A stretch of DNA of 53,998 bases from an uncultured Gammaproteobacteria bacterium. GTDB taxonomy: Bacteria > Pseudomonadota > Gammaproteobacteria > Pseudomonadales > Azotimanducaceae. This document shows positions 1 through 53,998 of this stretch, in pieces (the first letter of the stretch is position 1; each line of letters opens with the position of its first letter). The stretch spans positions 1-53,998 of the forward strand of contig CAJXAC010000006.1 of NCBI GenBank assembly GCA_913050035.1, written 5' to 3'. The position numbers and the translations under genes were made by a program. Under the pieces are notes generated by a model. It was not told the DNA's origin and made no database searches. It saw nothing but the letters and a program-made list of their open reading frames with translations.

Positions 1-1
1 A

Positions 2-184
2 GTGTCGACGGATTTCAATCACAATGCCTATTCCAGCAATTTTGACGCCAACCACACCCGGGTCAGCGGGCAACTGGTGAAAGTGCTGGCGTGGTATGAC
101 AACGAATGGGGATTTTCCAACCGCATGCTGGATACCGGATGTTTGTTGGGTTCTGGATCCATGAACGTTAGCGACGCTGCGTAG
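2..184 (+). CDS. gap: Glyceraldehyde-3-phosphate dehydrogenase, type I, C-terminal fragment
   Basis: The gene is cut by the left edge of the window, so only the last 60 or so residues are present. The segment [14 protein letters not shown] is the strongly conserved C-terminal catalytic-domain motif of type I GAPDH, and the preceding [15 protein letters not shown] block also fits. The enzyme oxidises glyceraldehyde-3-phosphate to 1,3-bisphosphoglycerate with NAD(P)+ in the cytoplasm, in central carbon metabolism. The tail after MLDT (about 16 residues) is poorly conserved and slightly long, but there is no sign of a break. The true start lies outside the window; position 2 is only the edge of the open frame. 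Confidence 0.9.
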
Positions 185-189
185 GCACG

Positions 190-220
190 ATCCTAAGTGC
201 GGGAAAGTATTCCGTAGGAT
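190..220 (+). terminator. Terminator-like hairpin after gap
   Basis: Outer arms ATCCTA and TAGGAT enclose an inner CGGGAA/TTCCG stem (one bulged G) with an AGTA loop. The hairpin starts 6 bases past the gap stop codon. No T-run follows, so this is a structural guess at the end of the gap transcript. Confidence 0.35.
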
Positions 221-258
221 TAGCCACCTTAGTATTAGGGACGTGACTTCGCGGCCAG

Positions 259-675
259 TCAGCGTTCGAACAGCACCTCTGGGTTAACCATGGTTTTCAT
301 CTCGAGGACATTGCCATTAGGGTCTTGGATGAAAAACGTCTCCTGTTCGAACTTATCACCCACAAAACGGCGATAAGGCGCATCGAGATACTCCACATGA
401 TGCGCCTCGATCCGAGCCTTTAATGCTTGAAAATCAGCTTCGCTGAGATGAGCGCCGAAATGCGGCACACTGACGTTACCCATGTCTACGTCGTGCCTTA
501 CTCCTGGCAACTGCTCTTCACTCTGATGCAATGTCAGCTCGTTGCCCCAAAAATTGATATCAACCCAGCGCCCGGCTTCTTGGTTACCCTCGGCACAGCC
601 TAAAACTTCGCAGTAGAAATGCTTCGTTTCCGCAAGGTCGCCAGCAGGTATTGCGAGATGAAATGTACTGGTCAT
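259..675 (-). CDS. VOC-family (glyoxalase/extradiol dioxygenase-like) protein
   Basis: A 138-residue protein of a single vicinal-oxygen-chelate module pair. The N-terminus (FHLAIPAGDLAETKHFYCEVLG) has the beta-alpha start typical of VOC proteins, and DPNGNVLEMK near residue 125 is the usual C-terminal metal-ligand strand with its Glu. Candidate metal ligands are H6, the His in LTLHQS and the Glu in VLEMK. VOC proteins include lyases, dioxygenases and resistance proteins, and the substrate cannot be told from sequence. A good ribosome site (AAGGAG) lies a few bases before the ATG at 675. It stands alone, convergent with gap. Confidence 0.8.
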   Translation of the reverse strand: MTSTFHLAIPAGDLAETKHFYCEVLGCAEGNQEAGRWVDINFWGNELTLHQSEEQLPGVRHDVDMGNVSVPHFGAHLSEADFQALKARIEAHHVEYLDAPYRRFVGDKFEQETFFIQDPNGNVLEMKTMVNPEVLFER

Positions 676-854
676 ATTGCTCCTTAATTAGCTCAGCAAG
701 AGTTTGTCTAATTAGCGCGACGCTTCGTTTAGCCCAAGCAGCGTCTATATCGTTCACATTCCGTGCGGCCAAAGTTACCAAAAAAGTTGCAGTCTCTGCT
801 ATTTAAGACCAACTGAATTCTTGGTGCATTTTGTCTCGGCCGCTGTAAATCTGA

Positions 855-943
855 GTGCGCTGTTAATGCCAACCGGGTAACGAGCCCGAAGGTGACAATG
901 GCGCACTAATGGTGAAAAGACAGTCAAATACATCGTCTTTTTT
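855..943 (+). ncRNA. Candidate structured RNA with terminal hairpin
   Basis: AGTGCGC (855-861) pairs with GCGCACT (900-906). Inside, TGTT can pair with GACA, ACC with GGT, and GGG with CCC around a TAACGAG loop, giving one long irregular hairpin. Nine bases later AAAAGAC (915-921) pairs with GTCTTTT (935-941) and runs into a T tract, as an intrinsic terminator would. I do not recognise a known riboswitch or sRNA family. It could be a small RNA, or the leader or trailer of an unseen transcript. Confidence 0.25.
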
Positions 944-1070
944 AGTAGAGCGGTGAAGGCACATAAACGAGCTGTCCCTTAAACCCCTGTGCAATACTGG
1001 GAATAGATAGCAGTCTGCGAAAAAATTTGGGTGAAAGATCCGACGGACGGTGGTGTATGACGGATAGAGC

Positions 1071-1086
1071 TACCCCTAGGGGGTGA
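1071..1086. promoter_or_regulatory. CCCCTAGGGG palindrome, possible activator site
   Basis: TACCCCTAGGGGGTGA contains a perfect 10-base palindrome with partly symmetric flanks (TACC and GGTG). The size and symmetry suit a dimeric helix-turn-helix regulator. It lies about 140 bases before the -10 box of the valine operon, a distance more usual for an upstream activator than for a repressor. No regulator gene is adjacent. Confidence 0.35.
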
Positions 1087-1222
1087 AATATTGAATCTCG
1101 ACCTACCGGGGCCTTCCAGCGCCAGGGTCGATTTGGGCGTTAGATCAATCAGTTGTAACGCTCAAATCCATTAAATTTTAAGCTGAGTTCGCTGGCTAAC
1201 AGGGGTTAAGCTAGGGTCAAGT

Positions 1223-1228
1223 TATAAT
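1223..1228 (+). promoter_or_regulatory. -10 box (TATAAT) of the isobutyryl-CoA operon
   Basis: A perfect sigma-70 -10 hexamer 55 bases before the acyl-CoA dehydrogenase start. No good -35 hexamer lies 16-18 bases upstream, which fits a promoter that needs an activator. Confidence 0.5.
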
Positions 1229-1283
1229 CACGAGATGGGTTGCCGGCTGTATACAGGCGCTTACAGAACGAAAAGGAAGAGAC

Positions 1284-2444
1284 ATGGATTTTGCTTTAAG
1301 CGAACAACAAATAGCGTTTGTTGATGCAGCTGGAGAATTCGCCCGGGACCAATTGGCGCCAAATGCTGCGAATTGGGATGAGCAGAAAATCTTCCCGGTA
1401 GAGACAATACGTGCAGCCGGGGAGCTCGGGTTTTGTGGGCTATATTGCCCTGAAGAAGTCGGTGGTATAGGCCTATCCCGGACTGATGCTGCGCTGATTT
1501 TAGAAGAACTTGCCCAAGGGTGTACATCTACTGCTGCGTACTTGTCCATCCACAATATGGCTGGGTGGATGATAGCGACTTGGGGCAGCGAACAGGTTCG
1601 CCTTGACTGGGCTGGATCGTTAGCTGACGGTACGAAATTGGCCTCTTATTGTTTGACCGAGGCTAATGCAGGTTCAGACGCAGCGTCCATAACGACCTCC
1701 GCTCGGCGCGATGGAGAGGACTATGTGTTAAACGGTGCAAAGGCATTTATCAGTGGTGCTGGCGATACCGACGTTCTTGTCGTAATGGCTCGTACCGGGG
1801 CTGATGGTCCTGGAGGGATCAGCGCCTTTGCCGTGCCCAGTGATACACCCGGCCTGAGCTTCGGCAACAATGAAGCTAAGATGGGCTGGAATAGCCAACC
1901 CACGCGCACCATCAGCTTCGAGAATGTTCGGGTTCCCGAGCATCATCTGCTGGGTGCGGAAGGCGAGGGGTTCTCGATTGCTATGCAGGGCTTAGAGGGT
2001 GGCCGTATCAATATAGCGGCATGCTCCCTGGGTGCAGCTCAGGCGACCCTAGACATGACTCAGCGCTATCTCTCCGAGCGTAAGCAATTCGGCCAGGTAT
2101 TGGCTGACTTTCAAGCGCTGCAATTTCGCTTGGCGGACATGGCCACGGAACTCGTTGCAGCTCGACAAATGGTCTATAAAGCTGCCTGGGCCTTAGATTC
2201 AGATCACCCCGAGAAAACCGCTTACTGTGCGATGGCGAAACGTTTTGCAACGGATGCCGGCTTTAAGGTGTGTAATGAAGCCATGCAGTTGCATGGGGGT
2301 TATGGATACCTGCGCGATTTTCCAATTGAGCGGTTTTTTCGCGATGCGCGGGTACACCAAATTTTGGAGGGCACCAACGAAGTTATGCGAGTCATTATCG
2401 CCCGCCGTTTGTTACAGCCTAATGGTACGGAGAATTTAAAATGA
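1284..2444 (+). CDS. Acyl-CoA dehydrogenase, probably isobutyryl-CoA dehydrogenase
   Basis: 386 residues, a normal length for a short-chain acyl-CoA dehydrogenase. It shows the first family signature (YCLTEANAGSDA, near residue 120) and the second (AMQLHGGYGYLRDFPIERF, near 335). The ending HQILEGTNEVMRVIIARRLL contains the catalytic Glu and closely matches the ACAD8/isobutyryl-CoA dehydrogenase type. The FAD enzyme would oxidise isobutyryl-CoA to methacrylyl-CoA, passing electrons to ETF. AGGAAGAG precedes the ATG. It is the first gene of an operon whose next two genes encode the following steps of valine breakdown, which supports the substrate assignment. Confidence 0.88.
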   Translation: MDFALSEQQIAFVDAAGEFARDQLAPNAANWDEQKIFPVETIRAAGELGFCGLYCPEEVGGIGLSRTDAALILEELAQGCTSTAAYLSIHNMAGWMIATWGSEQVRLDWAGSLADGTKLASYCLTEANAGSDAASITTSARRDGEDYVLNGAKAFISGAGDTDVLVVMARTGADGPGGISAFAVPSDTPGLSFGNNEAKMGWNSQPTRTISFENVRVPEHHLLGAEGEGFSIAMQGLEGGRINIAACSLGAAQATLDMTQRYLSERKQFGQVLADFQALQFRLADMATELVAARQMVYKAAWALDSDHPEKTAYCAMAKRFATDAGFKVCNEAMQLHGGYGYLRDFPIERFFRDARVHQILEGTNEVMRVIIARRLLQPNGTENLK

Positions 2445-3229
2445 GTGACGCGTTAATCGTTGAACACCGCGAATACGTCAGTGTGCTGACATTTAATAAT
2501 CCACCAGCGCATACGTGGACCCCGGAAAGCCTGCAACAGTTGCAGCAAATTGTCCTAGAGCTAAATGCGAACCCCGCTAATCGTGCTCTTGTTTTAACCG
2601 GTGCTGGCGACAAATTCTTTTCTGCCGGCGCAGACCTGCAGCGCTTTCACCATCGTGACGTGACGCAGGCCACGGATTTTTCAACGGCTTTTGGCGAAGC
2701 ATTTCAGGTATTGAGTACCTATCAGGGTGTGAGCATTGCGGCCATTAACGGTTATGCCATGGGCGGTGGTCTTGAAGTGGCCCTTGCGTGTGATATTCGT
2801 ATCGCCGAGCAACATGCACAGTTAGCGCTGCCTGAATGTGCTGTTGGCCTGTTGCCCTGTGGTCTGGGCACGCAACAATTGGCTTGGCTGGTAGGTGAGC
2901 AGTGGGCCAAACGCATGGTATTGCTGGGTGAACGGCTGTCGGCTCAACAGGCCCTAACCATTGGTTTGGTGTCCGAGGTAGTGGAATCTGGTGGTGCATT
3001 GCAGCATTGTCTGGCGCTTGCAGAGCCGGTACAGAAACAAAGCCCTAGCGCGGTGGAATCCTGTAAGGAATTGATTATGGCTGCGCGCGATCAGACCCTA
3101 AGCGAGGGCTACGCGCTGGAACGGCAGCGCTTTATCCAACTGTGGCAGGACGAAAACCAGTTTGAAGGTGTGAGTGCGTTTTTAGAAAAACGGCCGCCGC
3201 AATGGCGCAGCAACACCGAGGAGAAATAG
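2441..3229 (+). CDS. Enoyl-CoA hydratase/isomerase, probably methacrylyl-CoA hydratase
   Basis: 262 residues of the crotonase fold. The oxyanion-hole and active-site stretch AAINGYAMGGGLEVALACDIRIAE has the first catalytic Glu (GGGLE), and LALPECAVGLLP has the second (PE), so a hydratase is expected rather than an inactive relative. The ATG overlaps the upstream stop by 4 bases (ATGA), a sign of translational coupling. Between an isobutyryl-CoA dehydrogenase-like gene and mmsB, the likely job is adding water to methacrylyl-CoA to give 3-hydroxyisobutyryl-CoA. It lacks the features of a 3-hydroxyisobutyryl-CoA hydrolase, although the fold is shared and that alternative cannot be fully excluded. 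Confidence 0.85.
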   Translation: MSDALIVEHREYVSVLTFNNPPAHTWTPESLQQLQQIVLELNANPANRALVLTGAGDKFFSAGADLQRFHHRDVTQATDFSTAFGEAFQVLSTYQGVSIAAINGYAMGGGLEVALACDIRIAEQHAQLALPECAVGLLPCGLGTQQLAWLVGEQWAKRMVLLGERLSAQQALTIGLVSEVVESGGALQHCLALAEPVQKQSPSAVESCKELIMAARDQTLSEGYALERQRFIQLWQDENQFEGVSAFLEKRPPQWRSNTEEK

Positions 3230-3231
3230 CA

Positions 3232-4131
3232 GTGAGCAGTAGTGAGCAAAGCGTTGCTTTTATCGGTTTGGGCAATATGGGTGCTCCCATGGTGGCCAAC
3301 TTATGTGCAAAGGGGTTCCGTGTTCGGGCTTTTGATGTGTCCACACAGGCGCTGCAAAAAGCGGTAGATGTCGGTTGTACAGCGGCTGCCAGTGCAGTAG
3401 AGGCGGTTGCCGCAGCCGATGTGGTGGTAACTATGCTGCCTAACGGTGAAATCGTCGAAAGTTTGCTGATCGATGAACAGCGCTTGCTGGAAGAGATGCC
3501 CTCGGGCGCATTGCTAGTCGACTGCTCAACTGTGGCCGCGTCGACCAGCTTGCGGGTCCATCAGTGTGCAGACAGTTTGGGTGTGCGGTGCTTAGACGCG
3601 CCGGTATCGGGTGGAGTGGGAGCAGCCAAGGCCGGTACGTTAGCCTTTATGTGCGGTGGTACAGAGGAAGCATTTGCTGCTGCCCAATCGGTGTTGGGTG
3701 CCATGGGGGCGAATATCTTTCGTGCCGGTGACGCAGGGGCCGGCCAAACGGCCAAAATTTGCAACAATATGCTGCTAGCAGTGCATATGGCCGGGACCGC
3801 AGAGGCGTTGCAGATGGGTGTTAATAATGGCCTCGATCCGGTGGTGCTGTCGGAGATCATGCGCAAAAGTTCCGGTGGCAATTGGTCGCTGGAAAAATAT
3901 AACCCTTATCCAGGCGTTATGCCGGAGGTGCCAGCCAGCAATGATTATGCGGGCGGTTTTTTGGTAAGGCTTATGCTCAAAGATCTGGGGTTGGCGGCTA
4001 ATGCCGGCAACATTTCAGACTCCAAAACTCCCATGGGGGATCAAGCCCATGCGCTATTTCAGCAGCTTAAAGAATCCTCAGAGGACGCTCAGGACAAAGA
4101 TTTCTCCAGCATCCTAAAGATCTTCCAGTAA
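3232..4131 (+). CDS. mmsB: 3-hydroxyisobutyrate dehydrogenase
   Basis: 299 residues. The N-terminal Rossmann motif is FIGLGNMGAPM. The substrate-binding signature LDAPVSGGVGAAKAGTL lies near residue 125, and the catalytic Lys is in QTAKICNNMLL near 175. SSGGNWSLEKYNPYPGVMP is typical of MmsB proteins. It oxidises 3-hydroxyisobutyrate to methylmalonate semialdehyde with NAD+. The start is taken as GTG at 3232, three bases past the previous stop, because GAGGAG lies just upstream; an in-frame ATG at 3202 would add ten unconserved residues. The pathway steps before and after it (thioester hydrolase, mmsA) are not in this window. Confidence 0.9.
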   Translation: MSSSEQSVAFIGLGNMGAPMVANLCAKGFRVRAFDVSTQALQKAVDVGCTAAASAVEAVAAADVVVTMLPNGEIVESLLIDEQRLLEEMPSGALLVDCSTVAASTSLRVHQCADSLGVRCLDAPVSGGVGAAKAGTLAFMCGGTEEAFAAAQSVLGAMGANIFRAGDAGAGQTAKICNNMLLAVHMAGTAEALQMGVNNGLDPVVLSEIMRKSSGGNWSLEKYNPYPGVMPEVPASNDYAGGFLVRLMLKDLGLAANAGNISDSKTPMGDQAHALFQQLKESSEDAQDKDFSSILKIFQ

Positions 4132-5214
4132 CTACTCTGCTGGGCCAGAGGGGTTGTTGGACGCATCCTGAACGATGGCCTCGCGTTCCAGCAAGCGTGC
4201 ACCGCGTAAAATCCCGCCAAGGGCATAATTGCCCTCATGGCACGCATACTCGTACATCTTTTCATCGGTGGCAGGCCAAGGGTACTCGCCGCCCCAAGGC
4301 TCGTTCCAATTCGGGTCCTCAACGGTAAAGGCGTAGCGCAGGGTATTGTCGTCGATGCGGGAAATTCGCTCGGTTACCTTGAGTTCCTGACTCGCCATGG
4401 TAAGCCCTGGCTCTGCATGAAAATTTTGGGTTTCGATCACTAGAGTATCGTTTTCCCATCGTCCCACAGAGGACCCCAGCCAGCCCGGTGCTGAGCTTGC
4501 TTGACCCTTGAGAGAGATCACCCGCGCGTCGTGATTCATTTCGTTAATGATCACCACATGATCGTCGGTCTGCACCACACGTTTGAAGTTGTTGTACATC
4601 ACCGGCAGCGCTGGCGGGCCAGATGTGGATCCAAAGCCAAGTATGCAGCGTTCTGCCAAGGGTCGTAACTCAGGATCGTCGTAGGGTCCCTGAGGCAGAT
4701 CGATCCACCAGGCGGTGCCAGTGTTTTCATGGTAGAAGGCTTGTAATGCCTGGGCAGCCTTTATGCCCTTGGGCGATAGACTGGGCATGCGGCCATTGGC
4801 TGGCCGGGTAATGATCGAGGTGCGATATTCACCATCGAGTTTGAAATTGCTTTCGCCAATATCGACGTAAAACGCGTTGTAGCCCCCTACTTTGCCGGCA
4901 GCACCGCTGAATTCGGGTACATAGATTTCTGCACCGCCCTCCGGGGGTGCCTCTCGGTCTGGGTCAGATGGCGAGGAGTCTTTGGCAAGGTTATTCGCCC
5001 AATACTCAGCGATTGCTTGCGCCTCTTCTTGGGTTATCGTTAGTTTGTCACCGTAGCGCTTGGGGCGCTGTAGTGGCGTAAGCGTCGCGACATTATAGGT
5101 GCCGGTTAGGTCAGGATGACCGGCCGCCGTGCGTTTAATGTCAGCATGGCCATTGGCCGCAAAAAGCGCCAGCATCAGCGCGGCTGTAGTACGGATAGTC
5201 AGACGTAATCCCAT
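4132..5214 (-). CDS. Secreted protein of unknown function
   Basis: 360 residues starting with a clear signal peptide (MGLRLTIRTTAALMLALFAANGHA) with a likely cut after GHA. The mature start, AGHPDLTGTYNVATLTPLQR, resembles an uncharacterised group of exported proteins I associate with marine and soil proteobacteria, but I know no function. The mature chain is rich in Trp, Tyr and acidic residues and has a few Cys but no recognised catalytic motif. It probably acts in the periplasm. Its stop codon directly abuts the mmsB stop on the other strand. A link to the valine operon is not implied by this convergent layout. Confidence 0.75.
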   Translation of the reverse strand: MGLRLTIRTTAALMLALFAANGHADIKRTAAGHPDLTGTYNVATLTPLQRPKRYGDKLTITQEEAQAIAEYWANNLAKDSSPSDPDREAPPEGGAEIYVPEFSGAAGKVGGYNAFYVDIGESNFKLDGEYRTSIITRPANGRMPSLSPKGIKAAQALQAFYHENTGTAWWIDLPQGPYDDPELRPLAERCILGFGSTSGPPALPVMYNNFKRVVQTDDHVVIINEMNHDARVISLKGQASSAPGWLGSSVGRWENDTLVIETQNFHAEPGLTMASQELKVTERISRIDDNTLRYAFTVEDPNWNEPWGGEYPWPATDEKMYEYACHEGNYALGGILRGARLLEREAIVQDASNNPSGPAE

Positions 5215-5286
5215 TGCCTCTCTCCATATAAACCCTTGTTTTGGAGCATAGTATTGGGCAGTCAGGTTGTCTATGTGCCCGCATTA

Positions 5287-6690
5287 TTAGTCTATGGGGA
5301 CAGCTTCCGCGTCAGCTTTGCTCAATTGGCGAATTCGTTGGAAGTTGCTACTGATGTAGCGCAGACGCAGGGCGGCGCCGATAGCAACCACTGCCAGTGC
5401 CAGAGTCAGCCCGGTCCAGTAGCCATACACGCCCAGAGGGGTATTGCCCAGCAGACCTTCAGCCAATGCATAGCCCAAGGGCAGAGCCAACAGCCAGTAA
5501 CTGATTAAGCTAATAACCATTGGCACAGTGGTGTCTTTATAGCCGCGCAAGGCACTTACCAATACAACTTGGGTGTCGTCGACGATCTGATATACCGCGA
5601 TAAACAACAACAGCACCACAGCAACTGCAGTCACGGCAACGTCAGTGGTGTATACGTTTACCAGTTGATAGCGCAATGCGACCAATAGAACACTTATTCC
5701 AAGCGCATAAACGATAGCGAACTTCAGCATCGCCCAAGCGGTCGCGCGTGCCGTATGCAGATCGTCGCTGCCAATTAGAAAACCGATTCGAATGCTTGCA
5801 GCATTACCCATCGCCATGGGTATGACATAAGTCATCCAGTTAAGATTGCCGGCTATGGAGTGAGCGGCCATTTCAGTCACGCCGATCTTCGCAACGAACA
5901 CACCGATTACGCCAAACAATGCCATTTCCAGAAAAACAGTCAGGGCAATGGGCAGCCCCAACTTAAAAATTTTCCCCATAGTTTGCAGTCGAGGGCCTTC
6001 GAAATTCGCGAAGAATTGTGTTGCCCGGAAATAAGGTTTGCGTAAAAACAGCAACATAAAGGCCAATTCGATCCAAAACACCATTGCCGTTGCGTAGCCG
6101 CAGCCAACACCGCCAAGTTCCGGAAAACCGAACTTGCCGTAAATCAGCACGTAATTCAGCAAGGCGTTCAGCGGTAAAATGCTGGCTGCAATGATCATTG
6201 GTGGGCGTGTATGGCCCAAGCCTTCAAGTACGTAGCGAAACGAAATATAAAATATGACCGGTGGAATGCCCCAGGAGAGGCCATATAGGTAATCGCCCGC
6301 GATCTGCGCGGTGTGGGCGTCGATTCCCGCATAGAGAAAAATATGGGTCGCGTATTGCAGTGCTACGATCAAGAAGATGCTGTTAATCAGACACAGCCAC
6401 AAGCTTTGCCGCAGTTGGTGGCCGACTTCCGCCACCCGGTTTGCACCATGCAATTGCGATGTAATCGGCATTAGGGCCATGCTGATGCCCGTGGCAAGAA
6501 AGAACAGTGGCCACATAAAGTTTCCGCCCAGGGCAACGCCTGCCAGATCAACCGCACCGTAGCGGCCGGCCATAGCGGTGTCTATGAAGCCTGTGCCCAT
6601 GATAAAGAGTTGCGTCAGCACCATGGGCCAACCCAGCACGGCGACAGGTCTTAGCAACGCAACCAATGATGTTTGTTCAGTCTGTACCAT
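5287..6690 (-). CDS. MATE-family multidrug/Na+ antiporter (NorM-like)
   Basis: 467 residues with about twelve hydrophobic segments in two related halves, the usual MATE plan and length. The first lobe begins GWPMVLTQLFIMGTGFIDTAM, and the second repeats the pattern with LGLPIALTVFLEMALFGVIG near residue 245. MATE proteins export cationic drugs and metabolites across the inner membrane in exchange for Na+ or H+. No convincing ribosome site precedes the ATG at 6690. The gene diverges from yhcB, sharing the 6691-6842 upstream region. Confidence 0.9.
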   Translation of the reverse strand: MVQTEQTSLVALLRPVAVLGWPMVLTQLFIMGTGFIDTAMAGRYGAVDLAGVALGGNFMWPLFFLATGISMALMPITSQLHGANRVAEVGHQLRQSLWLCLINSIFLIVALQYATHIFLYAGIDAHTAQIAGDYLYGLSWGIPPVIFYISFRYVLEGLGHTRPPMIIAASILPLNALLNYVLIYGKFGFPELGGVGCGYATAMVFWIELAFMLLFLRKPYFRATQFFANFEGPRLQTMGKIFKLGLPIALTVFLEMALFGVIGVFVAKIGVTEMAAHSIAGNLNWMTYVIPMAMGNAASIRIGFLIGSDDLHTARATAWAMLKFAIVYALGISVLLVALRYQLVNVYTTDVAVTAVAVVLLLFIAVYQIVDDTQVVLVSALRGYKDTTVPMVISLISYWLLALPLGYALAEGLLGNTPLGVYGYWTGLTLALAVVAIGAALRLRYISSNFQRIRQLSKADAEAVPID

Positions 6691-6842
6691 GTCGGTAACG
6701 TGTCAGCGGCAGAAAAAAGAGCGCGATTCTTGCAGTTTCGTCCAGTCTTTGCATCGAATTTTTGCTGCCGGTGATAAACTTCTGGTAAGGGCTGGCGGCG
6801 GATTCGTTGACTAACTTAATAACACCCTTTGGAGTAGCTGAT

Positions 6843-7370
6843 TTGGAAACAGTGAGTATGGTGCTGATCATAATGCTGGCTTTCATTGCCGGGGCATTGT
6901 TGGGCTATTACTTGTTGCGCTCAGGTATTTTGGGCCATGCACGTATCGTTGAACTTGAACAAGCACTTGCTGCCACGGAGACGGAGCTTGCCGATTACAA
7001 ACAGCGGGTCACCGAAGAATTCACCGATACAGCAGAAAAGTTTCGTGCGCTTAACCGTAGTTATGAGGACCTACACAGACAACTTGCGAAGAGCGCTAAT
7101 GCCCTCTGCGGCGAAGCAGGCGTGCCGACAATGCTGGATTATGCAGCTAGCCCAGCTTTGCAGGAGCCTTCAACTGATCCAATAGACTCAGACGCTGCCG
7201 CAGTCGACGTTGTCGCAGATCAGGTTGAAGCGCCCCTAGACTCGAAAACAACGGCCTCAACAGAGCACAGCGAGGCGGTATCTGAGCAAGCTGATCAAGA
7301 AGTCGAAGTCCTAGAAGCCGCTACGCCGGCTCAGGACAGTGCAAGACCGCCTGACCGCCCTCAGGCCTGA
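6843..7370 (+). CDS. zapG: YhcB/ZapG-family (DUF1043) inner-membrane protein
   Basis: One N-terminal membrane helix (VSMVLIIMLAFIAGALLGYYLL) is followed by a coiled-coil region (ELEQALAATETELADYKQRV) and the family signature TDTAEKFRALNRSYEDLHRQLA. E. coli YhcB is about 130 residues; this one is about 175 because of an acidic, Ala/Glu/Asp-rich tail from about residue 95. The family links cell division and envelope growth. I chose the TTG at 6843 because GGAG lies 8 bases upstream and it puts the helix close to the N-terminus; an in-frame TTG at 6807 is possible. The end overlaps the convergent dioxygenase gene by 10 bases. Confidence 0.82.
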   Translation: METVSMVLIIMLAFIAGALLGYYLLRSGILGHARIVELEQALAATETELADYKQRVTEEFTDTAEKFRALNRSYEDLHRQLAKSANALCGEAGVPTMLDYAASPALQEPSTDPIDSDAAAVDVVADQVEAPLDSKTTASTEHSEAVSEQADQEVEVLEAATPAQDSARPPDRPQA

Positions 7371-8206
7371 GGGCGTTGATTGCCCAAAATGCTGACGCGC
7401 TCGCCGTAGCGGCTTTCTGGCCAGTAGTCCCATACCGCGTGGTGTTGGGTGCAGCGGTTATCCCACAAAGTTAATGTATTCGGTTGCCATTCCACGCGAC
7501 ACGTCAGTCGTGCGGTAGTGGCAATATGTGTCAGCAGCGCGTCCAGTAATGCACGGCTCTCCCAATTGCGCATGCCTTTAATGTGTGAGGTAAAGCCACT
7601 GTTAACGAACAGAACTTTTTTACCCGTTTCTGGGTGAGTAACAATCACCGGATGCTCGTTGCGTGGATACTCCTTATCCCCGGGTGGCGCCACCTGATAG
7701 TTCCCAAGATACGGTATTGCGCCATCGTGCACCGCTACGAGTCCGTCTAATAACTCTTTCATAACATCGCTGAGCAGGTCGTAGGCCAAGTACATGTTCG
7801 CGAACATAGTGTCGCCGCCGCCATTAACCGGCGGTTCTTTGATCAAGAGCATAGATGCCATCGGCGGTATCGCATCACAGGTCACATCGGTATGCCAAGC
7901 GTTACCGGCGGTGTAGGCAGAATCTTTAGTGGTTTTTACCGTAAGAATTTCCGGGTCGCCGCCGTAGCTGTGTTGCATTGGGTGCACGTGCAAGGTACCG
8001 AACTTACGCGCAAAGGATTTGTGCTGATCGCGGTCGATATCCTGCTCGCGAAAAACCAGAACCTGCCAGTCCAACCAGGCGCGATAGATTTCGCTGAACT
8101 GCTCGTTGCTCAATGGCTGGCGTAAATCCACACCGCTAACTTCAGCACCGATATGCGGCGTTAAGCTCGAAACTTCAATTGATTGATAACCCTCTATCGT
8201 CGCCAT
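7361..8206 (-). CDS. TauD/TfdA-family Fe(II)/2-oxoglutarate dioxygenase
   Basis: 281 residues. The facial triad is visible: H105 and D107 in NAWHTDVTC, and a distal His in LWDNRCTQHHAVWDY. The Arg in YGERVSIL is the expected 2-oxoglutarate ligand. Such enzymes hydroxylate alpha-ketoglutarate-coupled substrates such as taurine, alkyl sulfates or phenoxyacetates; the substrate here is unknown. Start is ATG 8206, preceded by a GGGGGG run; an upstream TTG is less likely. It lies 28 bases after the acyl-CoA dehydrogenase gene on the same strand, so the two are probably co-transcribed. A second, different TauD protein lies at 13034. Confidence 0.87.
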   Translation of the reverse strand: MATIEGYQSIEVSSLTPHIGAEVSGVDLRQPLSNEQFSEIYRAWLDWQVLVFREQDIDRDQHKSFARKFGTLHVHPMQHSYGGDPEILTVKTTKDSAYTAGNAWHTDVTCDAIPPMASMLLIKEPPVNGGGDTMFANMYLAYDLLSDVMKELLDGLVAVHDGAIPYLGNYQVAPPGDKEYPRNEHPVIVTHPETGKKVLFVNSGFTSHIKGMRNWESRALLDALLTHIATTARLTCRVEWQPNTLTLWDNRCTQHHAVWDYWPESRYGERVSILGNQRPQA

Positions 8207-8234
8207 AGCATCCCCCCAAAATTCCAATTTGGCC

Positions 8235-9428
8235 CTACTCGGGCAAGCCTAGAACGCGCTTAGCAATGATGTTGGCTTGGATTTCGTTGCTGCCACCGTA
8301 AATAGTGGTGGCCTTGGTATGCAGCCACTCTTCAGTTGCGGTTAACTCAGATTCGCTAAAGCCCATTGCGTCGTCGGCCCCCAAGCCGCTGAAGCCCATC
8401 AGTTCGCGTTTCAATTCAGCACCATCCTGTTGCAGTGCGGCGCCGCAGAATTTAAATATGGAGGTGGCTGCACCGGGTGTGCCGGATTTGTTCTCGGCGT
8501 TGGCGCGCAAGGCAGTAAGGCGAAAAGCCGCGCGGTTCATATTCAAAGCGGTGACCTGCTCTCGGATCGCAGGGTCGCTGATGCGCCCATCGTTTTCGCC
8601 AATGTATTGTTTCGCTATATCGGCAAGACTAGGGCCAGTCTGAGCAGGCCTTGCGCCGCCGCTCAAGCCACCAATTCCTGAACGCTCGAACTGCAACAAT
8701 CTCTTGCCTACGGTCCAGCCCTTATTCAGATCGCCGATCAGATTGTCCTTGCTGGCAATGGCGTTATCGAAGAAGGTCTCACAGAACGGCGATGAACCTG
8801 AAATCAAGCGGATCGGTTTTACGGTAACGCCGGGCTGATCCATGGTCAGGAGGACAAAACTGATGCCTTCGTGCTTCGGTGCATCAAAGTCAGTTCGCAC
8901 TAGGGCGAACATCCAGTCCGCGGTCGCAGCTCCGGAGGTCCAGATCTTTTGGCCATTAATAACATAGTGGTCGCCATGATCTTCTGCTCGCGAACTCAAC
9001 GCTGCAAGGTCTGAGCCGGCATTGGGTTCGGAATAACCCTGACACCATTGCACCTCGCCGCGAATAATCTTAGGTAAGTGTTCAGCCTTCTGCGCATCGT
9101 TACCGTACTCCAGCAAAGTGGGGCCAATCATCGACATGCCCATGCCAACCAGTGGGGTGCGGGCGTTAATGGCCCCCATTTCCTCATAGAGAATTTTTGC
9201 TTCAGCGTCACTAAGACCGCCTCCACCGTACTCGGTCGGCCAGGTGGGTGCGGTAAAGCCCTTTTCGGCGCAGCGCTCGAGCCACAGGGCAACGTCAGAT
9301 TCGAGGGTTATTTTCGTGCTGCCATTGGCTTGCTGCCCCGGCCCTTTGGCACCGTCGGGACAATTTTCATTCAGCCATCCGACTACGTTTTGTCGAAATT
9401 CGCGCAATTCAGCCATACTCGCGGCCAT
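8235..9428 (-). CDS. Acyl-CoA dehydrogenase (long-form, FadE/CaiA-like)
   Basis: 397 residues. Flavin and substrate motifs are present: CQGYSEPNAGSDLAAL near 135, NGQKIWTSGA near 165 and the C-terminal YGGSNEIQANIIAKRVLG. This type dehydrogenates branched, cyclic or steroid side-chain acyl-CoAs more often than simple fatty acids, but the substrate cannot be assigned. ATG 9428 is chosen because AAGGGG precedes it. It is divergent from the thioredoxin-fusion gene, with a short shared promoter region. It is close in sequence to the dehydrogenase at 36034: both share LVGMGMSMIGPTLLEYG-like, FCETFFDN and NKGWTVGKRLLQ blocks. Confidence 0.9.
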   Translation of the reverse strand: MAASMAELREFRQNVVGWLNENCPDGAKGPGQQANGSTKITLESDVALWLERCAEKGFTAPTWPTEYGGGGLSDAEAKILYEEMGAINARTPLVGMGMSMIGPTLLEYGNDAQKAEHLPKIIRGEVQWCQGYSEPNAGSDLAALSSRAEDHGDHYVINGQKIWTSGAATADWMFALVRTDFDAPKHEGISFVLLTMDQPGVTVKPIRLISGSSPFCETFFDNAIASKDNLIGDLNKGWTVGKRLLQFERSGIGGLSGGARPAQTGPSLADIAKQYIGENDGRISDPAIREQVTALNMNRAAFRLTALRANAENKSGTPGAATSIFKFCGAALQQDGAELKRELMGFSGLGADDAMGFSESELTATEEWLHTKATTIYGGSNEIQANIIAKRVLGLPE

Positions 9429-9518
9429 CTCTATCCCCTTAATTTTTCCCAACGTTACCTAATACTCGGTATAGACTTGGGAATCGTCAATAGTCGTTTT
9501 GCACCTTGAGGGGGGAGC
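9429..9518. promoter_or_regulatory. Divergent promoter region between dehydrogenase and selenoprotein module
   Basis: Ninety bases separate two oppositely directed genes. The interval contains the small palindrome ATACTCGGTAT (9462-9472), a possible operator, and a GAGGGGGGAG ribosome site just before the ATG at 9519. No strong -10/-35 pair is obvious. A shared regulator for both directions is inference. Confidence 0.3.
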
Positions 9519-11099
9519 ATGCTTTCACTGTCGCCGTTTCAATTGACCGATCTTACTGGCGCGCTTCGGGAATTCTCTGGCAATCGCCAAAGTATGGTCT
9601 GCTTTGTTAAAGAGGATTGCCCAACCTGTCGAGAGGTGATGCCAGTGCTTGCAGCCATGCACAATGGCCTGGCGCAACACCTAGATTTTCTAGTAGTTGG
9701 GCAAACTGCTGCGGGCAATAAAAAGCTCCAGCAGGACTTCGATCTGCCGTTTTCGTTACTCGATGACAGTGCGTTAAAAGTATCCTTTGCAACAGACGTT
9801 GAGACGGTGCCGACTCTATTGGTCACAGATGCTTCGGGCAGTGTCGTCGCCGAGCAGGTGGGGTTTGTAAGAGACGACTGGCAAAGCTTAGTTGCCGCGC
9901 TACTCGAACAGGGGCCAGGCGGCGACCTTGGGTTAGATTGGTCGGCATTGCCCGAATGGCGGCCCGGTTGCGGTTCTCTGTCGGTAGACCCAACTCATGC
10001 GGATCGCCTGCAGGCAGAAGCAGATAACAGTCCTATCCGTGCACGTCGCATAGAGGTGGGCAGTTTGGATGATGAATTTGAATTTATGTTCGATCAGGGC
10101 TTTTCCGATGGCTTGCCGGTAATTCCACCGACCCCAGAGCGGGTGGTGCGCATGCTCACAGGCACCAGTCGTGACCCGCAAGAAGTTATTGCCGTTATGC
10201 CACCGAATATGGGCGAAGTTACGGTGGAAAAAGTTGCCATTAATTGCGTTTTGGCGGGTTGTAAGCCCGAATATCTGCCAGTGGTCATCGCGGCTGTCGA
10301 AGCCGTCTGTACTGATGATTTTAATATCCACGGGGTAATGGCAACGACCATGGGTGCGAGTCCGGTGATGGTCGTCAATGGCCCGATCCGGCACCGTATA
10401 GGCATGAATATGGGTATAGGGGCGCTTGGTCAGGGAAACCGAGCGAACGCAACAATAGGCCGCGCGCTGCGCTTAACGGTGCGCAACATTGGCGGCGCGA
10501 TACCTGGGGGTACAGAGCGCTCGACCCTATCTAATCCGATGAAATTCACCATGTGCTTTGCTGAATGGGAAGAACGCTCCTCTTGGGAACCCTTGCACGT
10601 AGAGCGCGGCTATCAACCGGACGAGTCCGTAGTCACCATCTTTGCAATGACCAGCGGGCCGGTATTGACGGTTGATGAAGGCTCCCTCGACGGACCGGCG
10701 TTAGCGGGTACACTCGGCCAGGCCAGCCAAACCATCCTCAATGCCCGTGCATATAGTTTTACCAATACATTGTTGGTGGTATCGCCAGAACATGTGGATA
10801 CATTCAACAGAGGCGGTGATTTCTCTAAAGCCGATGTGCGTCGGCGCATGCAAGAAGTCAGCGCGAAAACCTATCGCCAACTCATCGCAGATGATGCGTC
10901 CGGTGTCGGTTTAAAACCTGCCCAAGCTGCGCAAATGAGTGATGAACAACTTGATCGGGTGGTCGAAAAGTTCAAAGACGATGCTGACATTCATATCGTC
11001 GTTGCCGGTAGTGAGGCTGGAAAATTTACTGGCAGTTTCCACGGCTGGTTAACAGGCAGTCGTGGATCCATACCCGTATCACAAAAAATTGGCACGTAA
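9519..11099 (+). CDS. Thioredoxin-like domain fused to UGSC-partner domain
   Basis: 526 residues. Residues 1-130 look like a thioredoxin fold: the redox motif C34-P-T-C37 lies in FVKEDCPTCREV, and a cis-Pro loop (TVPTLLV) follows near P98. Residues 185-526 form a second domain that recurs alone in the protein at 47919-48995. Shared blocks are DGLPV..PTP.RV, TVEKVA, AGC.P (C248 here), the PVV.AAV.AV run, VNGP.R, GALG.G.RANA.IGRALRL, NIGGA.PG and PDESVVT. I do not know the function of this second domain. The next gene, 43 bases on, is a UGSC selenoprotein. The fusion suggests that thiol/disulfide exchange feeds or resets the partner or the selenoprotein. Confidence 0.8.
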   Translation: MLSLSPFQLTDLTGALREFSGNRQSMVCFVKEDCPTCREVMPVLAAMHNGLAQHLDFLVVGQTAAGNKKLQQDFDLPFSLLDDSALKVSFATDVETVPTLLVTDASGSVVAEQVGFVRDDWQSLVAALLEQGPGGDLGLDWSALPEWRPGCGSLSVDPTHADRLQAEADNSPIRARRIEVGSLDDEFEFMFDQGFSDGLPVIPPTPERVVRMLTGTSRDPQEVIAVMPPNMGEVTVEKVAINCVLAGCKPEYLPVVIAAVEAVCTDDFNIHGVMATTMGASPVMVVNGPIRHRIGMNMGIGALGQGNRANATIGRALRLTVRNIGGAIPGGTERSTLSNPMKFTMCFAEWEERSSWEPLHVERGYQPDESVVTIFAMTSGPVLTVDEGSLDGPALAGTLGQASQTILNARAYSFTNTLLVVSPEHVDTFNRGGDFSKADVRRRMQEVSAKTYRQLIADDASGVGLKPAQAAQMSDEQLDRVVEKFKDDADIHIVVAGSEAGKFTGSFHGWLTGSRGSIPVSQKIGT

Positions 11100-11142
11100 A
11101 CGCCAAGGTTTTTGTAAACTCAGTGAAAATAGGAGGATAGAA

Positions 11143-11664
11143 ATGGCATTAACGATTCTCGATCCGACCAATGAGGCGGTGCCTCTCGAGCGGAAGATCA
11201 CGCCGCGGCCTGAAGTGATCAAAGGCAAAGTGGCGTTTTTGGATATATCCAAGCCGCGTGGCAGTGTACTTCTTGATCGCCTGCAAGAGGCCTTTGAGCA
11301 ACGGCTACCACAGGTGGAAATAACGCGTTATACCAAGCCGACCTTTTCCAAGCCGGCACCCGACGCTCTGCGTGCCGAGATTAATGCAGCCAATGACTTT
11401 GTTGTTGAGGCCCTAGCTGACTGAGGCTCCTGTACCACGTGCAGTTTGCATGACACGGTATGGTTTGAGATTCAGGGCACTCCGGCAGTGTCGATAGCGT
11501 CATCTGAATTTATTGATGCAGCGCAAACCCAAGCTGAGGCATTAGGCATGCAGGATGCTAAACGGGTATTCGTTGCGCATCCGATTCAAGATGCCGACGA
11601 TCAGCAAATGACTTCTAAGGCAGATGCCATAGTTGACGAAGTGATCGCCGCGTTGCGGGCATAG
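11143..11664 (+). CDS. UGSC-type selenoprotein (in-frame UGA = Sec94)
   Basis: The frame opens at ATG 11143 after AGGAGG and meets TGA at 11422. It continues without interruption to TAG at 11662-11664, giving 173 residues if the UGA encodes selenocysteine. Around it the peptide reads LAD-U-GSCTTCSLHD, the UGSC motif of a selenoprotein family known from marine metagenome surveys. The U-x-x-C spacing is redox-like, and another Cys follows at +6. After the UGA comes WFEIQGTPAVSIASSEF, which aligns with GIPAVALVTEDF of the second UGSC protein at 47390. A hairpin just after the UGA fits a bacterial SECIS. A broken or frameshifted gene is less likely because frame and similarity continue on both sides. 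Function unknown. Confidence 0.85.
11430..11463 (+). promoter_or_regulatory. Candidate bacterial SECIS hairpin
   Basis: A lower stem (11430-11436 with 11457-11463, seven pairs including G-U) and an upper stem (GTGCA 11439-11443 with TGCAT 11447-11451) close a GTT loop. The loop G is 20 bases after the UGA, within the usual spacing for SelB recognition, and the loop opens with G as expected. Within the mRNA it would direct selenocysteine insertion at 11422. Confidence 0.6.
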
Positions 11665-11712
11665 TTACCCAATCGCCGCTGCGTCTTAATAGACGCAGCC
11701 TAGGGAGTCCCA

Positions 11713-12984
11713 TTGCAGAGACCGATTTACTACGGCTACTACATAGTCGGCGCGGCGTTCGTCGCGCAATTTGTTGCGATTGGCATATACAGTTACGTGC
11801 TCGGGGCATTTATGGAGCCCATGTTGACCGAGCTAGGATGGACTAGAGCGGACTTTACCCTGACCCGTACCATCGGTCAGGGGGTAATGGCGGCGGTCGG
11901 TTTCTACGTAGGTACCAAAGTAGATCGCCTTGGTGGTCGGCCCATCATGCTCACTGGTGCCACTATTTTGGTTGCTGGATTGTGCATGCACACCTGGATT
12001 CAATCGCTGTGGATGTGGTGGTTGTTAAACGGAGTTGTGGTTACCGTCGGCTGCGCCATGATTGGTAACTTGGTGGTTAACGTAACCCTCTCGAAGTGGT
12101 TTGTAGTTAATCGCGGCATTGTTGTGGCGATCGCTGCAATGGGTGTGTCATTTGGCGGTATTGTCCTCACGCCATTGGCGACCTATTTGGTAGATACTAT
12201 CGGCTGGCGACAGGCTTGGGTTGTATTGGGTATTGGCTCGGCGGTGCTGTTGTATCCGGTGGCATTGATAATGCGTCGGGCGCCAGAAGATTTTGGTCTG
12301 TACCCGGACGGTTTGAACTCGCAACAAGTGGCTGCTGGCGAGGGCGACCGGGCGCAAACGGAGTTTGCTAATTCCTATACTCGGGCCGAGGCGCTACGAA
12401 CGTTCTCCTTTTATGCCCTAGTAGTGGCCTTTGGTTGTTTCTCCGTCAATATCATTGTTGTACTGCTGTTGGCGTTACCGTACCTGACAGATAACGGCCT
12501 CAGTCGCGAGATCGCAGCGTGGGCTATAGCGGTCGCCTCGGTTCCAGCAATGTTGTCGAAACCTGTATGGGGCTATCTTATTGATCGCAGCCCAGTTAAA
12601 CCCTTGGCGGCGATATCGGCATCGATATGCGGTGTTGCGCTGTTTTGCATTATCTTTGCAGTAGCCGCGCAGGAGATTTTTTGGATCTATGCAGCATTCT
12701 TTCTGCTCGGTACCGGTTGGGGTGGCATGATTCCAATGCAGGAAGTCATTTGGGCATCGTTCTTTGGTCGTCGCTATCTGGGTAGCATTCGTGGCGCCGC
12801 AATGCCTTACGCTTTAGCCCTTGGCGCCGCAGCGCCCTGGTTGGTGTCTTATTATCGCGATGTGACCGGCGAATATGCGGGCGCGCTATTGCTTGTGGCG
12901 GGATTGAATGTGGCTTCCGGGGTCATGATCTTTTTCGTGCCGCCACCAAAACAGAAAGGATCAGCGCAATCTTCTGCAGCTTGA
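11713..12984 (+). CDS. MFS transporter (monocarboxylate/oxalate-type)
   Basis: 423 residues with twelve predicted membrane helices. The loop after helix 2 reads GTKVDRLGGRPIM, the major facilitator signature, with a related loop (WGYLIDRSPVKPL) in the second half. The opening YYGYYIVGAAFVAQFVAIG and the GWTRADFTLT segment resemble carriers for monocarboxylates and dicarboxylates. Start is TTG 11713, five bases after GGGAG. It follows the UGSC selenoprotein by 48 bases and is probably in its operon, so the module may act on an imported organic acid. Substrate unknown. Confidence 0.88.
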   Translation: MQRPIYYGYYIVGAAFVAQFVAIGIYSYVLGAFMEPMLTELGWTRADFTLTRTIGQGVMAAVGFYVGTKVDRLGGRPIMLTGATILVAGLCMHTWIQSLWMWWLLNGVVVTVGCAMIGNLVVNVTLSKWFVVNRGIVVAIAAMGVSFGGIVLTPLATYLVDTIGWRQAWVVLGIGSAVLLYPVALIMRRAPEDFGLYPDGLNSQQVAAGEGDRAQTEFANSYTRAEALRTFSFYALVVAFGCFSVNIIVVLLLALPYLTDNGLSREIAAWAIAVASVPAMLSKPVWGYLIDRSPVKPLAAISASICGVALFCIIFAVAAQEIFWIYAAFFLLGTGWGGMIPMQEVIWASFFGRRYLGSIRGAAMPYALALGAAAPWLVSYYRDVTGEYAGALLLVAGLNVASGVMIFFVPPPKQKGSAQSSAA

Positions 12985-13033
12985 CACATGGCCAAGTTGT
13001 TGGATCATCGACACAGTCAATAGGAGAGTGGTC

Positions 13034-13870
13034 ATGGGTATAACGGTTCAACCTCAGGGTGCCGTGGGCGCAGAAGTCGGTGGTGTCGATCTAAACCACT
13101 TGGACCCAGCGACCTTGGCCGAGTTGCGCGAGGCCCATGCCCAATACGGCGTGCTGTTTTTTCGTGACCAACAATTAACCCCGGAGGCGCACATCGCACT
13201 CGCCGAACATTGGGGTGAGATCAATATCAACAGATTCTTTACACCAGTAGAAAACTACCCGCAGATCGCTGAGGTGCGTAAAGAGCCAGATCAGCAATTC
13301 AATATTGGTGGCGGTTGGCATACCGATCATTCATACGATCAGATTCCAGCGTTAGGATCCTTACTGTATGCCAAAGAGGTGCCAACAACCGGCGGTGATA
13401 CCTTATTTGCCAGTTGTGGGGTCGCTTTCGATACTTTGTCTGAAGGCATCAAGGATATGTTGCGCTCGTTGCGCGCGTTACATTCCTCGCGCCATGTATT
13501 TGGCCAGTCAGCAGCGTTGCCAGATGATGTGACCGGATTATTTGCTAATGCCGACCAAGCGACCCAAGACGCGGTCCATCCCGTGGTGATTCGCCACCCG
13601 CTATCTGGGCGTGAGATCTTGTATGTGAATCCGGGCTTTACCACACACTTTGAAGGCTGGTCAGTTCAAGAATCTGCACCGTTGCTGCAATTTCTATATG
13701 GGCATATCGCACGACCCGAGCACACCTGCCGTTTTCACTGGCAGCCTGGCTCTTTGGCATTTTGGGATAACCGCGCGACCTGGCATTTGGCGGTGAACGA
13801 CTATCACGGTCACCGCCGCTTAATGCATCGAATCACCGTAGAGGGTGTGCCTTTAGCAGCAGCGCGCTAG
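13034..13870 (+). CDS. TauD/TfdA-family Fe(II)/2-oxoglutarate dioxygenase
   Basis: 278 residues. Iron ligands H96 and D98 lie in GGGWHTDHSYD, and the third in FWDNRATWHLAVNDY. LMHRITVEG carries the probable 2-oxoglutarate Arg. It is only moderately similar to the enzyme at 7361 and more like the TfdA/alpha-ketoglutarate-dependent ether- or sulfonate-cleaving group, but the substrate is unknown. The ATG at 13034 follows AGGAG; a GTG six bases earlier is the alternative. It is 49 bases after the MFS gene, so carrier and dioxygenase probably share a transcript. The end overlaps the convergent epoxide hydrolase by four bases. Confidence 0.87.
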   Translation: MGITVQPQGAVGAEVGGVDLNHLDPATLAELREAHAQYGVLFFRDQQLTPEAHIALAEHWGEININRFFTPVENYPQIAEVRKEPDQQFNIGGGWHTDHSYDQIPALGSLLYAKEVPTTGGDTLFASCGVAFDTLSEGIKDMLRSLRALHSSRHVFGQSAALPDDVTGLFANADQATQDAVHPVVIRHPLSGREILYVNPGFTTHFEGWSVQESAPLLQFLYGHIARPEHTCRFHWQPGSLAFWDNRATWHLAVNDYHGHRRLMHRITVEGVPLAAAR

Positions 13871-15006
13871 TCGCCGACTAGGGCAAAGCACGCCCGTACC
13901 TCCTCGACATAGGTCTCTGGTTGCTCGAAGGCGGCAAAGTGGCCGCCTTTTGGTCGTTCATTCCAATAGATAATCTTTGTGTAAATGCGCTCGGCGAAGC
14001 GCTGGCTGGTGCGGAAAATTTCCTTTGGAAATATTGTGCCGCCCATGGGTACATGCACTTGGGTAGGCTGTTGTCCCTTGCCGAAGCTATGCCAATACAG
14101 TCGCCCTGAAGATGCAGAAGCATTGTTTAGCCAGTACACCATAATGTTGTCGAGCATTTCGTCGCGGCTGAGAATATTTGCCGGGTCACCGTTGCAATCA
14201 GTCCAAGACCAGTACTTTTCTAAAATCCATGCCGCTTGGCCACTGGGTGAGTCGGCCAGACCATAGCTGAGGGTTTGCGGCCGGGTAGCCTGCTGTTTTG
14301 AGTAGCCTGAATCCCACTCTTGGTAGTGCGCTAATCCTGCAAGCCCAGACAATTCTTGTTCGGTCAGGTCGTCGGCACTAGGATCAGGTGGCACCGTGAT
14401 CATATTGAGATGTATGCCAATACAGTGCTCCGGGTCTTGCCGGCCAATGGCGGTAGTAATTGCAGAGCCCCAGTCGCCGCCTTGGGCCAAATAGCGGTCA
14501 TAGCCAAGGCGCGCCATTAGCATTGCGAAGGTTTCTGCCATTTTCTCCACGCTCCAACCGGTTTGCGTGGGCTTGCCAGAAAATCCATAACCGGGCAAAG
14601 ATGGGATCACTAAGTGGAATGCTTGCGTTGCATCCAAGCCATGGTTCTGGGGTTCAGTCAAAGGCCCGATTACTTTCAAAAATTCCACAATAGAGCCAGG
14701 CCAGCCGTGGCTGAGCAGTAGCGGGCGCGCATGGTCGTGGCTCGAATGCACGTGTAAGAAGTGGATGTCTAAGCCATTTACTTCAGTAACGAAATTCTCA
14801 TAGGCGTTCAGTCGGTTGGCTAAGCGCTGGTGATCATAGTCGTTAGCCCAATAATCCATGAGGCTTTGCTGGTAAGCCAAAGGAACGCCCTGAGTCCAAT
14901 CAGTGACGGTCTCTTGCTCTGGCCAACGGGTAAGGGCAAGGCGATTCTTAAGATCCGAAATAACCTCATCAGTGATGGTGATTGTCAACGGGCGAAGATC
15001 AGTCAT
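13867..15006 (-). CDS. Epoxide hydrolase, EHN/alpha-beta hydrolase type
   Basis: 379 residues. The N-terminal lid (SDLKNRLALTRWPEQETVTDW) is the epoxide-hydrolase N-terminal domain. The oxyanion motif is SHGWPGSIVEF near 100, and the nucleophile is the Asp in AQGGDWGSAI near 175. The catalytic His lies in KGGHFAAFEQP near the C-terminus. It should open epoxides to vicinal diols in the cytoplasm. TTGGAGGAC precedes the ATG at 15006. The SDR gene 30 bases upstream on the same strand is probably its operon mate. A halohydrin dehalogenase, which makes epoxides, is encoded about 8 kb away. Confidence 0.9.
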   Translation of the reverse strand: MTDLRPLTITITDEVISDLKNRLALTRWPEQETVTDWTQGVPLAYQQSLMDYWANDYDHQRLANRLNAYENFVTEVNGLDIHFLHVHSSHDHARPLLLSHGWPGSIVEFLKVIGPLTEPQNHGLDATQAFHLVIPSLPGYGFSGKPTQTGWSVEKMAETFAMLMARLGYDRYLAQGGDWGSAITTAIGRQDPEHCIGIHLNMITVPPDPSADDLTEQELSGLAGLAHYQEWDSGYSKQQATRPQTLSYGLADSPSGQAAWILEKYWSWTDCNGDPANILSRDEMLDNIMVYWLNNASASSGRLYWHSFGKGQQPTQVHVPMGGTIFPKEIFRTSQRFAERIYTKIIYWNERPKGGHFAAFEQPETYVEEVRACFALVGD

Positions 15007-15036
15007 GCTTAGTCCTCCAAAGTATTAGCGTTTAAG

Positions 15037-15828
15037 TTACAACGACGCGCAAATGTGGCCGCCATCTACGACCAGTACTGAGCCAGTCATGTAGCGAGAA
15101 GCGTCGCTGGCGAGCAATAGCAGCGGACCGTCCAGATCAGGAAAATTGCCTGTGCGGCGCATAGGGATTCCCTTCACAAATTCGTCTGCCATCGGTGACT
15201 CCAACAGAATTCGGCTGACATCAGTCAAAAAATATCCGGGGGCCAGCGCGTTGACGCGAATATTGTACTTGGCAGCTTCTAGGGACATCACCTCGGTCAT
15301 TCGGGTCATGCCGCCTTTTGATACGGCGTATGGAAACTGGCCCTTAATCGTGCGCGAGTCGGTAATAGACGACACCATAATGATGTTGCCGCCATCTTGG
15401 TTGTGTGTCACCACGCGGTCGGTATAGAGCTTGGAAACTAGCCATGCAGACTTTAGGTTAGTGTCGAGGACAAAGTCCCAGTCATCTTCGTCGATAGTGT
15501 GGTAGGTCTTTGCACCTGCTTCAACGCCCGCATTGTTTATTACCACATCGCAGCGTCCATAGTGTTCGTAGGCAGCGTCGAGAAAACCCGCAATACTGTC
15601 TTTTTCGCGAACATCCAGTGCCACAGCCAGTGCTTCACCGCCGTTTTGCTTAATCTCTGCGACACAGTCCTCGAGTTTTTCAAGTCGCCGGGCGCCGAGT
15701 ACAACGCGTGCCCCTTGAGCAGCGAGTACGCCGGCAAAGTGATAACCGAATCCGGATGATGCACCAGTGATCGCGACCACCTGGTCGGTAAGGTCAAATG
15801 TAGTTTGTGCGGGTGTAAGTGTGCTCAA
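15037..15828 (-). CDS. Short-chain dehydrogenase/reductase
   Basis: 263 residues of a classical SDR. The cofactor motif TGASSGFG is near residue 20, NNAG near 95, the catalytic Ser is in MVSSITDS, and Y-x3-K is in PYAVSKGG. The Arg-Arg after the second strand (GARRLEKL) suggests NADP(H) preference. It oxidises or reduces an alcohol/ketone that cannot be named. Start is TTG 15828, just after GGGAGAGGA. It lies immediately upstream of the epoxide hydrolase, so it could act on the diol product, which is inference. Confidence 0.88.
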   Translation of the reverse strand: MSTLTPAQTTFDLTDQVVAITGASSGFGYHFAGVLAAQGARVVLGARRLEKLEDCVAEIKQNGGEALAVALDVREKDSIAGFLDAAYEHYGRCDVVINNAGVEAGAKTYHTIDEDDWDFVLDTNLKSAWLVSKLYTDRVVTHNQDGGNIIMVSSITDSRTIKGQFPYAVSKGGMTRMTEVMSLEAAKYNIRVNALAPGYFLTDVSRILLESPMADEFVKGIPMRRTGNFPDLDGPLLLLASDASRYMTGSVLVVDGGHICASL

Positions 15829-15988
15829 AATCCTCTCCCAAAAATTAAGCGGCCCAAAGGTCGTTGCAGCGTCTGTGTCGCGATTGGATAAAAATACGCC
15901 AAGTCGGAATCCAGAGCGATGCTAACACAGCTCATTCCAGTGCAGATCCAGATTAGAATATCTCCTCGCTTACAAACTAGGTTCAGTT

Positions 15989-16840
15989 ATGCGGCCAAGA
16001 CGATCAGTACTTTATATGCCTGCTGCAAATACCCGTGCGATGGATAAGGCCCGTGATTTGCACTGTGATGGAATTATCTTTGATCTAGAAGATGCAGTGG
16101 CAGTGGCAAGCAAAGAGCAGGCGCGCCGCAATGTGGCGGCACAAATTTCGGCAGGAGGGTATGGGCGGCGGGAACTCATTGTGCGGGTCAATGGCTTAGA
16201 TACCCCATGGGGTAGAGATGACTTGCGCGCCTGTGCTCAACTGCCAATTAATGCGCTGCTATTTCCAAAAGTGTCGAGTCGGCAGTACGTTGAGGAAATA
16301 GACGAACTACTGCGGCAACAAAACCCAGACATGCCAATTTGGATCATGATCGAAACGCCTACAGCATTGATAGATATGGAGCAATTTGCCGGGCATCCGC
16401 GGGTACAGGTCCTCGTCATGGGCACCAGCGACCTAGTACAAGAATTGCGCGCAACCCATACCACAGACCGTCACAACCTGGGGTATGCATTACAGCGCAG
16501 TGTGGCTGTGGCGCGTCATTTCGGCAAAGAAATTCTCGACGGGGTGCATTTGGAATTTCGCAATTCCGATAGCCTTCTAGCGGTGTGCGAGCATGGCAAA
16601 GCCCTGGGATTTGATGGCAAGACGCTAATACATCCGGACCAGATCGCTACTGCGAACTCGGTGTTTGGCTACAGTGCCTCGGAAGAGGCCCATGCGCGTG
16701 CAGTAATCGCCGCTTGGCAGCAGGCAGAGGCGCAAGGAAGTGGTGTTGCCGAGCTAGACGGTCAACTTATCGAAAATCTGCACGTGGCGGCCGCAGACCG
16801 GGTTATTGCTTACGCTGAAGCCCAGCGCCAGAGCGGCTAG
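15989..16840 (+). CDS. HpcH/HpaI aldolase/CitE-family lyase
   Basis: 283 residues of the CitE-like TIM-barrel family. RPRRSVLYMPAANTRAM opens the protein with the CoA-binding Arg region. DGIIFDLEDAVA has the metal-binding acidic residues, and IMIETPTALIDM carries the conserved Glu. Members cleave citryl-, malyl- or citramalyl-CoA. There is no sign of the alpha or gamma subunits of citrate lyase, so a stand-alone malyl- or citramalyl-CoA lyase or thioesterase role is more likely. The ribosome site is weak. Its end overlaps the convergent RND gene by four bases. Confidence 0.85.
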   Translation: MRPRRSVLYMPAANTRAMDKARDLHCDGIIFDLEDAVAVASKEQARRNVAAQISAGGYGRRELIVRVNGLDTPWGRDDLRACAQLPINALLFPKVSSRQYVEEIDELLRQQNPDMPIWIMIETPTALIDMEQFAGHPRVQVLVMGTSDLVQELRATHTTDRHNLGYALQRSVAVARHFGKEILDGVHLEFRNSDSLLAVCEHGKALGFDGKTLIHPDQIATANSVFGYSASEEAHARAVIAAWQQAEAQGSGVAELDGQLIENLHVAAADRVIAYAEAQRQSG

Positions 16841-19800
16841 GCCCCAGCGCGCCGCAGCCCGGTAGGCAACGGTAGCCGTTTCCACAACGCTTTCAGCTGA
16901 TGGGGTATCGCGAGCATAGCTGGAGTAGTCACTAGAGTCAGAAGTGTGGCGAAGGTTAAGCCAGAGACAATGGCCTGAGACAACGGTACCCACAAAGTCG
17001 AAAGCTGTCCGCCTTGCACGATGGTGCGGTTGATCACGTCAATGCTGAGATTGCTCGCCAGAGGCAATAAGCCGAATACTGTGGTCACCGTAGTGAGCAT
17101 AACTGGTCGTAAGCGCTGGGCGCCGGTTCGTACAATCAACTGCACATAGTCTTGATCGGGGTTGTCCGCACGCAGTTTGTTATACGTATCAATCAGCACG
17201 ATATTGTTGTTCACCACAATGCCCGCCAAGGCCACTACGCCAACGCCTGTTAAGATCGCGCTGAACGGATTGCCAGTGATCAATAATCCGAGCAGCACCC
17301 CGGCTGTCGACAAGATCACGGCGAAAAGAATCAATGTGCTTTGGTAGAAGCTATTAAACTGCGTGACCAAAAGAACAAACATCAGCAGCAGCGACAGTGA
17401 GAATGCGACGCCGACAAAGGCTAGTGACTCGGCTTGCTCTTCGTTGGCGCCTCTGAACGTGATGTTGAGATCCGGGTGCCAGTCTTGGGTATTGATCCAA
17501 GCCTGCAGCTCCTTGACCTTAGCGTCCGCGAGAATGCCCGGAGCGACGTCAGCTAATACTTTTTTAATGGGAATACCGTTGTGTCTTTCGATGGTGTCGA
17601 CATTGGGAATCGGCTCTAAGCTGACAAAATTCGACAACGGCACCAAGCCGTTAGCGGTATTAATGCGTAGCTGGTCTAAAGCCAGCAGGCCACGCGACTC
17701 GCTCGGATAGCGGACCCTGATATCGACACCGTCATCTGCTCGGTCAGGTCGGTATTCACCAACCTTGATGCCATTGGTCACCAACTGCACCGCAATACCC
17801 ACTTGGCTCACATCTGCACCGTAGATCGCAGCCTGAGCGCGGTCAACGTTAAGCTTGAACTCAACACCGGGTAGGGATCGAGTGTCGTCAATATCGCGCA
17901 ACCCTGTTACTTGCGAACGCATGTAGTTAACGATTTTCTCAACTGCAGGCTCGAGCAGATCCCGATTGTAAGATGACAATTCGATATTGAGATCCTTACC
18001 CACCGGGGGTCCCATATCTTCTGCACGGGCCTCCACCTGAATACCTGAGATATTGGCTGAACGCTCGCGTATTTCTTCCAGGATCTCGGTCGCAGTATTG
18101 CGGCGCTGGGGTTGATCGTAAAGTTCGAGAAACATGCTGCCAATGCGATCGCCGCCGCCATTACGGCTGGGCTGTCCAGACATCTGCGTGCGCACACTTA
18201 GATGCTCGATACCCTCAATTTCTAACACCTGTTCCTCAACCTCCTTAATCAAGGCGTTGGTCTCATCAACGCTCATGTTACCTCGCGCGCGGATGCTGAC
18301 GCTGGCGAACTTTGACTCGGCTTGGGAAAAGTAGATTAGGCCGCTGCCATACTGACCGTAGGCCCAGAATGTCGTGAACAAAATGGCTAACGTAACGGCC
18401 ATGGTGACCAAGCCGTAGCGGGTGGCAAAACCTAGAACTCGCGCGTAAAAACCGGTTAAAGATCGCAGTTCTCGAGGGTCGCCTTGCTCCAAAATATCGA
18501 GTTTCTTTTGCGCTTTTTTATCCTTATTGCCAGCGCGTCCGATAATGGCGCCAATGGCTGGTCCGAAAACTAGGGCGTAGAGCAATGACCCGCTGAGTAC
18601 GGTAAATACGGTCACGGGCAAAAAGCGCATGAATTTGCCAGACACACCTGGCCAAAACATCAGCGGTAAGAAGGCGGCCAAAGTCGTGGCGATAGAGGCT
18701 GTCACTGGCCAAAACATACGTTTTGCAGCGGCCAAATACGCGTCTCTACTGTTATGGCCCTCGATCATTTTGCGGTCGGCATATTCCGTTACCACAATTG
18801 CGCCATCGATTAACATGCCCAAGCCCAGCAGCATGCCGAACATAACCATGAAGTTGAACGAGTAGCCCAATAGGTAGATGAAAATCAGCGAAAACAGGAA
18901 TGAGGCTGGGATACCGAAGCCAACAATCAGACCGCTACGGATACCCATAGCCGCAACTACGATAACCATCACCAAACACAGAGCGGTAAGAATGTTGCCT
19001 TCAAGCTCTACCACCTGGCTTTCTGCGTAGGGTGCTTGGTCTTGTGAATAGAAGATGTCGACCTTGGCCGGTAAGTTTGCCCGGAATGTCTCAGTGACCT
19101 TTTTGGCGTTCTCAATAGCTTGGATAACATTGCTGTCGGCGCGTTTTACGATGTTTAGAGCAATCGTGTTTTTGCCGTCCACCCGCGAATATTGAGTGCG
19201 GTCCTTGAATGTGCGACGCACCTCTGCGACGTCGCTAAGAGCGATTACTGTGTCGCCATCTGACTTTACGGGAATGTCGTAAATGTCACTGTAGTTTTCA
19301 ATGACGCTAGGAACTTTAACGGCGAAGCGACCCTCACCGTTATCAAGACTGCCGGCAGGGATCAGTCGATTATTTCGCGCAATACTATTGATGATTTGTT
19401 CCGACGAAAGCCCGTAGGTTTCGAGTTCCTTAGGATCAATAACTGCTTCGAGAAGCTCTTCTCGCGAGCCCTGCAAGTCGGCAGACAAGATATCGGGCTG
19501 CGCTTCTATTAAATCCCGCAAATCCAGTGCCAGGGTGTAAAGCATACGCTCGGGCACATCACCGACCAGATTCACCTGAATGATCGGGAATTCGCTAGTC
19601 GACTGCTCTTGAATGATTGGTTCTTCCGCCGTGGTGGGGAATTCGACCTTGGCGCGATCGACAGCTTCCCGCGTGTCCATTAATGCTTGATCAAGGTCAA
19701 AGTCGGGGTCGAATTCCACCATCACTGTGCCGGCATTTTCAGCGGCATAGGCGTTGATCTCCTCTATTCCCTCCACCTGGCGCAACTCGATTTCCAGTGG

Positions 19801-19998
19801 CATGACCAACAGTCGCTCGGCGTCCTCGGGGGAAATACCTTCGTGCACCACCGTGATCACAAAGAAGGGCACGCTGATATCTGGATCACCCTCTACCGGA
19901 ATTGAGCAGCGCGCGATCATACCGCACAGCAGAATCATGAATAGCAGTAGCAGGGTAGTTCGCGATCGGCTAATCGCAGCTTCGAGGAATCTGAACAT
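16837..19998 (-). CDS. RND-family efflux pump, inner-membrane permease
   Basis: 1053 residues, a normal length for AcrB/CzcA-type pumps. Membrane helix 1 is at the N-terminus, then a large periplasmic domain with the docking and porter segments, helices 2-6 from about residue 335, and a repeat of the plan in the second half. The proton-relay segment of helix 4 reads GLGMLIDGAIVVTEY, with one Asp where drug pumps of the AcrB group have two. That pattern is more like heavy-metal or NolG-type pumps. It lies 7 bases after the adaptor gene in one operon. No outer-membrane channel gene is in the window. Confidence 0.92.
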   Translation of the reverse strand: MFRFLEAAISRSRTTLLLLFMILLCGMIARCSIPVEGDPDISVPFFVITVVHEGISPEDAERLLVMPLEIELRQVEGIEEINAYAAENAGTVMVEFDPDFDLDQALMDTREAVDRAKVEFPTTAEEPIIQEQSTSEFPIIQVNLVGDVPERMLYTLALDLRDLIEAQPDILSADLQGSREELLEAVIDPKELETYGLSSEQIINSIARNNRLIPAGSLDNGEGRFAVKVPSVIENYSDIYDIPVKSDGDTVIALSDVAEVRRTFKDRTQYSRVDGKNTIALNIVKRADSNVIQAIENAKKVTETFRANLPAKVDIFYSQDQAPYAESQVVELEGNILTALCLVMVIVVAAMGIRSGLIVGFGIPASFLFSLIFIYLLGYSFNFMVMFGMLLGLGMLIDGAIVVTEYADRKMIEGHNSRDAYLAAAKRMFWPVTASIATTLAAFLPLMFWPGVSGKFMRFLPVTVFTVLSGSLLYALVFGPAIGAIIGRAGNKDKKAQKKLDILEQGDPRELRSLTGFYARVLGFATRYGLVTMAVTLAILFTTFWAYGQYGSGLIYFSQAESKFASVSIRARGNMSVDETNALIKEVEEQVLEIEGIEHLSVRTQMSGQPSRNGGGDRIGSMFLELYDQPQRRNTATEILEEIRERSANISGIQVEARAEDMGPPVGKDLNIELSSYNRDLLEPAVEKIVNYMRSQVTGLRDIDDTRSLPGVEFKLNVDRAQAAIYGADVSQVGIAVQLVTNGIKVGEYRPDRADDGVDIRVRYPSESRGLLALDQLRINTANGLVPLSNFVSLEPIPNVDTIERHNGIPIKKVLADVAPGILADAKVKELQAWINTQDWHPDLNITFRGANEEQAESLAFVGVAFSLSLLLMFVLLVTQFNSFYQSTLILFAVILSTAGVLLGLLITGNPFSAILTGVGVVALAGIVVNNNIVLIDTYNKLRADNPDQDYVQLIVRTGAQRLRPVMLTTVTTVFGLLPLASNLSIDVINRTIVQGGQLSTLWVPLSQAIVSGLTFATLLTLVTTPAMLAIPHQLKALWKRLPLPTGLRRAGA

Positions 19999-20005
19999 GC
20001 TTGAG

Positions 20006-21133
20006 TTAAGTGCCTGTACTTAGCGACTGCGCGACCGCGCTGGTAAAGCGGTCGCGAAAGTCCGGATCAACTCGCTCACCTGCAACCACCATTTCCTGGC
20101 CCACAGTAATAATCGCCGTTTCGTTCGGCAAACCGGTTACCCACACCCCGTCAGGGCCTTCAGTGATGATTTCGATGTTGTGAAAATGCACGATGTTGTC
20201 GCTGTCCAACACTCTAATACCAATCTCACCACGGTCGTCCAGTGCAAATAAGGCAGGGCTTACCCGTTGTGCCAAGACTCGATCCACAGGGATTTTTATT
20301 TCGGCAGTGATGCCTGAGCGCAAGGCGCCATCGGTATTATCCAATTGAATTTCTACCGCGTAGGTGCGGGTTTGTGGATCGCTTTGTTGACCGACAAAGG
20401 TCACGGGACCCTGCACAGTGCGTCCATCAGTCAATACGCCAGTAGCCAACTCACCAAGTTTCAGATCAAGTACATCTTTTTCCGATACCCGGCCAACCAT
20501 CAGCATGGGATTGAGGTCGACAATGGTCGCGCAACCCTGCCCGGGATTAACGTAGTCACCGATCTCCACGTGCACATCTTCCACCACACCGGCAAATGGC
20601 GCGCGAATTAAGGTTTTTTCGATGTTCAGCTGGCGCCGCTTCAGTTGTGCTGCGGTACTGGCTAAGCGCGCTTTGGCGGCAGCAATTGCGCTGTCAGAAT
20701 TAAACCCTTTGGCTTCAAGCTTTAGTGCACCCTGATAATCGATACGGGCTTGTCTGACGAGTTCCTGAGCCTCAATCAATGCAGTCTGACGGTCTTCGAT
20801 CGACAATTCGCAGAGCACCGCATCTGTTGCCACCACATCACCGCGCTCCACTCGGCGCTCCACCACGCGCCCGACTAGTTCGGCACGGGCATTCACAGTG
20901 CGTTTGTTCTGGGTTTTGCCACGAATGTTGGTGTAACGAATTTTCTCAACAGCGCGAATGCGCTCTGCGCGCACCCGGGTTGGGATTGAATCACTGCCGA
21001 TTTCCTCTTCCATGCGATTTTGTTCAGCGATAGAGGGGTCAATCACCACAGGTGCTGAATTTATTTGGCCTGACACCAGCCAAACAGTCAGGAAAACAGC
21101 AATGGCAGAGGCCCAAATATAGGTGGAACGCAT
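20006..21133 (-). CDS. RND pump periplasmic adaptor (membrane fusion protein)
   Basis: 375 residues. An N-terminal anchor (YIWASAIAVFLTVWLVSG) is followed by the lipoyl/barrel-sandwich halves: VVERRVERGDVVATDAVLCEL near 95 and TLIRAPFAGVVEDVHVEIGDYV near 185. A coiled-coil hairpin lies between, rich in Ala, Gln and Arg (RQARIDYQGALKLEAKGFN). A beta-barrel domain follows. It links the permease to an outer-membrane channel. It is the first gene of the operon. The palindrome at 21158-21175, 25 bases upstream, is the likely operator. Confidence 0.9.
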   Translation of the reverse strand: MRSTYIWASAIAVFLTVWLVSGQINSAPVVIDPSIAEQNRMEEEIGSDSIPTRVRAERIRAVEKIRYTNIRGKTQNKRTVNARAELVGRVVERRVERGDVVATDAVLCELSIEDRQTALIEAQELVRQARIDYQGALKLEAKGFNSDSAIAAAKARLASTAAQLKRRQLNIEKTLIRAPFAGVVEDVHVEIGDYVNPGQGCATIVDLNPMLMVGRVSEKDVLDLKLGELATGVLTDGRTVQGPVTFVGQQSDPQTRTYAVEIQLDNTDGALRSGITAEIKIPVDRVLAQRVSPALFALDDRGEIGIRVLDSDNIVHFHNIEIITEGPDGVWVTGLPNETAIITVGQEMVVAGERVDPDFRDRFTSAVAQSLSTGT

Positions 21134-21157
21134 GAATCAATCCAAAGTGGTTAGAAT

Positions 21158-21175
21158 TTACGTTACTAAACGTAA
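21158..21175. promoter_or_regulatory. Palindromic operator upstream of the RND operon
   Basis: TTACGTTACTAAACGTAA is a perfect inverted repeat with 7-base arms and a 4-base centre. It sits 25 bases before the adaptor start on the minus strand, where a TetR-type repressor of an efflux operon usually binds. No regulator gene is adjacent, so the partner protein would be encoded elsewhere. Confidence 0.55.
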
Positions 21176-21400
21176 CACAAGGCGGCGTAAGATAGCCAAA
21201 AGTTAGCCAAAGTGCTACCAACAAAAAGCAAAAGAATCGAAATTCAGAGCAGATTAGGGTCGCATGGCTCAACGGAGCGTGAAAGTTGTATGCGTATTGA
21301 GTCAGTAAGGCATTTCAGCCGGCTTAAAGTTTCAACTCGAGCCGCGCCCTACAATAGCGCGCCCGCTTTATTCGACGTCGCAGTTTTCGGCACGGGTACT

Positions 21401-21431
21401 GACAATAGCCGCTGGGTTAGCAGCTATTGTC
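21401..21431. repeat. Inverted repeat, 9-bp arms
   Basis: GACAATAGC and GCTATTGTC flank an inner GCT/AGC pair, giving a stable hairpin on either strand. No T-run follows in either direction. It may back up the terminator-like hairpin at 21444-21468 or bind a regulator. Confidence 0.45.
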
Positions 21432-21443
21432 CTGAGGGTCATC

Positions 21444-21468
21444 GCGCCCCTATCAGAGCTCGGGGCGC
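21444..21468 (-). terminator. Terminator-like hairpin after the GST gene
   Basis: GCGCCCC and GGGGCGC arms with an 11-base loop lie 15 bases past the GST stop on the minus strand. It is GC-rich but lacks a following T-run, so termination strength is uncertain. Confidence 0.4.
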
Positions 21469-21483
21469 ATCGGCAGAAACTGA

Positions 21484-22098
21484 CTACGCAGCGGCACTGG
21501 GGCGTGCAGCCATACGCTCATACCAAGCGTGAATGTGGGTCAGCTCTTGATCGTAGGGTTGGCCTACAGAGCCGCCGAAGGTAAGAAAGCAGTAGAGTAA
21601 TACGTCTGCCATACTGATTTGCTCGCCCCCAATGAACGCGCGTCCATCAGCCATCAAATCGTTGAGCCAAGCAGTTTTTTCCCGCGCGATTTGCTTTAGC
21701 CCATCGGCAGCGTCAGGAATCGTGGTCATGCGCTCTTTGAATAATGGCAGACCCTCGCTGTAGCGGAATCCGCTGGTTAAAGGTTCGCAAATATTCAGAT
21801 CTACCCGCCGTGTCCACATTCGTGTGTTGGCCCGAGCCTCGGCAGAATCGCCCATTAAAGTAATACCACTGGCTTGCTCATCAAGGTATTCGCAAATAGC
21901 GGTAATCTCGGCCAAAATTTCGCCGTTATTCATTTCTAGGCAAGGCATTTGACCAGCTGGATTTAATGCCAAGTAAGGTGTCTGACGATTCGCGCCGGCC
22001 ATTAGATCGACCGCTTCAAGTTCAAGCGCTACGCCGCATTCAGCAGCATACATACGCACGACATGGGGGTTTGGCCCCACAGAGTTATACAGTTTCAT
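21484..22098 (-). CDS. Glutathione S-transferase
   Basis: 204 residues, a normal GST length. The N-terminal thioredoxin-like domain contains the cis-Pro site GQMPCLEMNN near residue 50, and the gamma-Glu-binding stretch EITAICEYLDE near 65. The C-terminal domain is all-helical. The N-terminal SVGPNPHVVRMYAAECG carries the catalytic region, with Ser5 or Asn as candidates rather than Tyr. It would conjugate glutathione to an electrophile or dehalogenate it. GGGGG precedes the ATG at 22098. It lies just downstream of a GloA-like gene and a halohydrin dehalogenase on the same strand. Confidence 0.9.
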   Translation of the reverse strand: MKLYNSVGPNPHVVRMYAAECGVALELEAVDLMAGANRQTPYLALNPAGQMPCLEMNNGEILAEITAICEYLDEQASGITLMGDSAEARANTRMWTRRVDLNICEPLTSGFRYSEGLPLFKERMTTIPDAADGLKQIAREKTAWLNDLMADGRAFIGGEQISMADVLLYCFLTFGGSVGQPYDQELTHIHAWYERMAARPSAAA

Positions 22099-22137
22099 AA
22101 ATTCCCCCTGGTTGTAGTTAAGTTGTGTGGCTTAAGG

Positions 22138-22557
22138 CTACCACTCGCCAATATTTTCCATGCTCAGCCAGGGCTCCGCGGGCGCTAACGCCTCGCCGGC
22201 TTGGAGTAGTTCAACAGATATACCATCAGGTGATCGCACAAAGGCCATGCGCCCGTCTCGCGGCGGCCTGTTAATAACCACATCGTTACTGGCCAAGCGC
22301 TCACAGGTGGCATAGATGTCGTCGACCCGATAGGCCAAATGGCCGAAGTTGCGACCGCCGGAGTAAGACTCGGGATCCCAGTTATAAGTCAGCTCGACTT
22401 GCGAGCTCTCGTTTCCGGGCGCACTGAGAAAGACCAGAGTGAAACGTCCTTGGTCGTTGTCATAGCGCCTCAGTTCTTCAAGGCCTAGGGCATCACAGTA
22501 AAACTTCAGCGACGCTTCGAGGTCAGAAACCCGAACCATGGTGTGCAGGTATTGCAT
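22138..22557 (-). CDS. GloA-like VOC protein (lactoylglutathione lyase family)
   Basis: 139 residues. MQYLHTMVRVSDLEASLKFYC mirrors the start of glyoxalase I (LHTM.RV.DL..S..FY). ELTYNWDPESYSGGRNFGHLAY in the middle carries the second metal His, and GISVELLQAGE near residue 125 carries the last Glu. H5 and the central Glu complete a plausible metal site. It would isomerise a hemithioacetal of glutathione and an alpha-oxoaldehyde, or handle a similar adduct. ATG 22557 matches the family start; a GTG nine bases earlier is possible. It is 39 bases before the GST gene, which suggests shared glutathione chemistry. Confidence 0.82.
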   Translation of the reverse strand: MQYLHTMVRVSDLEASLKFYCDALGLEELRRYDNDQGRFTLVFLSAPGNESSQVELTYNWDPESYSGGRNFGHLAYRVDDIYATCERLASNDVVINRPPRDGRMAFVRSPDGISVELLQAGEALAPAEPWLSMENIGEW

Positions 22558-22757
22558 AACAATCACAGTGGCAAAAAACCCAGTGTAGCGGCAACCGCGG
22601 GTTCCCGGCTACCCATCCAAAACCCAGTGGCTAGCGAAGTATTGCTCAGCAAAACAACTCCACGTCTGGGCAGACCCTTTAGCCAGTAACGGCGTCAACA
22701 AACCACTAAATACTGCTGGTCTCGTCTCGAGGGCACTGGTTTTGAATTGCTGGTGTG

Positions 22758-23441
22758 TCAGCGCTGCACCCAGCCGCCGCTAAAGGGTATTGCCTGACCG
22801 ACGAAAAAGTCACTGTTATCGGATGCCAAAAATAGTGCGAACTCTGCATCTTCCCTAGCGGTTGCCAACCGTCCAAGAGGTACCTGTCGTCGCAATGACT
22901 TTTTAAACGATTCTTGCTCGCGCAGGGACTCGGGATAATAAACGGGATTTTCCACATAATTCTGGGCGATCAGATTGACCTGAACATTATGCGGCGCCGC
23001 CTCAACGCCCAGAGCCTGCACATAGCCCACCTGTGCTGCGCGCGCAGCGCTATAGGCGGCGAGTGTGCGCATGCCGCGCAATGCTGCAGCACTGCCATAG
23101 ACAACAATTTTTCCCGCCCCGCGCTGCATCATTTGTGGCAGCACTGCCCGGCACAGTCGGTGCAGCGGATGCACCATGATGTCGAAAGCTGTATGCCAGT
23201 CATCGTCACTGAGTTCAGCCGTTGCAGTGCCGCTAAAGTTGGCTGACGCCAGATTTGCGATTAATACATCGATATCCCCGGCACTTTTTACCAGTTCCTC
23301 GCATCGGCCAGCAGCGCGTAAATCAGAGGTATCGGTAGTGACGATCGCTCCTTCAGCAGTGAAGAGTTCTGCAGTCGCAGGACCCATGTAGTCATCGGCT
23401 TGGGTAATCAGTACGCGTTTATTCAGCAGGCGCTGTGTCAT
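22758..23441 (-). CDS. Halohydrin (haloalcohol) dehalogenase, HheB-like
   Basis: 227 residues with an SDR fold but without the glycine-rich NAD site. In its place is T13-QADD-Y18-M-G20, the T-X4-F/Y-X-G halide-site motif of halohydrin dehalogenases. The catalytic set is S117-X12-Y130-X3-R134 (YGSAAALRGM then AAYSAAR), with Arg where SDR dehydrogenases have Lys. The ending VPLGRLATAREDAEFALFLA and FVGQAIPFSGGW recall HheB as I remember it. The enzyme would close vicinal halohydrins to epoxides, releasing halide, and reopen epoxides with azide, cyanide or nitrite. I start at ATG 23441; a longer frame upstream has no family similarity. Confidence 0.85.
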   Translation of the reverse strand: MTQRLLNKRVLITQADDYMGPATAELFTAEGAIVTTDTSDLRAAGRCEELVKSAGDIDVLIANLASANFSGTATAELSDDDWHTAFDIMVHPLHRLCRAVLPQMMQRGAGKIVVYGSAAALRGMRTLAAYSAARAAQVGYVQALGVEAAPHNVQVNLIAQNYVENPVYYPESLREQESFKKSLRRQVPLGRLATAREDAEFALFLASDNSDFFVGQAIPFSGGWVQR

Positions 23442-23527
23442 GGTTGTGCTCCAGCAAAAAGAACCAAGGCTAGCATGCAGTTTGTTCGAGTGCTGACGAA
23501 AGCGTGAGGAATAAAACCATACCAGTG

Positions 23528-23533
23528 TATAAT
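23528..23533 (+). promoter_or_regulatory. -10 box (TATAAT) upstream of glcB
   Basis: A perfect TATAAT 38 bases before the glcB start. The -35 region is weak, so an activator may be needed. Confidence 0.45.
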
Positions 23534-23571
23534 GCTGCGCCGTTTCGGATCCCGACAAGAGGAAAACAAGA

Positions 23572-25776
23572 ATGACAGAACAGGCTGTATCCAGAGTGCA
23601 ACGCGGCGGCTTGCAGGTGGCCTCAGAGCTCGACGCATTGATCTTAGATCAAGCTATTCCGGGCACCGGTGTGTCCATAGAAGATTTTTGGGCTGGATTC
23701 GAACGCTGTCTGACCGAATTAGGGCCGGTAAATAAGAAATTATTGGCATTGCGAGAAGAATTTCAGCAACAGATTGATCAGTGGCACCTAGACCGCAAGG
23801 GCCGAGCCATTGATGCGGCAGAGTACAAAGCATTCCTGCAAGACATTGGTTACCTGCTGCCAGAACCGGACTCAGTAACGATTACCACAACTAAAGTCGA
23901 TGACGAGATCGCAAAGATTGCCGGCCCCCAGTTAGTGGTACCAGTAATGAATGCGCGTTATGCCTTGAATGCAGCAAATGCCCGTTGGGGTAGCCTTTAC
24001 GATGCCTTTTACGGCACTGACATCATTCCCGAGTCGCCGGGCAACGAAAAAGGCACCAGTTACAATCCGGCCCGGGGCGAATTAGTGGTTGCGCGAGTCG
24101 CGGAAGTGCTGGATGCCATGGTGCCGCTCGCTCAGGGCAGTCATAGTGACGTTGTAGCCTACGGCATCGGCGCCAGTGATGATGGTCAGCGTCAATTGCG
24201 CGCGATTTTGCAAGATGGGGGCAACACCCCCCTAGCTGACCCCAAGCAACTTGTTGGATTTGTCGGCGAGCCTGAACCCAGCAGTATTTTGCTGGTTCAC
24301 AACGGTCTGCACTTGGATATTTTAATCGACGCTAGCCATCCGGTCGGTGCGGTGCATCCGGCGGGAGTGAAGGACGTTGAGATAGAGTCTGCCATAACCA
24401 CCATCCAAGACTGCGAGGACTCGGTGGCTGCCGTAGATGCAGAAGACAAGTGCGTTGTATACGGCAATTGGCTGGGCCTAATGAAAGGCGATCTTCAAGA
24501 AGTCATGGAGAAGGGTGGTCAACGCGTGGTGCGAAAACTCAATCCGGATCGTCAATATACCGACCTCCAGGGTCAGCCGCTGAGCATGCACGGCCGTAGT
24601 CTAATGCTAGTGCGTAATGTGGGTCACCTTATGACTACCGACGCAGTACTAGACGCTCAAGGCAATGAAGTCCCAGAGGGATTTCTTGATGGTTTTGTCA
24701 CCGCACTGTCGGCCATACACGATCTTCAAGGAGCAGGGCAGGTGCGTAACTCGCGAGCCGGCAGCGTCTATATCGTAAAGCCGAAAATGCACGGGCCAGA
24801 CGAAGTGGCGTTGGCGGTTGCATTGTTCGACCAGATTGAAGAGACACTGGGCTTGACTCGTAATACGTTAAAAATCGGTGTTATGGACGAAGAACGCCGC
24901 ACCAGTATTAATTTAAAAGCCTGCGTTGCCGAGGCCAAAGACCGCATCGTATTTATCAACACAGGATTCCTCGATCGCACCGGTGACGAGATTCATACCA
25001 GCATGCAGGCGGGTCCGGTATTGGCCAAGGAAGAGCTAAAAGCACAGACCTGGATTAAGGCGTATGAGGACTCAAATGTAGACGTCGGACTGTCTACCGG
25101 ATTTCGCGGTAAGGGTCAGATCGGCAAAGGTATGTGGCCTAAACCTGATGAGATGGCGGAGATGTTGGCAGTAAAAGCCGCTCACCCCCAAGCAGGCGCG
25201 AGCACAGCATGGGTGCCGTCGCCTACGGCAGCGTCACTGCATGCACTGCACTATCACGAAGTCAGTGTCGCGTCAGTACAACAAGAACTGCAAGCGCGAA
25301 CCCCAGCCAGTGTTGACGACATCCTGCAAATCCCCTTGCTTGGAGGTAAGAACCTTGCCGCTGACGAAGTACAAAGCGAGCTAGACAACAATGCCCAAGG
25401 CATTCTGGGATATGTGGTGCGATGGATTGATCAGGGCGTGGGATGTTCGAAAGTGCCCGATATCAACGATGTAGGTCTTATGGAAGATCGGGCGACGCTG
25501 CGGATTTCCAGTCAGCACATCAGTAACTGGTTACATCACGGCATTTGTTCAGAACAACAGGTGCTCGAAACCTTGCAACGCATGGCAGCGGTAGTGGACG
25601 AGCAGAACGCGGGCGATGACGAATATCGCGCGATGGCGCCAAATTTTGAGGATAGCGTCGCATTCCAAGCCGCATGCGACCTCATCTTCAAGGGATTGGA
25701 GCAGCCTAGCGGTTATACCGAGCCGGTACTGCATGCGCGTCGCCGCGAGGCTAAAGCGAAATACGCAAGCACCTAG
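23572..25776 (+). CDS. glcB: Malate synthase G
   Basis: 734 residues, the length of the G isoform (A isoforms are about 530). Diagnostic stretches are [21 protein letters not shown] near residue 340 (catalytic Arg), [20 protein letters not shown] near 425, [19 protein letters not shown] near 500 and [15 protein letters not shown] near 640 with the general-base region. It condenses glyoxylate with acetyl-CoA to malate in the glyoxylate pathway. AGAGGAAAA precedes the ATG. It may be co-transcribed with the SDR 15 bases on. No isocitrate lyase or glycolate oxidase gene is in the window. Confidence 0.96.
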
Positions 25777-25791
25777 GCGGCGGGTAATAGT

Positions 25792-26592
25792 ATGGCAAGT
25801 CTTAGCGGAAAGTTTGCTTTGGTAACCGGTGCCGGTCGCGGTATCGGCGCGGCGACAGCGGAGAAATTAACCGCGGCAGGCGCCCGGGTTCTGGTCAATG
25901 ATCTAGACCCAGATGTTGCGGCTGAGGTGGCGGCTCGGCTTGACGGTGCTGTAGCGTACCCGGCCGATCTAAACGAGGCCGCAGCGGCAGACGAACTGGT
26001 CGAGTTTGCATTATCAGCATTCGGCGGTCTCGACATCGTCGTTAACAATGCCGGTTATATCTGGCATAGCGCCATCCATAACATGACGGACGAACAGTGG
26101 GATGCCATGCTGGACATTCACGCCGGTGCGCAGTTCCGCATTCTGCGTGCCTATGGGCGCTGGTTGCGTAGCGTGGCCGACCAGACCTCGCCAGTGCGCA
26201 AAGTAGTCAACATATCCTCCACTATGGGGCTGCATGGCGGCGCTACCCAGCTTGCCTACTCAGCAGGTAAGGCAGCGGTGGTGGGCCTTACAAAAACCCT
26301 AGCAAAAGAATGGGGGCGCTTTAACGTCACAGTCAACGCGGTAGCTTTTGGCGCGATTGATACGCGCCTAACCAGCCCCTATGAAAACGAACCCAACATA
26401 TCGATGGTTAAGGGTCAGCCGCGCAAGGTGGGGTTGAGTGTCGAGCAAATTAAACAGGCCGAGGCAGCCTCACCACTGGGCAGAATTGGCAGTGTCGAGG
26501 ACGCCGCCAATGCGATTTATCTCATGTGCATACCAGAATCCAATTGGATCACCGGTGAAGTACTACTCGCCAGCGGCGGTGTTCGCAGCTAG
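25792..26592 (+). CDS. Short-chain dehydrogenase/reductase
   Basis: 266 residues of a classical SDR: TGAGRGIG near residue 13, a conserved Asp in NDLDPDVA that favours NAD+, NNAGYIW near 84, the catalytic Ser in NISSTMGLHG, and YSAGK near 160. The ending TGEVLLASGG is usual for the family. The insert between catalytic Tyr and end (YENEPNISMVKGQPRKVGLS) is longer than average and probably shapes the substrate pocket. The substrate is unknown. It starts 15 bases after glcB, so a common transcript is likely, but no functional tie to malate synthase is evident. Confidence 0.87.
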   Translation: MASLSGKFALVTGAGRGIGAATAEKLTAAGARVLVNDLDPDVAAEVAARLDGAVAYPADLNEAAAADELVEFALSAFGGLDIVVNNAGYIWHSAIHNMTDEQWDAMLDIHAGAQFRILRAYGRWLRSVADQTSPVRKVVNISSTMGLHGGATQLAYSAGKAAVVGLTKTLAKEWGRFNVTVNAVAFGAIDTRLTSPYENEPNISMVKGQPRKVGLSVEQIKQAEAASPLGRIGSVEDAANAIYLMCIPESNWITGEVLLASGGVRS

Positions 26593-26635
26593 CAAGAGCA
26601 TTTCTCGCCAGACAGCTTACCCGCAAACCTGTCAA

Positions 26636-28408
26636 TCAGTGGGATCTAGGGTCGCCAACCCCCTTGGGGATCCGAATGTTATTCACCAACTGTTGTACAT
26701 CATCGGGTACATCCGGCGTCAGTCGAGAGACCGCAAAAGCCACCGAGAAATTCAGCAACGCACCGACTGTGCCGATACCTTCCGGCGAAATTCCAAACCA
26801 CCAGTGTTCAGCAGAGTTCAACTCCGGTGCCACAAACTTAAAGAACACGATGTAGCTGAAGCAGAAGATTAAGCCCACCAGCATGCCGCTGATCGCGCCC
26901 TCTTTATTCATGCGGCGGTCAAATATGCCAAGCAGAATCGCTGGAAACAGTGAGGCCGCAGCCAGCCCAAATGCGAAGGCCACCACCTGGGCAACGAAAC
27001 CCGGCGGATCGATACCGAGGTAGCCAGCGATCAAAATCGCGGTAACCGCAGCAACACGGGCATAAAAGAGTTCCTGACGATCAGTAAGACCCTTAGCCAT
27101 GGTCTGTTTCAACAAGTCATGAGAAATCGACGTAGAAATAACCAGTAGTAGCCCCGCCGCAGTAGATAGGGCGGCCGCCAGACTCCCAGCAGCCACCAGA
27201 GCGATCACCCAACCGGGCAGTTGCGCTATTTCGGGGTTGGCTAAAACCATAATGTCGCGATCCACATAGACCTCGTTGTTAGACGCGGTAGGCGTATTGG
27301 TTACGGTGCGAGAGCCGTCGGGGCGGCGCGTATCGTCAAAGCTGGGTTTGCCATCGAATGGCGCCCCAGGGTAGTACTGAATACGTCCGTCGTTATTTTT
27401 GTCTTGCCAGCCGATCAAGCCAATGTCTTCCCAGCTTTTGAACCAACCTGCCACCTCTGTGTATTGGGTGTTGTGCACCGTATCGACAAAGTTAAGTCGC
27501 GCGAAAGCTCCGACAGCGGGGGCGGTGGTATATAAAAGCGCGATAAACAGCAGCGCATAGCCAGCGGATTTGCGCGCATCCGAAACCTTCGGAACGGTAA
27601 AGAATCGCACAATCACATGGGGCAGTCCGGCCGTTCCGATCATCAGCGCCATAGTGATAGCAAAGACATCAATCTTGCTCTTCATCCCCTCGGTATAAGG
27701 CGCGAACCCTAACTCCACCAGCGTGTTGTCGAGTTTTTGCAGCACCGATAAACCAGAGCCGTCGGCAACCTCAGCACCTAGGCCGATTTGCGGAATCGGA
27801 ATGCCAGTAACCAGCATGGAAATGAATATGGCAGGCACCAGATAGGCAAAGATCAGCACGCAGTATTGAGCGACCTGGGTATAGGTTATGCCTTTCATGC
27901 CGCCCAGCACGGCATACATGAATACAATAGCCATACCTACGACCACACCCCAAAAAATAGGGATGTTGAGAAATTGCGAAAATACAATTCCGACCCCGCG
28001 CATTTGACCGGCAACATAGGTGAAAGAAATCAGAATCAGACAGATCACTGCAACCACTCGGGCAGCCGTAGAGTAGTAACGCGAACCGATAAAGTCCGGC
28101 ACCGTGAATTCGCCAAATTTACGCAGATAAGGCGCCAATAGCAGAGCTAAAATCACATAGCCGCCGGTCCAGCCCATAAGATAAACCGTACCGTCATACC
28201 CCATAAAGGCGATGATGCCCGCCATCGAGATAAACGACGCAGCACTCATCCAATCCGCTGCTGTAGCCATGCCGTTAGCAATAGGGTGAACGCCACCCCC
28301 AGCGACATAAAATTCATCGGTGGATCCGGCCCGCGACCAGATGGCAATGCCGATATACAGCGAAAACGACAGGAAAACGAAAAGGTAAGTAAGCTGTTGG
28401 GCATCCAT
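26636..28408 (-). CDS. Sodium:solute symporter, VC_2705 (ActP-like) subfamily
   Basis: About 590 residues with roughly thirteen membrane helices of the SSS family. DEFYVAGGGVHPIANGMATAADWMSAASFI is the family opening, and AALSTAAGLLLVISTSISHDLL the Na+-site helix. Between helices sits a large outside loop (about residues 310-385) with DKNNDGRIQYY, which resembles a calcium-loop and is normal for this subfamily. It imports acetate or a similar short acid with Na+. I start at ATG 28408, one base after the DUF4212 stop; an in-frame start upstream would overlap that gene. Confidence 0.88.
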   Translation of the reverse strand: MDAQQLTYLFVFLSFSLYIGIAIWSRAGSTDEFYVAGGGVHPIANGMATAADWMSAASFISMAGIIAFMGYDGTVYLMGWTGGYVILALLLAPYLRKFGEFTVPDFIGSRYYSTAARVVAVICLILISFTYVAGQMRGVGIVFSQFLNIPIFWGVVVGMAIVFMYAVLGGMKGITYTQVAQYCVLIFAYLVPAIFISMLVTGIPIPQIGLGAEVADGSGLSVLQKLDNTLVELGFAPYTEGMKSKIDVFAITMALMIGTAGLPHVIVRFFTVPKVSDARKSAGYALLFIALLYTTAPAVGAFARLNFVDTVHNTQYTEVAGWFKSWEDIGLIGWQDKNNDGRIQYYPGAPFDGKPSFDDTRRPDGSRTVTNTPTASNNEVYVDRDIMVLANPEIAQLPGWVIALVAAGSLAAALSTAAGLLLVISTSISHDLLKQTMAKGLTDRQELFYARVAAVTAILIAGYLGIDPPGFVAQVVAFAFGLAAASLFPAILLGIFDRRMNKEGAISGMLVGLIFCFSYIVFFKFVAPELNSAEHWWFGISPEGIGTVGALLNFSVAFAVSRLTPDVPDDVQQLVNNIRIPKGVGDPRSH

Positions 28409-28409
28409 A

Positions 28410-28673
28410 TTAGGCGTCATCCTCATCGTCGTCGGAAACGCCGAATTGGCGGTCAATCTTTTTCATCTTATAGGTGTAATAAAAGATTAGGCCAATGAAC
28501 ACATAGATAGAGCCCTGCTGAGCCCACCAGAAACCGAACTTGAAGCCAAAAAAAGTAATCTGATTGAGTTGCTCAACCAGCAGAATGCCGAAACCAAAAG
28601 AAACCGTGAACCATATCGCCAGCAGCACCAACATTAATCGAATGTTCGCTTTCCAGTAATCCTGATTGTCCAT
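28410..28673 (-). CDS. DUF4212 small subunit of Na+/solute symporter
   Basis: 87 residues with two membrane helices (LMLVLLAIWFTVSFGFGILL and WAQQGSIYVFIGLIFYYTY) and the family pattern YWKANIRL at the start and FWWAQQGSI in the middle. DUF4212 proteins pair with VC_2705-type symporters and are encoded just ahead of them, as here. The ATG at 28673 has GGAGGGGTGTA upstream; earlier in-frame codons give an unconserved leader. The acidic tail (DDDEDD) faces the cytoplasm. Confidence 0.9.
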   Translation of the reverse strand: MDNQDYWKANIRLMLVLLAIWFTVSFGFGILLVEQLNQITFFGFKFGFWWAQQGSIYVFIGLIFYYTYKMKKIDRQFGVSDDDEDDA

Positions 28674-28693
28674 TACACCCCTCCAAAGACAGC

Positions 28694-28710
28694 GCCCACG
28701 GCCAGTGGGC
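28694..28710. promoter_or_regulatory. Inverted repeat in the symporter leader
   Basis: GCCCAC-GGCCA-GTGGGC lies 20 bases before the DUF4212 start, beyond its ribosome site. It may be a leader hairpin or an operator in the 162-base divergent region that separates this operon from the Nudix gene. Confidence 0.35.
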
Positions 28711-28835
28711 ACACACAAAGTACCCGAAACCAACGTGTCGGGGAACACTCTCTATTACCGATATATTAAGACGGGCGACAGGGGATCGACCTCATACCCA
28801 ATAGTCGTTAGCCTTAAACCCTTTTAGGGGGGAAT

Positions 28836-29588
28836 ATGTCGAAACCAGTTCAGCCGATTCGGCCTGCCGCGACGGTCATCGTGGTGCGTGAAGCATCATC
28901 GAGTTACGAAATTTTCATGCTCAAACGCACCAGTAAAGCCAGCTTTGCCTCGGACATGTATGTGTTCCCAGGAGGGCGCGTTGACGCGGACGACCACCTG
29001 CACAAATACGACGCCTATCGGCATGGGCCTACCGAGGCTCAGGCGCCCCAAGTCAAAGCCCTAGGAGATGAGTGGCGCGGCTTCTGGATCGCGGCGATCC
29101 GCGAGACCTTTGAAGAGGCAGGCCTGTTGCTGGCCTATGATCAGAGTGGCGAGTTGATTTCGTTTGCCGACGAGCCAACTCACGAGCGGTTTGCGGCCTA
29201 TCGCGACCCATTGCATGACGGCGCGGTCTCGTTGCTGGAAATTTGTCAGCGCGAGTCTCTACGCTTGGCCGTAGACCATGTGCACTTCTACAACCGATTT
29301 ATTACCCCACTGGGTCGTCCTCGGCGTTTCGATACCCGATTTTTTATTGCCAGCGCGCCGGAGAGTCAGCGTGGCACCCATGACGCCCAGGAAACCGTTG
29401 ACAGCATCTGGATCAGCCCCCAGCAGGCTCTGGCCCGCCACGCCGAGGGTGAGTTCGGGCTTATGAACGTCACCCGTATTCAGCTTGAATGGCTGTCAGA
29501 GTATGCGAACAAGCAGGCCTTATTGGAAATGTCAGAAAGCAACACGACATTCCCCACTCGGCGACCTATACTGCCGGTCAAAGACTAG
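28836..29588 (+). CDS. Nudix hydrolase (NUDT7/NUDT19-like CoA diphosphatase type)
   Basis: 250 residues. The Nudix box is split: FPGGRVDADD near residue 45 and RETFEEAGLLL near 90 are separated by a long insert (about 35 residues). That arrangement resembles animal NUDT19 and related acyl-CoA diphosphatases. The core E-x-x-E-E metal motif (ETFEEAG) is intact. It probably cleaves CoA or acyl-CoA into 3',5'-ADP and phosphopantetheine, but other nucleotide substrates are possible. A GGGGGG run lies 3 bases before the ATG. It leads a run of same-strand genes to 33302. Confidence 0.82.
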   Translation: MSKPVQPIRPAATVIVVREASSSYEIFMLKRTSKASFASDMYVFPGGRVDADDHLHKYDAYRHGPTEAQAPQVKALGDEWRGFWIAAIRETFEEAGLLLAYDQSGELISFADEPTHERFAAYRDPLHDGAVSLLEICQRESLRLAVDHVHFYNRFITPLGRPRRFDTRFFIASAPESQRGTHDAQETVDSIWISPQQALARHAEGEFGLMNVTRIQLEWLSEYANKQALLEMSESNTTFPTRRPILPVKD

Positions 29589-29605
29589 CGAATAGGTTTC
29601 GTTAT

Positions 29606-30844
29606 ATGTCTCAGCAAGCAGATGTTGTCGTTAGAGATTTTGCGCTTTCAAGTGATCTAGCCGCGATAAAAAAGATATGGCGCGAAATCGGCTGGTCTGA
29701 TTCCGCGAGTGTGGAAGCTGGATTGGAAATTAGCTACGCGGTTGGGCACACCAGTGTGGCGACGATAAGAGGCGAAGTGGAGTGTGCGGTGCAAACCGTT
29801 CCTGGGCACATGTGTTTACATCAGAGTGATTTGCCCTTATGCGTCGTGGCTGCAGTCACCACCAGCCGTGTAGCGCGCGGGCTGTCTTTAGCGCAGAAAC
29901 TTACTGTGCGCGAACTGGCCATAGCTGCTGACCGGGGCGATGCGGTTGCAGCCCTTGGCATGTTTGATCAAGGTTTCTACGACAAAGTGGGTTTTGGTAC
30001 TGGGGCCTACCACAACGAATTTGCCTTTGACCCAGCGACCCTCGCCGTCGCAAGAGAACTATCCACACCACGCCGTTTAGCGGTTGCAGACTTCGCTGAA
30101 ATGCATCAAGTGCTCATTGCCCGACCTCGGAATCACGGTGCAGTGACCATAACTTCAGCCGAATTTTTTCGTGCGGATATCGCTATGAAAGAAGACGGTT
30201 TTGGTCTTGGTTTCGCTACGGATAATTGTCTAAGCCATTTTGTATGGATTACCGGCAAGGCAGCGCATGGCCCCTATCGGGTCGAGTGGTTGGGCTATCA
30301 AAATGGCGAACAGCTACTCGATCTGCTGGCATTACTGAAGTCGCTCAGCGATCAACTTTACTCCGTTCGCATGATGGAGCCTCCGGAAATCCAGCTGCAG
30401 AGTCTGTTACGTCGTCCATTTCGGTCTCAGGCGATCGCCAACGAAGGTAAGTTTCTGGCTGAGCAAGAGGCATACGCGTGGTATCAATTGCGCATATTGG
30501 ATGTGGCTCAGTGTATGGCTGCGGTGGTGTGGCCGGGCGCTCCGCTGCGATTTCAGTTAGCGCTACACGACCCAGTACAGGCGTTATTGGTCGATCATTC
30601 CGGATGGCAGGGTGTGCAAGGCGATTACGTTATTGAGTTAGGTGCAACATCTTCAGCCCGACGAGGCGTAGAAACCGGGTTGCCAGTGTTAGACTGTTCT
30701 GTAGGCGCGTTGAGCCGACTGCTTTGGGGCGTAACTCCAGCATCCAGTTTACGTCTTACCGACGATATGCGTGCAGACGAGAAATTGTTGTCGAAATTAG
30801 ACCGAGTATTCACCGAGCGCCCCCATCCATTTTGGGACTTTTAA
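29606..30844 (+). CDS. Eis-like GNAT acetyltransferase
   Basis: 412 residues. The N-terminal GNAT domain carries the acetyl-CoA loop CVVAAVTTSRVARGLSLAQK near residue 80-100, and a second degenerate GNAT half follows. The C-terminal third resembles the sterol-carrier-like domain of Eis proteins, ending in FWDF; in mycobacterial Eis the C-terminal carboxylate takes part in catalysis. It would acetylate amines, possibly antibiotics or polyamines, but the substrate is unknown. The ATG at 29606 is chosen because earlier codons overlap the Nudix gene. The ribosome site is weak. Confidence 0.75.
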   Translation: MSQQADVVVRDFALSSDLAAIKKIWREIGWSDSASVEAGLEISYAVGHTSVATIRGEVECAVQTVPGHMCLHQSDLPLCVVAAVTTSRVARGLSLAQKLTVRELAIAADRGDAVAALGMFDQGFYDKVGFGTGAYHNEFAFDPATLAVARELSTPRRLAVADFAEMHQVLIARPRNHGAVTITSAEFFRADIAMKEDGFGLGFATDNCLSHFVWITGKAAHGPYRVEWLGYQNGEQLLDLLALLKSLSDQLYSVRMMEPPEIQLQSLLRRPFRSQAIANEGKFLAEQEAYAWYQLRILDVAQCMAAVVWPGAPLRFQLALHDPVQALLVDHSGWQGVQGDYVIELGATSSARRGVETGLPVLDCSVGALSRLLWGVTPASSLRLTDDMRADEKLLSKLDRVFTERPHPFWDF

Positions 30845-30876
30845 TGGGTATAACACAGCACCATGCAAGGTAACGT

Positions 30877-31851
30877 TTGAGTAAGCTGAATAACGAAACA
30901 GTACTGCGTACGCTTGGATGGAAGTCGTCGTTTGCGGATCTTAGCGGCGCGCATTTGGCCGAGCCAAATCGAAGCCTGCATCGGGTAACAGAAGTGCAGC
31001 GCACTGGTCTTATCGTCGCCCCATTGCTCGAAGATGGACGTAACGACGTACCCGTCGGCGGTAAATGGTTTCAGCGTCCCGAGCGCGAACGACCCACGGT
31101 GGGCGATTGGGTGATCCTTGATTCTAACGACGGCAGGCTCGTTGAACTTTTGCCGCGCACGAGTTTGCTGACGCGACTCAGTCCTGCCGGCAATGGCACT
31201 GTGCAACTGATCGCGGCGAATGTAGATTCTGCCTTTGTCGTAACCTCCTGCAATGCGGACTTCAATGTACCGCGGTTGGAGCGTTATGTATCAGTAATAC
31301 TCGAGGCCAATATAGAGCCGGTCATCGTTTTAACTAAAATTGACCAAGCCTTGGATCCTGAAACCTACCAAGCAGAATTGCGTGCTGCCTTTCCTACGGT
31401 TACCTATTGTGCTGTAAATGCGCTGAATCCCGAGAGCGTCGCGGACCTAAATCCTTGGTGTGCAGAGGGCCAGACCATCGCATTACTCGGTTCATCCGGA
31501 GTCGGCAAGTCAACATTAGTCAATACCTTGATGGGTGGTGAAGTCCAGCGTACTCAAGCAATTCGCGAAGAAGATGGTAAAGGTCGGCATACCACCACCT
31601 ACCGCTCGGCACACCTATTGCCTAAGGGTGCCGTGATCCTCGACAGTCCGGGCATGCGCGAGTTCCAGATGGGCGATGCCGACGCAGGAGTGGCCGAATT
31701 ATTTGACGACATTGAAGCTCTGGCCCAAGCTTGCCGCTTCAGAGATTGTGCGCATAATGCGGAACCAGGCTGCGCGGTACAGGCCGCTATTGCCCGGGGT
31801 CAGTTAGACCCGCGCAGGCTCGCGAGCTACAACAAATTAAGAGGCCAATAG
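30877..31851 (+). CDS. rsgA: Ribosome small-subunit GTPase RsgA
   Basis: 324 residues of a circularly permuted GTPase: the G4 motif LTKID (near 150) comes before the P-loop GSSGVGKSTL (near 205) and G3 DSPGMRE (near 255). An OB-fold leads, and the zinc knuckle C-x5-C-x-H-x5-C (CRFRDCAHNAEPGC) ends it. The protein tests late 30S subunits and releases RbfA. Start is TTG 30877 after AAGG. It is shorter at the N-terminus than E. coli RsgA (350 residues), and could be one of two copies in the genome. It is 20 bases before the aminotransferase gene. Confidence 0.9.
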   Translation: MSKLNNETVLRTLGWKSSFADLSGAHLAEPNRSLHRVTEVQRTGLIVAPLLEDGRNDVPVGGKWFQRPERERPTVGDWVILDSNDGRLVELLPRTSLLTRLSPAGNGTVQLIAANVDSAFVVTSCNADFNVPRLERYVSVILEANIEPVIVLTKIDQALDPETYQAELRAAFPTVTYCAVNALNPESVADLNPWCAEGQTIALLGSSGVGKSTLVNTLMGGEVQRTQAIREEDGKGRHTTTYRSAHLLPKGAVILDSPGMREFQMGDADAGVAELFDDIEALAQACRFRDCAHNAEPGCAVQAAIARGQLDPRRLASYNKLRGQ

Positions 31852-31871
31852 CGGCAACATAGGAGTCACCT

Positions 31872-33302
31872 ATGGCGAACTTGATCGCCCCTAAAGTCAA
31901 ACAGCAAGCCGTATCGGTAACTCGCAAAATGGCGGCATCACTACCGGGACTGCGCGAGATCGCCAAGGCCCGTGGGCTCAAGGTGCATCATTTGGGGGCC
32001 GGATATCCGCACCCGGAAGTCACCGACCCGCGTGGTTTTCTGCAGCATCAAACTGACTATTTTGACTATGTAAAAGAACAAGAGCGGCACAATGATCCCA
32101 ATGTGTTGCCGGAATATCTGCGCGAGAGTTACTCCTACACCGACACTCTGGGTCCCCAAAGCGCCCGCGAGACATTCGCCCATGTGTATGGAAAAGACTG
32201 GAACCTAGCCATAGATCCGGAAAGACTTATACCTACCGTTGGGGCATCTGGAGGCATCAGTCTAGCCTGTTCATTATTTGAGCGCAGTGGCGAGCCGGTA
32301 GCCTATATCACAGATGCACCAACCTATGCGGGATTCACCGCACGGGCTAGCTTGTGCCAGCATGCGACGATTTTTAGTGTGGAAATGGACGCTGAAGGGG
32401 CGATACCAGAGCGCATGCGGGCGCAAATAAAAGCCGCCCGTGACCAAGGCTACTTTGTGCCTTTCTACTACACGGTACCAGACGGACATAACCCTGCCGG
32501 CTTTTCATTTAGTCAGGCACGTCGGGAGCAGATTGTTGAAGTTCTGCGCGAAGAAGGCGTATTGGTATTAGAGGACGCACCATACCTGTATATCAACTAC
32601 GCAAAGCCGGCAGATCGCGCGCAAACCTTCTTAAGTATAGATTCCAGACAAACCATCCATTTATTTACCGGCTCAAAAATTGGTTTTCCCGGTCCCAGAG
32701 TCGGATATTTGTACAGTGATGCAACCATCAAGATCGAAGGTGGCGAAGAAGTACCGTTAACCACTCTAGCCTTAACCGAGTCCAGCGCCGACCTGTTATT
32801 TCAAAACCCAGCGGCCCTGCGAGGCTTCGAGGCTCTCCTGCATCGACGCGAGGAAGACGGCCAGTACACAAAGCGCGACAGTATGTGGCCGCTAGCGGAA
32901 GATAAACTTGGCGTCTACCGCGAAAACAGAAAAATACTACTAGACACCCTAGAAGTGGAGTTAAAGGATCATAAAGAACACTTCGAGTGGACCGTTCCAG
33001 ACGGCGGCTTCTTTTCGGTATTTACCTTTAAGCGCGTTGCTGGAAAACCGGCAATACAAACCGATGACGCACTAATAGAGCAGTTGGTGAAAGAACACGG
33101 CATTGTCGTAATTCCCATGTACGATTTTTACCCAGCGGACGCGCGGCAGCGCGACCCTGGAGCGGGGATGAACCAATTGCGGCTGAGTTTTTGTTTTAGC
33201 GAAAGCCAGGGTGACGCGCGTCGTGCCGACATGCGCGAGGCAGTAGAAGCCTTTTGTACCGCAGCGAAACGGCTGGTCGGGGTATCTGGCGATACAGCAT
33301 AA
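31872..33302 (+). CDS. PLP-dependent aminotransferase, class I/II
   Basis: 476 residues, long for the fold-type I family, which is typically about 400. The PLP Lys is in FTGSKIGFPG near residue 275; the ring-stacking and Asp contacts lie in DGHNPAGFSF and VLEDAPYLYINY near 205-240. The 2-aminoadipate/LysN-type layout is the nearest, with an insert near 310-345 (RREEDGQYTKRD). It transfers an amino group between an amino acid and a 2-oxoacid. Substrate unknown. GGAGTCACC precedes the ATG. Confidence 0.85.
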   Translation: MANLIAPKVKQQAVSVTRKMAASLPGLREIAKARGLKVHHLGAGYPHPEVTDPRGFLQHQTDYFDYVKEQERHNDPNVLPEYLRESYSYTDTLGPQSARETFAHVYGKDWNLAIDPERLIPTVGASGGISLACSLFERSGEPVAYITDAPTYAGFTARASLCQHATIFSVEMDAEGAIPERMRAQIKAARDQGYFVPFYYTVPDGHNPAGFSFSQARREQIVEVLREEGVLVLEDAPYLYINYAKPADRAQTFLSIDSRQTIHLFTGSKIGFPGPRVGYLYSDATIKIEGGEEVPLTTLALTESSADLLFQNPAALRGFEALLHRREEDGQYTKRDSMWPLAEDKLGVYRENRKILLDTLEVELKDHKEHFEWTVPDGGFFSVFTFKRVAGKPAIQTDDALIEQLVKEHGIVVIPMYDFYPADARQRDPGAGMNQLRLSFCFSESQGDARRADMREAVEAFCTAAKRLVGVSGDTA

Positions 33303-33486
33303 CTGAACTGTCCTAGGGTTTGCGCGGATGCTCTAAAGGCGGCGCTCGCTGATCAGGGGCGGACGCTCTACACCGGCTAAATAGCGCACAATAGCTCTGG
33401 CATTTCCCCTACAGACAACTTATGTTTGGGGTATCAGGATGCTACGTTAGCCACGGAGCTGCCAAATAAGTATCGCTCGAGACGAC

Positions 33487-33693
33487 ATGACCACAACCCA
33501 AGCGCAATTCGAAACTTGGCTAGGCTCAAGCCCGGTACTGCAATCATTGCAGTCGGGATTGGTTGAGTTGACGCGGCGCATGACCAATGTAAAGGAGCGT
33601 CTCGATCGTGCTGAGCGTCAGGGTGAAATCGCGATAAAGAGAACCAACGTCTCAGCCAGCAAAACCATAGAAACGCCGATATTCAATCTTTAA
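33487..33693 (+). CDS. Possible small hypothetical protein
   Basis: 68 residues, mostly helical, with a heptad-like stretch (LTRRMTNVKERLDRAERQGE) and no recognised domain. It overlaps the 3' end of the convergent CoA-binding gene by 42 bases and has no clear ribosome site. It may be spurious; the polar, coiled-coil-like composition is the only argument for it. Confidence 0.3.
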   Translation: MTTTQAQFETWLGSSPVLQSLQSGLVELTRRMTNVKERLDRAERQGEIAIKRTNVSASKTIETPIFNL

Positions 33694-34086
33694 GCAGCGG
33701 TCCACAATGCAAGTAAGGCCTCCGGCCTCCGCAACGTGAATGCCGTCGACGCTTATAACACCAAGCTGTAGCCACAAAAATCGCGCGCCAATAGTCACCG
33801 CCTCTTCAGCAATAGCGGGTACGGCGCTGGATTCTCTAAACACATTTACCAAAGCAATAGGGCCTGTCTCAGCCACCGCGGTGGACAAATCTGGATAGCT
33901 GCGAGCACCTAAAACATGTTCCTCGCGCGGATTAATCGGCACGATCGTATAACCCAGATTTTGCATGACCCGGGCGACGTCATGGCTGGGTCGAGCCGGA
34001 TTTGCGGACAGTCCCACCACAGCGATTTTTTGTTCGGTTAAAGCGGCTTTCATGTCCGTATCAGATTGCCATTGGGCCAGATTCAT
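33652..34086 (-). CDS. CoA-binding protein, YccU-like
   Basis: 144 residues. The Rossmann-like CoA-binding fold is evident from KIAVVGLSANPARPSHDVAR near the start and YTIVPINPREEHVLGARSYPDL, and WLQLGVISVDG near 100. The C-terminal CIVDRCLKIEYRRFYG is typical of YccU-type proteins. The function is unclear; the domain is that of succinyl-CoA synthetase alpha subunits. Start at ATG 34086 is preceded by AAGGA; eight more in-frame residues are possible. It stands alone on the minus strand. Confidence 0.85.
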   Translation of the reverse strand: MNLAQWQSDTDMKAALTEQKIAVVGLSANPARPSHDVARVMQNLGYTIVPINPREEHVLGARSYPDLSTAVAETGPIALVNVFRESSAVPAIAEEAVTIGARFLWLQLGVISVDGIHVAEAGGLTCIVDRCLKIEYRRFYGFAG

Positions 34087-34166
34087 GGGTGTCCTTATGC
34101 GCAAATCCACTTTGCATCAACATATTCAGGCGATGCAAACTACGCTTTGAGTGCAAGGAGTTCAAA

Positions 34167-35870
34167 TTGAGCCTTAAAGTAAAAGTTTTGCTTGGGCTGC
34201 TGCTGTTGGCGGTAGCCGCAGCAACCTATTTTATGTTCTTTACGGCGACCATCAGCGTAACAAGCCAGCCCGGCGACGCGCGCGTAGCCATTAATGGTCA
34301 GTTCATAGGGACCACACCGATCGAGAGCCACAGCATAAGTCCGGGGCGTTACCAAGTAGAGGTGACTCACAGTCATTATGCGCCGCAGACCGAGCAGTTG
34401 GACATTAGCTTGGGCGATCACATGCAACGCAGTTACCGGCTGGAAGCCGGGGAGGGCGTTATAGAGTTAATGTCCAATCCCAAAGGCGCATGGGTGGAAG
34501 TAAACGGCGAGCGCTTGGCTGCGATAACGCCCACTCAGATTACCCTTACCTCAGGTACGCACCGAATCCGCATGGGCAAGGCCGAGCGGCGCAACGCCAA
34601 GACAGAACTGGTGCTTAAATCCGGGTCAACCCAGCAAGTCAATTTAAACCTAAGCATGGATCCCCATGGCAGTCTGTCCCTAAAGCTCAGGCCCGCAAGC
34701 GCGAAGGTAGAGATCATCGGCACCGATATTAAATATAAGCCCGGAGTGCGCCTGCCAATGGGCGAATACTCGCTGCAGGTCAGCCGTTCCGGATACGTTA
34801 CCCAGAGCAAACGCATCACCATTCAATATGGTGACAACACCGAACAAATCACCTTGGCCCGGGGTTACGGCAAACTTAAAGTGAACACAGAACCGGCGAA
34901 TAGTCTGGTCGACGTTACCCCTGCGGGCGGCGATCCCCGAATGTATGTTGCGGGCAAGCGATTGCCCGCAGGTAAAGTAGCCGTAACGGTAAGAGCGATG
35001 GGTTATCGAACACAGACAAAAACGGTGAGCTTGACGCCGGCAGGGAAAACCGTGAATTTCAAACTGAAAAAGCTGCAAGCCGTACCAGGTGAAGTGCTAA
35101 GTGATGACTTAACAAGCGGCGGCACCGCGCCGGAAATGGTCGTCGTGCCTGCAGGTGATTTCATCATGGGCAATGCAAACGGCAGTCGGCAAGAGGCACC
35201 GACCCGAACAGTGCAACTTACCCAGCCCTTTGCAGTAAGCAAGTACGAGGTCAGCGTCGCCGAGTTTTTGCGCTATGCCGAGGACACTGGCGTGGCCGTG
35301 CCCAAGAAGTTAACCGCCGCCTTGGCAGCGAACGACCTCACCGAAAGCAGCCCAATGGTCCATGTTTCGCACCAACAGGCCACCAAGTACGTGCGCTGGC
35401 TAAGTGTCCAAACTGGCGCGCGTTATCGGTTGCCCACGGAAGCCGAGTGGGAATACTTCGCCCGTGCGGGCAGTCAAAACGCTTACTTTTTTGGCGACAA
35501 CCCGCAGCAGTTATGCGAATACGCCAATGTTGCAGATCAAACAGTAAAGCGCCGCTACCGGGCTTGGACAGTCATCGACTGCAACGACGGTCAGGACACA
35601 CCGCGTAAACGTGGGCAGTACAGGCCCAATGCCTTTGGTTTGCACGACACCCACGGTAATGTGTCTGAATGGGTAGCCGACTGTGGTTTACCAGATTATT
35701 CCAGCGCTAGTCGAGACGGTGCTCAGGTGGGACAAGGTCAGGGGTGCAGTAGTCATGGCCACCGAGGCGGCTCATGGGATTCAGGGCAGGAAGAGACCGC
35801 CAATAGCTTTCGCAAAGCCGCCCATGGCGGCAATGGTGATCGCGGCATCCGACTGGTCCGAGAATTGTAG
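34167..35870 (+). CDS. Membrane-anchored PEGA-repeat and SUMF1/FGE-domain protein
   Basis: 567 residues from a TTG start with AAGGAG six bases upstream. One N-terminal helix (VKVLLGLLLLAVAAATYFMF) anchors it in the inner membrane. About four PEGA-like beta repeats follow (starting ISVTSQPGDARV, IELMSNPKGAWV, LSLKLRPASAKV and LKVNTEPANSLV), then a C-terminal formylglycine-generating-enzyme fold from about 310. That fold shows RLPTEAEWEYFARAG, AFGLHDTHGNVSEWVADCG and HRGGSWDSGQEETANSFR. The catalytic Cys pair of true FGE is missing in the last motif, so a binding or structural role is more likely than sulfatase activation. Confidence 0.85.
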   Translation: MSLKVKVLLGLLLLAVAAATYFMFFTATISVTSQPGDARVAINGQFIGTTPIESHSISPGRYQVEVTHSHYAPQTEQLDISLGDHMQRSYRLEAGEGVIELMSNPKGAWVEVNGERLAAITPTQITLTSGTHRIRMGKAERRNAKTELVLKSGSTQQVNLNLSMDPHGSLSLKLRPASAKVEIIGTDIKYKPGVRLPMGEYSLQVSRSGYVTQSKRITIQYGDNTEQITLARGYGKLKVNTEPANSLVDVTPAGGDPRMYVAGKRLPAGKVAVTVRAMGYRTQTKTVSLTPAGKTVNFKLKKLQAVPGEVLSDDLTSGGTAPEMVVVPAGDFIMGNANGSRQEAPTRTVQLTQPFAVSKYEVSVAEFLRYAEDTGVAVPKKLTAALAANDLTESSPMVHVSHQQATKYVRWLSVQTGARYRLPTEAEWEYFARAGSQNAYFFGDNPQQLCEYANVADQTVKRRYRAWTVIDCNDGQDTPRKRGQYRPNAFGLHDTHGNVSEWVADCGLPDYSSASRDGAQVGQGQGCSSHGHRGGSWDSGQEETANSFRKAAHGGNGDRGIRLVREL

Positions 35871-35891
35871 TTGAGCTATTGGAGGGTCAAG

Positions 35892-35938
35892 GTCCGCGTA
35901 CCGCGGTACTCCGCCTCGAGGCATAAACCAAGGCGGAC
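35892..35938. repeat. Nested inverted repeats between genes
   Basis: GTCCGC (35892-35897) pairs with GCGGAC (35933-35938). Inside are the palindromes GTACCGCGGTAC (35898-35909) and GCCTCGAGGC (35913-35922), plus TCCGCCT pairing with AGGCGGA. Alternative folds compete. It begins 22 bases past the PEGA-SUMF1 gene and may terminate it, though no T-run follows. Confidence 0.45.
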
Positions 35939-36033
35939 AAATCTTAACCCAGAAATCACCGGATCGATGCGAACTACTGGCACCCGCGCGTCTTGTCGCT
36001 ATACTTCTGTAATCCAAAAGTGAGCAAAAAGAT

Positions 36034-37218
36034 ATGAACTCGAGTAACGCGTTCCGTGAAGAAGTCCGAGGCTGGCTAGAAGACAACTGCCCAGCATCCA
36101 TGCGCACGCCGATGGTGGCGGATGAATACCCGGGTGGTGGCCGCAGAGCCCAGTATAAGAATGCCGACACCAAACTTTGGATGGACCGCTGCGCAGAGCG
36201 TGGCTATACCGTGCCAAGCTGGCCGAAAGAATATGGCGGTGCGGGCCTCGACAAAGACGAAGTCGTCGTGCTGCAACAGGAAATGCAGCGCATAAATGCC
36301 CGTCCAGCGTTGGTCGGCATGGGCCTAAGTATGATAGGTCCGGCACTACTGGAATACGGCACCGACGCGCAGAAGCAAGAGCACTTACCGAAAATTGCCC
36401 GCGGTGACATATGGTGGTGTCAGGGCTACAGTGAACCAGGATCTGGTTCAGACCTAGCAAGTTTACGCACCTCCGCAGTAGAAGACGGCGACGACTTCAT
36501 CGTTAACGGGCAGAAAATATGGACCTCGGGGGCCGACAATGCCGACTGGATGTTCTGTCTTGTGCGCACCGATTTCGATGCACCGAAGCACGACGGCATC
36601 TCCTTTGTGTTATTTGATATGACTACACCGGGTATCACCGTAAAACCGATCTTGCTGATCAGCGGTTACTCGCCGTTCTGCGAAACGTTCTTCGACAACG
36701 TCCGCGTGCCAAAGAGCAACTTAGTGCATGAGCTAAATAAAGGCTGGACCGTAGGCAAGCGCTTGTTACAGCACGAGCGCTCGATGATTGGCGGTATCGG
36801 CGGCGGTCAAAAGACCACCTCAATCGAAGAATATGCGCTGCAGTACGTCGGCAAAGACGCCAACGGCAAAGTCGCCGACCCGGTGCTGCGTAATCAAATC
36901 CTAGCTCATCGCATGAGCGACAAAGCATTTGGCTTAACCATGCGTCGGAGTGTTGAGGAGTCGGCCACGGGTACAGCCCCTGGCGCCGTATCCTCAATGT
37001 TTAAGTACTACGGCACTGAGCAAAACAAGGGTAAATACGAATTGTTGCTAAACGTGTTGGGAACTCAGTCCCTAGGTTGGCAGGGCGATGCGTTCGAGGA
37101 AGACGAACTAGGCACCACCCGAGCTTGGCTCAGATCAAAAGCCAATTCAATCGAAGGTGGCACTTCAGAAGTGCAACTAAACATTCTTGCCAAGCGAGTT
37201 TTGGGCCTGCCGGATTAG
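36034..37218 (+). CDS. Acyl-CoA dehydrogenase (long-form, FadE/CaiA-like)
   Basis: 394 residues. Motifs are CQGYSEPGSGSDLASL near residue 130, NGQKIWTSGA near 160 and the C-terminal EGGTSEVQLNILAKRVLG with the catalytic-region Glu. It is a clear paralogue of the enzyme at 8235: LVGMGLSMIGPALLEYGTDAQK, FCETFFDNVRVPKSNLV and NKGWTVGKRLLQHERS have near-identical counterparts. Electrons pass to ETF. It may act on another branched or cyclic acyl-CoA. There is no obvious operon partner. Confidence 0.9.
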   Translation: MNSSNAFREEVRGWLEDNCPASMRTPMVADEYPGGGRRAQYKNADTKLWMDRCAERGYTVPSWPKEYGGAGLDKDEVVVLQQEMQRINARPALVGMGLSMIGPALLEYGTDAQKQEHLPKIARGDIWWCQGYSEPGSGSDLASLRTSAVEDGDDFIVNGQKIWTSGADNADWMFCLVRTDFDAPKHDGISFVLFDMTTPGITVKPILLISGYSPFCETFFDNVRVPKSNLVHELNKGWTVGKRLLQHERSMIGGIGGGQKTTSIEEYALQYVGKDANGKVADPVLRNQILAHRMSDKAFGLTMRRSVEESATGTAPGAVSSMFKYYGTEQNKGKYELLLNVLGTQSLGWQGDAFEEDELGTTRAWLRSKANSIEGGTSEVQLNILAKRVLGLPD

Positions 37219-37459
37219 TGTAAGCTGCCGCCACTCGGCCCAAGTCGCGAAAGCAGCCAGCGGCTAAAAACTAGATCGCGATCCCGGTCAGCATGGGTGA
37301 CTTGGGAGAGTAAGGTCATGTGCGGGAGACTTTTCTGTAATGGCCTCTCTTCTTCCGCCTAATAATCTGCAGTAAAGTTCTGCGCCTTATCACGCAAGCA
37401 AGTGTTTGCTCGCTCTTAAGGCATTTTTACACGGGTCGCTGTTTCGATTGGGAAATCAT

Positions 37460-37870
37460 ATGTCTTCAGATATTCATCCGAGTGCTCAAAAGGTTCTCGA
37501 TGGTGACGCTCAGATCCGCGAGCGTTACGGCGTCGTGGTTACCCGAGCTCAAGATGGTGATTGTGAATTGCACTTGGTTGTGGATCAGGGGTGGATCAAT
37601 GCGGCGGGGTATACCCACGGTAGCGTAGCTTACGCGGTGATGGACAGCGCCTGTGCTTATGCCAGTGCGTCACTGCAAAAACTTGCGGTCACGGTAAACG
37701 GTAATGTGACCTATACTCGCGGGACGCAGGAAGGTGCGAGGTTGAATGTTAGGGCGCAGCTACTCAGCCAGAGCAAACGGGTGATGACGTTTAATACGCA
37801 TATCACTGATGAGCGTGAGCGGTTGATCGCCCATGGCTCCTTTGTTTTTCAAATCATAGGGGATCGTTAA
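37460..37870 (+). CDS. PaaI-type hotdog thioesterase
   Basis: 136 residues of the hotdog fold. YTHGSVAYAVMDSACAYAS carries the H-G-x6-D active-site pattern near residue 55, and VTVNGNVTYTRGTQEGARLNV the next strand. The protein would hydrolyse an aryl- or acyl-CoA thioester as a tetramer. Start at ATG 37460, with GGGAA just ahead; 18 unconserved codons upstream are discarded. The stop shares one base with the ATG of the MFS gene, so the two are coupled. Confidence 0.88.
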   Translation: MSSDIHPSAQKVLDGDAQIRERYGVVVTRAQDGDCELHLVVDQGWINAAGYTHGSVAYAVMDSACAYASASLQKLAVTVNGNVTYTRGTQEGARLNVRAQLLSQSKRVMTFNTHITDERERLIAHGSFVFQIIGDR

Positions 37871-39087
37871 TGCAGCAAAGCCATTCAGAATCAACATCGC
37901 GCTGGCGTACACCTATGATGCTCCTAGTGCTGATGTCTGTTGCTATGCCGATTGCGTTTAACGCTTGGTCGGCATTGCTGAATAATTTTGTGGTTGAGCG
38001 TGCGGCATTTACCGGCGTAGAAATTGGCATTCTGCAAAGTCTGCGCGAAGTCCCGGGGTTTTTGGCGTTTACTACGGTTTTTGTGCTACTGGTACTGCGT
38101 GAACAAACCTTTGCTGTGTTCTCCCTGGCGTTGTTGGGTGTGGGCGTTGCTGCTACCGGATTCTTTCCCTCTGAGTACGGTCTGTATTTCACCACGGTGC
38201 TGATGAGCATTGGTTTCCATTACTTTGAAGCGACCAAGCAGTCGCTGAGTTTACAGTGGTTGTCGAAGGCCGAGGCGCCTGCTGTGCTGGGAAAATTGAT
38301 CGCTGTGGGCTCAATCACCTCGCTAATCGTCTACTCAGTGATGTGGGGACTGTTAGAAATTTTTCAGCTCGATTACGTTTGGAATTTTCTGCTGGCTGGC
38401 GGTCTATGTGCTGCTTTGGCCTTGGTTATGTGGCTGGGCTTTCCACATTTCCCTGCAAGAACCAAGCAGCATAAGACCCTCATTTTGCGCAAACGCTATT
38501 GGCTTTATTACGTGCTGACGTTTCTCTCTGGCGCGCGGCGCCAAATATTTGTGGTTTTCGCAGCGTTCCTGATGGTCGAAAAGTTTGGCTACAGTGCGTC
38601 CCAAGTGACGTTGCTGTTTTTGATTAACTACATTTTTAACTGGTTTTTTGCCGAACGCATCGGGCGGCTGATCAGTCGTATCGGCGAGCGCAATGCCCTT
38701 ACTCTCGAATACATAGGACTGATTTTTGTATTTGTAGCCTATGGGCTGGTTGAAAATGCCACCCTTGCTGCGGCGCTATACGTGCTTGATCACATGTTCT
38801 TTGCGATGGCCATCGCAATCAGCACCTACTTCCAAAAGATTGCCGATCCCAAGGATATGGCCAGCAGCGCTGGAGTGTCTTTTACCATCAGCCATATCGC
38901 AGCCATAGTGATTCCTGCGGCTTTGGGTTTGGTGTGGATCTCGTCCCCATCCCTAGTTTTTTATTGTGGGGCGGCTTTTGCGCTGATGTCGTTGGTGGCG
39001 TCGCAGTTTATTCCCCGTGATCCGCAGCCTGGTAATGAAACGACTCGATCTCAAGCAGGTGGTGGCTCAGCCCCAGCGACGGTATAG
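37870..39087 (+). CDS. MFS transporter
   Basis: 405 residues and about twelve hydrophobic segments (for example LVLMSVAMPIAFNAWSALLN, FAVFSLALLGVGVAATGFF and ALYVLDHMFFAMAIAISTYF). The loop motif R-x-G-R is weak (ERIGRLISRIGERNAL in the second half). The long aromatic run KRYWLYYVLTFLSGARRQI opens the second half. I cannot name the substrate. It is translationally coupled to the thioesterase, which could mean import of an acid that is later CoA-activated. Confidence 0.85.
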   Translation: MQQSHSESTSRWRTPMMLLVLMSVAMPIAFNAWSALLNNFVVERAAFTGVEIGILQSLREVPGFLAFTTVFVLLVLREQTFAVFSLALLGVGVAATGFFPSEYGLYFTTVLMSIGFHYFEATKQSLSLQWLSKAEAPAVLGKLIAVGSITSLIVYSVMWGLLEIFQLDYVWNFLLAGGLCAALALVMWLGFPHFPARTKQHKTLILRKRYWLYYVLTFLSGARRQIFVVFAAFLMVEKFGYSASQVTLLFLINYIFNWFFAERIGRLISRIGERNALTLEYIGLIFVFVAYGLVENATLAAALYVLDHMFFAMAIAISTYFQKIADPKDMASSAGVSFTISHIAAIVIPAALGLVWISSPSLVFYCGAAFALMSLVASQFIPRDPQPGNETTRSQAGGGSAPATV

Positions 39088-39141
39088 CGGAATAGGTTCG
39101 CTAGGATGTGATCATGGCAGAACTCGTTCAGGTGTCTGCGC

Positions 39142-40920
39142 TTATGAGTCGGCACACAATTTTTGCAACGCACTATTGTCTGGTGTGGCTCGAAATGCAG
39201 TGCGGTATAAATTACATCGCTCCCGCGGGTCGGTGATATTTGGATCGTCAATAAGCTCCTGCTGCAGTGATTCCAGCACGACCTCCTGATCATCCATGAA
39301 TATGCCCTGATCTGTCGGCGTATCGAGTATCAGCGAGCGTTTACCCTCGGTGCCCCAGCTGAGCCACTGGGTTTCTTGGTCATCCCGCCCCTGACCTGGG
39401 TTGCCGGTGTAGGCAAACTGTGTCCAATAGGAACTCATGCTTGCGGCTAATGCATACTGTCCTTCGTTGTGGGGATAGATATAGTCGAGTCCCATACCGC
39501 CTTCAAAATCGTTGAATGCGAACGCGATTTCCAAGCCGTGCGCTGCGCCTAAGGCAACGCTCAGGTCGAAACCGAATTGTGATGGCTCCTCGTCCCAATC
39601 AAAGCGGTATGCGTATACCTGCTCATTACCTGATTTGCGCATGTAATTGGCCAGGCTGTCCACGCCCCGGTGTTTCCACGCTTGTGCGCCGTAATATACC
39701 GCCCGTTTGTAGGCGCCCTCATCTCTCAGGCGTGGTAAAAACCCAAGCCAGTTCTCTACGTATTGCGGTGCGCGCACCATAAATAGTGAAGGTTCGTCAC
39801 GGTTCGTACCGAGAATCACTGGAACCTGGTTGTGATTGTTGGCGTCGGAGAATATTTCCTCTGTGCTGAGGTCAGGGAGTACATGGCCATCACCAAAGTT
39901 GTCTGGCAGCGGGATCATGCCGAAACCGCCGCCGCCCAGTTGGGCAAAAAATTGTGCAGGGGTTTTCGCGTATAAATAGTCTCGTAGTTCGGTCTTTCGC
40001 ATATCTTGGGCAAGATTTTTTGCGGCTTCGTGATTTTTTGCCAAACCGTCGGCAATCAGCATCTTGGTGACAAGCTCACGACTGCTGAGCGCCGCGCCGC
40101 CATCTTCTTGGTAGTTTTGTGCGCGGTCTAAATTTGTTGGGCTGAAACCACCGCTCTGTACGATGGCCCGATGAAATAGCCCCTTAGCCAATGGCGACGC
40201 CATCATGGCGAGAGTGTCGAACGCCCCAGCTGATTCGCCGAATACAGTAACGTTGCCTGGATCGCCGCCAAAAACCTCGATATTGCCCTGCACCCACTCC
40301 AGCGCTCGGATCACGTCGAGGGTGCCGTAGTTGCCCGAGTCGTCCAACTTGTCGCCGGTTAACAGATCCGGGTGGCTGAACCAGCCAAAGATTCCGAGCC
40401 GGTAATTGATCGTCACAATCACTACATTGCGCTGAGTTGCTAGTGCCGCGCCGTTATAGCTGCCGCCGTGTCCGATGGTATTACCGCCGCCATGTATCCA
40501 TAACATCACGGGTAGCTTAGCCGCATTTGGTGGCGACCAGATGTTGAGGTACAGGCAATCTTCATTGCCGGCGATTTGGCCGCTTGGTGTTTGCTCATCT
40601 GCTCCGCTTAATAACGATGCGAATTGCGGGCAAATCGCGCCGGGTTGCAGTGCTTCAATGGTCGTTTGGCTCGCTATTGGGGGCTGTGGGGCACGCCAAC
40701 GCAGCTGTCCCACGGGTGGTTCTGCGTATGGGATGCCTTGCCAACTGCGCGCACCGAGCTTATCAATAAATCCTGCGACAGAACCGCTTTCGGTGTTTCG
40801 GAGCGTGGTTTTATTCGCTACGACAGGGTGCTCTGGTTCGGTTTGCCAGGACAGATATGTTTGGCCGGCAACCACTACTAGGATGCCTAGGCCAATTAGA
40901 ATGATCGCGGCCTTTCGCAT
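39142..40920 (-). CDS. Type B carboxylesterase, membrane-anchored or exported
   Basis: 592 residues of the alpha/beta hydrolase esterase family. The N-terminal hydrophobic segment (KAAIILIGLGILVVVAGQTYL) is a signal anchor or signal peptide. The oxyanion hole is WIHGGGNTIGHGGSYNG near residue 130, the nucleophile lies in VTVFGESAGAFDTLAM near 210, and the His is in ALGAAHGLEIAFAFN near 445. It probably hydrolyses esters in the periplasm. Start is ATG 40920, with GAGG 8 bases before it. The SRPBCC gene is 10 bases upstream on the same strand. Confidence 0.88.
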   Translation of the reverse strand: MRKAAIILIGLGILVVVAGQTYLSWQTEPEHPVVANKTTLRNTESGSVAGFIDKLGARSWQGIPYAEPPVGQLRWRAPQPPIASQTTIEALQPGAICPQFASLLSGADEQTPSGQIAGNEDCLYLNIWSPPNAAKLPVMLWIHGGGNTIGHGGSYNGAALATQRNVVIVTINYRLGIFGWFSHPDLLTGDKLDDSGNYGTLDVIRALEWVQGNIEVFGGDPGNVTVFGESAGAFDTLAMMASPLAKGLFHRAIVQSGGFSPTNLDRAQNYQEDGGAALSSRELVTKMLIADGLAKNHEAAKNLAQDMRKTELRDYLYAKTPAQFFAQLGGGGFGMIPLPDNFGDGHVLPDLSTEEIFSDANNHNQVPVILGTNRDEPSLFMVRAPQYVENWLGFLPRLRDEGAYKRAVYYGAQAWKHRGVDSLANYMRKSGNEQVYAYRFDWDEEPSQFGFDLSVALGAAHGLEIAFAFNDFEGGMGLDYIYPHNEGQYALAASMSSYWTQFAYTGNPGQGRDDQETQWLSWGTEGKRSLILDTPTDQGIFMDDQEVVLESLQQELIDDPNITDPRERCNLYRTAFRATPDNSALQKLCADS

Positions 40921-40930
40921 CGCAGTATCC

Positions 40931-41314
40931 TCAGCTGCCAAGTACGGTTAATAGTTTTGCCGCTGATGCATCCATGCCGTGTTTTATAAAGGGTTCGACG
41001 GCCTCAGGTTCTACAGCGGTCCGCCAGGTGAGCAGCGTGCCTTCGGGAATTTCGCTTAAGGCCATGCTGGCGCGATGGCTTGCCAGCGGCGGGGTAGACT
41101 CTACTACTCCGTAGGTGATGGTGTGGGTGCTGTTATCGACGCTGAAAATTTGCTCGGCTAACTCTCCAGCGCCATCCATTTTAAAGCGCCTGATCTGGCC
41201 GTCGTAATCACAGGATGCCACGCCCGCCACCCAGTCTATGCGACCGGGGTCACTGATGATCTGCCAGACATCAGCAACGGCGTGAGGTAATTTAAATTCC
41301 AATTCTATGGCCAT
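40931..41314 (-). CDS. SRPBCC/polyketide-cyclase-like protein
   Basis: 127 residues with the helix-grip START-like fold. IELEFKLPHAVADVWQIISDPGRIDWVAG is the typical opening, and RFKMDGAGELAEQIFSVDNSTHTITYGVVES the next beta region. Family members bind hydrophobic ligands, and some cyclise polyketides or help steroid breakdown. No enzyme residues can be assigned. It is the first gene of a two-gene operon with the esterase. Confidence 0.83.
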   Translation of the reverse strand: MAIELEFKLPHAVADVWQIISDPGRIDWVAGVASCDYDGQIRRFKMDGAGELAEQIFSVDNSTHTITYGVVESTPPLASHRASMALSEIPEGTLLTWRTAVEPEAVEPFIKHGMDASAAKLLTVLGS

Positions 41315-41411
41315 AACTCTCTCCTATTTCTAATAGATGATAGCGAGTCTGGCCTTTTAGGGTAAGGCACATGCTATTGTTTACTGTCTGAAGGACTATC
41401 TGGGGGGATAG

Positions 41412-42602
41412 ATGCAGGGGCCGTTAGATCATATTCGGGTATTGGATTTAACTATTGCACGTGCAGGCCCTACGGCAGTGCGTTTGCTGGCCGATTGGGG
41501 TGCAGACGTCATTAAAGTAGAGCCGCCGCCGCGCAAAGACGCCCAAGGTAGTTCCGTAACCGGCAGTCGGCGTGGCTCAGACGAGCAAAATCTGCACCGT
41601 AATAAGCGCTCCGTGGCCATCGATTTAAAGAGTGCGTCAGGTCAAAAGTTGTTTCATCGTTTGGCGGTTGATGCAGATGTGGTGGTGGAGAACTTTCGCA
41701 GCGATGTGAAATTTCGCTTGGGCGTGGACTACGACACTTTGCGTGCCATTAATCCAAGGCTTATTTACGCGAGTATTTCCGGTTTTGGGCAGGACGGCCC
41801 TTATCGCAGTCGTCCTGGCGTCGACCAAATTGTTCAGGGTATGAGCGGCCTTATGTCCGTAACTGGCGAGCCCGGTACTGGCCCTATGCGCGTCGGCGTG
41901 GCAATTTCTGATACCTCGGCGGGGATGTTCCTCGGTCAAGGCATCTTGCTTGCATTACTGCACCGGGAGCGCACAGGGGAGGGGCAGTGGGTACACACCT
42001 CGTTATTAGAGGCCATGTTGAGCAAGTTAGATTTTCAAGGTGCCCGCTACACTATGGATGGCGATGTTCCTACCCAACAGGGCAATGATCATCCTACCCA
42101 AGTGCCGATGGGGACTTTTGATGCCCAGGATGGCCATGTGAATATCGCAGCTTTTGGCAGTCAGATGTGGCAGCGCTTCTGCGATGCTCTTGGTGCCAGT
42201 GAGCTATTTGCCCATCCAGATTATCAGCGTGTGAGAGATCGCGTAGGTAAGCGCGAGCAGATTAAGCAGGATATGAATCAAATTACTCGCACATATACGG
42301 TTGCGGAACTTGTGCAGCGTTTGAATGAAGCTGGGGTTCCCTGCGGGCCAATTAATGACATTGGTCAGGCTTTTGAGGATCCACAGGTTCAGCATCTAGC
42401 CATGGCGAAACCTGCACCTCATCCACAACTCGGCGACCTGAATTTGGTGCGATCGCCGATCAATTTATCCGGCTTTCCGCAATCTTCACGGTTTCATCGA
42501 GCGGCTCCGGATGCGGGTGCGGACAGTGCTGTGGTGCTTGCTGAATTAGGCCTTGAAGCTGACGAGATTCAGTCTTTGCAATCTCAGGGCGTCATCGTTT
42601 GA
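41412..42602 (+). CDS. CoA-transferase, family III (CaiB/BaiF)
   Basis: 396 residues. DHIRVLDLTIARAGPTAVRLLADWGADVIKVEPP is the family start, and the catalytic Asp is in RPGVDQIVQGMSGLMS near residue 140. HRERTGEGQWVHTSLLEAM near 185 and AGVPCGPINDIGQAFEDPQV near 310 also match. It moves CoA between carboxylic acids through an enzyme-anhydride intermediate. A GGGGGG run lies just before the ATG. The next gene, a GPH carrier, overlaps its stop by one base. I cannot name the acid. Confidence 0.9.
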   Translation: MQGPLDHIRVLDLTIARAGPTAVRLLADWGADVIKVEPPPRKDAQGSSVTGSRRGSDEQNLHRNKRSVAIDLKSASGQKLFHRLAVDADVVVENFRSDVKFRLGVDYDTLRAINPRLIYASISGFGQDGPYRSRPGVDQIVQGMSGLMSVTGEPGTGPMRVGVAISDTSAGMFLGQGILLALLHRERTGEGQWVHTSLLEAMLSKLDFQGARYTMDGDVPTQQGNDHPTQVPMGTFDAQDGHVNIAAFGSQMWQRFCDALGASELFAHPDYQRVRDRVGKREQIKQDMNQITRTYTVAELVQRLNEAGVPCGPINDIGQAFEDPQVQHLAMAKPAPHPQLGDLNLVRSPINLSGFPQSSRFHRAAPDAGADSAVVLAELGLEADEIQSLQSQGVIV

Positions 42603-43945
42603 TGCGTCTTAAAGAATCACTTGGTTATGCGGTAGGTGATCTAGGGATCAACCTTTATTTTATTTCCGCGATGACCTACCTGTTGCTGTTCTATACGGAT
42701 GTCATGGGGTTATCGGCGACGGCTGCTGCGGGTGTTATCGCTTTAGCCAGGGTGGTGGATGCCATAACGGATCCGCTGATGGGTATGCTGGCTGAGCGCA
42801 CACGTACGCGATTCGGTCGTCTACGGCCTTGGCTGATTCTAGGTGCCTTACCACTTGCCGCCATAACTGTGTTGACGTTCACAGTGCCGGATCTCGATGA
42901 CACCGGCAAGCTGTGGTGGGCCTACACTACGTATTTGCTGTTCGGGGTGTTGTATACCGTAGTGACTATTCCGTATTCGGCATTGACCGCGTCATTGACC
43001 GACGATTACGGGGCCCGTACTCAGCTGTCTACCTGGAGAATGGCTTGTGCCTTTATTGGCGCCTTCGTGGTGTCTGTCGGTACGATCCCATTCGTTGAAT
43101 TATTCGACAGTCAGGCTGACGGGTTCCAAGCTTTGATGGTGGTTTTTGCCTTTATCTCTACCGGCCTGCTGCTGATTACGTTTGCAACCACGACAGAGCG
43201 AGTAGTACCGCCAGTTGAGCAAAAATTAACGTTCCGTCACAGTCTACAGGCGGTGTTTTTAAATCCACCGTTGCTGATTGTCATCGGCATTTTCTGTTGC
43301 GGCATGCTCAGCTTCACTGTTCGTCAGACCCTGACGGCGTATTACTTTATTTATTATTTAGAACGTCCAGATCTCATTCCAAATTTCTTTGCAGCGACGC
43401 TACTAGTGATGCTGGTAGGCCTGGTGTCCGTGCCAATGTTGGCTGCGCGGTTTGGTAAGTCTGGTGCACTCATTATGGGTGCAGGACTCAGTGTCGTTGC
43501 ATGTCTAGGCTTTTACATCACCACGCCAGACGCTGTTGGTTGGGTGTTTTTTTGGGGCTGTTTGATTGCGCTCGGTGGCACGCCGGTAGCGGTGCTTGGA
43601 TGGGCTATGATTCCAGATACCGTGGAGTATGCGCAGTGGAAGCTAGGCATCCGCGCTGATGGCTCGATTTATTCCATGGCAAGTTTCTTTCAAAAGCTCG
43701 CCAAAGCCTTGGGTGGCGCAGGAGTGGCTCTGGGGTTGGGAATGGCTGGCTATATTGCCAAAGAAACACAAAATCCGGACACGCTGGCACGTATCCACGA
43801 GATGTTTACCCTAGTGCCCTTGATTTTAATGGTGGTACTTATCGTGCTGGCCCGCCTGCATCCATTAGATGAGCAGGCGCATGCGCGCATTAAGCAGGCT
43901 TTGGCCTCAAGCAGCGCCGGATCGGCACCACTCAAGCAGCAATAG
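42602..43945 (+). CDS. GPH-type (sugar/sulfonate-cation) MFS symporter
   Basis: 447 residues with about twelve helices. The opening LGYAVGDLGINLYFISAMTYLLLFYTD and the motif DAITDPLMGMLAERTRTRFGRLRPWL near residue 55 are diagnostic of the glycoside-pentoside-hexuronide family. GWAMIPDTVEYAQWKLGIRADG near 335 is also conserved. These carriers bring in neutral sugars, hexuronides or related organics with Na+ or H+. Its ATG shares a base with the stop of the CoA-transferase gene. The end overlaps the convergent hydrolase gene by 39 bases. Confidence 0.88.
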   Translation: MRLKESLGYAVGDLGINLYFISAMTYLLLFYTDVMGLSATAAAGVIALARVVDAITDPLMGMLAERTRTRFGRLRPWLILGALPLAAITVLTFTVPDLDDTGKLWWAYTTYLLFGVLYTVVTIPYSALTASLTDDYGARTQLSTWRMACAFIGAFVVSVGTIPFVELFDSQADGFQALMVVFAFISTGLLLITFATTTERVVPPVEQKLTFRHSLQAVFLNPPLLIVIGIFCCGMLSFTVRQTLTAYYFIYYLERPDLIPNFFAATLLVMLVGLVSVPMLAARFGKSGALIMGAGLSVVACLGFYITTPDAVGWVFFWGCLIALGGTPVAVLGWAMIPDTVEYAQWKLGIRADGSIYSMASFFQKLAKALGGAGVALGLGMAGYIAKETQNPDTLARIHEMFTLVPLILMVVLIVLARLHPLDEQAHARIKQALASSSAGSAPLKQQ

Positions 43946-44803
43946 TTTCGTTGCCATCGCTACCGCTATAGGCTGATCAAACATCAGGTGGTGGTAGGTG
44001 CCGGGTACTGTAATGGTAGGCAGGGTGCCGCCGCTCGCGGCCAACATAGAGTCGCCGTACAGAGCCCCCTCATCCTCGCTTTGTTCACCCAGCATAAGCG
44101 CTGTAGGACAGCGCATGTCGATGAACTTTTGTTGTTGGTCTACGCCCATTTCCAGATAGTCGAATAGGGCGGGATCGAATTTCCAGGTCCATCCGCCCTC
44201 GACTTCTTTGAGCCCGTAGTTGGCCATGTGCTCTAGTAGCTCTGGCGCGACGCCGGGCTGCTCTGGAATCAGTCGAAAGCGCCCCATGGCGGTTTCCTTG
44301 TCTGGATATACGCGTAATTTGCGTCCGGGTTGCACGCCTTCTCGTTCCACGCGCAGCCCCCATTCGATGTATTCCTCTGGTGGTGCCACGGTAAAGTCCA
44401 TAAACAGTACGCCGCCCAGACGGTCGCCGTAATAGTGGCCGGTTTCTAGTGCAGCGAAACCGCCAAAGCTGTGGCCGATAACAAATGGGCGCGCGCCTAG
44501 CTGCGCCGCCTCGCATACCGCCCAAACCTCTTGGGCAAAGAGTTCGCCACTGTAGCGTTCGCGCCAGTCGCTGTTGCCATTCCCTGATAAATCTAGTGCC
44601 GCTACCCTAAATCGATCGGCCAAAAACGGTGCGGTAAACCGCCACCATTCCAAGTGGGCATTGCTGCCGTGAATTAGCACGATGCCGGGGTTACCGACTT
44701 CTCCCCAAGTTGCATACTCAATGGTTGCTCCAGCCACGGTGACTTGGGCGGTATTGCTGGGCATTTTTAAGGCGGTGTCGTACCAGAATGGGGTATTGCT
44801 CAA
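43907..44803 (-). CDS. Alpha/beta hydrolase
   Basis: 298 residues. The oxyanion region is LIHGSNAHLEWWRFT near 45, the nucleophile is Ser in VIGHSFGGFAAL near 110, and the likely His is in PGTYHHLMFDQP near 280. The acid is probably Asp in the loop before it. Esterase, lactonase and C-C hydrolase roles are all possible. The start is TTG 44803 with a weak ribosome site; an internal ATG 13 codons on would keep the fold. The 39-base overlap with the convergent carrier gene is unusual and means their ends share sequence. Confidence 0.85.
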   Translation of the reverse strand: MSNTPFWYDTALKMPSNTAQVTVAGATIEYATWGEVGNPGIVLIHGSNAHLEWWRFTAPFLADRFRVAALDLSGNGNSDWRERYSGELFAQEVWAVCEAAQLGARPFVIGHSFGGFAALETGHYYGDRLGGVLFMDFTVAPPEEYIEWGLRVEREGVQPGRKLRVYPDKETAMGRFRLIPEQPGVAPELLEHMANYGLKEVEGGWTWKFDPALFDYLEMGVDQQQKFIDMRCPTALMLGEQSEDEGALYGDSMLAASGGTLPTITVPGTYHHLMFDQPIAVAMATKLLLLEWCRSGAA

Positions 44804-44886
44804 TTTTTAGGTTCCGTCTAAAAAGTATGAATAGGTGAAAAACCCAGCACACTATCATGCTCGACTAAAAATAGTAGAGTGAGGCA

Positions 44887-45081
44887 ATGAGATTTAGTAC
44901 GGACAGCACAACAATCAATTGCCCGTATTGTGGCGAAGACTTTGAACTGGTAATCGATACTGGCGAGGAGGAGCAACATTACATAGAAGACTGCTATGTT
45001 TGTTGCCAGCCTATTCATTTATCGGTGTGGCTCGCCGGGGAAGAGCCGCTGGTTGTCGCGCGCCACGAAAACGAGTGCTAA
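44887..45081 (+). CDS. CPXCG-motif cysteine-rich protein
   Basis: 64 residues with C-x2-C at CPYCG (residues 12-16) and a second group at CYVCCQP near 42-45, probably a small zinc ribbon. Members are common, short and uncharacterised in proteobacteria. GTGAGGCA precedes the ATG. The CoA-transferase gene follows after 22 bases. Confidence 0.85.
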   Translation: MRFSTDSTTINCPYCGEDFELVIDTGEEEQHYIEDCYVCCQPIHLSVWLAGEEPLVVARHENEC

Positions 45082-45103
45082 AGCTAGCGCCAAGGGGGGA
45101 ACC

Positions 45104-46303
45104 ATGAGCTATTTCTTAGAGGACCTAACGGTCATTGATGCAGCCACATTTTTGGCTGGGCCGGGAGCGGCAACAATCTTGGCGGACTACGGTGCCCAAG
45201 TGATAAAAATTGAACCTCCTGAGGGCGATGGCTATCGAAGTCTTGTGGGACGTTATCCGGTGCCATATCACTGGCAATTGACGTCTCGCAACAAGCGTAG
45301 TCTGGCGTTAGATCTCGTCAAGGATGAAGGTCAAAAGGTCTTGCATAGGTTGCTTGCTCAAGCCGATGTGATGACCACAAATTTTCTGCCTGACCAATTG
45401 CAGCGTTATAAGTTGGATTACGATGCAGTTAAAGCGGTGAACCCGAAACTGATCTACGGCCACATTACCGGTTACGGTGACGCTGGTGTCGACGCTAATC
45501 GTCGGGCGTTTGATGTCACAGGCTGGTGGGCCCGCAGTGGCATGATGGAATTGATTCGCGATCCCGGTCAGGTGCCGTTATTGCCGGCGCCGGGTATGGG
45601 TGATCACAGCACTGCAACAGCGCTGTTCGCTGCAATCATGAGCGGACTCTATCGTCGTGAGCGCACGGGTGAGGGCTGTCATGTGAGCACCTCTCTGGCG
45701 GCCAATGGTGTCTGGGCCAACGGTATGGCGATACAGGGCGTGATTGCCGGCCAGAATCTGGGCTCGCGTCGGCAGAAAGGTAGTTGGCCTGCGCCGTTAG
45801 GCGACTGCTATCGCTGTTCGGACGACCGTTATATTGTGCTGGCGATTGTCAATGTGGCACGAGAATACCCACTGTTGTGTGAAGCACTAGGGCATAAAGA
45901 TTGGCTACAAGACGAGCGTTTTTGCGATATCACTCAGGCGATGCAGCACCGCGATCTGTTCTACCGCATGATGTGCGAAGCGTTCGAGTCCCAGACATAC
46001 GAAGAAATCGCTGGGCGACTGGAACGCTTAGGAGTGACGTTTGCCGAAGCTCAAACTATGGCGGACGTTATTGCAGATGAGCAATTGCGCGCAAATGGCA
46101 TCATTGTTGAAACCGGCGAAGACGGTGGCGACTATCCGCTCACCGTAGGCTCGCCGATTCAAATCAAAGATGAACCCAAGCGACCGCCAAAGCGTGCCCC
46201 CGAAGTGGGTGCAGACAGTTTAGCGGTCTTACGGTCGATGGACTTTGACGACGCCTATATCGCGCAACTGGTGCGCGATGGCGTTGTCATTACGAGCGAC
46301 TGA
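45104..46303 (+). CDS. CoA-transferase, family III (CaiB/BaiF)
   Basis: 399 residues. LTVIDAATFLAGPGAATILADYGAQVIKIEPP opens it, and AFDVTGWWARSGMMELI holds the catalytic Asp near residue 145. YRRERTGEGCHVSTSLAANG follows near 185. It is clearly diverged from the transferase at 41412, so different acids are likely. The start at ATG 45104 has GGGGGG five bases before it. A longer in-frame region upstream overlaps the CPXCG gene and is discarded. It is convergent with the SPFH gene, leaving three bases between stops. Confidence 0.9.
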   Translation: MSYFLEDLTVIDAATFLAGPGAATILADYGAQVIKIEPPEGDGYRSLVGRYPVPYHWQLTSRNKRSLALDLVKDEGQKVLHRLLAQADVMTTNFLPDQLQRYKLDYDAVKAVNPKLIYGHITGYGDAGVDANRRAFDVTGWWARSGMMELIRDPGQVPLLPAPGMGDHSTATALFAAIMSGLYRRERTGEGCHVSTSLAANGVWANGMAIQGVIAGQNLGSRRQKGSWPAPLGDCYRCSDDRYIVLAIVNVAREYPLLCEALGHKDWLQDERFCDITQAMQHRDLFYRMMCEAFESQTYEEIAGRLERLGVTFAEAQTMADVIADEQLRANGIIVETGEDGGDYPLTVGSPIQIKDEPKRPPKRAPEVGADSLAVLRSMDFDDAYIAQLVRDGVVITSD

Positions 46304-46306
46304 TCG

Positions 46307-47173
46307 TTACCGACGTCCCTGCATAGCATCGATATTGAGCAAGGGTAAGGCGCCTTCGCCCGTGACCTGAGGCAGCTGACCGTTCCATTTCTCTGCTATG
46401 CGCAGCTGAATCAGTTCAGGATTGTCTTTCAGCGCTTGTGCTTCGCGGCGGATGGCCTCGGCTCGAGCCCGGGACGCTGCCTCGATTTGGTAGGCTTCGG
46501 CATCTGCCGCCAGTTCTCGTTCAGCGGCGGCGGCTTCGGCTTGAGTTACACGCCTTAGTTTTTCGTTTTTAGCCTTTAGTGCTTCTTGCTCAGCTTTTAC
46601 TTTCTCTTCGATCGCGCGATTAAATTCTGAAGAAAAATCGAAATCGGTTATCGCGACGTTCGCTAGGCTCAAAGCACCCGCAACGCCTTTCTGATCCAGC
46701 GTGGTGTTGATGAATTCCTCAATAGCACCCTGAATGTTATTTTTCACTTCGGCGCGGCTGGTGACCAGTTCTTCTGCCGTGTACAGCGCTGTAATCGCTT
46801 TAACTGATTCCATAATCGCTGGATTGATCAGAGTGCTTTCGACAATAGCCCTCGGACCAATTTTTTGGAATGTCAGAGGGGTTACATCCGCCGTTAACGA
46901 ATATTGGACCGCGACACGGGTTTGTACGACCTGCAGGTCTTTTGACGCAGCCCCTGCTTCATTCTCGGCTTTACGTAAGCGCACATCGATTTGTTCAACG
47001 CTGTCGATGAATGGTTTTTTTATGTGGAAACCTTCTTTTAAGGCTTCTGGCTGCACAGCTCCAAGTGTGCGTACGACCCCTACCCGCCCGCTATCGACGA
47101 TAACGAAACTGCTGTAAAGAAGAAATACTAGGACAATTCCTATCGCAGTAATGCCTATTTGAGAGGGTTTCAT
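46307..47173 (-). CDS. SPFH/prohibitin-family membrane protein
   Basis: 288 residues. One N-terminal helix (IGITAIGIVLVFLLYSSFVI) precedes the SPFH domain (DSGRVGVVRTLGAVQPEALKEGFHIKKPF). A long coiled coil covers residues 190-255 (EQEALKAKNEKLRRVTQAEA). It is the layout of prohibitins and HflC-like proteins, which form rings in the inner membrane and often modulate proteases. GGAGCATCTT precedes the ATG at 47173. No protease gene is next to it. The gene is divergent from the second selenoprotein module, with 216 bases between. Confidence 0.88.
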   Translation of the reverse strand: MKPSQIGITAIGIVLVFLLYSSFVIVDSGRVGVVRTLGAVQPEALKEGFHIKKPFIDSVEQIDVRLRKAENEAGAASKDLQVVQTRVAVQYSLTADVTPLTFQKIGPRAIVESTLINPAIMESVKAITALYTAEELVTSRAEVKNNIQGAIEEFINTTLDQKGVAGALSLANVAITDFDFSSEFNRAIEEKVKAEQEALKAKNEKLRRVTQAEAAAAERELAADAEAYQIEAASRARAEAIRREAQALKDNPELIQLRIAEKWNGQLPQVTGEGALPLLNIDAMQGRR

Positions 47174-47389
47174 AAGATGCTCCGGTAATTGTTAACTTCA
47201 CCATAGCATTTTTGAGGTCTAGCGATGGTTTAATTAGTGTCTAACATGATTTTGGACCTTATATGACGGTATTTCGTCGCTTTCGATGCTGCTTTGAGGT
47301 CGTTTTACCGGCGAATGATGGTTGATTTCTTGGACTTCACGGCGACTAGATTTTCGATAACAATGAGTTCATGAGACTGGAGTGTGCTA

Positions 47390-47926
47390 ATGATTGAATT
47401 CCATGACCCAACAGGCGCTTCGGCGCAAACCGTTGAATCTTACGACCTTGTTTTTGATATGGCTGCGAATGCTGAAGATAAGCCCACGATCGGCTTACTT
47501 GCCAACGGCTTTGCCGACTCCGAGCGTTTTCTCAGCTTAATTGGCGACGCAATAACGGCGCGCTATCCCTCGGTAAATCTAAAACTATGGAATAAGGGCA
47601 ATGCCTCAATTCCCGCGCCTGAGGGTATGTTGCAAGAGATACGCGAGAGCTGTCATGCGGTGGTGGCGGCTTACGGCCACTGAGGCAGTTGCACTTCCGG
47701 CACCGTGCGTGACGGCGTTAACTTGGCTCGCTTAGGTATACCCGCAGTAGCACTGGTGACAGAAGACTTTTGGCCCCAGGGCGATTTCGTTGCGAAGTCG
47801 CTGGGTATGCCGGATATTCCGCGGGTGCAATTGCCGCACCCACTGGCAGGCACTGGCGTGGAAAACTTACGCTCGGTGGCCGAGCAAATCGTCCCGATAC
47901 TGATTCAAGGCTGGTTGCGTGACTGA
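47390..47926 (+). CDS. UGSC-type selenoprotein (in-frame UGA = Sec98)
   Basis: From ATG 47390 (GGAG seven bases upstream) the frame meets TGA at 47681 and continues to TGA at 47924-47926, giving 178 residues with one selenocysteine. The peptide reads AAYGH-U-GSCTSGTVRDG, then LGIPAVALVTEDFWPQG. The U-x-x-C motif and the G-x-PAV block match the protein at 11143, though the halves before the UGA differ strongly. The N-terminal half (KPTIGLLANGFADSERFLSLI) looks Rossmann-like. The next gene, coding for a partner-domain protein, overlaps it by 8 bases, so the two are co-expressed. An ordinary stop codon here would leave two orphan halves. Confidence 0.85.
47688..47713 (+). promoter_or_regulatory. 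Candidate bacterial SECIS hairpin
   Basis: GCAC (47691-47694) pairs with GTGC (47705-47708) and GTT (47688-47690) with GAC (47711-47713) across a two-base bulge. The ten-base loop contains GG about 16 bases after the UGA. The fit is weaker than in the first module because the loop G is not at the start of the loop. Confidence 0.4.
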
Positions 47927-48995
47927 TCTGTTACAAGCAGAAGATGAGACTCAGGCACTTGAGTTACTGCACAGTAAGGGTCTGACAGATGGGCTGCCGG
48001 TAGTGATTCCTACGCCGGATAGAGTTGCGCGGCTGGTCTTGGCGACGGGGCTTGACGCGGATTTGCTGCTAGGCGAAATGGGTCCGGGCAATGGTGCAGC
48101 GACGGTGGAGAAAGTCGCTGTAGCAGCCTGTATGGCTGGTTGTTTGCCTGATCATATGCCGGTAGTACTGGCGGCGGTGCAAGCGGTACTGCAGCCAGAA
48201 TTTGATCTCACCGAAATGCAATCGACTACTCACTGTACCGCACCCCTAATCATCGTTAATGGACCCGCAAGATTTAACTGTGGTCCTGTAGCCTCGGGTT
48301 TTGGCGCGCTGGGTCCTGGTCATCGGGCCAATGCGAGCATCGGCCGAGCACTGCGCCTATGTATGTTGAATATCGGTGGCGCGCGTCCTGGCGAATCTGA
48401 TATGGCGCTGTTGGGTCATCCGGGAAAATTCACGTACTGCCTTGCAGAGGACGAAGAAAACTCCCCGCTTTTGCCGATGCATCAAGACCTAGGATTTCGA
48501 CCGGAAGACAGTGTTGTAACGGTGATAGGAGCAGAAGCGCCGCACTCGGTGATATACAGCGGCGATGCTGACGATCCGGAGGATGCCGACAAACTTTTGC
48601 AGGTGTTGGCGATTGGGGTGGCCAATATGGGCACCAATAATGCTGTGCTCACCGGTGGCGGGGCTGCGGTGGTTTTGAATCCCGAACATGCAGAAATTTT
48701 TGCGCGGGCTAATATGACCCGCCGTGATATTCAGCAGGGCCTCTGGCAAGCTACGCACTATCCAAAAGATCGGCTCGCATACTTTGCCGAGGGGTTTGCT
48801 GCTCGGTTTCGTGATCAAGAGTACCGGTGCTTTGAGAGGCCTGAGGACATCCTAGTTCTAATGGCCGGTGGTAGCGGACTTTATTCTATGGTCATGCCAA
48901 GTTGGTGTGCTGGTGCGAATCGAAATCGCTTCGTCAGCCAAATAATAGAAACAGATCAGTTTTGCGAAGTTCCGGAGCTTAGCGCAGGCGCTTAA
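47919..48995 (+). CDS. UGSC-partner domain protein (no thioredoxin domain)
   Basis: 358 residues that match residues 185-526 of the fusion protein at 9519 along almost their whole length. Shared blocks are DGLPVVIPTPDRVARL, ATVEKVA, the AGC motif (C75), the PVVLAAVQAV run, IVNGPARF, GALGPGHRANASIGRALRL and PEDSVVTV. The N-terminal thioredoxin-like part of the other copy is absent. GTG 47919 overlaps the selenoprotein stop by eight bases. I know no biochemical function for this family. The gene ends 18 bases before fumarase, which may be coincidental. Confidence 0.82.
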   Translation: MTDLLQAEDETQALELLHSKGLTDGLPVVIPTPDRVARLVLATGLDADLLLGEMGPGNGAATVEKVAVAACMAGCLPDHMPVVLAAVQAVLQPEFDLTEMQSTTHCTAPLIIVNGPARFNCGPVASGFGALGPGHRANASIGRALRLCMLNIGGARPGESDMALLGHPGKFTYCLAEDEENSPLLPMHQDLGFRPEDSVVTVIGAEAPHSVIYSGDADDPEDADKLLQVLAIGVANMGTNNAVLTGGGAAVVLNPEHAEIFARANMTRRDIQQGLWQATHYPKDRLAYFAEGFAARFRDQEYRCFERPEDILVLMAGGSGLYSMVMPSWCAGANRNRFVSQIIETDQFCEVPELSAGA

Positions 48996-49013
48996 TTTTA
49001 AAAAAGGACGGCC

Positions 49014-50534
49014 ATGACGGTAATTCAGCAGGAAGATGTGATTCAAAGCATTGCAGATGCGCTGCAGTACATCTCCTATTATCATCCAACGGACTTTATT
49101 CGTGCCATGCGTGAGGCGTGGGAGCAAGAAGAATCTCCTGCCGCAAAGGCGGCCCTTACTCAGGTACTTGTAAACTCGCGAATGTGCGCTATTGGCAAGC
49201 GGCCGATCTGCCAAGATACAGGAATTGTCAATGTGCTGATTTCGGTGGGTATGGGTGTGCGCTGGGACGCTGAGTTGAGTCTTGAGGATATGATCAATGA
49301 GGGTGTCCGCAGGGGCTATACCCATCCTGACAACGTTTTGCGTGGCTCAGTGCTCTCGGACCCGGACGGCTTACGGGCAAATACCAAGGACAATACGCCT
49401 GCGGTGATTCACACTAAAATTGTGGCGGGCGATACCGTTGAAATTGAAGTTGCGGCGAAGGGTGGCGGCAGTGAGGCCAAAGCAAAATTCGCTATGTTGA
49501 ACCCTTCAGACTCTGTTGTGGATTGGATCCTCAGTGTTATCCCATCCATGGGGGCAGGTTGGTGCCCACCCGGCATTCTAGGTGTTGGAATCGGCGGTAC
49601 GCCTGAGAAAGCGATGTTGTTGGCGAAAGAGTCTCTGATGGAACCGCTCGATATGCATGAGCTCAAAGCCAACGGGGCTGGGGATCATCTGCAAGAGTTG
49701 CGCCTTGAGCTTTTCGATAAGGTCAATGCTCTGGGTATTGGTGCCCAAGGCCTTGGTGGTCTGACCACGGTGCTGGATGTCAAAGTCAAAGACTATCCGA
49801 CCCATGCAGCGAACAAGCCGGTAGCGGTGATTCCTAACTGTAGCGCTACTCGGCACGTTCACTTTACCCTAGACGGTTCTGGTCCTGCAGAATTTACAGC
49901 CCCTGATCTTAACGAGTGGCCAGACATTAAGTTTGAACTGGGTAGTGATGTGAAGCGTGTAAATCTCGATACTCTGACCCAAGAAGAGTTGCGTAGCTGG
50001 CAGTCCGGTGACACGTTATTGTTGTCGGGCAAGATGCTTACTGGTCGGGATGCAGCGCATAAGAAGCTCATCGACATGCTCGACAAGGGCGAACCACTGC
50101 CGGTGGATTTTACCAATCGCCTGATTTACTACGTTGGGCCGGTTGATCCCGTGCGCGACGAGGTTGTGGGTCCGGCAGGGCCGACCACAGCGACTCGTAT
50201 GGATAAGTTTACTCGCCGCATGCTCGAAGAGACCGGTCTGGCAGGTATGATCGGCAAAGCCGAGCGTGGCGCTTTAGCGATCGAGGCGATTCGTGACAAT
50301 CAGGCTGTGTCGATGATCGCGGTTGGAGGTGCGGCATTTTTAGTAGCCAGGGCCATTAAAAAATCGACTTTGCTTGCGTTCCCGGAGTTGGGCATGGAGG
50401 CGATCTATGAATTTGAAGTAGAGAATATGCCCGTAACCGTTAGTGTCGATTCGCAGGGTAATTCTGTACACATTGAAGGACCGAAAATCTGGTCGCAGAA
50501 AATAGCTGAAAAAATCGCTGTCACGGAAGTTTAG
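49014..50534 (+). CDS. Fumarate hydratase, class I (Fe-S)
   Basis: 506 residues, normal for the iron-sulfur class. The likely cluster Cys residues lie in RPICQDTG near residue 70, GAGWCPPGILGVG near 185 and IPNCSATRHVHF near 280. KGGGSEAKAKFAML, SGKMLTGRDAAHKK and VGPAGPTTATRMDKF are family blocks. It hydrates fumarate to malate in the citric acid cycle, in the cytoplasm; the cluster is oxygen-sensitive. AAAAAGGACGG precedes the ATG. A role in the neighbouring selenoprotein module is not implied. Confidence 0.93.
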   Translation: MTVIQQEDVIQSIADALQYISYYHPTDFIRAMREAWEQEESPAAKAALTQVLVNSRMCAIGKRPICQDTGIVNVLISVGMGVRWDAELSLEDMINEGVRRGYTHPDNVLRGSVLSDPDGLRANTKDNTPAVIHTKIVAGDTVEIEVAAKGGGSEAKAKFAMLNPSDSVVDWILSVIPSMGAGWCPPGILGVGIGGTPEKAMLLAKESLMEPLDMHELKANGAGDHLQELRLELFDKVNALGIGAQGLGGLTTVLDVKVKDYPTHAANKPVAVIPNCSATRHVHFTLDGSGPAEFTAPDLNEWPDIKFELGSDVKRVNLDTLTQEELRSWQSGDTLLLSGKMLTGRDAAHKKLIDMLDKGEPLPVDFTNRLIYYVGPVDPVRDEVVGPAGPTTATRMDKFTRRMLEETGLAGMIGKAERGALAIEAIRDNQAVSMIAVGGAAFLVARAIKKSTLLAFPELGMEAIYEFEVENMPVTVSVDSQGNSVHIEGPKIWSQKIAEKIAVTEV

Positions 50535-50576
50535 CCACGAGTCTTTGTTTAGACGACCGGAGGAATTTAAGACGGT

Positions 50577-52994
50577 ATGGGAGACGAGGCAGCCACGCGT
50601 TTAAACCGATTTGTTGTTTTTTTTCTATCCACGCTTGTCGTTAGCTGTGGAGGAGGAGGCTCTGGAGGGTCTGAGAATCAGCCACTGGCTCTAACCGTAG
50701 ACCTAAACATCAGTAAAACTCAAACTCATCAGAACGATCAAGTGGAGCTGCGGTGGTCTAGTTCTGGAAGCAGCTCGTGTACAGCGTCCGGTGATTGGGC
50801 GGGCAACAAACCGGCAAGCGGTGCGGAAACGATAGAGGCAGCGGAAGTTGGTGATTTTTCTTTTTCGCTTGAATGCTCGAATGCTACAAATACTGCGTCT
50901 CGAACTGTTGACCTATCAGTGCTCGCAGAGCTGGAGATTGTTTATTCCGATTTCGAAGTCGAAGTCGAAGAGGATGCTGTAAAGGAATTTTATGTATCTA
51001 CGGCGACTACAAACAGAGACCCTCTAGAACCGCTGGAGTACTCCGTTAGCAAACCGCCCGTGGAGGGCACCGTTGCTCTGAGTGGGGGTAGTGCCGTTTA
51101 CCACCCCAAAGCCGATTTCTTTGGCGAGGACACCATTGAAATTACAGTAAGTGGCGAAAACCAGACAGCCGTGTCTTCAATCACCATCACGGTTTCGGGG
51201 ATCAACGACCCGCCTTCCCTCGATGTTCAATTTCCCGTCGTCTATGATCCTGATTTGGGTGCGATGATCATTCAAGATGGTACCTTGGATTTTCCCTTCA
51301 GCGTAATCGATCCAGACACGGCCGCCAGCGAATTGACACTCTCTGCAGTTTCCAGCGGGGAACAGTTGCCGATCGAGGTTTTCGCAGATTTTTTGAGGAT
51401 TTCTCTTCCCGGGAGCTTTCATGCAGGTCCTAAAAAATTTGATTTTTCTGTGTCAGATGGATCACTCGAGGGAACATCGAGCCGTTCACTTTGGTTGATT
51501 AGAAATTTATCTGACTCGGACAGTGGTCCAAGAGTTAACCAATTTTTTGGTTCTAAAGATGATCCCTTACGAGGTTTTAATTATCTTGTCGTTTTCGATG
51601 ATATTCCCCCTGGAGAGGTGAGGACAGCAGGGTATGAAGCCCTCACATATTATGTGGGAGGTTTCTTGGCGGACTTCGATGATAGAAGACAATCCTTAAT
51701 CGATGCGGTCTTCAATGTGTATGTTGTAGATTTCCCACTCGGTATAAGTTCAGGGTTGAACATCAAAACTGAGTGCTATGAGGAATCCCCAGATACATAT
51801 TGCGCTGAAGAAGCCCAGGAATCGGCGTATCAGCTGGTCGCGGAGTTACCCGATTTCGCCGAGGTGAGTGTTGACGCCATTTCGATTATCACCGGGCTTG
51901 ATGGGCGCGGTGTAAATCTCGGGCGAGTAAATGTTCAACCGTTATTAGGTAGCCTAAACGGAACCTTTGCGGGACCCAACAGGATGCTAAAGACGTTGAA
52001 GCATGAATTTGGCCACGCATTCAAGTTCCTTGGCGACCACTATACGAGTGACTTCCTCCTCGAGGATGATGCTGGAAACAAGTTGATTGATATGACGGAT
52101 GGGCTCGAGACACTTGACGCATACAATATCGACCTGACACTTGAGGAAGACCCAAACAAAGTGAAATGGGGCCATCAATTTGAGGACGCCTCAGCCATTG
52201 CTGGGCTCGACAGGTTAGACGACAAAGCTAACGATGCTGTTGGGTACTGGTCGGGGTGCTATTTTCATGACCAGAAGTGTTTTAGAAGTAGCTACAACTC
52301 GATAATGAACGGTGATTTTAGCGCGTATTTTGATGAGGTTACTTTTGATCAGGATCGAACCCAATTTGACCACACCCAATTTGACGACGTTGGGGCGGAA
52401 GCCTTCGCTCTCGCCGTGTTGCAGGAACAAGGCGTCAACTCAATCGATGTAGAGCTAGACGAGAATGGAGATTTGCTCGTCGGTCATCGGTTGCGTTTAC
52501 CTTCTACATTGTTTGCGATTGACTGGTACGTCGATGGCACCCGTGTGACGGATTGGAGTGCAGAGTTCCCGATCAAGCTTAGTGGCGCCGATTTGGTTGA
52601 TGAAAACGGCGAAGCTCTTGTCGAGCGTGTAAAAATTCCACGAATAGACGCTGGCCAACAAACCAGCATCGCTTACCAGGTACGAGAGTTAAGCGCAGAT
52701 CCGCTGATTTTAGTAGAAGACCAAATTGATGTATTCGGCGATGTGTATCTAGGTGCATTCTCTTCGAGGATTGGGCCTTCCGTTTGCGCTAATAACAATA
52801 CTTCTTGGACTGGCGTTGAAGCCACTTACTGCAATAGCACCGTTTCCATCCGCTTCGCCGATGGATGGCATTACAGTCCCGATTGGGACAACCAAACCGA
52901 ACTATTGGAGGAGCGTATTGACGACCTCTATTATTATTATGAAGACTCTGGACTTGGCTCCCAATTTTTCATTAATTGGCGTTTTTTCGAGTAG
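50577..52994 (+). CDS. Lipoprotein with M64-like metallopeptidase domain
   Basis: 805 residues. The signal ends in LVVSC, so C24 is a probable lipid-modified Cys; a Gly/Ser-rich linker follows. Residues 40-310 hold Ig- or cadherin-like beta domains (for example ITVSGINDPPSLDVQFPV). The peptidase core has H476-E-F-G-H480 followed by LGDHY, close to the HEFGHSF..LADEY motif of M64 (IgA-peptidase-like) proteins. It is probably displayed on the cell surface or in the periplasm. A 15-base tandem duplication lies at 52359-52388. A GGAGG lies about 12 bases before the ATG, which is long. Confidence 0.75.
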   Translation: MGDEAATRLNRFVVFFLSTLVVSCGGGGSGGSENQPLALTVDLNISKTQTHQNDQVELRWSSSGSSSCTASGDWAGNKPASGAETIEAAEVGDFSFSLECSNATNTASRTVDLSVLAELEIVYSDFEVEVEEDAVKEFYVSTATTNRDPLEPLEYSVSKPPVEGTVALSGGSAVYHPKADFFGEDTIEITVSGENQTAVSSITITVSGINDPPSLDVQFPVVYDPDLGAMIIQDGTLDFPFSVIDPDTAASELTLSAVSSGEQLPIEVFADFLRISLPGSFHAGPKKFDFSVSDGSLEGTSSRSLWLIRNLSDSDSGPRVNQFFGSKDDPLRGFNYLVVFDDIPPGEVRTAGYEALTYYVGGFLADFDDRRQSLIDAVFNVYVVDFPLGISSGLNIKTECYEESPDTYCAEEAQESAYQLVAELPDFAEVSVDAISIITGLDGRGVNLGRVNVQPLLGSLNGTFAGPNRMLKTLKHEFGHAFKFLGDHYTSDFLLEDDAGNKLIDMTDGLETLDAYNIDLTLEEDPNKVKWGHQFEDASAIAGLDRLDDKANDAVGYWSGCYFHDQKCFRSSYNSIMNGDFSAYFDEVTFDQDRTQFDHTQFDDVGAEAFALAVLQEQGVNSIDVELDENGDLLVGHRLRLPSTLFAIDWYVDGTRVTDWSAEFPIKLSGADLVDENGEALVERVKIPRIDAGQQTSIAYQVRELSADPLILVEDQIDVFGDVYLGAFSSRIGPSVCANNNTSWTGVEATYCNSTVSIRFADGWHYSPDWDNQTELLEERIDDLYYYYEDSGLGSQFFINWRFFE
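52359..52388 (+). repeat. 15-base tandem duplication inside the lipoprotein gene
   Basis: ACCCAATTTGACCAC is followed directly by ACCCAATTTGACGAC (one mismatch). It encodes TQFDH-TQFDD and follows two further FD-containing repeats, so it looks like local in-frame duplication. Confidence 0.85.
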
Positions 52995-52998
52995 GGCT

Positions 52999-53502
52999 GT
53001 GGTTAAACCCGTTCTTTGCGCTCTTCTGGTAATCTTTTCGGGAGTCTCGTACTCCACTGAAAGATGGCACGAGCGAGAAGGGATTGTTATTTCGATAAGG
53101 GCCGCAGCGGGTGAGTTTATTTCGGAGGACTTGCGCCCGGTAGCTCTCAATTATCGTCGAGGTTCCTCAACCTTGGAGGAGGGGATTCGCGAACGACGTG
53201 AAAATCCTGTACCTCAAAAAGAAAATTTACAGAATCTCGTTGATCACATTCCGGTTGGAGGTGTTTTTTTAAGGGTGGAGAACCAAGACGGAAACCATCT
53301 AGCTATCATTCCGTTGCGTAGATTTAAGGCGCGCTCCTCTCATTCTCAAAGCAAGGACCGCAGAGGTATAGGGCTCAGAGATGGCCCGGTTGAGTTCTGG
53401 GGGAACCCGCGTATCAGTTTAGATGGGGCAAAAGTAAGCGTTATGCAAAGAGAAGCAGCAGGCACCCGTTTGATCGGCGATCTTCTACTTGAAGAAAAGT
53501 AA
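52999..53502 (+). CDS. Small exported hypothetical protein
   Basis: 167 residues from GTG 52999, four bases after the upstream stop. MVKPVLCALLVIFSGVSYS is a convincing signal peptide; the mature part starts near TERWHEREG. No domain is recognised. The body is Arg/Glu-rich with two beta-like strands (GVFLRVENQDGNHLAIIPL). Earlier in-frame starts exist inside the peptidase gene, but they read through it in another frame. Its position after the peptidase suggests a small accessory or inhibitor, which is inference. Confidence 0.6.
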   Translation: MVKPVLCALLVIFSGVSYSTERWHEREGIVISIRAAAGEFISEDLRPVALNYRRGSSTLEEGIRERRENPVPQKENLQNLVDHIPVGGVFLRVENQDGNHLAIIPLRRFKARSSHSQSKDRRGIGLRDGPVEFWGNPRISLDGAKVSVMQREAAGTRLIGDLLLEEK

Positions 53503-53618
53503 ACTCGGGCTTCTCATCTCTGTAAGTTGCTAGTTCGGCCCTGTCAATTAGGCTGTTATGCGCGCAGTGCGCTCCCAACTTTGGTAAATCCGTTGTTTCA
53601 ACGACAACTAAGCCATTT

Positions 53619-53998
<380 letters not shown>

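Follow-up and report, generated by a model that had tools for sequence, protein, structure and literature searches.

The window analyzed here, a contig stretch of 53,998 nucleotides from an uncultured gammaproteobacterium, contains two pairs of adjacent genes, each encoding a selenoprotein of the UGSC family and a partner protein. In copy 2, the UGSC gene (47390-47926, + strand) encodes 178 residues with selenocysteine (Sec) at position 98 of a GHUGSC motif; its Sec codon is an in-frame TGA (47681-47683, + strand) at the UxxC position. The partner gene follows (47919-48995, + strand; 358 residues), with a GTG start at 47919 and an overlap of 8 bases (47919-47926). Copy 1 has the reverse arrangement, a 526-residue partner (9519-11099, + strand) preceding the UGSC gene (11143-11664, + strand; Sec codon TGA at 11422-11424). 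Translation with TGA read as Sec confirms the two modules, their opposite gene order and the 8-base overlap reported in the preliminary description. The copy 1 partner begins with a thioredoxin-like stretch, at about residues 15-118, that includes a CPTC motif (9618-9629, + strand). The cysteine of the partner's AGC motif is Cys248 in copy 1 and Cys75 in copy 2 (codon 48141-48143, + strand), and the copy 2 partner has a second conserved cysteine, Cys174, in an FxxC.AE motif (codon 48438-48440, + strand). An MFS transporter gene directly 3' of copy 1 (11713-12984, + strand) is a possible uptake partner. About 4.6 kb after copy 2, the end of a trxB-like thioredoxin reductase gene (53619-53960, - strand) is cut by the contig end.

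The module had been described as duplicated. Both pairs are real, but they are ancient paralogues: the partners share 36% identity and the UGSC proteins 33% over 126 residues. The copy 2 partner is 67% identical to a protein from a Halieaceae MAG and 64% identical to one from an Acidimicrobiia MAG, and the copy 1 partner is 48% identical to a Rokubacteria MAG protein. Because the window partners are closer to proteins of other lineages than to each other, they represent old subfamilies rather than a recent duplication. A third pair, in partner-UGSC order, lies on another contig of the same genome (C1:45170-46736). This genome is 91.67% complete and has three UGSC and three partner places, every one paired.

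UGSC is a known, uncharacterized selenoprotein family (PF24696/NF041046). The window proteins score 147.3 and 155.4 bits against PF24696 (cut-off 25) and share its UGSC motif with an in-frame TGA; against NF041046, copy 1 lies above the equivalog cut-off of 125 bits (157.3) and copy 2 below it (102.8). The TGA at the first position of the motif is accompanied by Sec machinery in the genome, where contig C14 carries genes for tRNA-Sec (70.6 bits against a gathering score of 47) and SelB (385 bits against a cut-off of 242). SECIS-like folding of bases 4-45 from the codon gives a mean z of -0.61 at 104 Sec loci and -0.47 at 14 Cys loci, so that the Sec loci do not stand clearly above the Cys controls. 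An Rfam scan of the window yielded no match.

The 2008 GOS survey catalogues UGSC as a selenoprotein, the fifth commonest selenoprotein family in its Table 2, and mentions a UGSC/"Unknown_1" fusion (PMC2398784). There, UGSC is joined to a conserved domain with a conserved cysteine, as in the fusions described below, and Unknown_1 is possibly the partner family of the window. In the portions available of the literature on UGSC, mostly outside subscription journals, we found no function, partner survey or GrdB link, the 2008 fusion being the nearest report (PMC2398784, PMC13188914, PMC9312934, PMC3091704); nor did these portions describe a constant partner, variants of gene order or GrdB/PrdB kinship for PF24696. 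UGSC is absent from the operon section of PMC13188914. As far as these sources extend, the description of the locus as an undescribed selenium-dependent system holds for the function, the partner survey and the GrdB link, but the selenoprotein was catalogued and a fusion of it mentioned in 2008 (PMC2398784).

The two families occur together across genomes. Among 58 related genomes, 37 of them from the window's genus (its own genome included), UGSC was found in 37 and the partner in the same 37, which are 36 of the 37 members of the genus and one other. A partner lies on the same strand within 652 bases of 75 of the 77 UGSC matches (45 partner-first, 30 UGSC-first). One of the two unpaired UGSC genes belongs to G028 and stops 303 bases short of a contig end; the same genome has an unpaired partner piece whose first base is base 29 of another contig. 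The second, in G014, is a partial match. Seven of 82 partner matches are without a pair, three beginning in the first 30 bases of a contig and one running to a contig end. Both families turned up in the same five of 398 genomes drawn from the phylum; in the four other than the window genome, the five UGSC places are separated from a partner by 56-79 bases.

From a scan of the genome collection led by the partner, the best 80 of 581 confirmed matches were retained, a choice that favors close relatives of the query; these loci and 10 plasmid loci form a 90-locus set. Here, 92 of 99 partner matches have a UGSC gene within 1.5 kb, always on the same strand (66 UGSC-first, 26 partner-first). The other seven comprise two with UGSC farther away and five with none in the fetched stretch. 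In one of these five, the Sporomusa locus L164, inspection by eye shows the partner joined to a diverged UGSC domain, and the genomes of the remaining four (L108, L119, L138 and L152) contain UGSC elsewhere. In G455, the sole UGSC and the sole partner are on different contigs. Families apart as often as together, the pattern named beforehand as counting against joint function, is not what this neighborhood survey found. The motif of the 91 UGSC matches in the set reads Sec in 68 and Cys in 20, with 3 not determined. Haloarchaea carry the system too, as do actinobacterial and proteobacterial cultures.

Several individual loci deserve mention. The lone partner of L108 (L108:6007-6984, G452:C38) carries an in-frame TGA of its own. 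The pair at L113 has a partner with 67% identity to that of copy 2; its contig bears the title of a Klebsiella pneumoniae MAG, probably a mislabelled or mixed bin. In Paracoccus ferrooxidans (L168:6384-6953), a UGSC gene with one in-frame TGA (NUGSC) is annotated as two small "hypothetical" genes, with selB nearby. Partner genes are also plasmid-borne: one in Acidovorax T1 (L166) sits on a conjugative IncP plasmid, close to IS1071 and IS91-like transposases, and another on a plasmid of Variovorax SRS16 (L162), from linuron-contaminated soil, which suggests that they are mobile catabolic cargo.

Fusion and co-divergence connect the two proteins more directly. We read six natural single-chain fusions (L117, L121, L129, L133 and two in L148), and plasmid annotations give a further three as single genes (L163, L164 and L167). 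AlphaFold2 predicts a confident two-domain arrangement for one L148 fusion (pLDDT 92.8, pTM 0.91). A Foldseek search with this model returned no match at E up to 0.001 and no thioredoxin among the 50 matches listed. UGSC and partner distances correlate with r = 0.928 over 146 pairs (at most 0.073 in 500 permutations), a value inflated by shared species history; partners were therefore swapped between paralogues within 19 genomes (38 pairs). The observed r of 0.969 was reached by none of 2000 swaps (mean 0.10, largest 0.652). This co-divergence shows stable pairing, which joint duplication alone would give as well. Residue couplings from 193 pairs (effective number 135) were too noisy to use, with 71 of the top 200 between the proteins vs a 46% share of all pairs; one high pair joins UGSC Trp128 to partner Met72, which adjoins the AGC motif.

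Parsimony places three gene-order switches on the partner tree, of which at least one is forced by starred branches. The change of order, from which cooperation had originally been argued, is therefore real but rare, and the fusions and co-divergence are better evidence. The claim itself, that the two proteins work together, is strongly supported by the pairing, the natural fusions and the paralogue-specific co-divergence, and we regard the pairing of UGSC with its partner as close to certain.

The partner resembles no family in the databases searched. Copy 2 matches nothing in Pfam or NCBIfam, and the matches of copy 1 are solely thioredoxin-like and confined to the N-terminus, the best in Pfam being AhpC-TSA (E = 2.7e-4; 21.3 bits, below the cut-off of 26). 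Seventeen family members gave no match of note in Pfam (best E = 0.025), and among PDB sequences the partner has no relative (best E = 0.096, a designed protein). AlphaFold2 models the partner part of copy 1 well and the thioredoxin part poorly (pTM 0.66). The fold matches of this model (best E = 4.4e-4) were rejected as the identity of the core, since those listed are thioredoxin-like and thus belong to the N-terminus; for the core itself, structure search gave no convincing match.

Conservation within the partner family was read from an alignment of 93 rows, derived from 93 non-redundant sequences of 139 by replacing L003 with window copy 2, omitting L108 for its in-frame TGA and adding copy 1; a 92-row UGSC alignment was built likewise from 91 of 135. 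The conserved partner motifs are DGLP, GxGxRANATIGRA and FxxC.AE, and positions invariant in all 93 rows include Arg143 and Glu177. The AGC cysteine, originally described as invariant, is conserved in 90 of 93 partners but not fully invariant, and Cys174 is conserved equally (90 of 93). The three exceptions (L061, L121:2967 and L136:8215) have alanine, and the adjoining UGSC of each reads Sec. Conversely, fusions from Vibrio europaeus and Sporomusa keep the AGC cysteine even though MGTS stands at the UGSC motif, which thus lacks both Sec and Cys. Alanine beside a Sec-type UGSC and cysteine retained beside MGTS indicate that the AGC cysteine is not simply the counterpart of the selenol. The proposal that it meets the selenol is weakened by these cases and by the equal conservation of Cys174, and we consider it doubtful. 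The MGTS fusions (L163:7356-9041 from V. europaeus and L164:7314-9038 from Sporomusa termitida) retain the partner cysteines, and both lie near aconitase X and DUF126 genes. The Cys-type partners of L132 and L135 end in a short C-terminal tail with two cysteines (DCSDGAC and CVGGAC), which could be a mobile redox tail.

What appears to be new for UGSC itself is a match of its Sec domain to that of GrdB/PrdB in profile comparison, with Sec aligned on Sec. A search of 16 genomes gave PF07355 (GRDB) matches in 12, and at 20 of 20 GRDB places read beyond the match end an in-frame TGA follows. In L190 and L202, the Pfam match ends at the residue before Sec, leaving the Sec domain outside the profile, which may hide the UGSC kinship. 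The window genome has three short GRDB/PrdB-like matches (C59, C66 and C67), of which two, read through (L193 and L207), contain an in-frame TGA in PVUPxC. With hhalign, the 92-row UGSC alignment matches a 20-row alignment of the GRDB Sec domain at E = 6.8e-6 (probability 84.6). The reversed profile gives E = 0.32, ten column shuffles give 0.079-0.76, and the match persists at 2.3e-4 with the motif masked. Seventeen control comparisons, made with the partner and 16 neighbor-gene clusters (including clusters 871 and 27, by eye antisense-like open frames rather than genes), gave nothing better than 7.8e-3.

Because the match spans only 48-58 columns, the claim is one of distant kinship of the Sec domain and not of GRDB membership. 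The two systems appear to share a UxxC Sec domain, and they differ in other respects. Searched against Pfam at E up to 1, the window UGSC proteins match PF24696 only and no GRDB profile; against the PDB, UGSC found nothing. The partner profile was compared with one protein, encoded beside GrdB in G453 and presumably GrdE-like, and shows no similarity to it (E = 0.46), from which it follows that pyruvoyl chemistry is not carried over.

The neighborhood of the pairs is catabolic and transport-rich. Neighbors annotated or named by eye include CoA-transferase III, acyl-CoA dehydrogenase, short-chain dehydrogenases and TTT/TRAP binding proteins. Thioredoxin reductase genes were sought by tblastn, as ORF calling had missed trxB in L159 and L161. 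At six loci (L159, L161, L162, L123, L135 and L142), from Roseovarius, Arthrobacter, Variovorax, Rhodococcus, Cupriavidus and Candidimonas, trxB is no more than about 2 kb from the pair, and all six of these same-neighborhood loci are of the Cys type (CGSC), among them L159 from Roseovarius sp. THAF8. Three of them, those of Arthrobacter, Rhodococcus and Cupriavidus, also have a thioredoxin gene or a match to one: trxA in L161 and trxA-like matches in L123 and L135. For Sec-type pairs, the only trxB genes observed nearby are in L073 and L075, relatives of copy 2, where they are encoded on the opposite strand. The thioredoxin part of the copy 1 partner found no tblastn match in the 90 loci.

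The family is greatly expanded in G457, the genome of L115 (JACPQD01), a 5.0 Mb Chloroflexi MAG. Its UGSC matches number at least 137 and its partner matches at least 150, lower bounds in which every candidate scored was a match (137 of 137 scored from 208 first-look UGSC candidates, 150 of 150 from 232 for the partner). When 57 UGSC places were checked against 123 listed partner places, 54 had a partner within 1 kb on the same strand and three did not. In a sample of 21 stretches chosen to hold pairs (e.g., L223 and L231-L250), each of the 50 UGSCs has a partner within 1 kb; 46 have Sec at the motif and 39 are fused in frame to the partner. An SBP_bac_5-like protein, recognized by similarity to two neighboring family-5 solute-binding proteins, lies within 2.5 kb of 38 of the 50. 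Their 1225 pairwise identities have a median of 0.29 and a maximum of 0.81, all below 0.9, which shows that the sampled UGSCs are not strain duplicates. G457 has SelB (353 bits), and its best tRNA-Sec match scores 43.1 bits, below the gathering score of 47.

Published schemes for GrdB and PrdB combine a separate substrate-binding or processed subunit with a dithiol or selenol reductant, and we liken UGSC and its partner to them (PMC13188914, PMC3091704). In the proposal for D-proline reductase, the PrdB selenolate attacks the bound substrate and a PrdB cysteine then cleaves the selenoether to give a selenide-sulfide, and glycine reduction is fed by thioredoxin reductase and thioredoxin (PMC3091704, PMC13188914). 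On balance, we favor a reading in which UGSC and the partner are two subunits, sometimes one chain, of a thioredoxin-fed reductive enzyme of the GrdB/PrdB kind, the partner binding the substrate; its chemistry and substrate are inferred. The partner, through its DGLP, GxGxRANATIGRA and FxxC.AE motifs, would bind an imported small organic substrate, and the UGSC selenolate would attack it. The cysteine three residues after Sec would resolve the intermediate and leave a selenenyl sulfide, as proposed for PrdB, and thioredoxin, whose likeness is fused to the copy 1 partner, would reduce this bond. The enzyme probably breaks down imported small molecules, and paralogous pairs probably serve different substrates. 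Members with MGTS in place of UGSC would be incapable of the proposed selenol or thiol chemistry.

Two other accounts would keep the pair together and change its chemistry. One takes it as a thiol/selenol redox or peroxide-detoxifying couple in which the partner is a scaffold or electron carrier, not a substrate-binding enzyme. The UxxC motif, the thioredoxin-like fusion in copy 1 and the trxB neighbors fit such a couple, as does the Trx-like fold guessed for UGSC in the 2008 survey (PMC2398784). However, the Sec domain matches that of GrdB/PrdB, the Foldseek list for the fusion model holds no thioredoxin (although no match in it is strong), and the expansion with solute-binding proteins, together with the CoA-pathway neighbors, points to catabolism; we consider the redox couple unlikely. 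We also think it improbable that the partner catalyzes a non-redox core reaction, as a lyase, isomerase or hydrolase, for which Sec or Cys is only a nucleophile or metal ligand in some members. The MGTS fusions, which keep both partner cysteines beside aconitase X and DUF126 genes, speak for this, but the prevalence of Sec and Cys at the motif and the nearby thioredoxin-system genes speak against it.

Two further explanations deny the pair a joint function or the window gene its integrity. That the genes travel together by operon descent alone accords with an order conserved within large clades, with the lone partners and with the separation of the families in G455. It is very hard to reconcile with the fusions, with adjacency across phyla in both orders, with identical genome-level presence in two samples and with the co-expansion of both families in G457, and we give it very little weight. 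A reading of TGA as a genuine stop codon, which would leave the window gene broken, could appeal to the indistinct SECIS-like folding, but it is scarcely credible given the Sec or Cys read at this position in nearly all UGSC matches and the presence of tRNA-Sec and SelB.

With the thioredoxin-fed reductive enzyme as the preferred reading, the fixed partner, the plausible mechanism class and the candidate reductant make UGSC testable, and Cys-type pairs in cultured organisms allow its study without selenium. A broader proposal, which we put forward with slightly less than even confidence, is that UGSC and its unnamed partner family constitute a new and widespread class of Sec/Cys-dependent reductive catabolic enzymes, kin to GrdB/PrdB in the Sec domain, that radiated in one groundwater Chloroflexi lineage to well over 100 selenoenzymes of differing substrate, many with an uptake binding protein nearby. 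The largest bacterial selenoproteome given in a 2026 review has 63 members, in one MAG (PMC13188914). If the proposal is true, the G457 set would be about twice this record. A genome with at least 137 copies would alter ideas about the possible size of a selenoproteome, and it suggests that selenium chemistry takes part in breaking down organic matter of many kinds.
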